64,000 bases of DNA from Desulfosediminicola ganghwensis (GTDB lineage: Bacteria > Desulfobacterota > Desulfobulbia > Desulfobulbales > Desulfocapsaceae), in contig NZ_CP050699.1 of NCBI RefSeq assembly GCF_005116675.2, forward strand, positions 1,883,001 through 1,947,000, written 5' to 3'. Shown here piece after piece: positions 1 to 64,000 of the stretch; position 1 is the stretch's first letter, and each line of letters opens with the position of its first letter. The position numbers and the translations under genes are program-made. The notes under the pieces are model-generated. The model worked only from the letters and a program-made list of their open reading frames with translations, ran no database searches and had not been told where the DNA came from.

Positions 1-582
1 CTCGTCGGCAGTAGTACCACGTAAAATTGCAATATCTATAGGGAAAGTTTTGTAAGCGAGGTACTCCTCGTCATCAAACCTGATCACCTCGACAAGGGAT
101 TCGTCACAGAGGTGATTGACCTTGCCTCCCTCCAGCCGCGGATCGACAAAGGTGTGCAGACCAACTTTGGTAATCGTTCGTGGCTTGTTGGCTGCGATAT
201 CCCTGAAAAGGTGGGACATAACGCCTTGTGGCAGACTGTATGCAGGAATCTTTTTCTCATTAACGAACCGGGTTAGATTGGGGGAGGCTCCGAAGTGGGA
301 TGCAACGATCTTGCCGATCAACCCCTCCACCCCCAGTACGCCCAGGCCTCTGGTATTGAAATCCCCTATGCCGGCGCCATACACCATGGTCAAATTGTTA
401 GGCTTGCCAGTCTGGAGGTAGATGTCCCGCAGGTGTACTGCAATATCTTCGGCGAAGCATGAGCCGCAGAAGCCGCTGGCGGTAACCGTGGCCCCGTTCG
501 GGATGAGGCTGATCGCCTCCTCGGCGGTCATGATTTTGGAGACCCTATCGGCAGGGGGTTTTCCTGATTCTGTTTTAGACAT
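1..582 (-). CDS. Acyl-CoA:acetate/propionate CoA-transferase, N-terminal part (runs off window)
   Basis: The frame starts at an ATG preceded by an AGGTAAG ribosome site and stays open for 194 codons to the window edge, so the C-terminal part is missing. The visible part matches the alpha-type N-terminal domain of family I CoA-transferases of the Pct/YdiF kind: an early glycine-rich segment (GATVTASGFCGSC), a YGAGIGD stretch and a TKVGLHTFVDPRLEGGK segment. These enzymes move CoA between short acyl groups such as acetate, propionate, butyrate or acetoacetate in the cytoplasm. It is the third gene of a leftward run after a thiolase and an SDR reductase, 46 nt behind the reductase, which suggests a role in short 3-hydroxy/3-keto acid metabolism. 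The catalytic glutamate lies outside the window. The family is clear; the substrate is not. Confidence 0.85.
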   Translation of the reverse strand, partial: MSKTESGKPPADRVSKIMTAEEAISLIPNGATVTASGFCGSCFAEDIAVHLRDIYLQTGKPNNLTMVYGAGIGDFNTRGLGVLGVEGLIGKIVASHFGASPNLTRFVNEKKIPAYSLPQGVMSHLFRDIAANKPRTITKVGLHTFVDPRLEGGKVNHLCDESLVEVIRFDDEEYLAYKTFPIDIAILRGTTADE

Positions 583-593
583 AAACACTTACC

Positions 594-605
594 TGTAACG
601 TTACA
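594..605. promoter_or_regulatory. Perfect 12-bp palindrome TGTAACGTTACA
   Basis: A perfect palindrome in the 46-nt gap between the SDR gene and the CoA-transferase, ending just upstream of the latter's ribosome site. It could be an operator or a small mRNA hairpin. A palindrome of this size can occur by chance in 64 kb, so function is only suggested by its position. Confidence 0.3.
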
Positions 606-628
606 TGAAAACAGCTAACGGCTTCGGG

Positions 629-1369
629 TTACATATACATGCCGCCATTGGAGGCGACAACCTGGCCTGTTATATACGATGAAAGATCCGAAGCCAGGAA
701 GAGGACCGCATGGGCGATATCTTCAGGTGAGCCGGCACGACCAAGCGGAATCTGTCTTTTCAGGTGGTCCTTGACTTTGTCCGGGACGGTCTCGGTCATA
801 GGGGTCTCGATAAAACCTGGGGCTACCGCGTTAACATTGATGTTGTAGCGCGCCAGCTCTTTTGCCAGGGTCTTGGTGATGGAGATGACGCCACCCTTGC
901 TGGCTGCGTAGTTCACCTGGCCTATATTGCCCATTTGCCCGGAAGCAGATGATATATTGATTATTTTGCCGTATCCCGTTTCAGACATCAGTGCTGCAGC
1001 GGAGCGGCAGCAGTTGAAGACGCCCTTCAGGTTAACGTCCATCACCAAGTCCCACTCCTGGTCCGTCATCTTCAGCAGGAAATTGTCCCGGGTGACCCCG
1101 GCATTATTGACGACAATGTCGACCTTGCCGAATTTCTCCTTCGCCAGCTCAAACATCTCCTGTACTTCTGTTCGGGAAGCAACGTTGGCACAGCACAGCA
1201 CTGCGGACCTGCCAAGATTCTCTATCTCTTCCACAGTGGCTTTGGCGTGCTCCTGGGACACATCATTGACCACGATATCAGCCCCTCGCGCTGCAAGCTG
1301 AAGGGCGATTGTTTTTCCAATTCCGCTGCCCGAGCCGGTGACTAAGGCTGTTTTGCCGGTAAAATCCAT
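629..1369 (-). CDS. SDR-family 3-oxoacyl-(ACP/CoA) reductase, acetoacetyl-CoA reductase-like
   Basis: A 246-residue short-chain dehydrogenase of the classical FabG/PhaB size. It has the nucleotide-binding TGSGSGIG at residues 11-18, NNAG near 88-91, catalytic serines near 140-143 and Y154-x3-K158. It would reduce a 3-oxoacyl thioester with NAD(P)H, or run in reverse. The start was placed at the ATG preceded by AGGTGA; a longer in-frame start 69 nt upstream would overlap the thiolase stop and add residues without similarity to the fold. Sitting between a thiolase and a CoA-transferase, acetoacetyl-CoA reductase / 3-hydroxybutyryl-CoA dehydrogenase is more likely than a fatty-acid synthesis FabG. 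No PHB synthase is visible in the window, so polymer synthesis is not supported. Confidence 0.88.
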   Translation of the reverse strand: MDFTGKTALVTGSGSGIGKTIALQLAARGADIVVNDVSQEHAKATVEEIENLGRSAVLCCANVASRTEVQEMFELAKEKFGKVDIVVNNAGVTRDNFLLKMTDQEWDLVMDVNLKGVFNCCRSAAALMSETGYGKIINISSASGQMGNIGQVNYAASKGGVISITKTLAKELARYNINVNAVAPGFIETPMTETVPDKVKDHLKRQIPLGRAGSPEDIAHAVLFLASDLSSYITGQVVASNGGMYM

Positions 1370-1397
1370 ATGTTCACCTACATCTTTTTGATATTGA

Positions 1398-2720
1398 TTA
1401 CAGTACTTCGATGGCACAGGCCATGGACACGCCGCCACCGCCGCAGAGGGTGGCCAAACCGAGCGTCTTGTTCTGCTTTTTCAACGCGTGCAAAAGGGAA
1501 ACCATGATACGGGCGCCGGTTGCGCCCACCGGATGCCCCAGGCCAATTCCTGAGCCGTTGACATTGGTCTTCTCCCCATCAAGGCCGAGCTCTTTCTCGC
1601 AGGCTATATATTGGCCGGCAAACGCTTCATTGACCTCGACCAGATCAAAATCATCAATCTGCAAGCCAGATGATTTTAAAAGTTTTTCGACAGCAGGCAC
1701 CGGGGAGAGGCCCATGATGGAGGGGTGGCATCCACCTGTGCCGGTGGCTCTGATCTTGGCCAGCGGCTTGAGCTGGAGTTCTCTGGCTTTTCTGCCGGAC
1801 ATAATGACAAGGGCCGCGGCGCCGTCATTGAGCCCGCTCGAGTTCCCGGCTGTTACTTTGCCGGTTTTCGGCACAAAGACCGGGGGCAGTTTTTCAAGCT
1901 GGTCTATTGTTAACCCAGGGCGGAAATGCTCGTCGGTAGCAAAGATTATGGGGGGCTTTTTTCTTTGGGGAATTTCCATCGGCACGATCTCGTCCTTGAA
2001 GCTACCGTCACTGGTTGCCCGCTCGGCATTGAGGTTGCTTCTCAGCGCGACTTCGTCCATTTCTTCCCGGGAGATTTTTTTATACTGGGCGATAAACTCC
2101 GCAGTGTGGCCCATGATGTAGGGTTTGCCTACAAAGTAACTGAGCGGCGGCTCCTTTTCATTGACAGGGCCGTCCTCGGGGTTGGGCAGGTAATATGAAC
2201 CGCAATGCAGGGCGTGGATCATGGAGTCTGCGAAAACCTGATCCTGCAGCCGACAGCCCCAGCGCGCGTTGGGAACGATATAGGGTACGCTGGACATATG
2301 TTCGACACCACCGGCGAGGATAACATCAGCCATACCCGCCTTGATCATTGCCGCACCGGTGATGACTGCTTCCATGCCGGAGATGCAGACCCTATTGACC
2401 GTCGCCGCCGGGGTTGTATCCGGTATCCCGGCTACTAGCGCGGCAACCCTGGCGATGTTGCAGGCATCTGCCGGCTCCATGCAGCAGCCCATCCTGACAT
2501 CGTCGATAATCTCTGGCTTGATCCCGGCACGGGCGACAGCCTCTTTGATTACGGTGCTGGCCAATGCGACGGCATTACTGTCTTTCAGGGTTCCGCCGAA
2601 AGTACCGATGGCTGTACGGCAACCGGAGACAATTACTACCTCGTTGTCGAGGCTGTCGTCATCATGCGTATGCCAGAAATGATCCAGTGCGTCCTTCGCG
2701 TCATTTGAAATACTGCTCAT
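1398..2720 (-). CDS. Acetyl-CoA acetyltransferase (thiolase II family)
   Basis: A 440-residue thiolase with the full catalytic set: nucleophilic Cys112 in NRVCISGMEA, the NEAFAGQ motif, His396 in GHPVGATGAR and Cys426 in CGGGGVSMA. It condenses two acetyl-CoA to acetoacetyl-CoA or cleaves acetoacetyl-CoA. It is longer than the usual 390-395 residues because of an acidic, His/Asp-rich N-terminal extension of about 26 residues before the fold begins (EVVIVSGCRT). The start ATG has a good AGGTGA site, so the extension looks genuine. First gene of a leftward operon with the SDR reductase 28 nt downstream and the CoA-transferase after that; together they could interconvert acetyl-CoA, acetoacetyl-CoA and 3-hydroxybutyryl-CoA. 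Direction in vivo is not decided by sequence. Confidence 0.92.
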   Translation of the reverse strand: MSSISNDAKDALDHFWHTHDDDSLDNEVVIVSGCRTAIGTFGGTLKDSNAVALASTVIKEAVARAGIKPEIIDDVRMGCCMEPADACNIARVAALVAGIPDTTPAATVNRVCISGMEAVITGAAMIKAGMADVILAGGVEHMSSVPYIVPNARWGCRLQDQVFADSMIHALHCGSYYLPNPEDGPVNEKEPPLSYFVGKPYIMGHTAEFIAQYKKISREEMDEVALRSNLNAERATSDGSFKDEIVPMEIPQRKKPPIIFATDEHFRPGLTIDQLEKLPPVFVPKTGKVTAGNSSGLNDGAAALVIMSGRKARELQLKPLAKIRATGTGGCHPSIMGLSPVPAVEKLLKSSGLQIDDFDLVEVNEAFAGQYIACEKELGLDGEKTNVNGSGIGLGHPVGATGARIMVSLLHALKKQNKTLGLATLCGGGGVSMACAIEVL

Positions 2721-2859
2721 ACTTCACCTTTACATGCCCATCAGAAAACGACGGGTTCGGTTTGTTGATAATGTGTAGTTTGTTATTAAGGGGTCGGTCG
2801 GTACCTACAAGTCTGCAAGATGTTTCTAGGTGCTGGGCGAGTTTGGTAACCTGAAGTAA

Positions 2860-2891
2860 GATGCCGCAATCGACAGGGCGATTGCGGCATC
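2860..2891 (-). terminator. Strong hairpin downstream of the BCCT gene
   Basis: A perfect 13-bp stem (GATGCCGCAATCG with its complement) and a 6-nt loop, 11 nt past the stop of the leftward BCCT gene. There is no clean T-run on either side, so it may terminate weakly or protect an mRNA end. It separates the carrier from the thiolase operon. Confidence 0.6.
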
Positions 2892-2902
2892 GTTGTTAGC
2901 TG

Positions 2903-4456
2903 TTACATTTCGCCTTTATGGGCGCGATCCAGCATTTTGAATACTGAAATAATGTAACCGATCATGACGAAGGTGAATGGTGCGCCGCAGACGATGAACA
3001 GGGTCTTGACGCCTTCAAAGTCGCCGATTATCAGGAATATAAGCGAGATTGCGCCAACGAAGCAGCCCAATGCTACCCGGATGCTCGTTTTGGGGGTCAA
3101 GTCACCTTTGGCAAACTGCATGGAGATGTAATAGGTAGCAGAATCATAGGTGGTAATGCCGTACATGGTTGAACTTAAGAAGACAACAAACATGGTGAGC
3201 GCAGTAAGCGGCAGGAACTTCAGGAGCTCGAAGACCACGCCGCCCATATCGTTTTGTACCATGGCGTAGACATCAAACAAGCCGGTGATCTGGGCATGGG
3301 CGGAGAGCGACCCCCATGCGCCCCAGAAGAACAGAATCAGCAGGGAAGGCATGATGATGGTGCCGAACAGGTACTCGCGCACGGTACGTCCCTTGGAGAT
3401 ACGGGCAAAGAAACCGCCGACAAAGGGGACCATGGCGATCCACCAGAGGATGTAGAAGACCAGCCACCAGTTCTGCCAGCCGCGGGGCGCATAGGCGCCA
3501 TCCTTGAAATTTCCGGTATCTGCCCACAGGGAGAAATCAAAGAAGTAGGACATGTATCTGCCCAGGGATTCTATCATGGTGTTCATGATGTAGTTGGTTG
3601 GGCCTAACACAATGATAAACAGGGTGATGCCGAGGCTGAGCCAGATGTTGATAAGGCTGAGCTTCTTGATGCCTTTGTCGATTCCTGAGGCGGCTGAGAA
3701 GACAAAACCAGCGGTGAGCAGAACGACGATTAGGAAGCGGCCGGCTGTGCCCAGTTCCAGGTCAAAGATCACCTTTAGTCCCGTCACCAGGGTCATGGAA
3801 CCAAGGCCGATGGCGCCGACGTTCGCGCCGATACCGGCAATGGCGCCGAGGATATCTGTGATCCGTGACCAGCCACTGTTATAGGAGCGTTCGCCGAGGA
3901 TTCCGTAGAGGCCAACGCCAAGATTCATGGGCTTGCCAAGTCGGTATGCAGGCAGCGCCAAGGCCAGACCGCCCATGGAAAACAGTACCCAGCCGTGAAT
4001 GCCATTGTCCATGAGCACACTCTGCATGGCCATGGCAACTCCCTTTGGGTCCCCTTTAAAACCTGCGTCGATGATGAAATCTGATCCGTACCAGTGCCAG
4101 ATGATCTCGGTAGTGCTCAGCAGCCACATGGTAAGACCGAACCCGGAGGAAAACAGCATTGCCAGCCAGGCGAAGTTGGAATATTCGGGTGTGTCCTCGT
4201 CCTTGCCGAGTTTGATGCTTCCCCACTTGGAAACGGCAATTCCGAGAGCCAGCAGAACTACGACAAGGTTGAACAGCTGAAATCCCCAGTTGACATTGAA
4301 GATCAACCAGTTACGTATTCCCTTGAAAAAACCGTTGAATGTCTCGGCATCGACGGCGATAAAGCCTACGCAAAAAATGTATACGCCGATGACCGACAAC
4401 GTGACAATTGGATCCAGATCATTCCAAAAAACCTTTGCACTCTTCTCCCTCTCCAT
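2903..4456 (-). CDS. BCCT-family betaine/carnitine/choline-type transporter
   Basis: A 517-residue inner-membrane carrier with about 12 hydrophobic segments and the BCCT hallmark region FVGGFFARISKGRTVREY. The start ATG follows an AAGGAG site. The family imports quaternary ammonium or related compounds (glycine betaine, choline, carnitine, DMSP), usually driven by sodium. The aromatic box that normally reads like WAWWISWSP is altered here to ILWWIAMVP, and the N-terminus is short, so the substrate may not be a classical betaine. It is transcribed in the same direction as the downstream thiolase operon but separated by a hairpin. Upstream, after a 600-bp gap, lies a two-component pair that might control it; that link is inference only. 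Confidence 0.88.
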   Translation of the reverse strand: MEREKSAKVFWNDLDPIVTLSVIGVYIFCVGFIAVDAETFNGFFKGIRNWLIFNVNWGFQLFNLVVVLLALGIAVSKWGSIKLGKDEDTPEYSNFAWLAMLFSSGFGLTMWLLSTTEIIWHWYGSDFIIDAGFKGDPKGVAMAMQSVLMDNGIHGWVLFSMGGLALALPAYRLGKPMNLGVGLYGILGERSYNSGWSRITDILGAIAGIGANVGAIGLGSMTLVTGLKVIFDLELGTAGRFLIVVLLTAGFVFSAASGIDKGIKKLSLINIWLSLGITLFIIVLGPTNYIMNTMIESLGRYMSYFFDFSLWADTGNFKDGAYAPRGWQNWWLVFYILWWIAMVPFVGGFFARISKGRTVREYLFGTIIMPSLLILFFWGAWGSLSAHAQITGLFDVYAMVQNDMGGVVFELLKFLPLTALTMFVVFLSSTMYGITTYDSATYYISMQFAKGDLTPKTSIRVALGCFVGAISLIFLIIGDFEGVKTLFIVCGAPFTFVMIGYIISVFKMLDRAHKGEM

Positions 4457-5055
4457 ACAACACTCCTTTTGTAAGTCGAAATGATAGTACTGCTGTTTCT
4501 GATCTGTCCATATGCTCAGCCATATGGTCTTTTATTTCAATCTGCCTCCAGGTTAAAGGTCGGTCGCATGGCGTCTTGTGTTCATGCGGAAGAACCCATA
4601 TGTAATTAGTCTGCAAGCAGGTCATACCTCACCCGATTTCATGTCTGTGCCGCGCATAATACTTTTACCGGTCAAGGAAGAGTATGGGGAGTTCTCCCTA
4701 TTTTCACGGGAAGTCCTCCCCATTTGGAGCAGACAAAGTGCGATTCCTGTTCTGATGAATCCTGTATTCCTTTGAGTGTTATTCCTGTATGTGTTTGAAA
4801 ATGTATGAAAAGAAATTGTTGCAGGAGTTGCGGGCATTATTGGAGAGGTGGAAGGCGAGGTGAATGTACAGCTTGGTACAAGCTGCTTCAAATGACGATA
4901 CAAACAAAAAATATCTTTCATACAACCATCGACAGTTCAATTCCTGAAGGAGTAAAGTCCGGGAAACGCAAATGGGGCTGACTGCAGGGAATTGAAAATA
5001 ATCATTTGCAAACCAATTTATATCAAAATGTTAGATCCGTACTGCATGACAGTGA
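4457..5055. other. Intergenic region, no gene seen
   Basis: About 600 bp between the BCCT start and the response-regulator stop. Short open frames on both strands lack ribosome sites and recognisable composition. It should hold the BCCT promoter, but I cannot point to a convincing one. Confidence 0.5.
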
Positions 5056-5724
5056 CTACTCCTCCCAGAGGTCAGGGTCGACCACGCCGATACGGATGGC
5101 ATACTTCAGGAGTTCAAGGCGACCATGTACTCCGAGCTTTGTCGTGACGCTTGTTCTGTGTTTTTCTATCGTTTTACCGCTCACGCAGAGAAGATCGGCA
5201 ATTTCTTTGGTCGTATTGCCTTCAACAACCATCCTGAACACCTGTTGTTCGCGTTCGGTGAGAAGGTCGTACCCCCTGACTGCGGGAGTGCTTTGTTTTG
5301 ACTGCAGGTAGGCATCAATGACCCCCGCCCGTATTTTGGAACTAAGAAAATATTCATTTTTCCCTGCTGCTCTGATGGCGTTAAGAATATCAGTGCTGGG
5401 GGAAGCCTTGAGTACATAACCGAGCGCACCGGCGCTCAGGGCCTGATGCACGTAGCTCTCTTTGGAATGCATGGAGAGTATGACAATCTTGATGTCGGGA
5501 TTGGCATTTTTTATCAGGCCGATGGTTTCCAGGCCCGTCATGCCGGGCATGGCAATGTCGAGCAGAACCACATCGGGGGTGATCGCCCTGACCTGCCTGA
5601 GTGCTTCGGGGCCGTCATACGCCTCACCAACAAGCTTCATATCCTGCTGGGAAGCTATCAACTGACGCATACCGTCACGTACAATGGCGTGATCATCAAC
5701 AATAAGGATCGTAATCGGTTCCAT
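5056..5724 (-). CDS. NarL/FixJ-type response regulator
   Basis: A 222-residue two-component regulator: an N-terminal receiver with the acidic pair in IVDDH, the phospho-acceptor Asp56 in LLDIAMPG and the switch region LSMHSKESYV, then a C-terminal LuxR-type helix-turn-helix (LTEREQQVFRMVVEGNTTKE followed by SGKTIEKHR). It binds DNA when phosphorylated. I chose the ATG 7 nt after the kinase stop; a GTG five codons earlier would overlap that stop by 8 nt and is also possible. It follows the kinase gene directly, so the two form a cognate pair. Targets are not visible from the sequence. Confidence 0.93.
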   Translation of the reverse strand: MEPITILIVDDHAIVRDGMRQLIASQQDMKLVGEAYDGPEALRQVRAITPDVVLLDIAMPGMTGLETIGLIKNANPDIKIVILSMHSKESYVHQALSAGALGYVLKASPSTDILNAIRAAGKNEYFLSSKIRAGVIDAYLQSKQSTPAVRGYDLLTEREQQVFRMVVEGNTTKEIADLLCVSGKTIEKHRTSVTTKLGVHGRLELLKYAIRIGVVDPDLWEE

Positions 5725-5731
5725 GTATCCG

Positions 5732-7219
5732 CTAGTCACTCATTGGAATTTTAACCCGTAATACCGTACCTTTTCCTGGAGCAGAACGTATCGAAAACGA
5801 TCCGGAGAGTGCTGCGACACGCTCTTTCATACTGAGCAGGCCGATACCGTTTCTCGGGTCATTTTCGGAGACACCTTCTTTGCCTATATGAAAGCCGCAA
5901 CCGTTGTCCTTGATAATTAGTATTATGTCGGGATGACTGTAAGTTAGCTGTATATCCACAAGGGATGCATTAGCATGTTTCGCTATATTGTTCAAGCCTT
6001 CCTGAAATACACGATAAAGTACAAGTTCCACTTCGCTTGGCAGGCGTTTTTTCAGGCCGACGGCCTGAAACGAGACGGTCTGCTCGGGTCGTGCTTGGGA
6101 AATGTCGTTCAAATACCAGTTCAGTGTCGGCTCCAGACCAAGATGATCCAACAGGTCCGGCCTGAGTTTTGAGGTGGTATCGCGAACCTTTTCAGCCAGA
6201 TTCTGGATCTGTTCGGTTACTTTGTTGCAGATGATCGCAGCGTTTTCCCGATCTGTCGGGATGGCGTTTTTCAGCGACTCTATTTCAAACTGCAGTGAGG
6301 TGAGAGATTGACCGAATTCGTCATGGATGTCATTGGCGAGTGAGCGCCTCTCCTCCTCAATCCCCTCGATGAGTTGCCGGGTAAGCAGCCGGACTTGCTC
6401 TTCTGCTCGAACCTCTTTGGTGATATCGATAAAATTGCCCACCGCTGCCGGTTTCCCGAGAGAGGAGGCATGGGCGGCACGCATGTCCACCCATATCTCC
6501 TCGCCATCTTTTTTCAGCATCTTGTATTTGTAGCGGCGGGGGTAGATTTCATTGTGTTCTCGCTCCAATCCTCGCAGCCGTACCATTTCACGGTCATCGT
6601 CGGCTATGACCTCCCAAAAAGGCTTGCCGATGAGTTCGTCCGCCGAATCATAGCCCAGCACCTTGACCATCCGCGGGTTGACATAGCTGAAATACCCTCC
6701 GTCCTGGAACATGTATATGGCAGCAAGAGAGTTGTCCAGAACAGTTCTGTAGCGTGTCTCGGATGTGGCAAGTCGGTTTTCGGTAAGTTTCTGTTTTGTA
6801 ATATCAATTGCGAATCCCTCGTACCCTGTGACTTTGCCAAGCAGAGATGTTCTTGTCGTGGAGGATAATTGTACCGACAATTGATGGCCATCCCGCCGTT
6901 CAAGTATGGCTTCCGTTTCTTTCATGTCAGAAATCTTTCCGAGAATATTCGGAGATGATTCTAATTCTTTGTCATTGAATGAAAAGAAGTCCTTGAACGT
7001 TCTGCCTAGTACCTCTTCGGGGGAGGTAAAGCCCAGGAGCTCAGCACCGGCTTGGTTGATGTGAGAAAACTGCCCCTTTTTGCCAGTTGCATAGATCATG
7101 GCGGTGCTTTTCTCAAAGAAATGTCTGTAATTTTTATTGGATATCTCTGTTGTAGAAAATCTTTCCCGTAATTCTGCCAGTTGCTCGCGCAACCGTCTGG
7201 TCTCACGCGTATCGTCCAT
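5732..7219 (-). CDS. PAS-domain sensor histidine kinase (NarX/DegS-type, HisKA_3)
   Basis: A 495-residue kinase with no transmembrane segment, hence probably cytoplasmic. A short N-terminal coiled coil is followed by two PAS domains (about 25-142 and 150-270, each ending in a DITK-type PAC segment), a HisKA_3 dimerisation domain with His299 in the ANDIHDEFGQSL motif, and a HATPase_c domain with the N box (EGLNNIAKHA), DNGCGF and NGIGLLSMKER. The PAS domains suggest sensing of an internal ligand or redox state; no cofactor-binding residue can be assigned by eye. Its stop lies just ahead of the partner regulator, a typical translationally coupled pair. Confidence 0.93.
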   Translation of the reverse strand: MDDTRETRRLREQLAELRERFSTTEISNKNYRHFFEKSTAMIYATGKKGQFSHINQAGAELLGFTSPEEVLGRTFKDFFSFNDKELESSPNILGKISDMKETEAILERRDGHQLSVQLSSTTRTSLLGKVTGYEGFAIDITKQKLTENRLATSETRYRTVLDNSLAAIYMFQDGGYFSYVNPRMVKVLGYDSADELIGKPFWEVIADDDREMVRLRGLEREHNEIYPRRYKYKMLKKDGEEIWVDMRAAHASSLGKPAAVGNFIDITKEVRAEEQVRLLTRQLIEGIEEERRSLANDIHDEFGQSLTSLQFEIESLKNAIPTDRENAAIICNKVTEQIQNLAEKVRDTTSKLRPDLLDHLGLEPTLNWYLNDISQARPEQTVSFQAVGLKKRLPSEVELVLYRVFQEGLNNIAKHANASLVDIQLTYSHPDIILIIKDNGCGFHIGKEGVSENDPRNGIGLLSMKERVAALSGSFSIRSAPGKGTVLRVKIPMSD

Positions 7220-7623
7220 TTGCCTGCCATTTAGTTCAATTGAAAAGGTTAGGGTGTGCCCCGGGGCTATAATATTTTTAAGAAATTACTCAGCCACCAC
7301 CTTTTTACATTTACTCTGACCTCAAGGTATCAATCGATAGCATCGCTGGGGGCAGGTGTCTATATATTTGGGGGGCTAAATGGATTTTAGTCTGTGTTTA
7401 TGGCTTGCCTTGAGAGGAATTTCAGGCCACTGATGTTGCCACTCAGCGTGGTGGGTTGGTGGGAAAACGGTTTGCACACCTGCAAGCAATACTGTGGCCA
7501 AAGAAAGTAGCGGAGTGAGGGCAGTGAGATCAGGAATGGTGAGACAAAAGGTGGCAACGAATAGTTCGAGGTGTTGACGTCGAGGGGAAAGGCTTGACTC
7601 TTACTCTTGACGGTCAAGTCTGG
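7220..7623. other. Intergenic region, no gene seen
   Basis: About 400 bp between the kinase start and the stop of the next leftward gene. The small open frames here have no ribosome site or family resemblance. No clear terminator. Confidence 0.5.
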
Positions 7624-8025
7624 TTATGAGACATCGCCCGTATTCTTTTTGAACTGTTTTTCCAACTCACTGAACATTTTCTTCTTCTTTGCATCCAGCT
7701 CGGCCTGAATGGTTTCAACCTTTTTATCCATATCCTTTTTCTTAGACATGAATTGATCAAGCTCTGCCGCCAGTGTATTGCCGGCTTCTTTTTTAGGGAG
7801 ATTTTCAATTTCCAGATGATTCGCCACAGACACTTTAACAGTGAAAGGATCTTCAAAAAGCTCAACAATGCCCTTTTGTTCAAGTTTTCTGCACAGAGAA
7901 TGACCGGCTTCAACCGAGATACCAATCAGTTCGCAGATATCCTCAATTGCCGGGGCACATCGTTTCTGGTGGGCAAGGATACGGGTGGCGGCGATAAAAA
8001 GATGTGCTTCATCATAAGGAGTCAT
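7624..8025 (-). CDS. Small winged-helix-like protein with C-terminal coiled coil, unknown function
   Basis: I do not recognise a named family. The 133-residue protein has an N-terminal half (about 1-65) that reads like a winged-helix fold (AIEDICELIGISVEAGHSLC then LEQKGIVELFEDPFTVKV). The C-terminal half (about 75-127) is lysine/glutamate rich with heptad character (DMDKKVETIQAELDAKKKK), predicted coiled coil. The start has an AAAGGT ribosome site. It could be a small DNA-associated regulator. It stands alone, with an imperfect palindromic repeat beginning about 20 nt upstream of its start codon, so that repeat probably lies in its leader. Composition matches neighbouring genes. Confidence 0.75.
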   Translation of the reverse strand: MTPYDEAHLFIAATRILAHQKRCAPAIEDICELIGISVEAGHSLCRKLEQKGIVELFEDPFTVKVSVANHLEIENLPKKEAGNTLAAELDQFMSKKKDMDKKVETIQAELDAKKKKMFSELEKQFKKNTGDVS

Positions 8026-8045
8026 AATATTACCTTTAATTCGTG

Positions 8046-8219
8046 CTAGGAGTCTGTCGGACTAGGCCCTTTTCAACCAACTAATCGTTATCGAAAGAAA
8101 AATAATGCTCGCAGATAAGCGAATGAAGTGAGACTTCGATATCAATCATATGGCTCCGCCTATTTTTCCTTCGATGCCTCGATTTGAGTGAAAATCGCAA
8201 TAGTCCGCCAGGCTCCTGG
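8046..8219. repeat. Imperfect inverted-repeat element, copy 1
   Basis: Ends are related as inverted repeats: AGGAGTCTGTCGGACT at 8048-8063 and AGTCCGCCAGGCTCCT at 8202-8217 (14 of 16 positions complementary). The roughly 138 bp between carries no gene. The same end sequence bounds a shorter element at 32682-32777, so this looks like a dispersed non-autonomous repeat. Confidence 0.55.
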
Positions 8220-8455
8220 TGCGTTTGTTGCCAAACGATGGTGTACAATAAATAAAAAAAACTGGGTTGAGCATTTTTATAATAAGAATAATTGGTGGCC
8301 CGGTTGTCAAAGGAATTTTGTCGAAGCGTGTCGCCACCGTATCTGGTGTACGCTTTTGCTATACAAAATAGAGTGAAGGGCATATTATACGAGGCTGAGT
8401 TTTACAATTACGGCCTGGCAGGTGATTCTCCTGTCGTCCCCAACTAACTGAAGAT

Positions 8456-9259
8456 ATGAAAGATTACTACCAGATACTTGAGGTCACACCCGAGTTTACG
8501 GACGATGAAATTCGTAAACGTTACCGGAAGCTGGCCATGCAATATCACCCGGATCGCAATCCGAACAACCCGGGTGCCGAAGAACGGTTTAAGGAAGTAG
8601 CCGAGGCCTATGGGGTGTTGACAGACCCGGCTAAGCGCAAGCAGTATGATATGGCCCGTAAGATGGGCGGAACTTTCTCTCCAAATGGTAACGGACAGGC
8701 GGGTGGTTTCAATTACTCCCAGGAAGATATCTTGCGCGACCTGTTCAAGGACCCTCGTTTTCAACAGATGTTCAATGGTCTCTTGCAGGAGTTTGCCCGC
8801 AAAGGTTTTCGTTCCAACCAGCAATTCGTCAATAAATCGTTTTTTGGCGGTCGGGGCGGGATGTTTATCGGAGGAATTTTCATGATCGGCTCTATTGCGG
8901 GGCCTGCAATCATGCGGGAGGCGAAAAAAAAGCTGCCTACGAAAAAGTCCATTATGAGATCCATTGGCCATGCGGTGGGTTCTCTGCTTGGCGGTTCTAA
9001 ACAGAAAGCGAAGGAGCCCGAGCAGGTTTCGCATCATCCCCCGCAGTTGGATATGACCTATACCGTGAACCTGAGTTCCGCCGAATTACGGGATGGCAAG
9101 ACTCTGGATATGATTACGATGGGGCCGAATGGTCAGGAGAAGTTGCGTATCAAGGTGCCCGCCGGCAGTAAAGCCGGCCAGAAACTTCGTATCAGAGGGA
9201 AAGGTTTTGCCGATTCCGGGGGCAGGGGGGATTTGTTTGTGAAGCTGGCAGAACGTTAA
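8456..9259 (+). CDS. J-domain protein (CbpA/DnaJ-like, no zinc finger)
   Basis: A 267-residue co-chaperone. The J domain spans residues 1-68 with the HPD triad at 31-33, which stimulates DnaK ATPase. There is no G/F-zinc-finger block. Instead, residues 136-153 form a hydrophobic glycine-rich stretch ([18 protein letters not shown]) that could insert in a membrane, flanked by basic residues. The C-terminal part (about 190-267) is a single DnaJ C-terminal substrate-binding beta domain ending in [10 protein letters not shown]. It differs from DnaJ proper (about 375 residues) and from CbpA (about 300, two beta domains). Likely a specialised DnaK partner. It stands alone, with a strong terminator 250 bp downstream. 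Confidence 0.85.
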
Positions 9260-9506
9260 CCCGGATTTCCCATGAGCAATAAATAGAAATAGAGAAGAAA
9301 TATCTTATATGCAGGTGTAGCAATATTTTGAATATACTGAATTATTTGGCAAAAAATGTCTGTCGAAGGTCAAATCCTTTAGCGCCATCCTCTTCAGTAT
9401 TTCGAGAGTAGGCATAGATTGCTGTGGCTTACTCCCGAAAACTTCGAACCTGACCCTGCCTGCCCTGATCAGAAATCGGGGGTAGAATAGTCTCTGCCGA
9501 AACTCG

Positions 9507-9543
9507 AAAAGCCCTGTTTGTGAAATCACAACCAGGGCTTTTT
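9507..9543. terminator. Bidirectional terminator between the J-protein gene and galU
   Basis: AAAGCCCTG and CAGGGCTTT enclose an inner TTGTGA/TCACAA stem, one mismatch and a 2-nt loop. T-rich on the plus side and A-rich on the other, so it can serve both convergent genes. Confidence 0.85.
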
Positions 9544-9564
9544 GCTATGTAGGCACAGAACTCT

Positions 9565-10425
9565 CTACAGGGTTTTGATATACTCTTTCATGGTCGGTCC
9601 TAACTCCGGGTGGTCGAGGGCGAAGGCCAGATTTGCCATCTGAAAACCTGCCTTGTCACCACAATCAAAACGCGTGCCCTTGAACCGATAGCCAAAAATG
9701 GGTTGTTCTTCAAGCAAGGTTACCATGGAGTCGGTGAGCTGTATTTCTCCGCCCGCACCTTTCTTATGGGCACCGAGAAAATCGAAGATTCTCGGGGTGA
9801 AAATATAGCGGCCGATCGCTGCCAGGTTGGAAGGGGCGTCTTCCGGATTAGGTTTTTCGACCATCGATTTGACGCGAACGGTGCCATTATGCTCATCTTC
9901 CGCCTCTAAGATACCGTATTTGGAGGTGTCTTCTGTGGGTACTTCTATGACAGCCACCATCGAGGCCCGTAATCTGTCAAACTCCTTGATCATCTGGTGG
10001 AGTGCAGGTACTTCACTTTGAATAAGGTCATCCGCCAGCAGCACAGCAAAAGGTTCATCGCCAACGATGTGGCGCGCGCACCAGATGGCATGTCCGAGAC
10101 CGAGGGGTTCACTCTGCCTGGTATAGACGATGGTGCCGGAAGGCGGTACCAGTGATTCGATGGTCTGCAGCAGATCATCTTTACCGCGTTTTCTCAAGGT
10201 GTCTTCCAGCTCATAGCTTCGATCGAAGTGGTTTTCAAGGGGAGTCTTGCCGGCTCCGGTTACAAAGATCAATTGCTCAATACCGGAGGCCAGAGCTTCT
10301 TCGACAGCGTACTGGATGATGGGTTTGTCTACCACAGGCAGCATCTCTTTCGGCATAGCCTTGGTGGCGGGGAGAAATCGTGTGCCAAGTCCTGCAACGG
10401 GGAATATCGCTTTTGTAATTTTCAT
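9565..10425 (-). CDS. galU: UTP--glucose-1-phosphate uridylyltransferase
   Basis: A 286-residue nucleotidyltransferase of typical GalU length. It has the N-terminal signature FPVAGLGTRFLPATKAMPKE with the activation loop, DKPIIQYAVEEA, LLADDLI (metal-binding Asp) and MVEKP. It makes UDP-glucose from UTP and glucose-1-phosphate in the cytoplasm, feeding lipopolysaccharide and exopolysaccharide synthesis. It stands alone, convergent with the J-protein gene and divergent from feoB. Exopolysaccharide acetylation genes occur 13 kb away, but nothing shows a direct link. Confidence 0.97.
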   Translation of the reverse strand: MKITKAIFPVAGLGTRFLPATKAMPKEMLPVVDKPIIQYAVEEALASGIEQLIFVTGAGKTPLENHFDRSYELEDTLRKRGKDDLLQTIESLVPPSGTIVYTRQSEPLGLGHAIWCARHIVGDEPFAVLLADDLIQSEVPALHQMIKEFDRLRASMVAVIEVPTEDTSKYGILEAEDEHNGTVRVKSMVEKPNPEDAPSNLAAIGRYIFTPRIFDFLGAHKKGAGGEIQLTDSMVTLLEEQPIFGYRFKGTRFDCGDKAGFQMANLAFALDHPELGPTMKEYIKTL

Positions 10426-10873
10426 AGGCAGATCAGTGTTTTATTGTTTTGATACGTGAATTCGCAATGAATGTCGTGTAACTGTCTTGAATGTATAAGC
10501 TTCTTTTGGGCTCTGAAAATTGTTCCCGAAAAGAGAAGGCAGTATAGAGAGCCTGCTGCCGGATGTAAATAGGTACCTCTCCCTATTAGGGAAAATCTAA
10601 TCAGTCATTAATTTTGCACGACGATCTGTTCCTGGCAGATAAAGTGGCTGCTCCTTATTATCATTGCCGTATGTGCCTGAAATGTCAAACTTGCTTATAG
10701 ATTTTCTTTATTTGAGCAGATTCTCGTTGAACATGGTGGGAAAAAAGTGCAAATGTCACCGGGGAAGGCTAAGGACAAATTGCATTTCCTGGAAAATGTG
10801 CTAATGATGACGAAGAATTTTTAGCAATGTTTAACATATTACGGCTATTCAACTTTCATCTGTATCAGTTTTT
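10426..10873. other. Divergent intergenic region galU / feoB
   Basis: About 450 bp, AT-rich, presumably with the two divergent promoters. I looked for a DtxR- or Fur-type palindrome upstream of feoB and saw none that I would defend. Confidence 0.4.
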
Positions 10874-12859
10874 ATGAAAGACGCTGCACAACCAGTTGTT
10901 GGCTCAGAGAACAGACCTGATAGATATAATTATGCCCTGATAGGGAATATGAATGTCGGGAAGACTGTTATCTTTTCAAAGCTCTCAACAAAGAAAGTCA
11001 AATCGATCAATCTGCCTGGTTCAACGGTTTCCATTCAGGGTGCACCCATACGCGGAGCCCGGGGATGCCTCTATGATACTCCGGGCAACGTCTCCATTTT
11101 CTCAGACAATGAAGATGAGAGCGCAGTACGTGAGATACTGCTTTCCAGTAAATATACCGGTGAGATAAACGGCATTGTGTTGATTGCTGATGCTAAAAAT
11201 CTCTCCAGATCTCTGGCGATTGCCCTGCAGTACAGCGAGTTCGGTCTGCCGATGATTCTCAACATCAATATGATGGATGAGGCGGTCTCGCGCGGTATTG
11301 AAATAGATACCAGAAAGCTCTCGGAGATACTGGGAATCGAGGTGACTACCAGTATTGCCCCGGAAGGGATGGGTCTTCGCGATCTGGTTGGCAAATTTTC
11401 ACAATTGCGACCTGCGAACTTCGGTATCAGCTACACTCCTGCCATGGATGAGTTGCTGACGGATATCGACGAACTGCTCGGCGAAAGCCGGGTTTCAGCC
11501 AGGGCAATAGGACTGCTATTGATCCATGATGACCTGGACGCCAGGAAATATGTTCGTGAGCTCAAAGGTGAGGAGGTATTGACTTCGATTCTTCATCTTG
11601 TCGAGCGTTTCAGGAGAAACAACCCCACCCATAATCGTGACATACTTGTTGATCATTATAATGGTCTTGCCCGTAATGTGGCAGATGACGTGCAACGAAG
11701 GGAACCTGTCTCAGGTAACTCACGTCTGGCGACCTTTGGTGATATGTGTACCTCGTACCTCACGGGGATTCCCATCGCCATGCTGGTGCTCACCCTTATG
11801 TATTTCTTTATCGGTGCATTTGGGGCTACCTATCTTGTAGATACCCTCAACGTTACTTTTTTTCAGGGTATTCTTCTTCCTGCGGTGGGGCAGGTGACGG
11901 ACCGGCTCTCCAACGAGTTCCTGCGTGATATGATCATGGACCCGGATTTCGGTATTCTGCCCACCGGTGTTTTTTTGGCCATGGGCTTGGTTTTGCCGGT
12001 AATATTCTGTTTTTATATAGCTTTTGGAGTGTTGGAGGATTCTGGGTATCTGCCGAGAATTTCCATATTGCTCGACAAGATCTTCCAGAAGCTTGGCCTG
12101 AACGGCAAGGGTGTCATTCCATTGGTAATGGGCTTTTCCTGTGTGACCATGGCGCTTTTGACCACCAGGGTACTGAATACGGAAAAAGAGAAAATCATTG
12201 CTTCCTTTCTGCTCTATCTGTGCCTGCCATGCGCACCGCTTATTGCAGTGATGCTTGTTATTCTCGACAAAATGCCATTTTCTGCGACTTTGACTGTTTT
12301 CGGGGTGCTTGGCAGCCAGATCCTGATTGCCGGTTATCTGCTCAATAAACTTCTGCCGGGCCAGCGCTCACCGTTGTTTCTGGAAATCCCTCCCATGAGG
12401 TTGCCGAAGCCACTTGCCGTAATCAAAATGGCTCTGGCCAAGACCTGGTTCTTCATGCTTGAGGCATTGCCGGTATTTATCATTGCTTCCATGGCGGTGT
12501 TCCTTTTTGAGCGGGCGGGGGGACTCCGGTTACTGGAACATACCTTAGGCCCCATGATCCACCACCTGATGGGGTTGCCGGAAAAAAGTGTGCAGGTTTT
12601 CATTAAGACCATGATTCGCCGTGAGAGCGGTGCTGCGGAGCTGGAGCATCTGCATATGATCTACACCAACCTGCAACTGGTGGTGAACCTTCTGGTGATG
12701 ACCTTTGTGGCTCCTTGTATCAACTCATTTATCGTGCTGTTCAAGGAGCGGGGATTAAAGACCGGGATGGGGATAAATGTTGCGGTGTTTCTTTATGCGA
12801 TACTGCTGGGAAGTATTGTGAATTATCTGTGTCTCACCTTTGGTGTAACCTTTACCTGA
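10874..12859 (+). CDS. feoB: FeoB-type ferrous iron transporter, short form
   Basis: A 661-residue protein: an N-terminal cytoplasmic G domain (about 18-180) with P-loop GNMNVGKT at 24-31, DTPGN as the G3 region and NMMDEA as G4, then a C-terminal membrane part with repeated Gate-type hydrophobic segments and conserved cysteines in GFSC and CLPCAP. The protein is shorter than typical FeoB (about 750-800) and its G3 region differs from the usual DLPGTYSL. It would import Fe(II) across the inner membrane under anoxic conditions. The ATG has no clear ribosome site. A DtxR-FeoA fusion gene follows 32 nt downstream, which supports the iron role and suggests self-contained regulation. Another metal cannot be excluded. 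Confidence 0.85.
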   Translation: MKDAAQPVVGSENRPDRYNYALIGNMNVGKTVIFSKLSTKKVKSINLPGSTVSIQGAPIRGARGCLYDTPGNVSIFSDNEDESAVREILLSSKYTGEINGIVLIADAKNLSRSLAIALQYSEFGLPMILNINMMDEAVSRGIEIDTRKLSEILGIEVTTSIAPEGMGLRDLVGKFSQLRPANFGISYTPAMDELLTDIDELLGESRVSARAIGLLLIHDDLDARKYVRELKGEEVLTSILHLVERFRRNNPTHNRDILVDHYNGLARNVADDVQRREPVSGNSRLATFGDMCTSYLTGIPIAMLVLTLMYFFIGAFGATYLVDTLNVTFFQGILLPAVGQVTDRLSNEFLRDMIMDPDFGILPTGVFLAMGLVLPVIFCFYIAFGVLEDSGYLPRISILLDKIFQKLGLNGKGVIPLVMGFSCVTMALLTTRVLNTEKEKIIASFLLYLCLPCAPLIAVMLVILDKMPFSATLTVFGVLGSQILIAGYLLNKLLPGQRSPLFLEIPPMRLPKPLAVIKMALAKTWFFMLEALPVFIIASMAVFLFERAGGLRLLEHTLGPMIHHLMGLPEKSVQVFIKTMIRRESGAAELEHLHMIYTNLQLVVNLLVMTFVAPCINSFIVLFKERGLKTGMGINVAVFLYAILLGSIVNYLCLTFGVTFT

Positions 12860-12891
12860 AAGCAGAACCTGCTTTTTACCGGTGAAACGAT

Positions 12892-13554
12892 ATGCTCAAT
12901 GAACGACTTGAGGAAATTTTAGAGGCGATATGGGTCGCCAGGGAAAAGAAGCAGAGTTCTCTCGCTGCTATACGTGAGAACTGTGCAATACAGTTCTCAG
13001 GGTCTGAGCTTAAGGCGTTAGAACGAAACAAAATGGTGTTGTTGAATGGCGATGAGGTGCATTTCACCCACGAGGGCGAAAAACTCGGTAAGGTTATAAT
13101 CAGGCGGCATCGCCTGGCCGAGGTGCTGGTTACTTCCATTCTGAAAGTAAAGAAGCATAAAATGCACGAGATAGCCTGTGAGTTCGAGCATTCCCTGCAG
13201 GCGGAGGTTGAAGAGTCGATTTGTACTCTTTTAGGGCATCCTGAGGTGTGTCCTGACGGTAAGTCGATTCCTCCCGGTGTGTGCTGTAAAAACAATTCCA
13301 CCAGGGTTGAAAACACGGTTACCAGCTTAATTGAACTTTCGCCGGGAGAACAGGGACGCATAACCTATATAAAACCCGGCAGTCACTCCAACCTGCATCA
13401 ATTACTTTCATTCGGTCTCAGCCCGGGGGTGACGGTAACTGTGCATCGAACATCGCCCGCCTTTTGTGTAAAGTTTGAAAACACTGAACTGGCGCTTGAC
13501 CCTGAAATTGCAAAAAATATCTTTGTCTGGAAAACAAGCTGCCTGCTGAAATAG
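12892..13554 (+). CDS. DtxR/MntR-family metal regulator with C-terminal FeoA domain
   Basis: A 220-residue regulator. Residues 1-65 form a winged helix; 66-140 carry the DtxR metal-binding/dimerisation segment (HRLAEVLVTSIL, ACEFEHSLQAEVEESICTLL, GHPEVCPDGKSIPPG), including the Cys, Glu and His positions that bind the metal in this family. Residues about 145-220 are an FeoA/SH3-like domain (LSPGEQGRITYIKPG). The helix-turn-helix is more divergent than the metal domain. It most likely represses feoB and other iron genes when Fe(II) is bound. Expressed with feoB (32-nt gap, GGTGA ribosome site). No separate feoA gene is present nearby, so this fused domain may supply that function. Confidence 0.88.
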   Translation: MLNERLEEILEAIWVAREKKQSSLAAIRENCAIQFSGSELKALERNKMVLLNGDEVHFTHEGEKLGKVIIRRHRLAEVLVTSILKVKKHKMHEIACEFEHSLQAEVEESICTLLGHPEVCPDGKSIPPGVCCKNNSTRVENTVTSLIELSPGEQGRITYIKPGSHSNLHQLLSFGLSPGVTVTVHRTSPAFCVKFENTELALDPEIAKNIFVWKTSCLLK

Positions 13555-14135
13555 TTTCTGTCGTACTGAGCCAATCCTCGCAGATTGATGGAATTGCGAG
13601 TGGTGCTACTACATTGTCGCTATGGTGAAAATGCACTGTAGTGCGCTACAATATTGTAATAGCGGGTTTCTTCGGAAGGGGGTGGCCAGGAAAATAATTC
13701 ATGTAGCGTCGCCATTTCTTGGCTGATTTGATTTTTTTGGTATAATGTCTCCTCTAACCCGAATTTTCCATGAGCTTTTTGCAAGCCTTCAGATGTTTTG
13801 GGCAGCAATTTTCCCCTTGAAAGCTCGGGTCAGTCCAGATGTTGCCTGAGACCCGGCAGCGGATGGTGACAGGAGCATCCTGCCAACGTGGTCGGGTATC
13901 GCCAGTTGAGTTTTCCCGGATGTCTGTACATAGGGGTTGAGTCCCTTCCTTCCTCTGGGTGTACGTTACAATCACGCCCTGATTATGCAGATGATTTGAA
14001 CAGCAGATCGTCTCGTGTACCTATCCTGTCTACTACCGGTAGATATCTTTTGATCATTCGTCGTTTTATACTCTCATTTTTGTTGTTCGATTTTAGAGAT
14101 ATCGGTGTTAAAGAAACTGAAAATGGAGGTCGTAG
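13555..14135. other. 580-bp leader region upstream of icd
   Basis: No protein gene is evident. Contains a promoter-like TATAAT box at 13741-13746 and several potential hairpins downstream (for example CAGGA-GCA-TCCTG near 13870), so transcription from there would give an approximately 385-nt 5' leader for icd or a separate small RNA. Confidence 0.4.
13719..13746 (+). promoter_or_regulatory. Putative sigma-70 promoter
   Basis: TTGGCT and TATAAT separated by 16 bp. The -10 box is perfect, the -35 box matches 4 of 6. The next downstream gene on this strand is icd. Confidence 0.4.
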
Positions 14136-15350
14136 ATGCAGAAAATTAAGGTGAAAAATCCGGTCGTTGAACTCGATGGTGATGAGATGACCCGGATCAT
14201 ATGGGAGTTTATTAAAAGTAAACTTATCCTGCCATATCTGGATATTGATCTGAAGTATTACGATCTTTCCATGGAAAATCGCGATCAGACAGATGACCAG
14301 GTTACTGTCGAGGCGGCCAATGCCATCAAGGAGTTTGGTGTGGGCGTGAAGTGTGCCACCATCACCCCGGACGAGGCCCGTGTCGAGGAGTTTGGTTTAA
14401 AGAAGATGTGGAAATCCCCCAACGGTACTATCCGCAACATTATAGGTGGCACCGTTTTTCGTCAGCCGATCATCTGTGAAAATATCCCCCGCCTGGTGCC
14501 GGGTTGGAAAAGACCTATCGTCATTGGCCGTCACGCATTCGGTGACCAGTACCGTGCGACGGATTTTCTGGTACCCGGAGCAGGGAAACTGACCATGAAA
14601 TTCGAGCCTGCAGACGGTGGCGAGCCCATCGAATACGAGGTGTTCGATTTTCCTGCTAGTGGCTGTGCAATGGGTATGTATAACCTCGATGAGTCGATTC
14701 GCGGTTTTGCCCGATCATGCATGAATTACGGGTTGAATCTCGGTTGGCCGGTGTATCTCTCCACCAAAAATACCATCCTGAAAAAATATGATGGCCGCTT
14801 CAAGGACATCTTTCAGGAGGTATACGAGAATGAATTTACAGAAAAATTCAAGGCGGCCGGCATTACCTATGAGCATCGTCTGATCGATGATATGGTTGCC
14901 GCCGCACTCAAGTGGGATGGCGGTTTTGTCTGGGCCTGCAAGAACTACGACGGCGATGTACAATCCGATACCGTTGCCCAGGGCTTCGGCTCACTCGGTC
15001 TGATGACTTCGGTGCTTATGACCGAGGATGGCAAAACCATTGAAGCAGAGGCGGCCCATGGTACCGTAACCCGCCACTATCGCGAGCACCAGAAGGGCAA
15101 CAAGACCTCGACCAACCCTATAGCTTCTATCTTTGCCTGGACCAGGGGCCTGGCCTATCGTGGCAAATTTGACGAGACTCCAGAGGTTGTGAAGTTTGCA
15201 GAAACTCTGGAAAATGTCTGTGTCGAGACCGTTGAATCGGGTTTTATGACCAAGGACCTGGCACTTCTGGTAGGTGAAGGTCAGACCTTTCTGACCACCG
15301 AAGAGTTTTTGGCCAAGCTGGACGAAAATCTGCAAAAAGCTCTTGCCTGA
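14136..15350 (+). CDS. icd: NADP-type isocitrate dehydrogenase, eukaryotic-like homodimeric subfamily
   Basis: A 404-residue enzyme that oxidatively decarboxylates isocitrate to 2-oxoglutarate. The N-terminus [14 protein letters not shown], substrate-loop [33 protein letters not shown] and [17 protein letters not shown] are those of the eukaryotic-type (subfamily II) IDH rather than the E. coli type. The start is preceded by a strong GGAGGT. It is followed by its own terminator and then acnB, so two successive TCA reactions are encoded side by side but likely as separate transcripts. In sulfate reducers this enzyme can work oxidatively or in biosynthesis; the sequence does not decide. Cofactor preference for NADP is from family knowledge. 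Confidence 0.96.
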
Positions 15351-15370
15351 TCGGATCAGTCCATCATAAC

Positions 15371-15422
15371 GCAACCGGGGCGGGAAAAGCCGTATTGAAC
15401 CTGCCCCGGTTGTCGTCTTTTA
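15371..15422 (+). terminator. Terminator downstream of icd
   Basis: CAACCGGGGCGGG pairs with CCTGCCCCGGTTG across a 15-nt loop, one G-T wobble, followed by a T-rich run. Confidence 0.85.
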
Positions 15423-15543
15423 TCATTTCTCCCCTCAATTATCCCATATGAGTAAAGGATTGAGATGCGCTGTCAGCCAGAGAGTCTTGTGATAACAGGC
15501 AATCTCATATCTTATCAATATGTTTGCGAATAAGGATTGAATA

Positions 15544-17994
15544 ATGCTTGCTGAATATCAAAAACATGTCGAGGAGAGGCAGGCCGCGGGCTTGCCGCCG
15601 CTGCCCCTCACAGCAGGTCAGACCCGTGATCTGGTATGTCTGCTCGAACAGGAGGAGAAGACCGGTCTGCTTGTCGAACTCCTGGGTGAACGCGTGGAGC
15701 CCGGTGTGGGCAAAGCCGCAAAGGTGAAAGCTGAGTGGTTACTGAAGGTTGCCGAAGGCAGAGTGGAAGTCGAGGGGTTCACCCCTGATTCTGCCATAGG
15801 CCAGCTATCCCGTATGGGTGGCGGCTACAATGTCGAAGCCCTGATACGTTTACTGAGTGTCGAGGCGGTCGCAGGCACTGCAGCCGAGGGTCTCAAGAAG
15901 CTGATCAAGGTGTATGAGGCCTTTGACAGGGTAAAGGAACTGGCCGTGGACAATGAACATGCCAGAGGGGTGCTTGAGTCATGGGCAAAGGCGGAATGGT
16001 TTTATAACAGTCCGGAAATACCTGCGTCGGTGGAACTGACCATTTACAAGGTGGAAGGTGAGATCAACACCGATGATTTCTCTCCTGGCAACCAGGCCCA
16101 GTCCCGTGCTGACATACCTCTGCACGCCACACATTTTGGAACCAAACGTTTTCCCGGTGGCGTGGAGGCAATCCGTAATTTTCGTAAAGCCGGAAAATCT
16201 ATCGGTTTTGCAGGTGATGTGGTGGGCACAGGTTCTTCCAGAAAATCTGCCATCAACTCACTGGTCTGGCATGTGGGCGAAGATATTCCGGGAGTGCCCA
16301 ATAAGCGCTGTGGCGGCGTGGTTGTTGGCTCCATCATTGCACCGATTTTTTATGCGACCGCCAGAGATGCGGGAGTTTTGCCTATCCAGGCGGATGTGAG
16401 TTCTCTTGCCATCGGTGAGCAGGTCACATTGAACCTGAAAACCTGGACAATGACGCGTGAAAATGGTGAGTCAGTTGAACTGGTGCCACCTCCGGCGACT
16501 TTGCTTGATGAATATCGTGCCGGGGGGAGGCTGAACCTGATTATCGGTCGCAACCTGACCCGGGCAGCCTGTGATGCACTGGGGATTGAGTATCCTGAAT
16601 TCAGGAAGGTGGATAACCCTAAGCCTGCAGCAGACCAGGGCTACACTCTGGCCCAGAAGATGGTCGGGCGTGCCTGTGGCTTAGAAGGTGTGTTGCCCGG
16701 TACAGTCTGTGAGCCGAAGATCACTACGGTTGGCTCCCAGGATACAACCGGGCCGATGACTATGCAGGAGATCGCTGAGCTGGCTTGTCTCCGTTTCAAA
16801 GCTGATCTCTTTATGCAGTCATTTTGCCATACAGCCGCATATCCCAAGGCTTCGGACCCGGTGCGTTGGCAGATTATGAAAGAAACCACCGAGAGTTGCG
16901 GCGGAGTTGTGTTGAAACCCGGAGATGGAGTCATCCATTCCTGGCTGAACAGAATGCTTGTGCCTGATACCGTTGGCACCGGTGGCGACTCCCATACCCG
17001 TTTTCCTCTGGGTATTTCCTTTCCGGCAGGTTCCGGTCTTGTTGCATTTGCCGGAGCGTTGGGTTTTATGCCACTGGAGATGCCGCAGTCGGTACTGGTC
17101 CGGTTTAAGGGGCAGCGACAGCCGGGAATCACCGTACGCGATATGGTTAACGCCATCCCGTACCAGGCGATTAAAAAGGGCTTGTTGACTGTGGACAAGA
17201 AAGGCAAAAAGAACATCTTCGCCGGCACTGTCCTGGAAATAGAGGGTATTGAAGATCTGAGCGTTGAAGAGGCATTCGAGTTGAGCGATGCTTCTGCAGA
17301 ACGTAGCGCCGCGGCAGCTACCCTGAAATTACCCTTGGAAGCTGTGATAGAAAATGTACGCGGGAATGTCGCGCTGCTGAAATCAATGGTGGCAGATGGT
17401 TACTCTGATAAAGAGTGCATCGAAAGGCGCATCGCCACACTTGAAGGCTGGCTTGCTGACCCGTCTCTACTCGAAGCGGATGCGACTGCTGAGTATCTCA
17501 CTGTGATCGAGATCGATCTCAATGAGTTGAAGGAACCTTTACTGGCTTGTCCAAATGATCCCGACGACGTACGACCACTGAGTGAAGTTGCGGGTACTGT
17601 TATAGATGAAGCGTTTATCGGCTCCTGCATGGTGCATATCGGTCATTTGCGAACCGCCTCCAGGCTGGTGGCAGGTAAGGAGTACTCGAAAGGGCAGCTC
17701 TGGGTTGCACCGCCAACCCGTATGGCCAGGGATACCCTGCTGGCAGAAGGCAGCCTGAGCAATTTTTCCCAGGTTGGCGCCAGGGTGGAAATACCTGGCT
17801 GCAGTCTCTGTATGGGCAACCAGGCCAGAGTGCGACCGGGTGTGACGGTAATGTCTACCTCCACCCGCAATTTCGACAACCGCCTTGGCGATAATACTAA
17901 GGTTTTCCTTGGCTCTACCGAACTGACTGTTTATGCGGCTCTCTATGGCCAGTTGCCAACGGCCGAAGAGTACATAGAGTTTGTTAAAGAATAA
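15544..17994 (+). CDS. acnB: Aconitate hydratase B
   Basis: An 816-residue aconitase of the AcnB type, somewhat shorter than the E. coli protein (865). The helical HEAT-like N-terminal domain comes first (MLAEYQKHVEERQAAGLPPL), then the swivel domain (INTDDFSPGNQAQSRADIP, GTGSSRKSAIN) and the catalytic core (VGTGGDSHTRFPLGISFPAG). The three cysteines that hold the 4Fe-4S cluster are present at C695 (GSCMVHIGH), C753 and C756 (CSLCMGNQARV). It isomerises citrate to isocitrate via cis-aconitate. It starts 190 bp after icd with an AAGGATT ribosome site and has its own hairpin downstream. AcnB apo-protein binds RNA in some bacteria; whether it does here is unknown. Confidence 0.97.
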   Translation: MLAEYQKHVEERQAAGLPPLPLTAGQTRDLVCLLEQEEKTGLLVELLGERVEPGVGKAAKVKAEWLLKVAEGRVEVEGFTPDSAIGQLSRMGGGYNVEALIRLLSVEAVAGTAAEGLKKLIKVYEAFDRVKELAVDNEHARGVLESWAKAEWFYNSPEIPASVELTIYKVEGEINTDDFSPGNQAQSRADIPLHATHFGTKRFPGGVEAIRNFRKAGKSIGFAGDVVGTGSSRKSAINSLVWHVGEDIPGVPNKRCGGVVVGSIIAPIFYATARDAGVLPIQADVSSLAIGEQVTLNLKTWTMTRENGESVELVPPPATLLDEYRAGGRLNLIIGRNLTRAACDALGIEYPEFRKVDNPKPAADQGYTLAQKMVGRACGLEGVLPGTVCEPKITTVGSQDTTGPMTMQEIAELACLRFKADLFMQSFCHTAAYPKASDPVRWQIMKETTESCGGVVLKPGDGVIHSWLNRMLVPDTVGTGGDSHTRFPLGISFPAGSGLVAFAGALGFMPLEMPQSVLVRFKGQRQPGITVRDMVNAIPYQAIKKGLLTVDKKGKKNIFAGTVLEIEGIEDLSVEEAFELSDASAERSAAAATLKLPLEAVIENVRGNVALLKSMVADGYSDKECIERRIATLEGWLADPSLLEADATAEYLTVIEIDLNELKEPLLACPNDPDDVRPLSEVAGTVIDEAFIGSCMVHIGHLRTASRLVAGKEYSKGQLWVAPPTRMARDTLLAEGSLSNFSQVGARVEIPGCSLCMGNQARVRPGVTVMSTSTRNFDNRLGDNTKVFLGSTELTVYAALYGQLPTAEEYIEFVKE

Positions 17995-18009
17995 GTTTCG
18001 CAATACCTG

Positions 18010-18050
18010 GCCGGTGGTTAAGAGGGGTTCTTGACCACCGGCATTCTTTC
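18010..18050 (+). terminator. Terminator downstream of acnB
   Basis: GCCGGTGGT pairs with ACCACCGGC, extended inward by AAGA/TCTT, followed by a pyrimidine-rich ATTCTTTCTCC tract. The rest of the 440-bp gap up to the BCCT gene shows nothing recognisable. Confidence 0.8.
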
Positions 18051-18431
18051 TCCGCCATTTCGTGATGGTGGTGCCCGGTTGAATTCAAGTGTGATTATCT
18101 TGAATTATCAGTGTAGATCAGTTGTGAGTGTGGTGAGTTACGTCCTTTGCTCAGCCATTTCCAGCTATCGCCCGACACGTCTGTATTTCGAGATTGTATA
18201 AATAATGCTGATGAATCGTTTCAGCGAAATTTGATTGTGGTTTGCAGGTGAGTTGTTATGTTCATCCGGTATTTCTTAATAGAAGATGAATTGGCAGGCT
18301 GATGAAATCGTTGGTTGGAACGGGCTTTAAAAGTTATGTGCATGATGATGTGGCAGTGCTGCTTCAGGGTGTGGCTATTTTAGGGCAGATGATTGACAGT
18401 AACGGGAGCTTGCCCAAAAAAGAGGATTTTA

Positions 18432-20003
18432 ATGAAGAACAACCCAGACAAGTACAGCATTGATAATACCGATTACACGGTGGGACAGGATAATATCCAG
18501 AAATGGGGATTTGACGTCCATAACCCTGTATTTGGTACAAGCGCCGGGCTGATCGGTCTGTTTCTTTTGGCGACCCTGCTATCGGATGCACATTCAGCCA
18601 AAGCCATGCTTGACGGCTTAAAATGGAATATCATTGGTGCTTTCGATTCACTTTTTATCTGGACTGGCAACATCATGGTGCTGTTTTGCCTGGCCCTGAT
18701 CGTTTCGCCATACGGTAAGATTCGGTTGGGAGGCAAAGATGCAGTTGCGGAGCACTCGATGCTCAGCTGGCTGGCAATGCTTTTTGCAGCAGGTATGGGT
18801 ATCGGGTTGATGTTCTGGAGTGTGGCGGAACCGGTGGCCTACTATACCGGTTGGTATGAAACCCCGCTGGGCGTTACTCCCAATACTCCGGAAGCAGCGC
18901 GAATGGCCATGGGCGCAACAATGTATCACTGGGGATTACATCCCTGGGCTATGTATGGTGTAGTAGCGCTTTCACTGGCATTTTTTGCGTACAACAAGGG
19001 GCTGCCGCTTTCTATCCGTTCCATATTTTATCCGATTCTTGGTGATCGTGCCTGGGGCTGGGCTGGTCACATTGTCGATATCCTCGCAGTTCTCGCAACG
19101 CTGTTTGGTCTGGCAACGTCATTGGGACTTGGCGCCCAGCAGGCAGCGAGCGGTATAAATCATGTTTTTGGTCTAAACGGCGGTGTCGGTCTTCAGATTG
19201 GCGTGATTGCAGGCGTTACGGCACTGGCTGTTCTTTCTGTTGTGCGCGGTATTGAGCGCGGCGTAAAGGTGCTCAGTAATATCAACATGGTTGTGGCTTT
19301 TGCCCTGCTCATTTTTGTTGGTTTTCTCGGTATTGCCGTTGCAATGGGTACTATTCCCACAACCATCGGTGCCTACGTCGAGAACTTTATTCCGCTTTCC
19401 AATCCCCACGGACGTGAGGATGAGGCATGGTTCCAGGGTTGGACTGTGTTTTATTGGGCATGGTGGATTTCGTGGTCCCCTTTTGTTGGTATGTTTATCG
19501 CCAGGGTTTCCAAAGGTCGTACCATCAGGCAGTTTATCACTGCGGTACTGATCGTTCCCACCCTGGTTACCGTGGTCTGGATGTCCGTGTTTGGCGGCCT
19601 TGCTATTGATCAGGTAACCAAGAAAGTTGGTGTGTTGGGAGAGAAAGGGCTGACTGAAGTGCCGCTGGCGATGTTTCAGATGTTTGAGGCGCTTCCCTTT
19701 GCAACTGTGCTCTCTGTGATCGCGGTCATATTGGTCCTGGTATTTTTCATCACCTCTTCAGATTCCGGCTCGTTGGTCATTGATTCAATTACTGCGGGTG
19801 GAAAGCTGGACGCTCCGGTTCCCCAGCGTGTGTTCTGGGCGACCATCGAGGGTGCGATTGCCGCAGCCCTGCTTTACATCGGTGGCACTGAGGCGATCCA
19901 GGCCCTGCAGGCCGGAGCAATTTCCACCGCTCTGCCGTTTACTGTGGTCCTTCTGGCAATGTGTGTGAGTTTGTTGCTGGGCTTGAGGACTGAGAAACAG
20001 TAG
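18432..20003 (+). CDS. BCCT-family betaine/choline/carnitine transporter
   Basis: A 523-residue inner-membrane carrier with 12 predicted helices and the canonical BCCT signature WAWWISWSPFVGMFIARVSK, plus SSDSGSLVIDSI late in the protein. It would take up a compatible solute such as glycine betaine with sodium. I chose the ATG preceded by AGAGGA; a start 39 nt upstream is open but has no ribosome site. Compared with the carrier at 3-4.4 kb it keeps the full aromatic box, so the two probably differ in substrate. Its stop codon is followed after three bases by the first 51-bp tandem repeat, so the mRNA 3' end carries that array before the terminator. Confidence 0.93.
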   Translation: MKNNPDKYSIDNTDYTVGQDNIQKWGFDVHNPVFGTSAGLIGLFLLATLLSDAHSAKAMLDGLKWNIIGAFDSLFIWTGNIMVLFCLALIVSPYGKIRLGGKDAVAEHSMLSWLAMLFAAGMGIGLMFWSVAEPVAYYTGWYETPLGVTPNTPEAARMAMGATMYHWGLHPWAMYGVVALSLAFFAYNKGLPLSIRSIFYPILGDRAWGWAGHIVDILAVLATLFGLATSLGLGAQQAASGINHVFGLNGGVGLQIGVIAGVTALAVLSVVRGIERGVKVLSNINMVVAFALLIFVGFLGIAVAMGTIPTTIGAYVENFIPLSNPHGREDEAWFQGWTVFYWAWWISWSPFVGMFIARVSKGRTIRQFITAVLIVPTLVTVVWMSVFGGLAIDQVTKKVGVLGEKGLTEVPLAMFQMFEALPFATVLSVIAVILVLVFFITSSDSGSLVIDSITAGGKLDAPVPQRVFWATIEGAIAAALLYIGGTEAIQALQAGAISTALPFTVVLLAMCVSLLLGLRTEKQ

Positions 20004-20006
20004 GAC

Positions 20007-20261
20007 GTAACAGCAGGATGGACGTTGGAAGTTGGACGTTGGACGTGAACTGCAGGTGTAACAGTAGGATGGACGTTGGAAGTTGGACGTTGGACGTGAA
20101 CTGCGGGTGTAATAGCAGGGTGGACGTTGGAAGTTGGATGTTGGACGTGAACTGCGGGTGTAACAGCAGGATGGACGTTGGAAGTTGGATGTTGGACGTG
20201 AACTGCGGGTGTAACAGCAGGGTTGAAGTTGGAAGTTTGAAGTTGGACGTGAACTGCAGGT
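20007..20261. repeat. Five tandem copies of a 51-bp unit
   Basis: Units start at 20007, 20058, 20109, 20160 and 20211, each opening with GTAACAGCAG or a variant. The first four are near identical, the fifth more diverged. Inside each unit is a 7-bp rhythm of the GTTGGAC type (GGACGTT GGAAGTT GGACGTT GGACGTG). Because 51 is a multiple of three, one frame stays open across it, but it has no ribosome site and I do not call a gene. The array sits in the 3' untranslated region of the BCCT gene. Confidence 0.95.
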
Positions 20262-20267
20262 AGGTGG

Positions 20268-20297
20268 AAGGCCGATGCTCTTGGATCGGCCTTTTGC
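20268..20297. terminator. Terminator between the two tandem arrays
   Basis: AAGGCCGAT and ATCGGCCTT with an 8-nt loop, then TTTTGCTTT. Ends the BCCT transcript after the 51-bp array. Confidence 0.85.
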
Positions 20298-20387
20298 TTT
20301 ATGGCTTAAATGCTTATAAAAAAAGGGAAAAGTACATTTTTTTGGTCGATTTTTATTGACAGGAAATCTGCACTCAATCATCTTTAT

Positions 20388-20489
20388 ACGTCCCACGTCC
20401 CACGTCCCACGTCCCACGTCCCACGTCCCACGTCCCACGTCCCACGTCCCACGTCCCACGTCCCACGTCCCACGTCCCACGTCCCACGT
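20388..20489. repeat. Fourteen perfect tandem copies of the heptamer ACGTCCC
   Basis: Exact 7-bp repeats run from 20388 to 20485 and end in ACGT, 4 nt before the stop codon of the convergent exonuclease gene. On the opposite strand the unit reads GTGGGAC, one base from the GTTGGAC rhythm of the array at 20007-20261, so the two arrays are related and inverted. Perfect short repeats like this are prone to slippage. They recall the heptamer STRR repeats described in cyanobacteria. Confidence 0.95.
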
Positions 20490-20493
20490 TAGT

Positions 20494-21219
20494 TCACACC
20501 CACAACTCCCCCAACCTCGTCTCCGGCGAATAATGATAGGCTATCTGTGCCTGAAAAAGCTCGGCGGTCGCCATGGCGTCACTCAGGGCATGGTGCATCT
20601 GGTAGGGGGGCAGACCGTAGCGGTTGCGGCTCTCAGCCAGGCGGATTGAGAGTGGATGTCGGCCTCGCAGGCGATTGAGAATGCCGCCATTTTCCCTTTC
20701 CTGGATTTTTGCCTCAATCTCCATGGTGTCGATTATAGGAAAACGGATTCCCTCGCCGATTCTGGCTTTAAGCGCGTTATCGAAAAATTCGCGTTCAATA
20801 CGGTGAAAGTGGGCAATGGTTATCTTACCTGCCATCGCCTCCAGCACATCATCGAGTATGCGTTTAAGATCCGGGGCTTCGTCTATATCCGAGTGGGTTA
20901 TCCCATGGATAACAACCGATTCTTCCCCCAGTGGTTTACGTGGTTGAACCAACCAATATCCCGCATTGCGGCAGAAGATGCGCCTGAGAGTAAACGGGAT
21001 CAGCCCAATGCTGACGATATCGTGTTTTTTGGGATTGAGGCCTGTTGTTTCGAAGTCGAGGGCAACAAAGGTGACCTGGCTAAGAGGGATATCAGGATCG
21101 ATTATGCTGAGCTGGTAAAAAGCGCGAAGGCGATCATCTCGTGCAATATCGAGACGATTGCTGATGATTTTAGACCAGCTGAGTTGAGAACGTTGAGATT
21201 TTCGAAGAGGAAACATCAT
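20494..21219 (-). CDS. DnaQ-like 3'-5' exonuclease (DEDDh family)
   Basis: A 241-residue protein with a 48-residue N-terminal extension ahead of an exonuclease fold. Asp55 and Glu57 lie in ALDFETTG (Exo I), the Exo II region reads AHFHRIEREFFDNAL, and Exo III HHALSDAMATAELF supplies the histidine and aspartate. It would remove 3' nucleotides from DNA or RNA. It lies 11 nt after the stop of the cNMP/CBS/DUF294 gene and is surely co-transcribed; this pairing is widespread in proteobacteria, often near solute carriers, and suggests a nucleotide-linked regulatory role rather than replication proofreading. The DNA polymerase III epsilon subunit itself is a weaker alternative. Confidence 0.88.
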   Translation of the reverse strand: MMFPLRKSQRSQLSWSKIISNRLDIARDDRLRAFYQLSIIDPDIPLSQVTFVALDFETTGLNPKKHDIVSIGLIPFTLRRIFCRNAGYWLVQPRKPLGEESVVIHGITHSDIDEAPDLKRILDDVLEAMAGKITIAHFHRIEREFFDNALKARIGEGIRFPIIDTMEIEAKIQERENGGILNRLRGRHPLSIRLAESRNRYGLPPYQMHHALSDAMATAELFQAQIAYHYSPETRLGELWV

Positions 21220-21230
21220 TTGTCCAGGGA

Positions 21231-23123
21231 TCAGGCGAATTGATTGGCCTGGTAGCGGTATTTCAGGAAATTCTGGGCATTGCTCAGTATCTGAAAGGCT
21301 TCTTTGAGGTGGCGCCGCTCAAATTCAGACATATTCTCCGGTTCTACGTTGTTATCCGGCTCGACGTTTTCTTCTACATCTTTAGCCTGGTGCCTGATAC
21401 GAACCAGAGAGATAAACTCCATGGCATCACGCAGGTCGGGTCCTCGTCCCTGGGGAAGAATGCCGGCTTCAATGATATCGTCTAAGCGTTCAAAAGAGTT
21501 CTGGGAGCGGGAACCGACAGCAAGGGCATGCACCCTGATGATATCGGCAAGCGGAGCGGTACCTCTTCTTTTAAGATTGAGGGAATTGCGGTGACGTCCG
21601 TCCTTTTCCATGACAAAGTTTTTGAAAAAGCCCAGTGGCGGCGTGCGGTTCAGAGCATTTCTGGCGAGACAGGCGAGGAAGCGGATGTTACGACGTGCCC
21701 TGCGGTTGATAAAACTGTTGAGTTGTTCGGCCCATTTGATCCGGCCATGAACTCCATCAAGGTCGAAAAAAATACAGCTGTTGAGGAGCGCCCGTGGTTT
21801 GGGGTTGTCGATCCAGTCAGCAAAGCATTCCTCCCATTCTCTCCTGGTTTTACGCCATTCAGGATTAGTTGCCATAATGCCACCTTCACAATTGGCGTAT
21901 CCACATGCATCAAGCCCGTCACAGATGAATTTGCTGAAGTTGGCAAAGTATTCGTCATGTTCGGCAGCATCGTAGCTTTCATCAAGGATCAAGGCATTAT
22001 CCTGATCTGTTACAATCAGTTGTTCGTCCCGTGCCATGGAACCCAGGGTGATGAAGCAGTAGGGAACCGGTGGGGGACCATATTGTTCTTCTGCGAGTTC
22101 AGCCAGTCTCTGAATGAAACTGCGTCCGATAACAGACATGGCACTGCCGATCATATGTGAGTTGGCATCTTCGTTGACCATGCGTACAAAACAGTCGCGA
22201 ACATCGTTGCCGAGTGTGATTAACTCCTCGCAGGTGGACTGCTGAAAAATACTGCTTACCAGCAGTAGGCTGTTTTGCGATTCGTAGCGCACGATATCAG
22301 CCATCTCAAGTATACCTACTGGATATTTCTTTTTCAATACAGGAAGATGTGCGACATTATTCCTGAGCATCAAGAGCATTGCCTCATAAACGTAGGCATT
22401 GTTATCAAGTGAGATCAGCTCCGTGGACATCACCTCGCTGACAGGGATATCAAAGGAGAGGCCATTGGCCAGCACCTTGGTGCAGAGATCGCGGTCGGTG
22501 AGAATACCGACAAAGTGGGCCTGATCCTCATCGTCTTCTGTAGCTGCGGCAGATTCAGGATCAGTAATCAGCACTGCGGTAACATTCTCCTCAGTCATGG
22601 TCCGGGCGGCTGTCTGGATGGTCTCATCCTTGGTGAGCATCAAAGGTTCACGGTAGAGGAGGGATTTGACTTTGGAGGTTGTGAGGTCATTGGCATCCAC
22701 CCGGGTGGAGAGTGCCTGGTGGAGGCGGGCTGTATCTTCTGTTTCAACAAAATCCGAAAAACCTTCGTCCAGCTGGCAAAGTTCATTGAAAACATCTTCC
22801 GGCAGGCAGTAAATGAGGGAGTCCTCGATCGCTTTGGCGGGAAAACGAACTTTATTGTTCATTAATAAGCCCATCTGGCCGAAAATGTCTCCGTCATCGA
22901 GCCGGTTGTAGAGTGCGCCGTTTCGTCGGTATACCTCCACCGCGCCACTGCGAATGATATGCAGATCGTATATCGGATCGCCATAGCTGTGAATCATTGC
23001 CCCAGAGCGAAAATAAGATATTTCGATGCCTTGTGAGGCTTTGGTCAGCAGCTCATCCGAAAGTGTTTTGAAGGGTCGGTGTAGGGATAGAAAATCCCGT
23101 ATTTCTCGTAATTCTGCCTGCAT
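21231..23123 (-). CDS. cNMP-binding / CBS-pair / DUF294 nucleotidyltransferase-like protein
   Basis: A 630-residue cytoplasmic protein. Residues about 15-130 are a cyclic-nucleotide-binding fold (SGAVEVYRRNG, DGDIFGQMGLL), about 160-295 a pair of CBS domains (VTAVLITDP, GILTDRDLCTKVL, HLPVLKKKYPVGILEMADIV), about 325-460 the DUF294 nucleotidyltransferase-like domain with ITLGSMARDEQLIVTDQDNA, resembling the uridylyl/glutamine-synthetase adenylyltransferase active site, and the rest the DUF294 C-terminal helical domain. It probably senses adenine nucleotides or a cyclic nucleotide and modifies or controls a partner. The exonuclease gene follows 11 nt downstream. Substrate and target are unknown. 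Confidence 0.88.
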   Translation of the reverse strand: MQAELREIRDFLSLHRPFKTLSDELLTKASQGIEISYFRSGAMIHSYGDPIYDLHIIRSGAVEVYRRNGALYNRLDDGDIFGQMGLLMNNKVRFPAKAIEDSLIYCLPEDVFNELCQLDEGFSDFVETEDTARLHQALSTRVDANDLTTSKVKSLLYREPLMLTKDETIQTAARTMTEENVTAVLITDPESAAATEDDEDQAHFVGILTDRDLCTKVLANGLSFDIPVSEVMSTELISLDNNAYVYEAMLLMLRNNVAHLPVLKKKYPVGILEMADIVRYESQNSLLLVSSIFQQSTCEELITLGNDVRDCFVRMVNEDANSHMIGSAMSVIGRSFIQRLAELAEEQYGPPPVPYCFITLGSMARDEQLIVTDQDNALILDESYDAAEHDEYFANFSKFICDGLDACGYANCEGGIMATNPEWRKTRREWEECFADWIDNPKPRALLNSCIFFDLDGVHGRIKWAEQLNSFINRRARRNIRFLACLARNALNRTPPLGFFKNFVMEKDGRHRNSLNLKRRGTAPLADIIRVHALAVGSRSQNSFERLDDIIEAGILPQGRGPDLRDAMEFISLVRIRHQAKDVEENVEPDNNVEPENMSEFERRHLKEAFQILSNAQNFLKYRYQANQFA

Positions 23124-23253
23124 ATTGGATTCGGGTGCGAAATGGGCTGAAGGGAACCTGTAAAGACAACAAACAATAAAAATACTCTATGCACTAAAAG
23201 GAGGAAAGAGTACCAGAATAAAGGTCTTGTTGTACAGCAAATTGGCTCAGCCC

Positions 23254-25137
23254 TTAGGGTATCAGGCGATGTTGCGCTATACCCCGTATCGGCAGGTCGC
23301 TGCGTAACTCGAAATTTCTGGGTATTATACTGGCTGCTGAACCATACTCGGTGCAGCTGAGCTTGCTGATAATGCCAGTGGGAAGCTCTAAATAAAGGTC
23401 GTTGTGGCCTCTATCCACTTTGAGCAACATGGTTTTGATAACACTGCTATCCTGATCGAAAAATTGAAATTGAACCTGTCCTTTCTGTTGGGTCTCGATC
23501 CCGACTTTGGCTATCTGAACTTCCTGGGGACCAACTCGGTTTGCATGGGAGAAAAGGATCTCATAAAAACGCTGTCTGTTCCTGAAGTGAACCCTGAAAT
23601 CTTCACCGCTTCTGCGTGTCACTACGTTGTTGCCATTTTCGTAAAACTTACCTCTCATGTAACTTTTCTGAAACTCAGCAGGATTCTCTGGTGGCGGCCT
23701 GAGCAGGTACATGTTCAACAATCCCTGAACAACTATATCGGGCTGTTCAAATTTGAAAATATAAGCTGGGAAATTAATAATTGTTCGATAGTTCAAGACA
23801 CGCTTCGCGTTGCCGCTGAAATAGAGAACGCACATTTCAAGAAAAGAATCACCCAGTATCAGGATTGAATCTATCGGTGCGTTCGGGTTTTGAACAAGTC
23901 GTATCTGCATGGTATCCCCATCATCCGCTTTCAAGGTATATTTTTGGGGGTAAACATCCTTGATACCATCCCTGGGAATATGCTTTGCATCGTCATATGA
24001 ACCGCCCTTTTTGGGTTTCATGACTACGTAATGCTCATTTTTGTGGAGCTGAACGGGAAGCCCAAGCAGGTCCATGAATTTTCTGTGGGCCCATCCTTTT
24101 CTCACCGATAGTTCAAAATCAGAGAGGTCGGGGGAGGTAAGTTCGTGGTGGGGCAGCATGTCTCTCAGTTCACCGATGATGGTCTGGTAGGCAATGAATG
24201 CGCCATAGTAGTTCCAGTGCCAGTCTGTTTTGTAATAGAGCAGCGGATATTTTCTTTCCCGTTTGGCCTCAAGGAGAGGTGGCAGGGTATCTATAAAGTG
24301 AATATCGGCGTATTCCTGCAAATATGCTGAGAGTTGCATATACCTGTTACGCTTGCTGTCAGTCATCTGTAACGGAGTGGGCAGGTACTCCTGATACACC
24401 AGGGCTTTCGATGGGGCAAGGACAAAGGCGTAGTCAACTCCTCTTTCCTTCAACCAGTATTTACGCTCTTCAAGAATACGCTTCCATTGGCGCAGATCAG
24501 CCTCTGTAAAAGGTATTTGGCCCATATAATCAGCAATATTGTCGAAATGCTCCCGGATGTTTCGTTCAACCTTCCTTTCTGCTGATCCTTCGAAGTAAAA
24601 ACCGTTTTTGCCGAGAGCGATCATGTCATTTGGCGAGACACCAAGGCCATAAATTTTCACATAGGAGTTGAGGTGAATAAGCAGGTTGTTCAACTGTGAA
24701 TCATTAGAGATGTAGTCTTTATATCTGTCAGGAAATTCTTTGAGAACAGTGCCGACAGTAGTTGGGAGATCTTTGTTGCAGGAATAGAAGATCGCTTTTG
24801 TAATGTCGAAAGCACCTTTCTGGAGATGGGAAGTTTGTGATATCAGTGGGAAGAAGAGTACCGAGAAGAAGAGCAGAGATACAAAAAATCTGCCGTAACT
24901 TTGTGGAGCATAAGGTTTACCATGTTGCTGGTCGAACAGGGATTTTAGCCTGAATGCAACGATAGTCGAGACAACGAGAATAATCCCTACCCTGGTAACA
25001 ATTGACTGCCAGTCTGAGTCAGCAAAATCGGACCTGAGTTTCGAGTGGATACCGATCAGGCAGAAGGCCGTGATCAGCAGGGCAAGGCCGATTACTCGTT
25101 TCAATACTTCGGGTGATGATCTGGTGTGCTTTTTCAT
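23254..25137 (-). CDS. AlgJ/AlgX-like O-acetyltransferase (SGNH-type), membrane anchored
   Basis: A 627-residue protein. Three hydrophobic segments lie near the N-terminus (about 12-30, 45-62 and 85-103), followed by a large extracytoplasmic domain with the AlgJ/AlgX signatures: FVLAPSKALVYQEYLP, the Asp-His motif YYKTDWHWNYYGAF and the serine block ILGDSFLE. Such proteins transfer acetyl groups onto a polysaccharide in the periplasm using an acetyl donor supplied by a partner MBOAT protein. That partner is encoded 11 nt upstream. The C-terminal region of about 150 residues is an additional beta-rich segment that may bind the glycan. No alginate polymerase genes are present, so the acetylated polymer is unknown. 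Confidence 0.85.
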   Translation of the reverse strand: MKKHTRSSPEVLKRVIGLALLITAFCLIGIHSKLRSDFADSDWQSIVTRVGIILVVSTIVAFRLKSLFDQQHGKPYAPQSYGRFFVSLLFFSVLFFPLISQTSHLQKGAFDITKAIFYSCNKDLPTTVGTVLKEFPDRYKDYISNDSQLNNLLIHLNSYVKIYGLGVSPNDMIALGKNGFYFEGSAERKVERNIREHFDNIADYMGQIPFTEADLRQWKRILEERKYWLKERGVDYAFVLAPSKALVYQEYLPTPLQMTDSKRNRYMQLSAYLQEYADIHFIDTLPPLLEAKRERKYPLLYYKTDWHWNYYGAFIAYQTIIGELRDMLPHHELTSPDLSDFELSVRKGWAHRKFMDLLGLPVQLHKNEHYVVMKPKKGGSYDDAKHIPRDGIKDVYPQKYTLKADDGDTMQIRLVQNPNAPIDSILILGDSFLEMCVLYFSGNAKRVLNYRTIINFPAYIFKFEQPDIVVQGLLNMYLLRPPPENPAEFQKSYMRGKFYENGNNVVTRRSGEDFRVHFRNRQRFYEILFSHANRVGPQEVQIAKVGIETQQKGQVQFQFFDQDSSVIKTMLLKVDRGHNDLYLELPTGIISKLSCTEYGSAASIIPRNFELRSDLPIRGIAQHRLIP

Positions 25138-25148
25138 AATTCACCTGG

Positions 25149-26603
25149 TCAGAACCTGAAATAGAGAAAGGGGTTATAATCGCCTCCGATGATGGAAGCG
25201 ATGGCGTAAAGAAAGGTGCAGCTTAGAAAGCCGGCAGTGCAGACAGAGGAGATCGAGCGGATGATGGTTTTGCCGGTCTGCGGCTCGTTTTCCAGCTGAG
25301 TCAGCATGTGCCGGAGTTTTGAGATAACCGGTGTCGAGGCGACAATAGCGATAGTCAGCGCCAGATAAAACTCATTGTTGAGAAACATGTACAGTTGCGA
25401 GTCGAAATACGCAGGAGTTGTAAAGGTGATCATTGCCAGCAGAAAGTTTCCTGCATGGGGCAGGGACTCTGCCCTGAAAAGCACCCAGCCGCAAAGAACG
25501 ACCGTCAGCACGTAAAGATGTTGCAGAGGCCGGGGTAACCTCCCCAGCACCAGTGAGATGAAAAAATTTCTCTCTAATACTAAAAACACCCCGTGGTAAA
25601 GCCCCCAGGCGATAAAAGTCCAGCTGGCTCCATGCCAGAGACCGCAGAGAAGAAAAACGATGACGAGATTGCGATATGTTGTCAGTGCCCCTCTTTTACT
25701 GCCCCCCAGGGGAATATAAAGATAATCCCTGAACCAGGTGGAAAGTGAAATATGCCAACGTTGCCAGAATTCGCGAATGGAGACTGCGGAATATGGCAGA
25801 TTGAAATTTTCCGCAAAGCGAAAGCCAAACATCAGGCCAAGACCTATGGCCATATCTGAGTATCCTGAAAAATCAAAATATATTTGTAGCATATAACTGA
25901 CAGCTCCGAGCCAGGCAAGATCTGCAGAAAGTGCATCGGCAGGAAGGGAAAATATATGATCCGCAGTACGGCCAAGTACATTGGCGAGCAACACTTTTTT
26001 GGCAAGCCCTATGATGAACCTCTGGATGCCGTTAACGAGGTGGTCGAGTTTGATAGCGCGGTTTGCGATTTGGCCGGCGATGTCTTTGTACCGAATGATG
26101 GGGCCGGCAATAAGCTGTGGAAAGAGTGAAATATAAAGCGCAATTTGAATGAGGTTTTTCTGGGGCTTCGCTTCAAGCCGATAGACGTCGACCAGATACG
26201 ATATAGCTTGAAATGTGAAAAAAGAGATGCCGATCGGCAAGTGTACTTCTTCCAGCTCAATGGGTGCCAACTGAAATTTCAGCAGGAGCGGATTGAGGTT
26301 GGCGATGAAGAAATTGGCATATTTGAACAGACCAAGCAGGCCGAGATTTGCACCTACACCAAAAAAGAGCGGTAACCTGCCTGAATTGCCATTATTCCTG
26401 AATACGCCGATAAGTAGGCCAAAAAGCCAGTTGACCACAATCGAGCCGAGCATGAGGAACACAAAAATATGCTCGCCCCAGGCATAGAAAAATAAACTTG
26501 ATACAAGTAGGGTTATATTGCGCAGGCGGGGGCCTGCTACCATATAGACGGCAAGCACAACAGGCAGAAAAATGAAGAGGAATATCGATGTGCTAAAGAC
26601 CAT
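25149..26603 (-). CDS. AlgI-like MBOAT O-acyltransferase
   Basis: A 484-residue multi-pass membrane protein of the AlgI/DltB type. Key segments are the IGISFFTFQAISYLVDVYR region, the NFNLPYSAVSIREFWQRWH block with the first conserved His, and LWHGASWTFIAWGLYHG with the catalytic His. It passes acetyl groups from a cytoplasmic donor across the inner membrane to the periplasmic AlgJ-like transferase encoded just downstream. The pair is a self-contained polysaccharide acetylation module. A glycosyltransferase pseudogene lies about 330 bp upstream, so the locus may once have belonged to a larger surface-glycan cluster. Confidence 0.92.
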   Translation of the reverse strand: MVFSTSIFLFIFLPVVLAVYMVAGPRLRNITLLVSSLFFYAWGEHIFVFLMLGSIVVNWLFGLLIGVFRNNGNSGRLPLFFGVGANLGLLGLFKYANFFIANLNPLLLKFQLAPIELEEVHLPIGISFFTFQAISYLVDVYRLEAKPQKNLIQIALYISLFPQLIAGPIIRYKDIAGQIANRAIKLDHLVNGIQRFIIGLAKKVLLANVLGRTADHIFSLPADALSADLAWLGAVSYMLQIYFDFSGYSDMAIGLGLMFGFRFAENFNLPYSAVSIREFWQRWHISLSTWFRDYLYIPLGGSKRGALTTYRNLVIVFLLCGLWHGASWTFIAWGLYHGVFLVLERNFFISLVLGRLPRPLQHLYVLTVVLCGWVLFRAESLPHAGNFLLAMITFTTPAYFDSQLYMFLNNEFYLALTIAIVASTPVISKLRHMLTQLENEPQTGKTIIRSISSVCTAGFLSCTFLYAIASIIGGDYNPFLYFRF

Positions 26604-26931
26604 GTCTTCAGTAATTTATTCTCTTATTTTATAGGCGATTGCGCCGTTTTCCCGAGCAGGTAAGATGGGAAGTGAATCTAGAGCCTAACATTTTGAAGAT
26701 GTTGGCACAAGTCCTTTCTGTTAAAGAGAATACTCCTGTGTAGCAGAGCTGAAAAGAGTGACGGCGTACTCCGGTTTGAGCGAATTATTACAATAATACG
26801 TTCAAATGCGCTGATACTATTTGGCAGTATAACGAAAACGTTGTCCTGGGAGCTGGCAGTGTTGGAGTTCGGTAGGTATTGGCTGTGTAAGTGTGGTCGT
26901 TTTTTCAGAAATTGAAGGTGAATTGCAGATC
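26604..26931. other. Intergenic region, no gene seen
   Basis: About 330 bp between the AlgI-like start and the 3' end of the interrupted glycosyltransferase gene. I see no gene or strong hairpin. Confidence 0.5.
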
Positions 26932-27076
26932 TTAAAGATTCAGATTTGCTTTCACGGAGTTCATGACCGTTTCCACAGAAAGATCTTCCAGGGAGTCTGC
27001 CTCCAGCCAATTGAATAGTGTGTGTTGAATGCCGGTTTGGGCGGGCGGGACATGGTCGCTGAAGAGGGCCAGACCC

Positions 27077-28640
27077 GAATGGCGCTAGTTTAAGCCTTTT
27101 TTTCATATCTGCTCCGATGCTGTATTTCGACCATTTCACTTCTAGGTTTGTTGAGTAACTGATAAGGTTTTGGTCTTCGCTTAAGACACCGCGGATCGCT
27201 TCGTCCAGGCCTGTCGAAAACTTTGCAACGAGCCACGACAAAGGATAAATCTGAGAGCATGTTTTGTCTTTCATTTGTGCTCAACCTAGAGGACCCCAAC
27301 CGTGGTTCCCAACTTCTAATAGCCTGTAGACTTCCTTTGAAACTGATAGACCGGATATCAATGTCTACCAGCTGTGTCGCTTGTAACATTATGCGCCGGA
27401 TGCAGTTGTACGCTATGAAGTACATTAAAATTTCTTTCTTTATCATTTCAGGCGATTGGCACCGGAGGATATCAAATCCCATCGTTGTCTTGATATCACG
27501 AAAGAAAAGTTCGACATCCCAACGCTTAAGGTATAACGCTGCAATTTCGTCTTTCAGGTACTGATCTTGATCGATTAGCGTGGTAACAATATGAAATTCT
27601 TTTGTTCTAAACCCTGATTGAGTCACCTTTACTTTGATTTGTCTCATAACGAGTTTGTCGGGAAGGTCCTCCCAGGTTTTCCGCGAATACGACACCATTT
27701 CCCTGTATACTGGTTTTTTCCATTCAATCAGTAGATCATCAGGAGCGAATTCTTTAATGCAGTTTTTCCTACCGACTGGTTTTCTACGAGCAAGTGTTAT
27801 CACACTATCAACACAGCGTTTTTTCAGCTCGGCTAAATCGAAGTAACTACAAAAACCTTTATCACCAAGAAAGATATCACCAGCCTCAAAGGTGGACCAC
27901 TGCTTACGGAACAATGGAAGTTCGTTACTCTTTTTATTACCGATGGCATAGCTGAGCATTGTTCCGGTTTGCAATGAAAAGTATGCGCATATTCGTGCTG
28001 AGGGGAAGCCGCATCCTGGTTTCTGGTTCGATGACTGTGGCCAAAGCTCTTGATTTTCTGCTGTATCCGCCATTGTAACACCTGTCCCATCAACAACAAT
28101 TACCTGGCGATCATTTAATGAATGAGATGCACGTCGTGCTCCGGACCATTTAGCAGTATGTTGAAACACCTCAACAAGCAGATTTTCATCTAATTTCTTA
28201 CGTGCACAGCAATATGAAGCGGTAGATGATGATGGAAGCCGAAGGCCGTGGTTAGATGCATATGATTGCAACTTTTTTACAGCTTCTCTACATCCACCGT
28301 CTGCATCAAGGACTTGGCCTAAGAAGGACCAAAAAGTGTTTTCCTTGGTAAACAAACGTCGTCTGCTCATCTTTCCCGAAGGATCCTGTTTGAGCAATTT
28401 CGTGGGAATGAATTGCCCAAAAATCTCTCCTATCTGTTTAAAAGAGTTCTGTCTGAGGGAAGTGATTTTTCGAGCAAATTTTTGTTGTTGGCTATGAGGT
28501 TTTCTACCTCGTTTGGGAAGGTGAAAACCGGGCAACATTGGCATGATTTGGTGTTGGTTTCGCATAGCAAATTATACCAATTTTTGCCAATATATTCAGT
28601 TGCTTTTCACCTATAAAACACGCTTAAACTAGCGCCATTC
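27077..28640 (-). mobile_element. IS4-family insertion sequence, copy 1 (1564 bp)
   Basis: Bounded by perfect 19-bp terminal inverted repeats (GAATGGCGCTAGTTTAAGC) and flanked by an exact 11-bp direct repeat GGGCCAGACCC at 27066-27076 and 28641-28651. It has one transposase gene. The same 1564-bp element occurs twice more at 52-55 kb. The target fits the GGG-N5-CCC preference known for IS231-type members of the IS4 family. Confidence 0.97.
27090..28565 (-). CDS. IS4-family transposase, copy 1
   Basis: A 491-residue DDE transposase. Catalytic residues are Asp159 (VIVVDGTGVT), Asp235 (IFLGDKGFCSY) and Glu352 within YLKRWDVELFFRDIK, which is the Y-(2)-R-(3)-E-(6)-K signature of the IS4 family. 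The N-terminal 80 residues are basic (KRGRKPHSQQQKFARK), suited to binding the terminal repeats. It appears intact, and its protein is identical to those of the other two copies. It sits inside a glycosyltransferase gene and is read in the same direction as that gene. Confidence 0.96.
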   Translation of the reverse strand: MRNQHQIMPMLPGFHLPKRGRKPHSQQQKFARKITSLRQNSFKQIGEIFGQFIPTKLLKQDPSGKMSRRRLFTKENTFWSFLGQVLDADGGCREAVKKLQSYASNHGLRLPSSSTASYCCARKKLDENLLVEVFQHTAKWSGARRASHSLNDRQVIVVDGTGVTMADTAENQELWPQSSNQKPGCGFPSARICAYFSLQTGTMLSYAIGNKKSNELPLFRKQWSTFEAGDIFLGDKGFCSYFDLAELKKRCVDSVITLARRKPVGRKNCIKEFAPDDLLIEWKKPVYREMVSYSRKTWEDLPDKLVMRQIKVKVTQSGFRTKEFHIVTTLIDQDQYLKDEIAALYLKRWDVELFFRDIKTTMGFDILRCQSPEMIKKEILMYFIAYNCIRRIMLQATQLVDIDIRSISFKGSLQAIRSWEPRLGSSRLSTNERQNMLSDLSFVVARCKVFDRPGRSDPRCLKRRPKPYQLLNKPRSEMVEIQHRSRYEKKA

Positions 28641-29458
28641 GGGCCAGACCCCGTTTTCTGAGATGGGCACCAATGTGGGTTGGTCCAGTGTCGTTGCCGA
28701 TAATATATGCCGCTTGCTGCAAGACACCGGCGAGTTTGAAATAGTCGAGAAATTTGTCTTGATAGAGGAGCATATCACCTGGGATCGATTGGCAAAGCTC
28801 AACCTCATCGGGACCAGGGGCTGTGACAACGCGCAAGCCCAGGGCGATGAGGTGATCGGCCAGTTCTGCATAATGGGGCCATCTTTTTTGTGGGTGGCCC
28901 GCCGAGCAGCCAGGAATAAGTACCACGTATTCCTGATTCTTGAGGTTGTAGCTGCTGAGTATGCCGTCAACTTCATCGACCATCCAGTCTACGTTACTCT
29001 GCAACGCATACGCAGTTTGAACGCCGGCATTTCGCAGGGACAGGGCGAGGGTGTCCATAGCCGCGGCACCAGGAATTCGTTCAGTGTGGTATTGGCAGCC
29101 TTTGGCTTTGCCGACCCAGGGGACTGATCGTCCCCAGACCCAGGTGTAGTAAAAACTGGTGCGGCCAGCCCGTTGCAGATCATAGACGAAATCGTAGTTG
29201 TATTTTCTAAGCCTGTTTCGCAGGGTGATCATTTGGTCAAGCCGGTACCGTGGCTCTCGCGGATCGATGATAACGTCATTCACCCATGGGCAGCGGCTGA
29301 ACATTTTCTGGTATGGCAGGGTGGTCATTACAGAAATTTTCGCATCAGTATGGTGCAGGCGTATATCATGTATCGCACCCTCAGCCATAACTATATCGCC
29401 CAGGGACCCGAGTTTGATAATAAGGATGTTGCCAGGTTTGTTGCCGGACTGCTGAGAA

Positions 29459-29854
29459 CTACTCATCTCTGCTATAATCCTCGTAGGATTTTTCTTCGAT
29501 AATTTCAGAGCCGAGTAGCATGTTGATTTTGTATTTTAAACCAGCTCTTTTGTCGTTGGTCTTGTAGACAGCTCTGGCAAGTTCGATGAATTGCAAACCA
29601 AAGTCTGCGTTCTTTTCACAGATGCGAATATCGTCCTCAATTTCCCAGAGCTTTTGGTTAACCTGTTTCAATTCCCGCTCATACTGCAGAAGTTGATCCG
29701 ATTCCTCCGCTTTGGCTCGACATTGCTCCAGTAGTGTTAGCTCATGGTCTATATTGATCAGTTTGCTCTGGTCTGTGATCTTTTCCATCTTGATTCTCAG
29801 AATGGACATTTTGTCTGAAAGTTCTCCCCAGCTCACCGGAATTTGTAGAGTCAT
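29459..29854 (-). CDS. DUF6165-like small protein next to glycosyltransferase
   Basis: A 131-residue cytoplasmic protein starting MTLQIPVSWGELSDKMSILR, the characteristic opening of the DUF6165 family, followed by largely helical, charged sequence (LTLLEQCRAKAEESDQ, YERELKQVNQKLWEIEDDI). I chose the ATG preceded by GGGAGAT; an upstream start would add ten residues unlike the family. Members are often found beside LPS or glycan glycosyltransferases, and here it overlaps the GT9 gene by 8 bp. Its function is unknown; a helper or regulator of the transferase is plausible. With the GT9 partner interrupted, it may be orphaned. Confidence 0.78.
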   Translation of the reverse strand: MTLQIPVSWGELSDKMSILRIKMEKITDQSKLINIDHELTLLEQCRAKAEESDQLLQYERELKQVNQKLWEIEDDIRICEKNADFGLQFIELARAVYKTNDKRAGLKYKINMLLGSEIIEEKSYEDYSRDE

Positions 29855-30102
29855 GAATATATCTCCCTGGAGCATCTGGCCCACATATGAAAAAGATACA
29901 GATAGTGGATAGGGTATATTGGAAATGCTAAGAAGTTAAGCTATAGGAGGGGGAAAACAACGGCTGTTGTGGTGGGGCTGGCAGGCCGAAGGCCTGAATG
30001 ATCAGATTTTCTGAATGAATTGGATATATTGCAGGTCATCCGGGTCGGTTGGTGTTTTTTTGAGGATGACAGACCGGCAGAGCTTTATGCGGCAAAAAAA
30101 AG

Positions 30103-30140
30103 AAAGCCTTCAGCAATTGAGACATTGCTGAAGGCTTTTT
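30103..30140. terminator. Bidirectional terminator downstream of the OmpA/VWA gene
   Basis: A perfect 15-bp stem (AAAGCCTTCAGCAAT and complement) with a 6-nt loop, flanked by T- and A-runs. About 60 nt beyond the stop of the leftward gene. The rest of the gap from 29855 to 30197 shows nothing else. Confidence 0.92.
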
Positions 30141-30197
30141 AACTGTAACCGGACAGGCCATGTGTTGCTGGTGGCCTGTTGGCACGTGTTGTGGAGC

Positions 30198-31301
30198 TTA
30201 GATACCGGTGATAATTCCCTGTACGCGCCTGTTCAGGGCACGACCTGTCTCGGTGTCGTTGGAAGCAACAGGGGCACTGAATCCAAAGCCGCTCAGGGTG
30301 ATGCGGGCAGGGTCAATTCCCTCATCACGTATCAGGTAGTCACGAACTGCGGCAGCACGCTTGTGGGAAAGCTTCATGTTGTAATCGCGGGAACCGACAT
30401 TGTCGGTATGACCCTCGAGAACGATGCGGGTATCAGGGTTATTTCGCAGGAACTCGCCAGCTTCCTGCAATGAGTCACGGAACTCTCGCCTGATTGTGGC
30501 TTTATCGAAATCAAACAGTGTGTTGTCCCAGACGTATCCCCTGATTGCATCTTCACCGAACGGATTGTCCATTTCGGTGCTTTCACTTGATTCAACTTCC
30601 ACCACATCAAAAAGGGCATTGGTCATCCACTCCGGGTTTCCGAGCAGGTTTTCAAACGGCACTTTGTACGAGCACTCAGATGCGGAAGCGAGCGCGTCGA
30701 TTGTTGCAATTTCATCTGCGTTGGCGCCGGTATCCATGACCACGAAACAGGCGTCATGGCTGGAGGTTATTTTTCTGGCCAGAGCTTTCGGGCTGGCCAG
30801 GGTCCCTTTTGAGGTGTATTGGCCATCGGTGAATAGGAAGATTACTGTCTTACCGGTCAGCGTCGCCAGAATTTTGTCCAGTTCCATAAGTCCTGGCTGC
30901 AGCATGGTTGATCCTGCAGGTTCAAGTGGCATCTTGATCAGGCGCCAGCTGAACATTTTTTTGTCATACTGTTGCATCGGGTAATGTTCAACCAGATTAG
31001 TCAACTGTGTATCCGGGGTGAACGAGTAGATGCCAGCCTGCCAGTCCATGTCCGGGAGAGTGGCATTTTTTTCCAGGAGAATCTTACGTTCGGCCTGAAT
31101 CTTGGTCATGATGGTGTCGGCGTACTTTTCCGCCATTGAGCCGGATCTATCGTAAAGAACAATAAAGTTATCCGCCTTTCTTACCAGATACACCTGCTTA
31201 CCACCTGTGGTCCATCTGACCGTATTGGCGTTTGCGCTTGCACAAAAGACAGTGAGCAGGATGATTCCCAGTAGGGCGAGTGTAAATTTTTGATTACGCA
31301 T
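30198..31301 (-). CDS. Secreted VWA-domain protein with C-terminal OmpA domain
   Basis: A 367-residue protein. A signal peptide covers residues 1-26 (hydrophobic core LALLGIILLTVFCA, cleavage after SANA). Residues about 45-235 are a von Willebrand A domain with the metal site FIVLYDRSGSMAEKY. Residues about 262-365 are an OmpA/MotB-like domain with LFDFDKATI, VLEGHTDNVGSRDYN and LSHKRAAAVRDYL, which grips peptidoglycan. A strong TAGGAGA site precedes the start. It lacks an OmpA beta barrel, so it is most likely periplasmic or outer-membrane associated, joining a protein-protein interaction module to the cell wall. Monocistronic with a strong terminator. The partner is unknown. Confidence 0.9.
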   Translation of the reverse strand: MRNQKFTLALLGIILLTVFCASANANTVRWTTGGKQVYLVRKADNFIVLYDRSGSMAEKYADTIMTKIQAERKILLEKNATLPDMDWQAGIYSFTPDTQLTNLVEHYPMQQYDKKMFSWRLIKMPLEPAGSTMLQPGLMELDKILATLTGKTVIFLFTDGQYTSKGTLASPKALARKITSSHDACFVVMDTGANADEIATIDALASASECSYKVPFENLLGNPEWMTNALFDVVEVESSESTEMDNPFGEDAIRGYVWDNTLFDFDKATIRREFRDSLQEAGEFLRNNPDTRIVLEGHTDNVGSRDYNMKLSHKRAAAVRDYLIRDEGIDPARITLSGFGFSAPVASNDTETGRALNRRVQGIITGI

Positions 31302-32158
31302 GCTATTCTCCTAGATGGCGTGCTGTTTTACACGGGTGTCATATATGTACAAGCCCCCCTGATTACCCCGTGAAGCTCAGAAAGATTTGACCCGTTCAAC
31401 ACCCTTCCATGGAGGTGCTTCTACTCAACCAGAAGGAGTGGTCAGGGTCTGACTTACTGTAAATACTGGGTAATTTTACAGGAAAAGATAGAGTTGGCAA
31501 ACGCAATAAGTAAAAAAAGAGGATTTTTTCCACAAGTTTCATCACCAGTTGGCGCGAGTTGCTGATAATTACTCGTGATTTCAGGTAGTGGGAGCGAATC
31601 AATTAGGGGGAGATAGTCACCTGTTTTTAATTTTTAAAAATATTGAAAACAATAGCTTAAGTATGTTTTACGCTGCTGCGGAACGTTGTTGCCAGACCTG
31701 CTCTAATGCAGACAGTCCCTGCATGCTTTTGACCGGTAGCATGTCTGTTTTTTTTTTACACCAGCTTAGCTTCGGTCATGAATCTCTTCACTTTCTGCAT
31801 TGAGACAATACTTGAAGTTATAGGCACGTATGAAAGCAGATCCTTGCAGGGGTTGTTTAAGGAGTGGTATAGCATGGAGGTGAAGTGCACCCAAAGTGTG
31901 ATCAGGGCCATTTTGCCCGAAGATAACGATTCGAAGAATCTGGGATTTTGAAAAAATCCCAGATTCTGGAGCGGAAGGGTGTCAATATAGGAGTTGAGAT
32001 GGGACAACCTGTCAAGTTTGGGGCAACACGTTTTTAAAGGTTGTCTACGAAGTTGTCGGCGCACCCCTGCTATCAGAACGAGTAACGGAGCCGAGATCCT
32101 TTAGCTTTTGGTCAGGTGACTGTTGCCGGAAGCACCATTTTTTTCGTCCGCTATAGTT
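31302..32158. other. 850-bp region without a convincing gene
   Basis: Short open frames on both strands lack ribosome sites and family resemblance; one of them reads through a perfect hairpin at 31935-31967. AT-rich around 31600-31700. I see no RNA gene I can name. Confidence 0.4.
31935..31967. terminator. Perfect 15-bp hairpin inside an otherwise empty region
   Basis: AGAATCTGGGATTTT pairs fully with AAAATCCCAGATTCT across a 3-nt loop. No T-run follows and no gene ends nearby on either strand, so it may terminate an unseen small RNA or be a repeat remnant. Confidence 0.45.
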
Positions 32159-32647
32159 TCAAGCTGTTATACCAAGGCAGCGGGAAATTTCCTGTAATGC
32201 GATTGTTTCATTTTCTGTAACCCTGGTTCCCCCAAAGCCAAGAAAACCACCTTCTTTTGCTGCATTGGCTGTTTTTACGCTGAGATCGTATAACCAGTTT
32301 TTTATTTCCTCGCATTCTTCTGGGGTTGCCTTCAGATTCAGGAGCCGGGTAGCGTCGTCCAGGGAGTCTGTTATCTTTTTTTTCATTGCGGCGATATCTT
32401 TTTGCTCAAACTTGATCTGGGCCTGCTTGATCGTCTCCGTTTGTTGCAAGTCAACAAGAAGCGATGATAAGAGTTCGCTGTTGTTGTCCTTGGCCTTTTT
32501 CAGGATACCGGAGGAAAGGGCAAATGCTTCTTTCATGCTGCCGATCACAAAGCTTGGGTCGGCAATTATGATGTACATACCTGCTGCAAAGGGAGCCTGC
32601 AGTAATTGCGCCCACTCTTGATCTGAGAACATGCTTTTTGTTGTCAT
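32159..32647 (-). CDS. Conserved-looking 162-residue helical protein, unknown function
   Basis: I do not recognise a named domain. The protein starts with a GAGGT ribosome site. It is predicted mostly helical: a hydrophobic segment near residues 18-35 (APFAAGMYIIIADPSFVIGS), a charged middle, and a C-terminal part with GGFLGFGGTRVTENETIALQ. It is the third gene of a leftward run after a DUF533/TerB-like gene and a Kbp-like BON-LysM gene, separated from the latter by 170 bp that include a palindromic element. The GGFLGFGG segment resembles the end of other TerB-neighbour proteins, but this is an impression, not a match. Probably a cytoplasmic stress-related protein. Confidence 0.65.
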   Translation of the reverse strand: MTTKSMFSDQEWAQLLQAPFAAGMYIIIADPSFVIGSMKEAFALSSGILKKAKDNNSELLSSLLVDLQQTETIKQAQIKFEQKDIAAMKKKITDSLDDATRLLNLKATPEECEEIKNWLYDLSVKTANAAKEGGFLGFGGTRVTENETIALQEISRCLGITA

Positions 32648-32681
32648 ATGCGTACCTCAAGAAGTCAATTAGCTGGGGCGG

Positions 32682-32777
32682 CCAGTAGTCTGTCGGACTG
32701 AGCCCTTTCGGGTGGAATCTGGCCATGCTCGCGTGCTTGATCTGAGGCAAAATGGCTCGCCTCCGGCAGACTCCTGG
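32682..32777. repeat. Imperfect inverted-repeat element, copy 2
   Basis: The ends CCAGTAGTCTGTCGGAC and CTCCGGCAGACTCCTGG are imperfect inverted repeats sharing the AGTCTGTCGGACT motif with the element at 8046-8219, but the internal sequence is shorter and different. Like copy 1 it lies about 35 nt upstream of the start codon of a leftward gene, here the 162-residue protein. Confidence 0.5.
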
Positions 32778-32816
32778 TCGCAGATCAGGCGACTGAATCA
32801 TCTGGTCCGGCGGTTA

Positions 32817-33251
32817 TCAGGACACAAGAGGTATGCGTATTTTCTGGCCAACATAAATTTTATCCGGGTCTTTGATCACTTCCCGATTTGCCTCAAAAAT
32901 CTGCATATATTTTGAGGCGTCGCCATAGTGCTTTTTGGCAATGCCGGAAAGCGTATCGCCGGAAACAATCTCGTAATATTCAACCTTAACTGCGGGATCT
33001 GGTCCTTTGACCTCTTCATAATGAACCTCGCTCACACCCTCGACATTGCCAGCCATCAACACTGCTTTTTCAAGGGCTTCCTGGGAAGAGGGGGTACCCT
33101 TTAGCGTGACAACTCCATTATCAAATCCTACCTCCAGATTACTGATACCCGGATTGTCCTCTTCGATGTGTGATGATATTTTAGCCGGTGCTTCCTCAGG
33201 TTTGGAAAAGAGTTTGCTTCCAATGTTTTTTGCAAAAGATAACAGTCCCAT
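32817..33251 (-). CDS. kbp: BON-LysM protein, potassium-binding Kbp/YgaU-like
   Basis: A 144-residue protein with the same layout and length as E. coli Kbp (149): the MGLLSFAKNIGSKLF opening, a BON domain (about 25-85, NLEVGFDNGVVTLKGTPSS) and a C-terminal LysM (about 92-142, YEIVSGDTLSGIAKKHYGDA then IYVGQKIRIP). It has no signal peptide, as in Kbp, which is cytoplasmic and binds K+. Start after a strong AGGAGG. It lies about 70 bp downstream of the DUF533 gene in the same direction. Assignment rests on architecture; the potassium role is from the E. coli homologue and is not shown here. Confidence 0.85.
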   Translation of the reverse strand: MGLLSFAKNIGSKLFSKPEEAPAKISSHIEEDNPGISNLEVGFDNGVVTLKGTPSSQEALEKAVLMAGNVEGVSEVHYEEVKGPDPAVKVEYYEIVSGDTLSGIAKKHYGDASKYMQIFEANREVIKDPDKIYVGQKIRIPLVS

Positions 33252-33319
33252 AGCTCCTCCTTTGCCGCATTTTCTGAAGTTATGTTTTGCGGGCTAATCA
33301 TTTTAGTTTGTTGACACCG

Positions 33320-34096
33320 CTACATCCCAAGTGAATTTTCAATATGGGCTGTAACCTGTTGTCCTAAACCCAATCCTGCTGCCAACTGCTGCATGTATCG
33401 CTCTTCGGCCGGTGTATCCACTTCAATGGCAAGAAGGGATGCCGCATATATCTGTGCTGCCATTTGAGGTTGACCATCAGCGGAAGCGACAACCTCAGTA
33501 ATATTCATCGGTTTTCGAGCCTCTTGCACAAAGAGCTCCCTTTCCTCTTCGGTTAAGCCGTCCTGGGCGAGTTTGCCGAGGATTCTCTGAATTTCAGCCT
33601 CATCAATCTCGCCATCGGCCTTGGCTGCGTTAATCATGGCCTTGACAATAATCTCCGCTTCCTGCTCAAGGGCGGACTGTTCCCCGGTGGTTTGAGCTTC
33701 CAGTAAGGCACGGGGAGTCTCTTGCGGAGATTGTCCGGATTTTTGCAGAGCTGACATGGCAAGAGATGCCAGCATCGCCAGCCCACCTCCTCCTACCGCG
33801 CCCTTGGCAGAACTTTTCCCTCCCCCAAGCAGTGCCCCGGCCAGGGCGCCCAAACCGCCAAGAGCTGCCTTGTTGTTGGCAAGACTGCTGAGTATGTCAC
33901 CCAGCCCACCGCCTCCTCCAGTCTGTGGATACTGTCTGGTCTGGGTGCCACCGAGCATCTGGTTTAGGCCATTCATGATATCGTTCAGGGATCCTCCTGA
34001 TGTTCCTGCACCTAATCCGTTTGACATGCGGGAACCGCTTGATGTTGACATTCCTTGTTGTAGCATTGATCCAAGGATATCCATAAAACCAGCCAT
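33320..34096 (-). CDS. DUF533 / TerB-like protein (YebE type)
   Basis: A 258-residue protein. The N-terminal half is rich in Gly, Ser and Ala with low complexity (GGGGLGDILSSLANNKAALG, LGALAGALLGGGKSS) and a weakly hydrophobic stretch. The C-terminal half (about 140-255) is a helical TerB-like domain, EAEIIVKAMINAAKADGEID with the acidic residues that could hold a metal, then ILGKLAQDGLTEEERELF. This is the DUF533/YebE architecture. Start with a strong GGGAGG site. It heads the run DUF533, Kbp-like, 162-residue protein. YebE-type genes belong to envelope-stress regulons in enterics, but the function is not known. Confidence 0.82.
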   Translation of the reverse strand: MAGFMDILGSMLQQGMSTSSGSRMSNGLGAGTSGGSLNDIMNGLNQMLGGTQTRQYPQTGGGGGLGDILSSLANNKAALGGLGALAGALLGGGKSSAKGAVGGGGLAMLASLAMSALQKSGQSPQETPRALLEAQTTGEQSALEQEAEIIVKAMINAAKADGEIDEAEIQRILGKLAQDGLTEEERELFVQEARKPMNITEVVASADGQPQMAAQIYAASLLAIEVDTPAEERYMQQLAAGLGLGQQVTAHIENSLGM

Positions 34097-34809
34097 GTCT
34101 GCCTCCCTTGTGTGCGGGTAGCACCTTGTCTGTCTGAATTACGCTTTATTCGAAGCCAATCCCGGCAAGCATAATCAGTATCCATCACAGCTTATCTGCT
34201 GTTTGCTCTCGTATCTTTCAGATCTCTCTGCGTTGCTGGTTTGGTCATAGTGCAATGTTGTCAGTGATGCATTTAGGCTCAATATCTCTGTCGAAAGTGA
34301 AGTTATGGAAAAGCTCTTCTTGTGACCGACGCTGTTACCGCTTGAGGCAGATCCGGTAACGTCTATACTGATTGCTGTTGGCACGGTTCCCTTGACTGGA
34401 ATTGCCATACGTCATGCAATATGTTGATATTCTGCTGTATCACAGGAAATTGACTTCATGGTCAGGAGACACCTGCCTATGCAGAATGTATTAGAAAAGA
34501 AAGGGCGTTCAGCCCGCTGCGAAAAAAATATTTATTAACTGGCCGGGTGTCAATCTGGCAAAAAAAGATTGGTTTGGCAGCACTGAACAGGGGTAAGATA
34601 AGTGATAGGCCTAAGGGGTTCAGACTATGTCAATTTATGCAGCAACAGAATAGAGAAGAAAAAAACTGGCGACCAGGGGCTTGTGTTTTCTGTTTTCCGG
34701 TGGGAGTGGACCGGCATTGTTGATGTGATGCAGTGTTGATGTTTTTCCTTGTCTGGCAGGAAAGGAGGAAGCAGGTAGGCTTGTTCAATTCACAGTTGGG
34801 GGAGAAGAG
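34097..34809. other. 700-bp divergent intergenic region
   Basis: Separates the leftward DUF533 gene from the rightward porin gene. Open frames here (for example at 34175-34408, minus strand) are rich in Ser and Thr but lack a ribosome site. No strong hairpin or promoter that I would assign. Confidence 0.4.
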
Positions 34810-36099
34810 ATGAAGAAATGTCCAACCAGAGGTGCTGAGGGCTCAAGGTCCATGGCAAGGATAGTGTGTTGGGGAACACTGTTGGCTTTACTCATTGCCA
34901 TGGAAACCGCTTCTGCTGCAGGACCTATCAGCAGCGAATCAATTCAGGATGCCTTAAAAGGTGACTGGGGCCAGGTCACGTTCGACCTGCGGTATCGTTT
35001 TGAGCATGTTGAACAGGATGGCATCCAGTCAACAAGTGGCGATCCAATTCGCCTGCGTCTCGGCTATCTTACGCCGGTGTGGTACAGTTTACAGGCCTTC
35101 GCCGAGTTTGAAGGCAATACCCCGGTATTTGAGGATGATTACAATGACACGACCAACGGTAAAACTGAGTACGCTGTAATCGCCGATCCGTCTGAGGGAG
35201 AACTCAACCAGGGCTGGCTCGCCCTCACGGCCATACCTGACACGGTTATCAAGGGGGGACGCCAGAGAATAAACCTCGATAACCAGCGTTTCATTGGCGC
35301 CGTCGGCTGGAGGCAGATGGAGCAGACCTTTGATGCGGTCAATCTGCTCAGCACTTCGCTCGAAAATTTTTCGGCCAATGCCAGTTTTGTTTGGAATGTC
35401 CGTACAATTGCCAGCAAAGACGTGAATATGTTGTCGCCCCTCCTGAACCTGGCCTATGTATTTGAAGATATTGGAACCCTCACCGGGTACGGGTACTTGC
35501 TGGACTACGATGATCCCGATGACTCAGGCCCATTTGAATACGCCTTTTCCACCCAGACTTACGGCCTGCGTTTCAACGGCAGCAGAGCGGTGAGGGAAGA
35601 GTCACTGGCTCTGCTCTATACAGCCGAATATGCCTATCAGAGCGATTACCAGGACAATCCGGAAGACTACTCTGCCGACTATTTCCACTTCATCGGTGGC
35701 CTGTCTGCTCCAAACAGCGATTCGTTCCTGACCAATATCAGCGGCAAGATCGGCTATGAACTCCTGGGCTCCGACAGTGGCGTTTCCCTCAAGACTCCCC
35801 TAGGCACCAATCACGGCTTCAACGGCTGGGCGGACCAGTTCCTGACTGTGCCGCCGGAAGGCCTGCAGGATTTTTATGGCATGCTGGGAGCGACCATCGC
35901 CGGCATCAAGGTCGATCTGATCTACCACGATTTCGAGTCCGATGCCGGCAGCAGTGACTACGGGAGCGAATTTGATGCGATGCTGACCAAGAAATTCGGT
36001 AAGAACTATACCTTGCTGGCTAAATATGCAAACTATGATGCCGATGAGTTCAAAGCCGATGTCGAGAAATTCTGGATTCAGTTCACCGTGGCCTACTAA
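34810..36099 (+). CDS. Outer-membrane porin, alginate-export-like family
   Basis: A 429-residue protein with an N-terminal signal peptide (hydrophobic core after about residue 16, cleavage near ETASAA) and alternating beta-strand sequence to a terminal FTVAY-type ending expected of an outer-membrane barrel. The segment KGGRQRINLDNQRFIGAVGW followed by RQMEQTFDAV is characteristic of alginate-export-type porins. A start 14 codons later (MARIVCW) would give a more usual signal peptide, but the first ATG has the better ribosome site (GGGGGAGAAG). It may let an anionic or aromatic sulfated substrate through the outer membrane. It is convergent with the Pht5-like gene and near a sulfatase; a shared pathway is inferred. 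Confidence 0.82.
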   Translation: MKKCPTRGAEGSRSMARIVCWGTLLALLIAMETASAAGPISSESIQDALKGDWGQVTFDLRYRFEHVEQDGIQSTSGDPIRLRLGYLTPVWYSLQAFAEFEGNTPVFEDDYNDTTNGKTEYAVIADPSEGELNQGWLALTAIPDTVIKGGRQRINLDNQRFIGAVGWRQMEQTFDAVNLLSTSLENFSANASFVWNVRTIASKDVNMLSPLLNLAYVFEDIGTLTGYGYLLDYDDPDDSGPFEYAFSTQTYGLRFNGSRAVREESLALLYTAEYAYQSDYQDNPEDYSADYFHFIGGLSAPNSDSFLTNISGKIGYELLGSDSGVSLKTPLGTNHGFNGWADQFLTVPPEGLQDFYGMLGATIAGIKVDLIYHDFESDAGSSDYGSEFDAMLTKKFGKNYTLLAKYANYDADEFKADVEKFWIQFTVAY

Positions 36100-36174
36100 A
36101 GAACGGGTGCACTCCGATTGCTGCTTGAACAGGATGAATCCGGCCAGCTTGATAGATTCAGATGCGTTCTCCTT

Positions 36175-36215
36175 CGGCAGAGGTGGCGTCGGGATTGTCT
36201 CCGTCACCTCTGCCG
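36175..36215. terminator. Hairpin between convergent porin and binding-protein genes
   Basis: CGGCAGAGGTG pairs with CACCTCTGCCG around a 19-nt loop. No clear T-run. Placed between two convergent stops, so it may act on both. Confidence 0.65.
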
Positions 36216-36227
36216 GGATCAGGTGGG

Positions 36228-37388
36228 TTATGATTCTGTCAATTCAATGCTGCCTGGTGCAAAGATTTCCTCAATTTGTAGATTTCTGCTGCACAGCCCT
36301 TGTTCATGGGAGTAACGAAAGAGGGTTTCAAGAGGTTTGCGATTGGGCGTGATCCCATAAGAATAAAAATTATCCCCCATCAGCTTTTTTGTCTCCTCGA
36401 ACTCCTGACCAATCCAGGGCAGGGAGTCCATCAAGGGCGCAAGTTTGGCAAGGTAGTCATAGGCGACGTGCTTGGCCTGTGAATAGGCAGCAAACACAGC
36501 CCTGATAATCTCCGGGTTGCTTTCCACCAGAGTCCTCTTAATTGCCACAGCGTGCATGATAGGAAAAATGCCGGTCTTGGCGAAGTACCTTTGCTCCACC
36601 GACCTGTAGTCTGGGAAAAGGCGACGGATGTTCGGGTGGCCCTGACGGTAGGCCCGTGGCTCGGCGGCGTGAAAGCAGGCATCAACCTCCCCGGATTCGA
36701 GCAGATCCGACTCATCCCTGCCTTCCGGTCCCATGCTGATGGCAACGCCCTCGGGAAGGATATTTTCCTGTCTGGAGATCTTTCCCGCTTCCTTGGCTGA
36801 AGAGTCTTTTCCGGAAATGACCCACTCTATTTCATCGGGGGCTACCCCATATTCATCCTTGAAGATCCCCCTGATCCAAGTCAGGGAGGTGGAGGAATAG
36901 CCTGCGGTGGCGACTCTCTTGCCCCGTAGATCCTGTGGTTTTGCTATCCCGCGGTCGTTGCGGATGAATACACTCTTGTGTCTGAATGTCCTCAGTGGAA
37001 AGACAGGCAGCAGAGCGTACTGCCGGAAACCCTCATTGGCAAATGCCAGCATGTATGGATGCAGGCCAATTTCGGTAACGTCAAGTGTCTGGGGCCCGCT
37101 GAATACGTGGGTATTGAGGTCGCCAATCCCCGATTCTTCAAATTGAACATTATATCCGGCAATCTCTATACTGCCATCGACCAGCGCTGCTGTCCTGTCG
37201 AATTTGTAGCCGCCTATAAGCAGGCGAGTCTCGCCGTCCCCCTTTTTCGTGCCACCAAATGATGGCGATGGCTTACCGCCAAGAAGAGCCAGCGCTGTGG
37301 CCGTGCCCGCGGTGATCACTGTCGCCTTCAGTAAGCGTCGGCGGGAGAGATCGAGACTACAGGTTGAATTTCCTCTGTTATGTTTCAT
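36228..37388 (-). CDS. Tat-exported binding protein related to 4,5-dihydroxyphthalate decarboxylase (Pht5-like)
   Basis: A 386-residue protein with a twin-arginine signal (SRRRLLKA, residues 15-22) followed by a hydrophobic stretch and an AXA-type end. The mature part has the two-lobed fold typical of this family: GGYKFDRTAALVDGSIEIAG, the FRHKSVFIRNDRGIAKPQDL segment, GKRVATAGYSSTSLTWIRGI and DEYGVAPDEIEWV. Cytoplasmic homologues are annotated as 4,5-dihydroxyphthalate decarboxylase, while exported versions are likely periplasmic solute receptors. The ATG chosen lies four codons after a GTG alternative. It lies about 240 bp downstream of a sulfatase gene in the same direction. Enzymatic activity is not supported; a binding role is more likely. 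Confidence 0.8.
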   Translation of the reverse strand: MKHNRGNSTCSLDLSRRRLLKATVITAGTATALALLGGKPSPSFGGTKKGDGETRLLIGGYKFDRTAALVDGSIEIAGYNVQFEESGIGDLNTHVFSGPQTLDVTEIGLHPYMLAFANEGFRQYALLPVFPLRTFRHKSVFIRNDRGIAKPQDLRGKRVATAGYSSTSLTWIRGIFKDEYGVAPDEIEWVISGKDSSAKEAGKISRQENILPEGVAISMGPEGRDESDLLESGEVDACFHAAEPRAYRQGHPNIRRLFPDYRSVEQRYFAKTGIFPIMHAVAIKRTLVESNPEIIRAVFAAYSQAKHVAYDYLAKLAPLMDSLPWIGQEFEETKKLMGDNFYSYGITPNRKPLETLFRYSHEQGLCSRNLQIEEIFAPGSIELTES

Positions 37389-37628
37389 TCTCTTTTCCAC
37401 TGTGCAGAGGTGGGGGCGATGGGCACCAGTTGAGAATGGACGTGCTACCTGTACCTCTATCGGGGCAGCACCCCTCCGTACTTCAGCAAAACATCATAGC
37501 CGTCCGCCGACCGGCTGGCTTGGCTACTGCCAGCAGATCTATCCTCTCTCATGAAGTAGCTGGGAGAGGATAGGTCTGCGCGCAATTGTGACTGCTTCCA
37601 GGATGACTCCGTTGGAGAACAGCTGGGG

Positions 37629-39344
37629 TTACAGATCACTCGTCGAGAAGGGCAGGGGCTGTCCGCTGACCTCTTCAGGATCGAAGGGAAGCTTTTCAAC
37701 ATCAACCGGTATGGTATAGATCTGCCTGGTTTCGGGGCGTTCATTTTCTATACCTGTCAAGGCCGGACCAGGGGTTGCATCTGGCCGGTTGGGGTATTTC
37801 TCTATCCATAACTCATGGCGCTGGCGCTGACGGTTGAACATGCTCTTGACATGGAACTGCTCGATCATCTCCCCTGTTCGCTCTCTCGGGTCGGTATATA
37901 GATCATAAAACTCGTTCTTTGACAGGCCTGGAGTGGCATTTTTCCAGTCTCGTTTGAAGCGGCCTTTGACCCCGGCCGCCAGATTGGGACCCTGGTAGAT
38001 CATAACGTAATCGCGTCGGCTAAAGCCGTCGCCGTTGAGAAACAGAGAAGTCTGATCGACACCGTCGATGACCCGTTCCGTGGGGATGAACTCCATCGCT
38101 CCGCCTATCCGGGCAAAGGTGGTGAACAGGTCCGAGACATGCAGGATATCGCCAACGATCTGCTGCGGCTCTATTGTCCCGGGCCAGGTGGCAAGGCAGG
38201 GAACCCTGACACCTCCCTCGGTAAAATCGCCTTTACCGCCCGAATAGAGGGTTTCCACCATACCGCGCGGACCGTAATGAATGAACGGACCGTTATCGGC
38301 CATGACCATGACCAGGGTGTTTTCAGCGATACCTTTTTCTTCCAGATGCTTATAGAGTTTTCCAACGAATGCATCGATTTTTACCAACCCCTCAGCGAGA
38401 CCGTTCTTGTTGGCGGTTTTCTTGACCGGATCTCTCGGGTCCGGGATAAAGGAGAGCAGTATCGGCTGATAGGCAATGAAGAACGGCTTGTTGGCGGCAA
38501 CACTCTTATCAATAAAGGCCAGGGTTCTCTTCTGTGCCTCTGTCTCGATATCCCAGTAATTGGTCACTTTAGGAGGGGGACCCCATTCATTGGTCTTGCC
38601 ACCCTTGGTACCTTCCAGAGTCCATACCGAGCCACGGGGCTGCCAGGAGTTATCAATGTCATACTTATCTGTTGCGTACATTTCCGGGTAAAGCCCGGTA
38701 ATGACATTGGCCGATTCAGCTTCTTTCACCCACATGCTCGGAACCTGGTTGTACGGCGTGAAAAAGGCCTCGTCGTATCCCTGGTTATGAGCATAGCTGA
38801 ATTCGGTGTCGCCAAGGTGCCATTTTCCGTAAAAGGCGGTCGCGTAACCGGCCTGGCCCAATACTTCGGCAATTGTGACTTCTTCAGCATCCATTCCCGA
38901 GTATTCTACGGGAAAGGAGACCGTGTGCATACCGCTACGAACGGCGTAGCGGCCAGTCTGGAAGGCGGCGCGGGTGGGAGTACAGGCCGGTTCTGTGTAC
39001 ATGCGCATGAAATTGATACCCTCTTCGGCCATCCTGTTCATGTTTGGTGTCTCAAAGCCACGTACTGCCTGTATTTCCGGGATGCCAACTTCTCCCAGGG
39101 CGGTGTCGTCCCACATGATGTGGATGATGTTGGGGGGGGTTCCAAATTTTTTCCTGAGTTCCGCAAGCCGTTCATCGAGTTCGGTATCTTCTGTGGCCCA
39201 CTTCTCACCGTGCTGGGCCTCAAGGATATAATGCTCAGCGTCGTGGATAATTCCTTCCGGCGGGGTGGCCGCAAAACCACTGCCGGCAAGTAAAAGCACC
39301 ACAGCCATAAGGCAGGGGGCGAATGCTCGATCCAGTTTACGCAT
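37629..39344 (-). CDS. Secreted arylsulfatase-like sulfatase (formylglycine type)
   Basis: A 571-residue type I sulfatase starting at an ATG with a strong GGAGGAGA site. A signal peptide covers about residues 1-25 (LMAVVLLLAGSGFA). Asp79 and Asp80 (IMWDD) bind metal, and the signature PACTPTRAAFQTGRY carries Cys121, the residue converted to formylglycine, and Arg125. AFYGKWHLGD, ADNGPF and YSGGKGDFTEGGVRVP are further active-site blocks. It hydrolyses a sulfate ester, probably in the periplasm, and needs an FGE- or anSME-type maturase encoded elsewhere. The porin and Tat-exported binding protein nearby suggest uptake of a sulfated organic compound. An upstream in-frame start is open but has no ribosome site. 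Confidence 0.92.
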   Translation of the reverse strand: MRKLDRAFAPCLMAVVLLLAGSGFAATPPEGIIHDAEHYILEAQHGEKWATEDTELDERLAELRKKFGTPPNIIHIMWDDTALGEVGIPEIQAVRGFETPNMNRMAEEGINFMRMYTEPACTPTRAAFQTGRYAVRSGMHTVSFPVEYSGMDAEEVTIAEVLGQAGYATAFYGKWHLGDTEFSYAHNQGYDEAFFTPYNQVPSMWVKEAESANVITGLYPEMYATDKYDIDNSWQPRGSVWTLEGTKGGKTNEWGPPPKVTNYWDIETEAQKRTLAFIDKSVAANKPFFIAYQPILLSFIPDPRDPVKKTANKNGLAEGLVKIDAFVGKLYKHLEEKGIAENTLVMVMADNGPFIHYGPRGMVETLYSGGKGDFTEGGVRVPCLATWPGTIEPQQIVGDILHVSDLFTTFARIGGAMEFIPTERVIDGVDQTSLFLNGDGFSRRDYVMIYQGPNLAAGVKGRFKRDWKNATPGLSKNEFYDLYTDPRERTGEMIEQFHVKSMFNRQRQRHELWIEKYPNRPDATPGPALTGIENERPETRQIYTIPVDVEKLPFDPEEVSGQPLPFSTSDL

Positions 39345-39832
39345 GGTCTTCTCCTCCAGGATGGGTTGGGCGAAATTGCCCGTAAGTGAATGCTGATTCA
39401 TCAATTGAAAGGTGCGAAGTACTTCCGCCTCTGCTCTTGCCAGCAGTGAGCTAGAGGACATGATATTCATAACGATAACCTCGCTTCGTTAGGAGGCAAC
39501 TTGCGAGCCTGAAGAAATCTGCTGGCATGATTTAGGTTCGCATGTTTGTCAGGTGTTCAAGCTGCTCTTATCAATTCCCGGAGTTCTGCAAACCAGCTCC
39601 CCTCCCTTTGCCGTTCTTTTTGGATTTTGGGATACCTCTTCTTTTCAGTGAAGTTAAAGCATTAGCGTTTCTGCACTCTTCGTCCGAATAATTGGAGTTG
39701 AAATAGGGTTTATCCGGGGGTTAGGATTAGGTATCTCTTTTCTCCCTACAGCAAGCGATGCAAACCACGTCGCTGGAGTTCCTGCACCCGAGAAGATTCT
39801 GATCAGCCATCTACAAATAGAGGGGAAAAATC
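39345..39832. other. Divergent intergenic region
   Basis: About 490 bp between the sulfatase start and the first gene of the DUF6384 operon. It should hold two divergent promoters; I see no clear one and no gene. Confidence 0.4.
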
Positions 39833-41014
39833 ATGAATGTAACACCGATGCAATATCTGGATAAGGCTATGAGTACCGTCCGCGATATGGGGCTGTTGCC
39901 CGAAGAACCGTCAACCAGGGACGACCCAATGGTGGCACTGCTCAACCAGATAGCCACCATCGACGAGGAAAGGGTTATCGCCATTACACGGACATTGAGC
40001 CAGGCTTCTGTTTTCAATGAAATTGTCAGAGAGCAGGTGCAGGCCATGGAAATAGGCGATCGTTACGAAGAAATAACTGAATCGTTTAACTCCATCAGAG
40101 ACGATGCCAAAAACATGGTGGACCAACTGGCAGACGGTAAGGTTTCAACCTTTGAACGCGTCAACAATATCTGGATGAAGGCGACCAGGGGCGATATCGC
40201 CACGCGATTTGACAAGATCAAGGATGTGTACCTGAGCGTATCGGAATCAACCAATGAGCAGATACAGCGCGAACACCTCATACTCAATGCCTATCAGGAT
40301 TTTCGGGTGGCAGTCAAGCAGAGCGAGATAATGGCGCTGGAGATACTCAATAAGGCGGAAGGGTTGCTGCAGGCGGCTAAAGAGGAGGTTGACAAAGCCA
40401 TGGGTGCGGTTGTCGCCTATGATGGAGGGGATGCCGCAGAGCAGGCCAGATTGGAAATGACCAGGGATGAGAAGATGAGGAGCCTGCAGGATGTGGACAA
40501 ACGGTATCAACTCGCCAAGGACCTCTCCGATAACCTGACAGTAAGCTACAACACCTCGGAGGTGATCATGGCCAGACTGCACCAGACCAACCATGCCAAG
40601 GAGCGGCTCTACTCCCAGGCAGTAACCTTCTTTAGTACCAATGAAACCGTTCTTACGGCCCTTACTGCAAGCTTTACCGGCATGTTCGGTCTGAGCGAGA
40701 GTACGCGCACGGTTGAGGCGATGAAGGAGGGGGTAAGCCAATCTCTTGAGGTGCTTGCTGATGTGGGAGGCGAGATTCAGGAGGCTGCAATCAAGACAGG
40801 CTATGGGCCGACCATCCGGGCGGATGCAGTGAAGAAACTCGTTGACTCTGTGGTGAATTTCCAGGTGAAGAGCCAGTCTATCATTGAAGAGATGCGCAAG
40901 AAAAGTACGGAAAATGCGAACGAGATACGAGAGGCTGTGGAGGATGGTAAGCGCAGAATGGCACAGCTTGCCGAGGAGGGCAAGGGGCTGGTCGTTCCTG
41001 CAGCTGCGCCATGA
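39833..41014 (+). CDS. Helical protein, first gene of DUF6384 operon, unknown function
   Basis: I do not recognise a characterised domain. The 393-residue protein has no signal peptide and no transmembrane segment. It is almost entirely helical with several charged heptad stretches (KMRSLQDVDKRYQLAKDL, FQVKSQSIIEEMRKKS) and a single less polar part around 275-300 (ALTASFTGMFGLSES). The start has a GAGGGG ribosome site. Proteins with this look are sometimes labelled cell surface protein, but nothing here indicates export. Its stop overlaps the next start by 4 nt (ATGA), so translation is coupled. With the two following genes it probably forms one complex. Confidence 0.82.
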   Translation: MNVTPMQYLDKAMSTVRDMGLLPEEPSTRDDPMVALLNQIATIDEERVIAITRTLSQASVFNEIVREQVQAMEIGDRYEEITESFNSIRDDAKNMVDQLADGKVSTFERVNNIWMKATRGDIATRFDKIKDVYLSVSESTNEQIQREHLILNAYQDFRVAVKQSEIMALEILNKAEGLLQAAKEEVDKAMGAVVAYDGGDAAEQARLEMTRDEKMRSLQDVDKRYQLAKDLSDNLTVSYNTSEVIMARLHQTNHAKERLYSQAVTFFSTNETVLTALTASFTGMFGLSESTRTVEAMKEGVSQSLEVLADVGGEIQEAAIKTGYGPTIRADAVKKLVDSVVNFQVKSQSIIEEMRKKSTENANEIREAVEDGKRRMAQLAEEGKGLVVPAAAP

Positions 41015-41916
41015 GTGAGCAGCAGACTGTATCTGAACCCCTTGACGAGGTGATGCTGGCAATGGACGTTGTCGACACCCTTCGTTACCGCTCTCGTCTC
41101 ATCGAGCGGGAGCTGAATGCTGATGTTCGTGATGAGGAACTGAAGCAGAGACTTCGAAAGATCTATAAGGCCCAGGGAATTGAAGTCTCGGACGAGGCCC
41201 TCGATGAGGGAGTCAAGGCCCTTCGCGATGACCGATTCAGCTATCAGCCTCCGACAAAGAGTTTCCAGACCAAGCTGGCAACACTATACGTAAACCGGCA
41301 CAGGTGGGGAAAAGCTGTTCTTGGTGCCCTTACTGTGGTGGGCGTGATACTGGCTTGTTACTACTATCTGGTCGTCGCTCCTGGTATGGGACTGCCAACC
41401 AAGCTGGATTCCGTCTATAAAGACATCAAACAGTCGGCAAAAGTTGACGAGAAGGAGGGGCGGAGGAAGGCTGAGGAACTGTACCAGAGCGCGAAAACCG
41501 CCCTGGAAGCAGGGGACAAGCAGCGAGCCGAACAACTGGTTGAGTCCATGGACGTGATGAACAGCCGCCTCCAGAGCATCTATACCCTACAGATAGTGAA
41601 TAAACCGGGCGAGAAAACGGGGGTATGGCGCGTGCCGGATGCGAACACGTCGGCCCTTAATTACTACATCCTGGTCGAAGCCATCGGGCCAGACGGTTCG
41701 CCGGTGCCGGTGGCGGTGCAGAGTGAGGAAACCGGTCGAACCGAGACGGTGACGACCTGGGGGGTGAGGGTTGATAAGGAGGTGTTTGATTATGTTGCCC
41801 GGGATAAGCTGGACGATGGCATTATCCAGGACAACGTGTTCGGCGTCAAACGGCGCGGCTATCTTGAACCTGAGTACAGGATGAAGACGACAGGTGCAGC
41901 CATAACTTCATGGTAG
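41011..41916 (+). CDS. DUF6384-like single-pass membrane protein
   Basis: A 301-residue protein. The N-terminus (EVMLAMDVVDTLRYRSRLI, then QRLRKIYKAQGIEVSDEALD and a DDRFSYQPP segment) has the pattern of DUF6384. One transmembrane helix at about 101-123 (VLGALTVVGVILACYYYLV) follows the cytoplasmic N-terminal domain. The part after it begins with a charged helical region (KVDEKEGRRKAEELYQSAKT) and ends in a beta-rich domain of about 120 residues. The gene overlaps the previous one by 4 nt and the next starts 9 nt later. Topology suggests an N-in, C-out anchor that could link a cytoplasmic complex to the periplasm. Function unknown. Confidence 0.82.
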   Translation: MSEQQTVSEPLDEVMLAMDVVDTLRYRSRLIERELNADVRDEELKQRLRKIYKAQGIEVSDEALDEGVKALRDDRFSYQPPTKSFQTKLATLYVNRHRWGKAVLGALTVVGVILACYYYLVVAPGMGLPTKLDSVYKDIKQSAKVDEKEGRRKAEELYQSAKTALEAGDKQRAEQLVESMDVMNSRLQSIYTLQIVNKPGEKTGVWRVPDANTSALNYYILVEAIGPDGSPVPVAVQSEETGRTETVTTWGVRVDKEVFDYVARDKLDDGIIQDNVFGVKRRGYLEPEYRMKTTGAAITSW

Positions 41917-41925
41917 GGAAACCCT

Positions 41926-43377
41926 ATGATCAGTGGGCGAGAGACATTGGCGTCGATTGAAAAGGCATTGGTAAGCGAGCGGGACAATGCCCTGAGGCTT
42001 GATCGACAGAATTCAGAATTGACGGAAAAAAAACTCAAGCTTGAACAAGAGGACCTGGAAGACTACCGGCAGCTTGCACGGTTGCGCGTGGATTTGATCA
42101 ACAGGGAGCTGGTGGACAGCAAGCTGGACAGAGCCGAACAGTTAGTAGCCGGTGTTCTTGAAAAGCGTGAGCTGGTAATTGCTGAGATAGACACGGCGCT
42201 TGCGGCTGTTGCCGACCAGCTGCTCCAGAAAACTGGAGAACGCGAGATGCAGGAAGCGGCCGTTGATACACTTGCAGAGAAAATAGATCAGGCTGAAAAA
42301 AAGACCCAGGCAAGATTGCACACCGACCCGGACTATGCGAAGCAGCATTCACAGGCCATCGAAGCAGAGCGTATTGCTGTTCACGCCGAGACCAAGGCAA
42401 GCCAGAGCGAAGAGGAGTTGGAAAGCAAGGGGCAGCCGTACCGTGATGACCAACTGTTCATGTATCTTTGGCAAAAAGGGTATGGCATGGCTGACTACAA
42501 GGCCGGCAGGATTGTCCGGGCACTCGATGGCTGGGTCGCCCGTTTGATTGGCTACAGTGAGGCAAGAGCCAACTACTTTCGGCTTCAGGAGATCCCCGGT
42601 CGCCTGCGCAATCATGCAGATACCTTACGTGACGTGGCTGAAAAAGAGTATGAGATACTCCACGATATGGATAAAAAAGCACGTGAGGAAGATGGCATAA
42701 CGGTATTGGATGACGAATTAGAGAAAGGGCGTAAAATTCTGGAAGATATAGACAAAGAGAGTGAGAGCATCCTGCAGCGGAGGGAGCAGCTGGAGCAGCG
42801 CAAGGCTGAGTTTGCCTCCGGAGACGATGAGCAGTATCGCAATGCAGTTGAGTATATGAGTGGCGAATTGCGGGCCAAGGAGCTGGGGCATTTGCATCTG
42901 GCAGCTCTTTCGACACCTTATCCGGAAGATGATGAAGTCGTGGCCAGACTATTGCAAAGGGATCGAGATAGGGACGAGCTGTCGGACACCATAGTCGAGA
43001 TGAAAGAGCTGCGAAAGAGACATGAGTCAAGGCTGGCTGAGCTGGAACAGGTGAGACGTGAATTCAAACGGCAGCGTTATGATAGTGCTGGTTCCGGTTT
43101 TGCGAGTAGCGAGGTGATTGGGCTGGCTTTGAATGAGTTTCTTCGCGGTATGGCCAGTCGCGATTCTTTCTGGAGAATTCTTGAGCAGCAGCGACGGTAC
43201 CAGAAGAGGCAGGCCAACCCACGCTTTGGTTCAGGGGGGTTTGGTCGCGGTACGGTCTGGGGTGGGGGCTGTGGTATGCCGGGGGGCGGTATGCGCTTTC
43301 CCAATTCCGGCAGAGGTAGACGGGCAGTGAGGCCCCGACCATCAGCAGGTGGATTCCGTACCGGTGGCGGGTTTTAG
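41926..43377 (+). CDS. Coiled-coil protein with glycine/arginine-rich tail, third gene of DUF6384 operon
   Basis: A 483-residue protein without signal peptide or membrane segment. Residues about 10-170 are highly charged coiled coil (REMQEAAVDTLAEKIDQAEK). A more globular segment follows at about 170-225 (DDQLFMYLWQKGYGMADYKA then LDGWVARLIGYSEAR), then coiled coil again to about 390. The last 60 residues are a disordered Gly/Arg tail (GSGGFGRGTVWGGGCGMPGG). Such tails can bind membranes, nucleic acid or promote assembly. It is 9 nt behind the DUF6384 gene and is followed by a strong terminator, so it closes the operon. I do not know its function. Confidence 0.82.
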   Translation: MISGRETLASIEKALVSERDNALRLDRQNSELTEKKLKLEQEDLEDYRQLARLRVDLINRELVDSKLDRAEQLVAGVLEKRELVIAEIDTALAAVADQLLQKTGEREMQEAAVDTLAEKIDQAEKKTQARLHTDPDYAKQHSQAIEAERIAVHAETKASQSEEELESKGQPYRDDQLFMYLWQKGYGMADYKAGRIVRALDGWVARLIGYSEARANYFRLQEIPGRLRNHADTLRDVAEKEYEILHDMDKKAREEDGITVLDDELEKGRKILEDIDKESESILQRREQLEQRKAEFASGDDEQYRNAVEYMSGELRAKELGHLHLAALSTPYPEDDEVVARLLQRDRDRDELSDTIVEMKELRKRHESRLAELEQVRREFKRQRYDSAGSGFASSEVIGLALNEFLRGMASRDSFWRILEQQRRYQKRQANPRFGSGGFGRGTVWGGGCGMPGGGMRFPNSGRGRRAVRPRPSAGGFRTGGGF

Positions 43378-43409
43378 CCTGCACTTTTCAAGAAAGTAAC
43401 GAGAAAATA

Positions 43410-43445
43410 AAAAAGGGTTGCCTCCTGATGGAGACAACCCTTTTT
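43410..43445. terminator. Bidirectional terminator (DUF6384 operon and tRNA copy 1)
   Basis: AAAAAGGGTTG pairs with CAACCCTTTTT, extended by CTCC/GGAG around a TGAT loop. It ends the rightward operon and, on the other strand, the first tRNA gene. Confidence 0.92.
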
Positions 43446-43452
43446 ATCATTT

Positions 43453-43529
<77 letters not shown>

Positions 43530-43541
43530 TTGGAAGGGTGC

Positions 43542-43569
43542 ACTATACACTCATTAGATTTCCTGTCAA
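43542..43569 (-). promoter_or_regulatory. Promoter of tRNA-fMet copy 1
   Basis: TTGACA, 16 bp, TATAGT on the minus strand, with the tRNA 5' end 12 nt past the -10 box. Almost the same upstream sequence recurs at copy 2. Confidence 0.85.
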
Positions 43570-43630
43570 GCGTTATGGCGAGAAAGATACTTTTATTGTG
43601 CTTTTCCTTTTTCGAAGCCAGAACAGAAGC

Positions 43631-44153
43631 CTATTGTTCATGGGCGAGGATATAAAATTTCAGTGGCCCTTTGTACTGATCTACGGCAAGTGATGCTGCC
43701 TTGTCATTACAGTGCAGGGCAAGAGCAAAACCATGGAGATAATCAGCGAGCAGGCACAGCGAGTTGTCGGGAAGGGGCGGGGAGAGTTGCAATGGGGGTG
43801 ATGATCTTCATAAACCTCTTGGTGAAGACCTGGGCTGGGCCATCATCTGTCATGGCCAGCATTGTTTCCAGTATTCCGCTATGGGCATATAGGAAATTGA
43901 GGTAGCTTTTGCAGAGGAGAAGACATTCTTCCTGCCATGATTTCTGGCCGCACGGCATATATATCGATTGCATCAACTCAGCTGTTACGGCATTGAGCAG
44001 GGCGGATTTGTTTGGGAAGTAGTAATAGATTGCCATGGGGTCGACGCCAAGAGTCATTGCGACCTTGCGTATGCTCGGCACTTTTCCCTGTTCTTGCAAT
44101 AAATATGCGACTGACTCGCATATTATGGCTGACTTTGGTTTTGCAAAATTTAT
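43631..44153 (-). pseudogene. TetR/AcrR-family regulator, frameshifted and without a standard start
   Basis: On the minus strand a TetR N-terminal DNA-binding domain is plain: helix-turn-helix VPSIRKVAMTLGVDPMAIYY then YFPNKSALLNAV. Translation upstream continues with sensible TetR sequence (NFAKPKSAIICESVAYLLQEQ) back to an ATA codon at 44153 where ATG would be expected. Around 43765-43797, in a G-rich tract, the frame breaks: the original frame ends at a nearby stop, while the +1 frame continues as DNSLCLLADYLHGFALALHC and ends at 43631 with a typical ligand-domain tail. The span is 523 nt, one more than a multiple of three. Either the gene is decayed or there is a base-calling error; the missing ATG favours decay. 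It lies between two tRNA-fMet genes. Confidence 0.8.
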
Positions 44154-44282
44154 GGTAGGAATAGATGCCCTTCTAATAGGAAAATAGCCTATGAAACTGT
44201 GCTCGGCTTCGGTGGTGAATGGTCATATTCAAAGCCGGTTTTGTATGACTTTGGGGCAGGGGGGACTATTCGGGCGAAAGTC

Positions 44283-44309
44283 GGCTCTCCCTCAAAGAAG
44301 GGGGATGAA
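44283..44309. repeat. 27-bp repeat near tRNA copy 2
   Basis: Identical to 45001-45027 (starts GGCTCTCCCTCAAAGAAGG). Both copies lie just beyond a tRNA-fMet terminator on the minus strand, suggesting that tRNA and flank were duplicated together. Confidence 0.8.
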
Positions 44310-44371
44310 AGTTTTCGGCAGGGCAGGCAGGGAGACTTGCACCTGGTGTTGCTTACAAATTTCCCAATAAA

Positions 44372-44406
44372 AAAAGCGCTTATGGCAGATTGCCATAAGC
44401 GCTTTT
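44372..44406 (-). terminator. Terminator of tRNA-fMet copy 2
   Basis: A perfect 16-bp stem AAAAGCGCTTATGGCA with a 3-nt loop, then T-rich sequence on the minus strand; 7 nt past the tRNA 3' end. Confidence 0.92.
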
Positions 44407-44413
44407 CAAATTT

Positions 44414-44490
<77 letters not shown>

Positions 44491-44502
44491 TTGGAAGGGT
44501 GC

Positions 44503-44530
44503 ACTATACACCCATTGGATTTCCTGTCAA
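44503..44530 (-). promoter_or_regulatory. Promoter of tRNA-fMet copy 2
   Basis: TTGACA, 16 bp, TATAGT on the minus strand; flanks nearly identical to the copy 1 promoter. Confidence 0.85.
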
Positions 44531-45036
44531 TCGTAATTGTGAAGGTAAAGAGTATTTATTATTCTTCTGATCTCATAAGTGGCTAAACAAGGGTGATAAT
44601 GAGGGGGGAAATAAATATACTCCTGCATCACATTCAGCAGGCAGCACACGCGCCACTGAACAGGCAGAAGCGAAACAGCAGGGCTGGTCGGGGCAAATAG
44701 CTATGGCAAGTCCAGGAGAGTCGACTGTGGCCGGCCGAGAGTGCTGTCGGTCAACCGCGCTGGGTTATACGCCGGGTCAGAAACAACTTTTATCTGTGTC
44801 TTTAAAACAGTCTGACTTTATCGTGAAAATTTGCACAATCATGCAACTCTGTCTCTGTCGTTTTGGTGTGGCGCATATCGTTTAAGACGAGGACCGTAAT
44901 GTGCTTCTGGTATGGTGTCTGGCTGGGCGAGCTGTTGGGAGGGGGAAAGGTTTTCGGGCAGGCACTTAGGTCTGTAGATGGCAGGTTATTCAACTTTTAG
45001 GGCTCTCCCTCAAAGAAGGGGGATGAAGCAATAAAA
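44531..45036. other. Spacer between tRNA-fMet copies 2 and 3
   Basis: About 500 bp with no supported gene. Contains one copy of the 27-bp repeat (45001-45027) right before the next terminator. Confidence 0.5.
45001..45027. repeat. 27-bp repeat near tRNA copy 3
   Basis: Second copy of the sequence at 44283-44309. It contains a short CCCT/AGGG inverted repeat. Confidence 0.8.
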
Positions 45037-45068
45037 AAAGGCTTACGATCAGAAGATCGTAAGCCTTT
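45037..45068 (-). terminator. Terminator of tRNA-fMet copy 3
   Basis: A perfect 14-bp stem AAAGGCTTACGATC with a 4-nt loop, followed on the minus strand by a T-run. Confidence 0.92.
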
Positions 45069-45079
45069 CCCATTGGCAT

Positions 45080-45156
<77 letters not shown>

Positions 45157-45168
45157 TTGCAAAAAAAT

Positions 45169-45196
45169 AATATAACTAATGTAACATTTGTGTCAA
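45169..45196 (-). promoter_or_regulatory. Promoter of tRNA-fMet copy 3
   Basis: TTGACA, 16 bp, TATATT on the minus strand. The flanks differ from copies 1 and 2, although box spacing and distance to the tRNA are kept. Confidence 0.8.
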
Positions 45197-45220
45197 TCCA
45201 AAACTGTGAAAACGATATTT

Positions 45221-45667
45221 CTAATATTCGTCATCATCCGGTTTCGCCGGGGCAAAGGGCGAAATCTTATTTATGATATCGGGCGGAAGTCTGGTCAGTT
45301 TGCCGGTCCTGTCCACTGCCACATGCACAGTGTACCCTTTTACCAACAGTCTGCGTTTTCCATTATCTCCGCCACGATATATACGGTAGTTGAAGGCGCA
45401 CTTCAGCCTGGTCAGCTCGCGGATTTCAGTTTCAATAGTCAGCAGGTCGTCATAGAGGGCCGGGGCCTTGAACCGGGTCCAGCATTCGGTCACCGGCAGT
45501 ACAAAGCCCATTTTCTCTATGTCACTGTAGGCACAGACCCAATCCCGCATCAACTCGGTACGGCCATATTCGAAGTATCGGAGGTAGTTGGCGTTGTACA
45601 CTACTCCCCCGGCGTCGGTATCGCCATACAGAACCCTGACGCTGCTGCTGTGGATATGCTCATTCAT
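45221..45667 (-). CDS. YbgC-like acyl-CoA thioesterase (hotdog fold)
   Basis: A 148-residue 4-hydroxybenzoyl-CoA-thioesterase-type protein. The catalytic loop RVLYGDTDAGGVVYNANYLRY contains the Asp of the YbgC/4HBT family, followed by the long hotdog helix FEYGRTELMRDW. It hydrolyses short or medium acyl-CoA. In E. coli ybgC sits with tol-pal, but here it is the last gene of a hom-apgM run, 6 nt behind apgM and without its own ribosome site, so it is probably translationally coupled. The substrate is unknown, and the metabolic link to homoserine synthesis is not obvious. The acidic C-terminus (PDDDEY) is unusual. Confidence 0.88.
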   Translation of the reverse strand: MNEHIHSSSVRVLYGDTDAGGVVYNANYLRYFEYGRTELMRDWVCAYSDIEKMGFVLPVTECWTRFKAPALYDDLLTIETEIRELTRLKCAFNYRIYRGGDNGKRRLLVKGYTVHVAVDRTGKLTRLPPDIINKISPFAPAKPDDDEY

Positions 45668-45673
45668 AATAGG

Positions 45674-46891
45674 TTATTGTTCAAGCAGTTTTTCGATCAT
45701 TGTATGACCAGCCTCAATGCCATTGCCAAGTTCGCGGTCGATGGCGATTGCTTCTTTTTCGTTGAAGGCGCGGCCGCAGCCGGGAGTAGGGCGACGGGAG
45801 TCATAGATGATGGTTGGTACCGGATCCGTAGTGTGGGTCCGTATGGCGAGCGGTGTAAAGTGATCCATGGTGACTACCATTCTGAACTCTTCCTCCGCCT
45901 CCACCAGATAGTCGAGAATCGGCTTGACGATGCGGGAGTCGAAATCCTCGATAGCCTGCATCTTATCCTCAAGGCTGCCCTTGTGCCCAGCTTCATCAGG
46001 GCCTTCGAGGTGGACAAAGGTGAAATCCTGCACCTTAAGACTCTCAATAGCTGCCTGGGCCTTGCCCTCATAGTTGGTATCGATGTAGCCGGTCGCACCT
46101 TCGATATCCAGGATGGAAAGCCCGCCTACCACACCAAGGCCTTTCAACAGATCAACGGCGCTGATCATGGAACCGCTGATGTCAAAACGTGACGTTAAGG
46201 GCGGGGCGCTGGGCATCTTTCCTTCTCCCCAGAGCCAGACCATGTTGGCAGGGGCTTTGCCCGCTGCAATCCGTGTCTGGTTGACAGGATGGTCTGCAAG
46301 AGTTTTCTCTATTTTTTCAATAAGTTCTTTCCAGGTGGAATCCTGCAGGTACCGGTTGAAAAACTCACTGACATTCTGCTCGATATAATCGTGCGGAGGC
46401 ACAGTCTCAAAACCGGGATGGGCACCTTTCAATACCATCAGATGGCGATAGCTCACCCCTGGGTGAAAAGTGAACATCTCATTGGCGCATTCATTATTCA
46501 GGGCAGTGATCAACTGATGGGATTCTTCGTTGCTGATGTGGCCGGCGCTGAAGTCAACCATTTGCACACTGCCGTCGGAGCCGCGCTCAAGGGTAACCAT
46601 ATTACAACGAAAGGCGGTCTCGTCATCGGCAAGTTCAACTCCCATTGCAGCGGCTTCAAGGGGTGATCTGCCTGTATAGTAGAGGGCCGGCGCATAACCG
46701 AGCAGGGACATGTTGGCCACGTCGCTGCCTGGTGGAAAACCCTCCGGAACGGTTCGGTTCAAAAAGAGCTCTCCATTTTTGCAGAGCTCGTCAATGGTCG
46801 GGATCTGGGCAGCTTCGAGCGGTGTTTTATCGCCGAGCTGGGCGACGGGATAGTCTCCCATACCGTCGCCAACAAGGATGACATATTTCAT
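45674..46891 (-). CDS. apgM: ApgM-type cofactor-independent phosphoglycerate mutase / proposed homoserine kinase
   Basis: A 405-residue member of the alkaline-phosphatase superfamily, archaeal-type apgM subgroup. Metal and active-site motifs are VGDGMGDYP at the N-terminus, the serine region SDVANMSLLGY, HLEGPDEAGHKG, MDHFTPLAIRTHT and the terminal GHTMIEKLL. It could interconvert 3- and 2-phosphoglycerate. However, it is 12 nt behind homoserine dehydrogenase in the same operon, and in bacteria with this arrangement the protein has been proposed to act as the homoserine kinase that leads to threonine. I regard that as the more likely role here; no classical ThrB is visible in the window. Confidence 0.9.
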   Translation of the reverse strand: MKYVILVGDGMGDYPVAQLGDKTPLEAAQIPTIDELCKNGELFLNRTVPEGFPPGSDVANMSLLGYAPALYYTGRSPLEAAAMGVELADDETAFRCNMVTLERGSDGSVQMVDFSAGHISNEESHQLITALNNECANEMFTFHPGVSYRHLMVLKGAHPGFETVPPHDYIEQNVSEFFNRYLQDSTWKELIEKIEKTLADHPVNQTRIAAGKAPANMVWLWGEGKMPSAPPLTSRFDISGSMISAVDLLKGLGVVGGLSILDIEGATGYIDTNYEGKAQAAIESLKVQDFTFVHLEGPDEAGHKGSLEDKMQAIEDFDSRIVKPILDYLVEAEEEFRMVVTMDHFTPLAIRTHTTDPVPTIIYDSRRPTPGCGRAFNEKEAIAIDRELGNGIEAGHTMIEKLLEQ

Positions 46892-46903
46892 AGGGGCTTG
46901 CTG

Positions 46904-48208
46904 TTATTCCGGGTTAAGCATGCGAATTTTAACGGTAGGAGTGGTGCAGAATTCCAGAGCGTCGATCTCCTGGATTGCCTGTTCAACAGCTCCCTCGGTG
47001 GCCCTGTGGGTCCTGAATACGATATCAACGGGGCCGTTGGCGTCACGATCGGGTTGGATCATAGAGCGAATGGAAATTCCGTACTTGCCGAAAATGCCGG
47101 TGATGGTGGAGAGAACGCCGGGCTTGTCGAGTACGGTGACACGGAAATAGAATGGGCAGACAAGCTCGCTCATCGGAGTGATGGTCGGCTGGCCGATGTG
47201 TTCAGGCAAATACGAGAGCGCCGGTACACGATTGATAGACCCTGCGATGATGTTACGGCTGATATCTGCTACATCAGCGGCAACTGCGCTGCCGGTGGGC
47301 ATCATACCTGCGCCCTGGCCGTAGAGCAGTACGTCGCCTACGGTATCGCCGTTAACGAGAATGCCGTTGAATGCTCCGCCGATGGTGGCCAGCATATGAT
47401 CTTCCGGTACCATGGTCGGATGCACGCGGGCCTCGACATTGTCGATGTGGTTACGGCTGATTGCCAGCAACTTGATGCGGCAGCCGATCTTTCTGGCATA
47501 CTCGATATCGATCGGTTCAATTTTAGAGATACCTTCGACGCTGATGTGGTCGAGTTTCACATCGAGTCCATAGGCTATGGTCATCAGGATCGCCAGCTTA
47601 TGAGCGGTGTCGATACCTTCCACATCATATGTTGGGTCCGCCTCGGCGAATCCAAGCTCCTGAGCGGTTTTCAGTACTTCCTCAAAGGCCATGCCGTGGT
47701 CAGTCATCTGGCTGAGGATGTAGTTTGCGGTGCCGTTCATGATGCCCTTGATGGAGTTGATCCGGTTGGCGACCAAACCTTCTTTCATCGACTTTATGAT
47801 AGGGATACCGCCGCCGACACTGGCCTCAAAACCCACCTCTACGTTCTGCTTGACGGCGGCATCAAAGATCTCTTTGCCGTGAATAGAAAGCAATGCCTTG
47901 TTGGCGGTAACGACATGTTTGCCTTTGGCGATAGCCTCCAGCATAAATGTTCTGGCAGGTTCCATGCCGCCGATCAGCTCAACTACGATGTCGATCTGGG
48001 GATCGTTGAAGATATCGTTTGCGTCTTTGGTCAGCGTGACGTCGGTGAACGGCTCGCCGAGTTCGGTGATACCGATGTCTGCAACACGGGTCAGCACTAC
48101 ATCTGCGCCCATTTTTTGCTGGAGTCTCTCTCTCTGGTCGTGCAGTGCCTGCGCAAGGCCGCGGCCGACGGTACCAAAACCAATAAGACCTACTTGGATC
48201 TGTTTCAT
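46904..48208 (-). CDS. hom: Homoserine dehydrogenase with ACT domain
   Basis: A 434-residue enzyme that reduces aspartate semialdehyde to homoserine. It has the NAD(P)-binding GLIGFGTVGRGLAQAL at the N-terminus, the catalytic segment GGGIPIIKSMKEGLVANRIN, GIMNGTANYILSQM and EADPTYDVEGIDTAHKLAI, and a C-terminal ACT domain (about 350-430, YFRVTVLDKPGVLSTITGIF) that normally binds threonine for feedback inhibition. It is the first gene of the operon with apgM and the YbgC-like gene. The length fits the standard monofunctional enzyme, with no aspartokinase fused. Confidence 0.97.
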   Translation of the reverse strand: MKQIQVGLIGFGTVGRGLAQALHDQRERLQQKMGADVVLTRVADIGITELGEPFTDVTLTKDANDIFNDPQIDIVVELIGGMEPARTFMLEAIAKGKHVVTANKALLSIHGKEIFDAAVKQNVEVGFEASVGGGIPIIKSMKEGLVANRINSIKGIMNGTANYILSQMTDHGMAFEEVLKTAQELGFAEADPTYDVEGIDTAHKLAILMTIAYGLDVKLDHISVEGISKIEPIDIEYARKIGCRIKLLAISRNHIDNVEARVHPTMVPEDHMLATIGGAFNGILVNGDTVGDVLLYGQGAGMMPTGSAVAADVADISRNIIAGSINRVPALSYLPEHIGQPTITPMSELVCPFYFRVTVLDKPGVLSTITGIFGKYGISIRSMIQPDRDANGPVDIVFRTHRATEGAVEQAIQEIDALEFCTTPTVKIRMLNPE

Positions 48209-48598
48209 AATCTGTAGCTAAAATGTAGAAGTTTGCTTGTGACTTGGTGCAAAAGCAGGGGAGTGCACAATCTGAAGGGGATGTTGGATCGGAGCCCCCT
48301 GACGAACTCCGAGGATCATTTATTGGGCAAAAAATACCCGCTTTAAGGATGAAAGTCAAAATGTTCAGCCAGATATTTTTCTGGCCTCTGAGATGAAATT
48401 AGGCTATATTTACGCCTTGCTTTGATTCGGGTGGGATAATAATCTGTAGTATATTGTGATTATTGACTTTCACCCGTCTGATTCCTCCGTCGAAGTCCTG
48501 GCGGGGTGTGGTCGAATGGAAGGATATTCTATCGATGTTTCACTGGGCGCAATAAGCGAACAGTTTTTATTTTTATATATCTTATAAGGAGAGAAGCA
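48209..48598. other. Divergent intergenic region hom / adk
   Basis: About 390 bp, AT-rich, between divergent starts. Must hold both promoters. I see no RNA gene or riboswitch that I can name. Confidence 0.4.
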
Positions 48599-49279
48599 AT
48601 GGGTAAAAACATCCTGGTTTTCGGACCGAATGGAAGCGGTAAAGGCACTCAGGGCGCAATCGTTCAGAAAAAATACGATATCCCTCATATCGAGTCCGGT
48701 GCGATTTTCAGAGAGCACATTGGTGGTGGAACCGAGCTTGGCAAGAAAGCCAAAGAATTCATCGAGCGCGGTGACCTGGTTCCTGATGAGATCACTATCC
48801 CGATGATGATTGCCCGTCTGCAGAAAGATGATTGTAAAGCAGGTTGGATTCTTGACGGTTTCCCACGTTCCAAGGATCAGGCAGTTACTCTGGCCGAGAC
48901 TCTTGAAAAAGAAGGACTGGCACTCGATTATGTAATCGAGATCGTTCTCGATCGTGACATCGCCAAAGAGCGTATCATGGGTCGTCGTCTCTGCGTAAAC
49001 GACAATAACCATCCGAATCACATCGCTTTCGACGCTATTAAGCCGGTGGAAAAAGATGGTAAGCTTGTTTGTCGTGTTTGCGGTGGCGATCTGAATACCC
49101 GTGCTGACGATCAGGACGAAGACGCTATCGATAAGCGCCACGGCATCTATTACGACGAAGAGACCGGTACCATGGCAGCTGTAAATTACTTCAAGAACGG
49201 CAGCGGCCCGAAAGTAATTTCCGTAGATGGCTCCAAGTCCATCGGTGAAGTGACCGAGTCCATTATGAGCGAGCTGTAG
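48599..49279 (+). CDS. adk: Adenylate kinase, long-LID cysteine-containing type
   Basis: A 226-residue kinase that equilibrates ATP + AMP with 2 ADP. The P-loop is GPNGSGKGTQG, the AMP-binding part IESGAIFREHIGGGTELG and LDGFPRSKDQA, and the LID contains RRLCVNDNNHPNHI and VCRVCGGDLNTRADDQDE. The Cys-x25-30-Cys-x2-Cys arrangement resembles the metal-binding LID (zinc, cobalt or iron) of the Desulfovibrio enzyme, which this sequence resembles more than E. coli Adk. The start was set at the ATG after AAGGAGAG; an open frame continues 31 codons upstream but has no similarity. In sulfate reducers the enzyme recycles AMP released from sulfate activation. Confidence 0.96.
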   Translation: MGKNILVFGPNGSGKGTQGAIVQKKYDIPHIESGAIFREHIGGGTELGKKAKEFIERGDLVPDEITIPMMIARLQKDDCKAGWILDGFPRSKDQAVTLAETLEKEGLALDYVIEIVLDRDIAKERIMGRRLCVNDNNHPNHIAFDAIKPVEKDGKLVCRVCGGDLNTRADDQDEDAIDKRHGIYYDEETGTMAAVNYFKNGSGPKVISVDGSKSIGEVTESIMSEL

Positions 49280-49334
49280 AAAGCCGCTTGGGAATCCTGA
49301 TAGAATTGATGGATTTCATGTTTATAGTTCAAAC

Positions 49335-49374
49335 AAGGGCATACCCGCAGGTTTAAGGTGTGCCCTTATTTTTT
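49335..49374 (+). terminator. Terminator downstream of adk
   Basis: AAGGGCATAC pairs with GTGTGCCCTT (one wobble), 13-nt loop, then ATTTTTT. Confidence 0.9.
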
Positions 49375-49561
49375 GCCTTACTGCTGAGGCGTTATATAAC
49401 ATCGAACCCCAAACGGGGAGACAGGTCATAGGGTGTCGGATGTACCGGAAGTGTCCCGATGGCCTTTTATGGTATATGGGCCAAGTGCCCAACAATATTA
49501 CAGGTCGCTCAAACGACCATAGATAGATTCCGCGATGTAAGGAGTTTATCGGTATTTCATT

Positions 49562-51121
49562 ATGGAAGAACAGACGAAGAACAACAGAGTTGGAAAAGTA
49601 TATCTCGTAGGTGCTGGACCTGGTGATCCCGGACTCATTACAGTGCGAGGAAAATACCTGCTTGAGAAGGCAGAGGTCTTGGTCTATGACTATCTGGCGA
49701 GCAAGAAATTGCTCAAGCACGTCTCTAAGACCACCAAGCTGGTTTATGCCGGCAAGCGTGGCGGTGTAAAGCATACCCATACCCAGGAAGAGATCAACCA
49801 GATGCTGGTCGATTACGCCAAGGAAGGCAAGGTAGTAGTTCGCCTCAAAGGTGGAGACCCATTCATCTTTGGTCGAGGCGGTGAAGAGGTACAGGAACTC
49901 TTCAAGGCAGGGGTTCCTTTCGAGGTTGTACCAGGTGTAACTTCCGCAACTGCGGCAGCTACTTATGCAGGTATTCCGATAACCCATCGCGACTACACTG
50001 CCTCTGTAGCATTTTTGACCGGCCACGAAGATCCAACCAAGAAGAACTCCAATATCGACTGGGCTAAATTGGCCACCGGCGTTGGTACCCTGGTAATTTA
50101 TATGGGTATCAAGAACCTGCCAACCATTGTCGAGAATCTGGTCAAGAATGGTCGTGACCCCAAGACTCCGGTCGCAGTGGTACGCTGGGCATCCACCCCG
50201 GAACAGCGTTCTGTTGTGGGCAATCTGGAGACCATTACGGATATTGTTCGCGATGCTGGTATTACCCCACCATCTTTGATTATCGTAGGCGACGTGGTCA
50301 AGCTGAAAGAGGTCACTGACTGGTATGAGAAACGGCCGTTGTTCGGCAAGAAAATTATCGTTACCAGGACCAGGGAGCAGGCCAGCGAACTGATGGTAGG
50401 TTTAGAGGAAGCCGGGGCAAACTGTCTTGAGTACTCAACCATCAACATCGAGCCTGTTGAGAACTACGATGTGCTTGACGGTGAACTGGAGCGTTTGAAT
50501 GAGTACCACTGGATTCTCTTTACCTCGCTCAACGGTGTGAAATATTTCTTCGATCGTCTCTTTGAGCGCGGCCTGGATGCGCGTGACCTGAAAGGCCCGG
50601 ATATCGGTGTGGTTGGCAAGTCGACCGCAGATTACCTCATGCAGTACGGTCTGAACGCTGATCTTATCCCCAGTGTCTTCACCGGAGAGGGACTCGCCGA
50701 GAGTCTGCTCGACCAGGGTGTCGAGGGGCGTAACATTCTCATTCCCAGAGCAGTACAGGCCCGGGAAATTCTGCCCGAGACTCTGCGGGGAGCTGGTGCC
50801 CAGGTGACTGTAACACCGGTTTACCAGAATATACCGCCCCAGGGACGAAAGGATGCTCTGCGTGAGGACCTTGAAGCCGGTGATGTTGATATGATAACAT
50901 TTACCAGCTCTTCAACCGTACGTAACTTCCTGACCATGGTTGAAGCTAAAGACAGTGAAGAATTGCAGCAGCTGCTGGCTGGTGTGAAGATTGCGGCCAT
51001 AGGCCCGATTACCGCCAAGACCGTTACCGACAACGGCTTGAAGGTAGATATTCAGCCGCAAGAATACACCATTCAGGCGTTGGTGGATGCAATCACCAAC
51101 TTCTTTACCGAGCAGAACTAG
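49562..51121 (+). CDS. cobA-hemD: Uroporphyrinogen-III C-methyltransferase / uroporphyrinogen-III synthase fusion
   Basis: A 519-residue two-domain protein. Residues about 12-255 are a SAM-dependent uroporphyrinogen III methyltransferase ([66 protein letters not shown]). Residues about 262-515 are the HemD synthase ([47 protein letters not shown]). It makes uroporphyrinogen III and methylates it to precorrin-2, the branch to siroheme, cobalamin and alternative haem. This fusion is common in Desulfobacterota and Clostridia. Monocistronic here, with its own terminator; its AAGGAG box lies unusually far (about 20 nt) from the ATG. Confidence 0.96.
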
Positions 51122-51134
51122 TATAGTCTAAAAC

Positions 51135-51163
51135 CACAGGGGCTGATTTTATCAGCCCCTGTG
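51135..51163 (+). terminator. Terminator downstream of cobA-hemD
   Basis: A perfect 13-bp stem CACAGGGGCTGAT with its complement across TTT. No long T-run. Confidence 0.8.
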
Positions 51164-51232
51164 TCGAAGCTTTCTGCATATTGTCCATTATCGCCGGTTG
51201 TCCACCAACACAGGTTGTAACATGGAGCCTAT

Positions 51233-51697
51233 ATGTCAGTAACACCTCATCAAATTCTGTCTGCAGAGACGAACCTGTCGCTTGCAGAACCCTTTCCTTT
51301 TCCCGAACATATCCGGTATCTTCGTGACACCCCCGAAGGGGCGGAACAACGTGTGGTCGAGGTTGATGACCAGGACCAAGAAGAGAGTGAGGAGCACCGT
51401 GTCCTGCTCTGCCGGGTTTGCAGTTATACGATTACTTCAGAAAAACAAAGTATCGAGATGAATGGTTCCCATCGCCATACATTTTTCAATCCTGCCGGAA
51501 TTGTTTTTGAGCTTGGTTGCTTTGCTGAGGCGAGCGGAGTGGCGCTGTTTGGAGACGCCAGTTCTGATTTTTCATGGTTTTCCGGTTATGCCTGGCGGGT
51601 TGCGGTTTGTGCCAGATGCGGCACGCATCTGGGCTGGCAATTTTCAGGCGCACGCACTTTCTATGGTTTAATTTTGAAGCATCTGGCACAGGGGTAG
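51233..51697 (+). CDS. Bacterial cereblon-like protein with CULT domain
   Basis: A 154-residue protein whose C-terminal 100 residues match the CULT domain, the ligand-binding domain of eukaryotic cereblon also found in bacteria such as Magnetospirillum (MsCI4). The zinc ligands are C60/C63 (LCRVC) and C126/C129 (CARC). FFNPAGIVFELGCF and SWFSGYAWRVAVC are family blocks. The aromatic cage is complete: W115, W121, W135 and F137, with the same 6-14-2 spacing as the human cage W380, W386, W400, F402. The first about 55 residues are acidic and probably disordered. Start after TGGAG. The natural ligand and role are unknown. It stands alone behind the cobA-hemD terminator. Confidence 0.88.
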   Translation: MSVTPHQILSAETNLSLAEPFPFPEHIRYLRDTPEGAEQRVVEVDDQDQEESEEHRVLLCRVCSYTITSEKQSIEMNGSHRHTFFNPAGIVFELGCFAEASGVALFGDASSDFSWFSGYAWRVAVCARCGTHLGWQFSGARTFYGLILKHLAQG

Positions 51698-52303
51698 GCT
51701 TTCCTCTGTTGCTCGCAGTAGGCCTCATCTGGTGTCTGATCTGATAGGATTTCATGTGGCCTTATGGTGTTATCTCTCTCGATATAGCTAACACTTAGAA
51801 GGCCTCAGTATGTCAAGGGCCAAAGAAATCTATTAACAGGAAAGGGGCAATTCCCTCTTGTTTTTTTTCAAAGTGATTCAATTCATTGGACAATAGTTCC
51901 AGCTTGGGTTTCATATTCGGTTGCAGGCAGGTCCTACACCAAACACTTATTGAGGTTCCGACCTTTGTCGAATCATTTGCAGTTACCGACCAGGTAGCAA
52001 CCTGGCAGATTAAATAGCCCGCAATCCCACTTCACTTAAAATGAATCGACTCCAGTTGCAGGGTGGTTTATTTCCCTGCGACCTAGAAACAATTATGTAC
52101 CCTTGTGCCGTCCCATTCAAAACAACTAGGTAGTCCATACAGGCCCTCCTTAGTTATGTGCGAGCTCGGGGAAGGGGTAGAACCAATTCCAAGAAATTCA
52201 ATCTCCTTGCATGTACGAGGAGCAGAACAGGTGACCAATCAAAACTTGTGGTTGCCGTAGTGTCAGGTCATATAATTTTCACCGGGATGTGATGCTGCAT
52301 ATG
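51698..52303. other. Gene-free stretch before the IS dimer
   Basis: About 600 bp with no supported gene. It has T- and A-rich parts near 51860 and no long open frame; it may be degraded DNA flanking mobile elements. Confidence 0.4.
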
Positions 52304-52314
52304 GGGTCGGTCCT

Positions 52315-53878
52315 GAATGGCGCTAGTTTAAGCGTGTTTTATAGGTGAAAAGCAACTGAATATATTGGCAAAAATTGGTATAATTTGCTATGCGAAACCA
52401 ACACCAAATCATGCCAATGTTGCCCGGTTTTCACCTTCCCAAACGAGGTAGAAAACCTCATAGCCAACAACAAAAATTTGCTCGAAAAATCACTTCCCTC
52501 AGACAGAACTCTTTTAAACAGATAGGAGAGATTTTTGGGCAATTCATTCCCACGAAATTGCTCAAACAGGATCCTTCGGGAAAGATGAGCAGACGACGTT
52601 TGTTTACCAAGGAAAACACTTTTTGGTCCTTCTTAGGCCAAGTCCTTGATGCAGACGGTGGATGTAGAGAAGCTGTAAAAAAGTTGCAATCATATGCATC
52701 TAACCACGGCCTTCGGCTTCCATCATCATCTACCGCTTCATATTGCTGTGCACGTAAGAAATTAGATGAAAATCTGCTTGTTGAGGTGTTTCAACATACT
52801 GCTAAATGGTCCGGAGCACGACGTGCATCTCATTCATTAAATGATCGCCAGGTAATTGTTGTTGATGGGACAGGTGTTACAATGGCGGATACAGCAGAAA
52901 ATCAAGAGCTTTGGCCACAGTCATCGAACCAGAAACCAGGATGCGGCTTCCCCTCAGCACGAATATGCGCATACTTTTCATTGCAAACCGGAACAATGCT
53001 CAGCTATGCCATCGGTAATAAAAAGAGTAACGAACTTCCATTGTTCCGTAAGCAGTGGTCCACCTTTGAGGCTGGTGATATCTTTCTTGGTGATAAAGGT
53101 TTTTGTAGTTACTTCGATTTAGCCGAGCTGAAAAAACGCTGTGTTGATAGTGTGATAACACTTGCTCGTAGAAAACCAGTCGGTAGGAAAAACTGCATTA
53201 AAGAATTCGCTCCTGATGATCTACTGATTGAATGGAAAAAACCAGTATACAGGGAAATGGTGTCGTATTCGCGGAAAACCTGGGAGGACCTTCCCGACAA
53301 ACTCGTTATGAGACAAATCAAAGTAAAGGTGACTCAATCAGGGTTTAGAACAAAAGAATTTCATATTGTTACCACGCTAATCGATCAAGATCAGTACCTG
53401 AAAGACGAAATTGCAGCGTTATACCTTAAGCGTTGGGATGTCGAACTTTTCTTTCGTGATATCAAGACAACGATGGGATTTGATATCCTCCGGTGCCAAT
53501 CGCCTGAAATGATAAAGAAAGAAATTTTAATGTACTTCATAGCGTACAACTGCATCCGGCGCATAATGTTACAAGCGACACAGCTGGTAGACATTGATAT
53601 CCGGTCTATCAGTTTCAAAGGAAGTCTACAGGCTATTAGAAGTTGGGAACCACGGTTGGGGTCCTCTAGGTTGAGCACAAATGAAAGACAAAACATGCTC
53701 TCAGATTTATCCTTTGTCGTGGCTCGTTGCAAAGTTTTCGACAGGCCTGGACGAAGCGATCCGCGGTGTCTTAAGCGAAGACCAAAACCTTATCAGTTAC
53801 TCAACAAACCTAGAAGTGAAATGGTCGAAATACAGCATCGGAGCAGATATGAAAAAAAGGCTTAAACTAGCGCCATTC
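52315..53878 (+). mobile_element. IS4-family insertion sequence, copy 2 (1564 bp)
   Basis: Same 19-bp inverted repeats and length as the element at 27-28.6 kb, opposite orientation. Flanked by the direct repeat GGGTCGGTCCT at 52304-52314 and 53879-53889, the latter shared with copy 3. Confidence 0.97.
52390..53865 (+). CDS. IS4-family transposase, copy 2
   Basis: A 491-residue DDE transposase, protein-identical to copies 1 and 3, with Asp159, Asp235 and Glu352 in the Y-(2)-R-(3)-E-(6)-K context. Intact. It begins 75 bp inside the left end and reads towards the directly adjoining copy 3. Confidence 0.96.
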   Translation: MRNQHQIMPMLPGFHLPKRGRKPHSQQQKFARKITSLRQNSFKQIGEIFGQFIPTKLLKQDPSGKMSRRRLFTKENTFWSFLGQVLDADGGCREAVKKLQSYASNHGLRLPSSSTASYCCARKKLDENLLVEVFQHTAKWSGARRASHSLNDRQVIVVDGTGVTMADTAENQELWPQSSNQKPGCGFPSARICAYFSLQTGTMLSYAIGNKKSNELPLFRKQWSTFEAGDIFLGDKGFCSYFDLAELKKRCVDSVITLARRKPVGRKNCIKEFAPDDLLIEWKKPVYREMVSYSRKTWEDLPDKLVMRQIKVKVTQSGFRTKEFHIVTTLIDQDQYLKDEIAALYLKRWDVELFFRDIKTTMGFDILRCQSPEMIKKEILMYFIAYNCIRRIMLQATQLVDIDIRSISFKGSLQAIRSWEPRLGSSRLSTNERQNMLSDLSFVVARCKVFDRPGRSDPRCLKRRPKPYQLLNKPRSEMVEIQHRSRYEKKA

Positions 53879-53889
53879 GGGTCGGTCCT

Positions 53890-55453
53890 GAATGGCGCTA
53901 GTTTAAGCGTGTTTTATAGGTGAAAAGCAACTGAATATATTGGCAAAAATTGGTATAATTTGCTATGCGAAACCAACACCAAATCATGCCAATGTTGCCC
54001 GGTTTTCACCTTCCCAAACGAGGTAGAAAACCTCATAGCCAACAACAAAAATTTGCTCGAAAAATCACTTCCCTCAGACAGAACTCTTTTAAACAGATAG
54101 GAGAGATTTTTGGGCAATTCATTCCCACGAAATTGCTCAAACAGGATCCTTCGGGAAAGATGAGCAGACGACGTTTGTTTACCAAGGAAAACACTTTTTG
54201 GTCCTTCTTAGGCCAAGTCCTTGATGCAGACGGTGGATGTAGAGAAGCTGTAAAAAAGTTGCAATCATATGCATCTAACCACGGCCTTCGGCTTCCATCA
54301 TCATCTACCGCTTCATATTGCTGTGCACGTAAGAAATTAGATGAAAATCTGCTTGTTGAGGTGTTTCAACATACTGCTAAATGGTCCGGAGCACGACGTG
54401 CATCTCATTCATTAAATGATCGCCAGGTAATTGTTGTTGATGGGACAGGTGTTACAATGGCGGATACAGCAGAAAATCAAGAGCTTTGGCCACAGTCATC
54501 GAACCAGAAACCAGGATGCGGCTTCCCCTCAGCACGAATATGCGCATACTTTTCATTGCAAACCGGAACAATGCTCAGCTATGCCATCGGTAATAAAAAG
54601 AGTAACGAACTTCCATTGTTCCGTAAGCAGTGGTCCACCTTTGAGGCTGGTGATATCTTTCTTGGTGATAAAGGTTTTTGTAGTTACTTCGATTTAGCCG
54701 AGCTGAAAAAACGCTGTGTTGATAGTGTGATAACACTTGCTCGTAGAAAACCAGTCGGTAGGAAAAACTGCATTAAAGAATTCGCTCCTGATGATCTACT
54801 GATTGAATGGAAAAAACCAGTATACAGGGAAATGGTGTCGTATTCGCGGAAAACCTGGGAGGACCTTCCCGACAAACTCGTTATGAGACAAATCAAAGTA
54901 AAGGTGACTCAATCAGGGTTTAGAACAAAAGAATTTCATATTGTTACCACGCTAATCGATCAAGATCAGTACCTGAAAGACGAAATTGCAGCGTTATACC
55001 TTAAGCGTTGGGATGTCGAACTTTTCTTTCGTGATATCAAGACAACGATGGGATTTGATATCCTCCGGTGCCAATCGCCTGAAATGATAAAGAAAGAAAT
55101 TTTAATGTACTTCATAGCGTACAACTGCATCCGGCGCATAATGTTACAAGCGACACAGCTGGTAGACATTGATATCCGGTCTATCAGTTTCAAAGGAAGT
55201 CTACAGGCTATTAGAAGTTGGGAACCACGGTTGGGGTCCTCTAGGTTGAGCACAAATGAAAGACAAAACATGCTCTCAGATTTATCCTTTGTCGTGGCTC
55301 GTTGCAAAGTTTTCGACAGGCCTGGACGAAGCGATCCGCGGTGTCTTAAGCGAAGACCAAAACCTTATCAGTTACTCAACAAACCTAGGAGTGAAATGGT
55401 CGAAATACAGCATCGGAGCAGATATGAAAAAAAGGCTTAAACTAGCGCCATTC
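53890..55453 (+). mobile_element. IS4-family insertion sequence, copy 3 (1564 bp), head-to-tail with copy 2
   Basis: Same ends and length. It is separated from copy 2 only by the 11-bp GGGTCGGTCCT and followed by a third copy of that repeat at 55454-55464. One difference from the other copies that I noticed: AGG instead of AGA near 55388, silent in the transposase. Confidence 0.97.
53965..55440 (+). CDS. IS4-family transposase, copy 3
   Basis: A 491-residue transposase identical in protein sequence to the other two copies, with one silent base change close to the C-terminus. All catalytic residues are present. Its promoter region includes the junction of the two inverted repeats between copies 2 and 3, which could alter its expression. 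Confidence 0.96.
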   Translation: MRNQHQIMPMLPGFHLPKRGRKPHSQQQKFARKITSLRQNSFKQIGEIFGQFIPTKLLKQDPSGKMSRRRLFTKENTFWSFLGQVLDADGGCREAVKKLQSYASNHGLRLPSSSTASYCCARKKLDENLLVEVFQHTAKWSGARRASHSLNDRQVIVVDGTGVTMADTAENQELWPQSSNQKPGCGFPSARICAYFSLQTGTMLSYAIGNKKSNELPLFRKQWSTFEAGDIFLGDKGFCSYFDLAELKKRCVDSVITLARRKPVGRKNCIKEFAPDDLLIEWKKPVYREMVSYSRKTWEDLPDKLVMRQIKVKVTQSGFRTKEFHIVTTLIDQDQYLKDEIAALYLKRWDVELFFRDIKTTMGFDILRCQSPEMIKKEILMYFIAYNCIRRIMLQATQLVDIDIRSISFKGSLQAIRSWEPRLGSSRLSTNERQNMLSDLSFVVARCKVFDRPGRSDPRCLKRRPKPYQLLNKPRSEMVEIQHRSRYEKKA

Positions 55454-55544
55454 GGGTCGGTCCTCCGTTACGATGAAAATTTCGCGCCTGATCTACTATT
55501 CAGGTAGCCCCAGTTAGCTTTCGGGTTCACCTGTTCCCTCCAAT

Positions 55545-56550
55545 CTATGTTGAGAGAAATTTCTCCATATCAAAAGGTTTCTGGTTTTTGAGCATGAAAT
55601 AGACAGCTCTGCCAAGTTTATGGGCCAAAATTGACATGGCCTTGCTCTTATTATGCTTTCGTACCAGCTTCTCGTGATACTTTTTTTCCTGCTCATTGCG
55701 TTTAAGAAAGAGTTGCGCAGCTTGTGAAAATGCCCAGCGCAGATGTGCATTGCCGATCTTCTTTCCGGATGAGCCTGAGAGTTTACCGTTTGATTGTTTT
55801 GCGCATTTGACCAGCCGACTATAGGACGAAAAATCCTGAACCCTGGGGAACCGATAAATATTTTCTATCTCATAAAGGATGTCCAAGGCAATGATCTTGC
55901 CAACTCCAGGGATTGTTTGCAGCAATGCATAGGCGACCGGGTCATGATGTTGAGCACATATGACAATGTCTTGCTCCAAAGAATGTATGATCTCGTCGTA
56001 TGCTGCCACCATTTGCATATTGGCTTCTATGCTTTTTCGTACAATGGGGTCGTCAAATCGTTCAGCAACCCCGTCTCTATTGTGAGGCTTGGCGATTTTG
56101 CCAAGCGGTTCCTGCAGGTTGTACTGAGTAGCAGTGTTTTGGGTGTGGGCAAAGAGTTCTGCGCGTTTTCTCATGAAGTGATTACGTCGGCGCAAGAGGT
56201 CACGTGCGGCCCTCATTTCTTTAGGGTAGACATATGCCATGGGAATCAATCTTGTCGTTTTTGCTTTTTCCTCCGTGGCTTGCTCGCATATAGAGGGCAT
56301 GCCCAAGGATAAAGGGAATCCCCTCTTCATGACACAGATCGGCGAGCCAGTACCAGGCAAACATGCATTCTGCGGCAACAACTAAATTTTGTCTATAAGG
56401 TCGAACTGCCTGAAGAAATGCATCCGGATTTGTGTTAATATTCCGGTGAAATACAATTTCTCCTTGGGCATTGATGATGCACAGGTACATTTTGTTGGTG
56501 TGAAGATCTATGCCGCAGGAAAATTGGTGTTGTTTTGTGAAAAATCTCAT
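55545..56550 (-). pseudogene. IS110-family transposase, broken by an internal deletion and frameshift
   Basis: The N-terminal part starts at 56550 after AGGAGACC and shows the DEDD/RuvC-like catalytic domain of IS110 (CGIDLHTNKMYLCIINAQGE, LVVAAECMFAWYWLADLCHE, KNDKIDS), then ends early at 56221. A second frame, entered about residue 106, carries the rest: IPMAYVYPKEMRAARDLLRR and the Transposase_20 domain (TIPGVGKIIALDILYEIENI to NAHLRWAFSQAAQLF). Between KIDS and IPMAYVYP roughly a dozen residues normally present are missing. The junction reads TTGATTCCC, which would encode both the D-S-H and the L-I-P sides, so a deletion between two copies of that 9-mer is likely. Probably inactive. Confidence 0.85.
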
Positions 56551-56633
56551 GTGAAGGTCTCCTTTGTTTGAGTTTGCCTTGGAACAACCTCAATCGTACC
56601 GAAATAGGTTCGGAGCGAAAGGGAGGCCTTCAC

Positions 56634-57658
56634 TGTTATCAATACCTTTAGCGGGCGCTCTTGGGGTCTCATACGATTTCAGAAAGATATCTTCGTATTT
56701 GATCGACCTCTAGAAGCGTTCGATTATCGCATTGTCAATCCAGCGACCTTTACCATTCATGCTGATGGCAACTCCATACTCTTTCAACTGGGACGCCCAC
56801 TTCTCTGAGGTGAATTGGCAACCCTGGTCTGTGTTGAATATTTCCGGTACTCCTTGTTTGATTACCGCTCGCTTGAGACAACGTGGACAAAATTCCGTAC
56901 CCAGTGTTGTGGATAATTCCCAATCGATTATCTTTCGCGAATACCAGTCAATTATGGCAAAGAGATACACAAAACCTTTTCTCATTGGCACCTAGGTGAT
57001 ATCTTCGGCCCATACCTGGTTGGGCCGTACTATCGACAAGCTTCCTATGAGATATGGGGTATATGTAAGATGATTTGCCTGGAATAGTTGCCTGTCTACG
57101 AGGGTAAATCGCCTCAATACCCATGAGACGCAGTACCCGCTTCCGACCTATTCTGATACCCGTTACCCGGCGAAAGTACTTGCTCATCCGCTTGGGTCCT
57201 ATTGTAGGATCCGCAAGGTGAATCCTGTCAATCAGCCTCATAAGCCGCTCGTTGACAGCTGACTCATTCCTGGGCTGATAATACAGTCTTGATCAATGAA
57301 TTTTGAGTAACTCACATTGGCGACGGATACTCAGTTGAGAATTCCAGTCTATTTGTCTCGCCCTTTCAAAGGAATCCCCAACTGCTCGTACTTCTTTTTC
57401 GCGAAATTCCAACTCCATGGTCAATGGGTCGGCTTTGCGCTCTAGCGAAACTTTGTCTTTGGCTTGCGCATCGTTATCGGGTTAGTTGGGAAACAGTTCC
57501 GGCATACGCTCAAACAACTCGTTCCTCCATTTCCCGACAATTACCGGGTGGATCTCGAAATCTTTGGCAATCTCACTCTGGTTTTTTAGCCCTTGGATGG
57601 CTTCAAGGGCAACCTTGGCCTTAAACTCTGCTGTATGTTTTCGTCTTTTCCTTTTCAT
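56634..57658 (-). pseudogene. Degraded IS3-family element (orfA and orfB remnants)
   Basis: orfA begins at 57658 (MKRKRRKHTAEFKAKVALEA, an IS3-type helix-turn-helix) but has a TAA after 58 codons; downstream the same element continues and shifts frame near 57390 to the usual orfA ending (FAKKKYEQLGIPLKGRDK). orfB remnants follow: the HTH_21-type region RLIDRIHLADPTIGPKRMSK and the rve integrase core with AIIDWYSRKIIDWEL, NTDQGCQFTSEKWASQL and DNAIIERF, where the expected next Trp codon is TAG. A further shift lies near 56990. The 3' end stops at about 56634, adjoining the IS110 copy. Inactive. Confidence 0.85.
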
Positions 57659-58558
57659 AGACCCTCAATGCAGCATGTTGAGGAATTGCTGGCATGTAAA
57701 CTTAAGGGTGTTCCGAATACATGGGACCGTCTCTGTGGGTGGGACCAGAAGCCAGGTGGGAAGTGCCTGGCTGGCGGGCTGAGGTGGCGTTGTCGCACCA
57801 TCCGTAAAAAGGCGTTCAACCGCTGATACCCATGAGCGGTCAATGACAAGCATTCAGCCCTGGCGGCTGTAAATAATCCTCAAGTGGGAGCTATCTCCTC
57901 AAAGTATGGAGCCTAACTGTCTCTGAGCCTGTATTCCTTCCCAATTTTTATACGTATACCATTCACTTTTTAGCTGGTGGATTATGCATGGTGTCAGCCG
58001 GTCTATCGGCCTGCATCAATTATCTTTTCTGTCTCGATCAAGAGCAGTGAAATCGGCTGAAGTGCCACGTATTACACATTTTATGCTCAAAAAAAGGATG
58101 TATTTTGGTAACCCCTTTCGATAAAATACTTCAAAGGGACGACCATGGTGGCGTAAGAAAGAACAGCACCTATCCAATGAGTGACCTTTTCGGGTTTCCA
58201 TGTCATCCCCTTTTCGTTGTCAGGCGAGACCAAGAACTCAACCGCCCAGGAGTTCCTGGAGCTTTGAGGTGAATGCGTATACACAACGCTTAAATTCAAC
58301 AACCCCACATTCTGGCCTAATTGGCTTTGCACACGATGTGTTGCCGTGCGCTGAGAACGGGGGATTACCGCCTTTTGATATTGAAACATGGCATAACGAT
58401 ACTGCTGTACTCTCGAACGAGGAAGCTGGGTTGATAACCGTCGGGTTCAACGAACAGGTTGCCGCTTCCCCGTTGGTTGAATACGGGGGCAGAGGGTTGA
58501 TAGATTGGTACGACGCTGTCTCTTTTACGTATTATCAAATGTAATATGGAGGTACATC
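57659..58558. other. 900-bp region with no supported gene
   Basis: Between the IS3 remnant and the secreted-protein gene. A 114-codon frame at 58200-58544 (plus) is open and its second half looks protein-like (NEEAGLITVGFNEQ), but it has no ribosome site or recognised family, and a frame on the other strand competes. Possibly a truncated gene left by the insertions. Confidence 0.4.
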
Positions 58559-60211
58559 ATGAGCAAACGAAACTGCTACATTGTAGTGATTATCCTAACC
58601 ATTGCTATGATTTTATCTGGAGGTGTTTCCGTCATGTCTGCACCCGGTGGTGGCGGCGGTGGTGGTGGTGGCGGCGGTGGTAATGATGATGTGCCGGACT
58701 ATGGTGATCAGGTTGTTCTCTACCGGGATCTTAATGGAGTTCCCATTAAAAATACAGAGGAAACTTGTATTGAATATAACAGTGATGGGGTCTGTATGAC
58801 ATATGGGGAAAGTTGGTGCCTCCAACCTATCGCTTCAGAGGATTGTGATGACTGTGAAGAGCCCGAGGAGGGCGTTTATCTCGTGCCCCTGGATCTCTAC
58901 ACCTGTACAGCGAAACCAGAGTATGAACATCTGCAGATGGAGGTTGAGTTTGGTCGGATTAACCTAATGCGCTCCCCGATTGATGTGCTGGAGGAGCAGT
59001 TGGAGGAGGCCCTGTATAGCCTGACCACGGCAGGCTGCCTCTTCAGGGATGCTGCAGGCAGGTTTGTGTACAGCACCCTGGTAAGCGATGGCGAGGTGAC
59101 GAGTAATGACACTTCACCTGCACACAGCACAGGCAAGCTCGTGTACACCGATGCCACCCTGCTCAGCGATGGTGTGGTGGAGACTCATGCCATAGACTCA
59201 CCTCTCCAGAATCTGGCAATATACTGGAAGATAATGAAAGACGGAAAGCTGGACGACAATATAGACATTGGCTCGACAGCTCAGGAGAAAGCCATGACGG
59301 CGGCGCGCGGCCTTGGCGCGTCCTCGGATAAAGAGGGCGAGCTCACCGTGGACATGCTCTGGTACATAAATCAAATTTTTGGTCTCACTGCAGATGGCGG
59401 TAGTGCTCTTTTTGAGAATGATTTTATCACGGTGCGGCAGGAAGTTAAGGGGGTAATGACAGAAGTTGACAAGTATTATTTAATGTTTGATTCCTTTTGG
59501 GAGGACGGTGGTACTTTTTCATATGACAGGGCGAATAACTTTACTTATCTACCTTCTCCTGCGTATATCCCTGCAGCAGCGCCCGAAGATGGTGTTTTCG
59601 AGTATCTCGCGCCAAACAGCACGGGGGGCCTTGATGTGGTTCAAGGGCAAATTCTGGGGGCAGTGCCTGAGCTAGTTGCTGATCCGGGTCTAGAAGCTAG
59701 CGGCATAAACGGCTTTGTCCAGGCCGCTGATGACACCCGCGCGACCATCGAGTTCGTCCACACCTGGGAGGTTCCTGAGACCATGGCGACACCGATGGTA
59801 TGTGAGGTCGAGGCAGAAGACTGGTTTGATCTCAGTATCAGCGAATATTCCGGGCTGCAGGTTCCGAAACGCATGATCACACTTGCTGAGGATCGGGAGG
59901 TCATCGTAACGGTCCATAATGCCGGCCCGGCTGCGGCAAGCGGTTGTGTATCGGTGGTGGCGCTTGAAGTGGGTGAGGAGGAAGAATTTTACAATGAAAA
60001 GTACTGCTTTGGTGAAGCTGAAGAACTAGCGGCTCTTCCGGCTGGCTACAACTATACCTGGGCTGACTTTGTCCCAGCTGTGGAGGTTCCCTGTATCATC
60101 GAATGGAAAGCGACAATCATTGATACCGCAGGTATGGATGTGAATTCGTCAAACGATGAGGTAGAGGAAACAACAAAGGTCGTCTCCTCCGGCGGCGGTG
60201 GTGGCCATTAA
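58559..60211 (+). CDS. Secreted protein with glycine runs at both ends, CARDB-like C-terminal domain
   Basis: I do not recognise the family. The 550-residue protein starts with a strong GGAGGT site. It has a signal peptide (about 1-28, CYIVVIILTIAMILSG) and then twelve consecutive glycines followed by acidic sequence. The region to about 120 is Cys- and acid-rich (WCLQPIASEDCDDCEEPEEG), and the middle (about 130-400) is a mixed domain without known motif. The last about 110 residues (REVIVTVHNAGPAAASGCVS to DTAGMDVNSSNDEVEETTKV) resemble a CARDB/Ig-like adhesion domain. The tail is SSGGGGGH. Probably exported and perhaps cell-surface; the glycine runs may be linkers. Monocistronic with its own terminator. 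Confidence 0.82.
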   Translation: MSKRNCYIVVIILTIAMILSGGVSVMSAPGGGGGGGGGGGGNDDVPDYGDQVVLYRDLNGVPIKNTEETCIEYNSDGVCMTYGESWCLQPIASEDCDDCEEPEEGVYLVPLDLYTCTAKPEYEHLQMEVEFGRINLMRSPIDVLEEQLEEALYSLTTAGCLFRDAAGRFVYSTLVSDGEVTSNDTSPAHSTGKLVYTDATLLSDGVVETHAIDSPLQNLAIYWKIMKDGKLDDNIDIGSTAQEKAMTAARGLGASSDKEGELTVDMLWYINQIFGLTADGGSALFENDFITVRQEVKGVMTEVDKYYLMFDSFWEDGGTFSYDRANNFTYLPSPAYIPAAAPEDGVFEYLAPNSTGGLDVVQGQILGAVPELVADPGLEASGINGFVQAADDTRATIEFVHTWEVPETMATPMVCEVEAEDWFDLSISEYSGLQVPKRMITLAEDREVIVTVHNAGPAAASGCVSVVALEVGEEEEFYNEKYCFGEAEELAALPAGYNYTWADFVPAVEVPCIIEWKATIIDTAGMDVNSSNDEVEETTKVVSSGGGGGH

Positions 60212-60278
60212 GGTAAGAATACGAAGGAAAAGACAGGAGGACTCAATTCATTCGTTGGAGGTGAGAAATTGAACAAAC

Positions 60279-60316
60279 AAAGGCCGGGAGATCTGCGATG
60301 ATCTTCCGGCCTTTGC
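60279..60316. terminator. Terminator between the secreted-protein and SNF2 genes
   Basis: AAAGGCCGG pairs with CCGGCCTTT and AGATC with GATCT inside, 6-nt loop. Convergent genes on both sides. Confidence 0.88.
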
Positions 60317-60346
60317 TATTGGTGATACGGGCTAAGGAGCGGTTGT

Positions 60347-63300
60347 TTAGGTCTCCTTGATGAGATCGATCAGTTCCTCAGAACTCATCTTGGCGCTAAT
60401 GTCACTGCCTTCCAGTAAACTCCCTGCGAGATCGCGCTTTTCCTGATGGAGCCTGACGATTTTTTCCTCAATGGTATTTTTGCAGACCAGACGGTAAATG
60501 GTAACCGGTCGAGTCTGGCCGATTCTGTGAGCCCTGTCTGAGGCCTGGTCCTCGATCGCAGGGTTCCACCACGGATCCATATGTATAACGTAGTCCGCCG
60601 CAGTGAGGTTCAAGCCGAGTCCGCCAGCCTTGAGGCTGATCAGGAACACATCACCCTGGCCTGCCTGGAAGGCTTCAACCCGATCTTTTCGAAGCTTGGA
60701 GTTGGTGGCACCATCCAGGTACTGGTAGGAAATACCTTTTTCTTCGAGATACTCGCGAATAATCTTCAGGTGGCCGATGAACTGGCTGAATACCAGGACT
60801 TTGTGACGGCTTTCGATGAGTTCTTCAACAACAGAAGAGAACACCTTGAGCTTGGCGCTGGAGATCGTAGTGTCAGCATCAAGCAGGCGCGGATTACAGC
60901 AGGCCTGACGGAGCTTCATGATCTCCGTCAGGATCTGCAGGTGACGGCCTTTCTTTTCTTTGTTGTTTTCCAGAATATCGATGGCGTTCTGGCGCAGCGC
61001 CTCGTAAAAATGCGACTCTTCGGGGCTCATCTCCACGTTGAGAGTAACCTCGGTTCGTGATGGCAGCTCGTCGAGAACCTGCGATTTGATACGGCGCAGA
61101 ATAAATGGGCGAATCAGTTTTTTGAGTTTCAGGCGTGCTTCCCGATCCTGGAACCGCTCGATGGGGATGGCAAAACGTTCATTAAAGCTATTGAGCGAGC
61201 CAAGCAGGCCGGGGTTGATAAAGTGGAACAGGTTCCACAATTCGCCCAGATGGTTTTCAATCGGGGTGCCGGTGGTGATGAGGCGGAACTTGGCCTGCAA
61301 CGACATTGCAGCACGGCTGCGCTTGGTTGCAGCGTTTTTGATTGCCTGTGCTTCATCGAGAATGACTGTCTGCCACTGGACTTCTCTCAACAGATCCTCT
61401 TCCTGCTGAAGCAGGGTATAGGTGGTGATGAGCAGATCAAACGGGCCGAGCCCCTCGATAATCGATTTGCGGTCCTTGCCTGCCAGGGTTTTGATAGTGA
61501 GGGTTGGAGTAAATTTAACCACCTCACTCATCCAGTTGGTGGAAACCGAGGTGGGCGCTACGACGAGCGAAGGTCCCTTAGTGGCGTTTTTCAGGATGAT
61601 AGCCAGGGACTGGATGGTTTTGCCCAGGCCCATATCGTCGGCAAGGCAGCCGCCCACACCCCATTCGGCCAGGCGCGCCAGCCATGCGAAACCCTCGAAC
61701 TGGTAATCGCGAAGCTCCGCCTGCAATGTCGATGGCACCTTGGGCAGAAAATTCTGGGCGTCACGTATTCTATCAAGCTGTTGATTCCAGCCCTTGTCGG
61801 CGTGTGTATTCGCTCTTAGAGCGAGCTTTTCCAGAGGCATTGCAGCCAGTGGGTGGATGAGGATCTCATTTTCGTCATCATCGCTCATCCCTTCAGAGTA
61901 GATGTTCATCTCATCGAGGCGACGTATGAACTCCTGGGTAAGAGCGAGGAACTGGCCATCACCTAGCTCGATGAAACGACCGGATGAGTTTTTCATCTTG
62001 GTGAGCAGGTCTTTGAGGTCGATGACCGTATCCTGGTCAAGTTGCAGTTGACCGCTCATGGCGAACCAGTTGTGCCGATTGGTGCGGATCTTCAGGTTCA
62101 GGTTTTCCATGGAAGCCTGGTGGGTGATGTTCAGTTTTTCACCCTCGGGCCATTCGATTACTACCTTGTCACGGATAGCCTGAAGTTCGTGAAGAGCCTG
62201 GAGGCAGTCATCCGGGTCCTGTAAATGCCATTCCCTGTCGTTTTCCTGCTCGAGATCCATGGCTAAATCAAGGATGGGGCACAACTCTTCAATATCACGT
62301 GCCTTTTCTTCTTCAAGGGCGAGGTTTCTGCGAGTCTGAAGACGCTTGCCGTTTACCTCTGCCATGATATTTTCTACACCTTGTCCAGGCTTGAGGTAAT
62401 GTCCTCCCTCGGTGAATGGCTTGACAAACATCTCGAGCCTGAAGCCGGTGCCGTAGGGCAGCAGGTGCATATAGATGGTTGAATCAGCCTCGACAAAGGT
62501 GATGTCATTACGCTCGTTGCTCAGCCGGTCTGTAGCTATGGCAGAGTGAACTGTCATAAAAGAGGAGATGTTCCCGATGGCGGTCAGCACATGTTCGCTG
62601 GCAGATTTGGGGACGGTAAGACCATCTTTGCCGGTAATCTGTGCGATCCGGCGATGATTGTCGCTGATCCTGATCACTTTGATCCGGGTGGGAGTCTCTT
62701 TGTACAGCGCAATATTATCTGCGGTGATGGGTTGGGCGAAACAGATATGCAAAAGGTCGCCGCGCTCTTCGACCAACAGTTCCGGTTCACCGGAGATCAG
62801 TTCAACCGGGGTGGTCGGCGAGTGGCCAAGAAAGAGCAGAGGGTGGCCGATCATTGCCAGCAGTGCTTTGTCTATATCAAAGTTGTAGTTGACCCCCTGG
62901 GTCTCTGCGTTCTGGATTTTTTTGATTGCGTTGCAGATCTTTCGGTCCTGTGGGGTGAGAAAGGTCAGCTTGCTGCTCTGGTAAAGCCGCGAGAGTGAAA
63001 CAGGACGACCTTTGGACCAGTTCCCGGTCGGCAACAGTTTCTGTTCCCTTGGGCTGAGCTGGGCGGTGTTGCCATTTACGTCGATCAGCCAGATAAGACG
63101 GACTGTCTTCTGGGGCTCTTCCTTTGCGGTGGTGGTGGCATGGATAAGTGCCTCAAGACTTCTTTTCCATGGCTCCTCCGGCTCCAGGATGGAAAGCAGC
63201 GGGATGATGCCGAGTTCCTGCTCTATACGAGCGCGGGCCTCTTGGTATTCATCCGACGCGTGCAGGGTTTTGGCAAGTAATTCAGTGAAGATACTGGCAA

Positions 63301-64000
63301 AGAGCTGGTAACCGTTTTCTTTGGCCCTGGTGTAGGAGTCGACTATGAAGTTCTCAAGCTCCGGGTCTATGGCACTGTTGAGCCAATACTGACAGAGGCC
63401 GGCAAAGACGGCAGAGAGACTGGAGAGCTGGGTGACATCGTCGATAGCCGGTTCTTCATCGGGTGCAACCGCATTCAGATGCGAGCTCATCACAAAAGCG
63501 AGGTGCTCATAGGCCTCAGTCTCTGTGGAGTTTTGGAAAAGAGTCAGGGTGTTGCTGATCTGGTCTGCAATAGCGCTATACGCCTCTTTCTCGGCACCTT
63601 TGAGCAGGGCGAGAATATAGAACAGACCGGTTGGACCGAAAAATGCTACACGTTCAGAGCCTGTGAGTTCCTGCAGAAATGCTTTGTCCGCATCAAATGC
63701 GGCGATCCCGTTATCGTCGGCGCCAAGCAGAAACTGAACCGTGCCGAGTGCGCCTGTGCCATGGAAGGAATCAGGCGAATTATCGATGAGCTCTCCGGCT
63801 TTGGCAAGCTCTCCGCGAAAGAGCAGTTGATTGAAAAGCAGTCGGCGGAAAGGGATGATTTCATCATCGGTAAGATGTTTGAATTCATTCTCATCCGAAA
63901 GGAAATTAAAGATGTCGGTTGCCGGCTTGAGGTGCGCCTGGCTATGTTGCAAGACACTGCTGAAAAGGTAGAACTGGAACGATGTTGGCAGGCTGCGAAT
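60347..64000 (-). CDS. SNF2-family DEAD/DEAH-box helicase-like ATPase, C-terminal part (5' end off window)
   Basis: The frame is open to the window edge (16 further codons beyond a TTG at 63952), so at least 1217 residues are visible and the true start is outside. The N-terminal about 700 residues lack a domain I can name. The C-terminal half is a SNF2 ATPase: LADDMGLGKTIQSLAIIL (motif I), VVAPTSVSTNW (Ia), VILDEAQAIKN (II), ITTGTPIENHLGELWNL (III), LVFSQFIGHLKIIREYL (IV), LISLKAGGLGLNLTAADYVI (V) and DRAHRIGQTRP (VI). Bacterial relatives include RapA-like and general SNF2 proteins that remodel DNA-protein complexes, some in defence systems. No partner gene is visible here. Confidence 0.93.
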   Translation of the reverse strand: MRSLPTSFQFYLFSSVLQHSQAHLKPATDIFNFLSDENEFKHLTDDEIIPFRRLLFNQLLFRGELAKAGELIDNSPDSFHGTGALGTVQFLLGADDNGIAAFDADKAFLQELTGSERVAFFGPTGLFYILALLKGAEKEAYSAIADQISNTLTLFQNSTETEAYEHLAFVMSSHLNAVAPDEEPAIDDVTQLSSLSAVFAGLCQYWLNSAIDPELENFIVDSYTRAKENGYQLFASIFTELLAKTLHASDEYQEARARIEQELGIIPLLSILEPEEPWKRSLEALIHATTTAKEEPQKTVRLIWLIDVNGNTAQLSPREQKLLPTGNWSKGRPVSLSRLYQSSKLTFLTPQDRKICNAIKKIQNAETQGVNYNFDIDKALLAMIGHPLLFLGHSPTTPVELISGEPELLVEERGDLLHICFAQPITADNIALYKETPTRIKVIRISDNHRRIAQITGKDGLTVPKSASEHVLTAIGNISSFMTVHSAIATDRLSNERNDITFVEADSTIYMHLLPYGTGFRLEMFVKPFTEGGHYLKPGQGVENIMAEVNGKRLQTRRNLALEEEKARDIEELCPILDLAMDLEQENDREWHLQDPDDCLQALHELQAIRDKVVIEWPEGEKLNITHQASMENLNLKIRTNRHNWFAMSGQLQLDQDTVIDLKDLLTKMKNSSGRFIELGDGQFLALTQEFIRRLDEMNIYSEGMSDDDENEILIHPLAAMPLEKLALRANTHADKGWNQQLDRIRDAQNFLPKVPSTLQAELRDYQFEGFAWLARLAEWGVGGCLADDMGLGKTIQSLAIILKNATKGPSLVVAPTSVSTNWMSEVVKFTPTLTIKTLAGKDRKSIIEGLGPFDLLITTYTLLQQEEDLLREVQWQTVILDEAQAIKNAATKRSRAAMSLQAKFRLITTGTPIENHLGELWNLFHFINPGLLGSLNSFNERFAIPIERFQDREARLKLKKLIRPFILRRIKSQVLDELPSRTEVTLNVEMSPEESHFYEALRQNAIDILENNKEKKGRHLQILTEIMKLRQACCNPRLLDADTTISSAKLKVFSSVVEELIESRHKVLVFSQFIGHLKIIREYLEEKGISYQYLDGATNSKLRKDRVEAFQAGQGDVFLISLKAGGLGLNLTAADYVIHMDPWWNPAIEDQASDRAHRIGQTRPVTIYRLVCKNTIEEKIVRLHQEKRDLAGSLLEGSDISAKMSSEELIDLIKET

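Follow-up and report, generated by a model that had tools for sequence, protein, structure and literature searches.

The cage of the thalidomide-binding domain of human cereblon (CRBN) is built from three tryptophans, W380, W386 and W400, together with F402, which we take to be its fourth residue. To our knowledge, bacteria do not have the CRL4 ubiquitin ligase. SspB-type adaptors of AAA+ proteases combine a client domain with a flexible tether. CRBN has been reported to recognise C-terminal cyclic imides, which arise either when proteins are damaged or through PCMT1 (PMC11974815). Stand-alone bacterial CULT proteins, including a deltaproteobacterial sequence from Desulfonatronospira, were described by Lupas et al. 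2015; in that paper uracil and uridine, as well as thalidomide, are ligands of the Magnetospirillum protein MsCI4, and the physiological ligand is posed as a question at the naming of the family (PMC4287342).

Here we analyse a gene in a 64,000-nt stretch of the Desulfosediminicola ganghwensis genome (contig NZ_CP050699.1; the whole stretch is called the window below). Judged by its sequence, its conserved residues and its modelled fold, the encoded protein is a free-standing CULT protein, and it joins the stand-alone bacterial group already known. Like MsCI4 (MGR_0879, cereblon isoform 4 of Magnetospirillum gryphiswaldense), it is a stand-alone CULT with both CxxC pairs, the NPxG motif, the 6-14 spacing of the tryptophans and the same modelled fold. 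Three things set it apart from MsCI4: a cage Phe in place of Tyr, which 61 of 100 aligned proteins share; a tail of 56 residues that carries a motif and an acidic linker; and cobA-hemD as its neighbour. Its domain is homologous to the thalidomide-binding domain of human CRBN and shares its zinc and Trp residues, but in contrast to CRBN it has no LON domain (no Pfam match to one at E up to 1), and its 154 residues leave no room for the DDB1-binding part. In architecture only it resembles the SspB-type adaptors, having a binding domain, a disordered linker and a short terminal motif, although here the motif is N-terminal.

The cobA-hemD site, the tail motif and the clustering of CULT with genes for a Lon-type protease and for a protein with a BFN domain are new; no earlier report of them was found in a literature search outside which most subscription papers fell. 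These three features provide testable clues to the role of bacterial CULT proteins, and could connect the recognition of cereblon-type degrons with ubiquitin-free proteolysis.

Identification of the CULT protein

The features of the locus are collected in Table 1. A phmmer search of solved structures matched the window protein to MsCI4 over residues 57-154 (E 1.4e-29) and to cereblon chains over residues 58-141 (E 1.3e-14 to 6.1e-12). Pfam and NCBIfam, neither of which has a CULT model, gave no family above cut-off; the PF03226 (Yippee/Mis18) profile reached E 1e-3 and 19.7 bits, below its curated cut-off of 26.6, and by sequence this family is a distant relative only, such a weak score being expected for a sister family. 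The assignment to the CULT family, made from the sequence in an earlier note on this stretch, thus stands: no profile search placed the protein elsewhere, and the structure-database search returned CULT. The four zinc cysteines that the note had named (C60, C63, C126 and C129) are all found at those positions, as are the cage residues W115, W121, W135 and F137, spaced 6-14-2 like W79, W85, W99 and Y101 of MsCI4. The gene is single-copy in its own genome. In CULT domains the NPxG motif lies at the tip of a hairpin, according to the accessible part of PMC4449219.

Table 1. Coordinates of the features discussed, in window positions
Feature	Position	Strand	Evidence
cobA-hemD fusion (uroporphyrinogen-III C-methyltransferase / uroporphyrinogen-III synthase), upstream neighbour	49562..51121	+	Pfam, NCBIfam, adjacency survey
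Perfect 12-bp inverted repeat, 5-nt loop, no T-tract, between cobA-hemD and CULT	51135..51163		sequence reading
GGAG, likely ribosome-binding site, ATG 5 nt further on	51224..51227	+	sequence reading
CULT (cereblon-type) protein gene, ATG start to TAG, 154 aa; domain about 57-154	51233..51697	+	ORF, phmmer, Foldseek/VIA
Tail motif I27-R28-Y29-L30-R31, 28 residues before C60	51311..51325	+	alignment, motif test
Acidic linker, residues 32-59, predicted disordered to about 50	51326..51409	+	net charge -9; pLDDT
First zinc CxxC, C60 and C63	51410..51421	+	98/98 rows with residues there
NPxG hairpin motif, N86-P-A-G89	51488..51499	+	N86, G89 each 100/100
Cage Trp W115	51575..51577	+	100/100 in alignment
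Cage Trp W121	51593..51595	+	100/100 in alignment
Second zinc CxxC, C126 and C129	51608..51619	+	100/100 in alignment
Cage Trp W135 and Phe F137	51635..51643	+	W135 100/100; 137 = Phe 61, Tyr 39

An AlphaFold2 model was built from nine sequences (using loci L002-L009). Within the domain, ten-residue means of pLDDT were 92 at residues 61-70, 76-88 at 81-100 and 86-97 at 101-150, with one weak stretch at 71-80 (pLDDT 50). A Foldseek search with the domain model placed MsCI4 structures at the top (2.3e-11). The prediction and comparison that had been proposed as a check were run, and the model of residues 56-154 overlays both references in VIA alignments: MsCI4 with Z 16.1 and rmsd 1.6 over 96 residues, and human CRBN with Z 14.9 and 34-35% identity over 97 aligned residues. 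The match to 9nr3, a CRBN-DDB1 structure whose title gives a complex with GLUL-cN, has Z 14.6 and rmsd 2.0 over 99 residues. As modelled, the CULT domain is a beta-tent.

Distribution and conservation

Homologues of the CULT protein were found in 69 of 144 related genomes, its own included (48 of the 101 of good quality), and in 39 of 395 genomes sampled over the phylum; the nearest named relatives found belong to Desulfopila aestuarii and Desulfosediminicola flagellatus. Since 75 of the 144 relatives gave no match (53 of the 101 good-quality genomes), the protein is dispensable.

We aligned 100 proteins, namely that of the window, 68 from loci in the relatives' genomes and 31 from the phylum sample, leaving out a match in G294 that contains a stop and the second match in G322. 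The three cage tryptophans are present in every protein, and F116, G134 and F143 are invariant alongside N86, G89, C126 and C129, as are C60 and C63 in the 98 rows that reach them. It had been pointed out that the Trp cage is complete and that Phe stands where the Magnetospirillum homologue has Tyr; both statements are true, but they describe most of the family, with Phe137 an ordinary variant (61 Phe, 39 Tyr).

Against three congeners the CULT domain shows pN of 0.25-0.31 and pS of 0.68-0.73, and is under purifying selection; the tail diverges faster (pN 0.48-0.51). A phage, plasmid or viral origin was considered and rejected: tblastn of CULT against phages and plasmids at E 0.01 gave no match, and one alignment-derived pattern searched against viral contigs returned 23 stretches with no CULT relative among them.

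A motif in the N-terminal tail

The tail upstream of the domain varies, apart from a short motif some 28 residues ahead of C60, where the aligned position holds Arg in 78 of 96 rows and Lys in 11. We scored the motif without alignment in two forms: a strict one, which asks for three hydrophobic residues (the last Phe, Leu, Tyr, Trp or Met) followed by Arg or Lys at 24-32 residues before C60, and a relaxed one, with only two hydrophobic residues before the Arg or Lys; four of the 100 aligned rows, with tails under 25 residues, were dropped. With relatedness ignored, the strict form was present in 47 of 96 tails, compared with a mean of 1.9 and a maximum of 7 in 300 shufflings, and the relaxed form in 64 of 96, compared with a shuffled mean of 9.0 and maximum of 20. 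Counted by genus, the figures are 23 of 53 (strict) and 34 of 53 (relaxed).

The window tail fits the relaxed form only (Y29-L30-R31) and not the strict three-hydrophobic form. By family the strict form is concentrated, occurring in 33 of 48 members of f1 and in none of four of f12, and the motif is absent from the two Lon-linked CULTs tested (L161 and L162, see below). In L062, where the CULT and cobA-hemD reading frames overlap, the motif, counted by hand, falls beyond the cobA-hemD stop, so that there it is not a shadow of the upstream gene.

The tail had been described as acidic and probably disordered. In the window protein this holds: the linker from R31 to C60 carries a net charge of -9, and block means of pLDDT over residues 1-50 are 44-57, with values below 50 at 23-38 and 40-50. 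Linker acidity is not conserved, however, net charge ranging from -12 to +6.

A fixed site behind cobA-hemD

The siroheme/haem gene noted just upstream is indeed there, ending 111 nt before CULT, and the arrangement is kept in two families. By match coordinates, CULT lies directly behind cobA-hemD on the same strand in 51 of the 53 CULT-bearing genomes of these families, which span 14 genera (47 of 49 in the window's family and 4 of 4 in family f12). Contig ends truncate the two exceptions, one of which (L046) has a cobA-hemD fragment at the start of its CULT contig. Greedy picking of the longest ORFs missed cobA-hemD in four loci (L067, L090, L102 and L058), which left 47; over these 47 loci the median gap between the two ORFs is 8 nt, with ORF starts taken as the first ATG, GTG or TTG, so that gaps are lower limits and overlaps upper limits. 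Because the median gap is this short, co-transcription with cobA-hemD is likely in many loci, although the window's own gap is 111 nt and contains a hairpin. In the window's lineage CULT appears as an accessory behind cobA-hemD, probably often co-transcribed with it.

In the window, the intervening sequence has an MFE of -27.8, and no terminator was flagged. A conserved terminator was rejected, as the 12-bp hairpin has no T-tract and the gaps in three congeners measure only 18-34 nt. The inverted repeat at 51135-51163 could be a processing or attenuation element.

Adjacency was seen in none of the 16 CULT genomes from other families of the order: CULT and cobA-hemD lie on different contigs in 14 of them and far apart on one contig in one, although in two (G093 and G102) the contig breaks off upstream of CULT, so that adjacency there could have gone unseen. 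Only G143 among the 16 had no cobA-hemD match; G125 had two cobA-hemD fragments on contig C111 and CULT on C84. Across the phylum, blastp found cobA-hemD near CULT in none of 31 loci (about 6 kb on each side where the contig allows).

Among CULT-less genomes of the window's family, 34 of 39 keep cobA-hemD. We inspected 20 CULT-less stretches (19 from the window's family, one from f12) that were chosen for having cobA-hemD and are therefore informative on the next gene only. In 11 of the 20 the next gene is an opposite-strand SNF2-type helicase gene, the same one that stands immediately behind CULT in 36 loci that have CULT. These 11 comprise seven of the eight stretches from genus g7, two from g10 and one each from g11 and g14; the nine without the helicase, some of them contig-cut, comprise five from g5 and one each from g7, g16, g17 and f12. 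In several genera, then, the presence of CULT at this fixed site varies while its neighbour is unaffected. It follows that CobA-HemD does not need CULT, and that descent can explain the synteny.

Two further ideas about this arrangement were tried and rejected. A single origin is not recovered by the CULT tree, in which the linked CULTs do not form one clade (their common node holds 90 tips, 52 of them linked); the tree is a midpoint-rooted FastTree over 96 domain columns whose deep nodes are not trusted. CobA-HemD as a client of CULT was also rejected: a C-terminal Asn or Gln is found in 9 of 50 readable CobA-HemD sequences from CULT-bearing loci versus 2 of 20 from CULT-less ones (p 0.49). 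The window's own CobA-HemD ends in Asn, a residue that PCMT1 cyclises.

Clustering of CULT with Lon-type protease and BFN genes in a divergent sub-branch

In two divergent loci (L161 and L162) the gene after CULT encodes a LonB/LonC-like protease and is followed by a gene for a BFN-domain protein. A search of relatives yielded six genomes with close versions of these CULTs (E 1e-42 or better), and in five of the six the three genes form one co-directional cluster, in two gene orders (loci L161, L162, L187, L186 and L188, in families f47, f63 and f121 and not in that of the window). The order CULT-Lon-BFN occurs in G271, G425 and G539, with CULT-Lon gaps of 87, 444 and 13 nt, and the order Lon-BFN-CULT in G536 and G529, with gaps of about 266 and 121 nt; in the sixth genome, G528, CULT is on one contig and Lon-BFN on another. 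No such Lon was seen within the fetched stretches of four members of the wider branch (L158, L160, L163 and L164), which makes five of ten for the whole branch.

All five proteases conserve the Ser of a GDSAS stretch and, further downstream, GGV.RK, which we take to be the Lon catalytic dyad. No canonical Walker A motif turned up in the five when they were searched by regular expression, and their assignment as ATPases rests on Pfam, run on two of them. With the subtype set at 69% identity or more, a cut-off fixed after seeing the list (the next match has 53%), the close Lon subtype is found in 12 of 148 genomes, that is, in 6 of 6 with that CULT versus 6 of 142 without it (Fisher 7e-8, with relatedness ignored and the same post hoc cut-off). 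Five of the six subtype-bearing genomes without CULT have BFN beside Lon; no CULT was seen near Lon in the stretches fetched from these six, several of them contig-cut. G574, of the same genus as G271, has an MBL gene adjoining Lon, and in G271 CULT sits between the two. Because Lon-BFN pairs without CULT exist and two gene orders occur, CULT is an accessory of Lon-BFN that can take two positions.

In the order to which the window belongs, Lon-like proteases (E 1e-60) showed no such association, being found in 20 of 69 genomes with CULT versus 14 of 75 without (p 0.17, relatedness ignored). Nor was a protease recognised among ten representatives of conserved neighbours in the window's lineage, three of which had no NCBIfam match at all. 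The D. ganghwensis genome has its own Lon-like gene outside the window (G000:C1:3980633-3983047), with one in-frame TGA in the matched stretch.

Other neighbours of CULT

The neighbourhood survey suggested in the earlier note was carried out and revealed lineage-specific partners, the cobA-hemD site in two families among them; a universal partner gene was sought and none was found. Outside f1 and f12 we annotated 32 distinct neighbouring proteins, chosen by eye and so giving no background rate for themes. In four f48 genomes (L142, L143, L144 and L190) the gene just upstream of CULT encodes an alpha/beta hydrolase (S33), at a distance of 2-19 nt in the first three. In L152 (4312-7263) CULT has cobQ 27 nt upstream and, on its other side at 0 nt, a gene of the arginyltransferase family (N-degron); in the nearest CULT relative found, G417 (L155), the upstream gene is instead of the DsbA type. 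An MBL hydrolase gene is among the partners in L161.

What might bacterial CULT proteins do?

The explanation that we favour, tentatively and at somewhat less than even confidence as a whole, is that CULT is a reader and tether for cyclic imides whose most likely class of partner is an ATP-dependent protease. The zinc-pinned beta-tent would present a Trp cage for a cyclic imide or another ring of similar shape, most often the C-terminal cyclic imide (cyclised Asn or Gln) of an aged, damaged or PIMT-modified protein; with the client held in the cage, the disordered arm at the N terminus would dock on the partner through its hydrophobic-hydrophobic-Arg motif. The parts of this reading differ in strength. 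That the pocket reads imides is very probable from homology; that it serves mainly to bind the C-terminal cyclic imide of a protein, as the shared pocket suggests, may be true or false with about equal chance. An ATP-dependent protease is named as the likeliest partner because the CULT of the sub-branch is genetically linked to a Lon-type protease; that clients are handed over to such a protease, as this linkage and the tail architecture hint, is rather doubtful. Modification by PIMT is possible, since 143 of 144 relatives' genomes have a PIMT-family (PF01135) match, although at that frequency co-occurrence does not discriminate and was discarded as evidence. Going further, bacterial CULT proteins might do an ancestral or parallel version of the cereblon job, bringing damaged proteins that end in a cyclic imide to an ATP-dependent protease without ubiquitin, in one branch through an operon shared with a Lon-type protease and in the window's branch through a short N-terminal docking motif. 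We consider this unlikely; if true, it would amount to a bacterial degradation pathway for the cereblon degron that needs no ubiquitin.

The cage might instead bind free uracil, uridine or another imide or lactam, with CULT buffering or signalling a small molecule and having no part in protein quality control. The ligands of MsCI4 suit this idea, as do structures with deoxyuridine and valerolactam among the Foldseek matches listed and the argument, in the accessible part of PMC4287342, that the shared pocket means a widespread ligand. However, neither the ten conserved-neighbour representatives nor the 32 proteins outside f1 and f12 included a recognised pyrimidine-metabolism gene, the nearest hint being a dihydrouridine synthase gene in L150, and the tail motif is left unexplained; we see here a minor but appreciable chance. 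The tail would have another meaning if the N-terminal arm lay over the binding site as a lid, as the N-terminal extension of cereblon folds along its own site (accessible part of PMC4449219). This seems quite unlikely to us, for the tail is not confidently packed on the domain in its low-pLDDT segments, a weak objection given that the model is ligand-free and made from nine sequences.

The tight linkage to cobA-hemD invites a role in tetrapyrrole metabolism, in which CULT would bind an imide-bearing breakdown product or control the turnover of sirohaem and haem enzymes. Besides the 51 of 53 genomes and the 8-nt median gap, it can draw on single cases, such as the cobQ of L152 and, in L146, a gene 9 nt downstream that resembles ferrochelatase but scores just under the Pfam cut-off, with cobD further on, and on human UROD, a PCMT1-dependent CRBN substrate according to the accessible part of PMC11974815. 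Nevertheless, adjacency is seen in none of the 16 other-family genomes and none of the 31 phylum loci, most CULT-less genomes of the family keep cobA-hemD, the CobA-HemD C-termini show no Asn/Gln enrichment with CULT, and synteny by descent suffices, all of which makes such a role improbable. Finally, patchy presence across relatives and the two IS4-type transposase genes just downstream would fit an accessory gene merely retained in this strain, with no present function. As the ORF is intact and dN lies well below dS against three congeners, we give this very little credence.

Other features of the window

The two IS4-type transposase genes are in tandem at 52390-55440, 99 bases apart and identical at 1475 of 1476 bases; they lie downstream of CULT, where many relatives have the SNF2-type helicase gene. 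Upstream, at 43456-45156, the window carries three minus-strand tRNA genes about 0.6-0.9 kb apart, two of them with equal Rfam scores.
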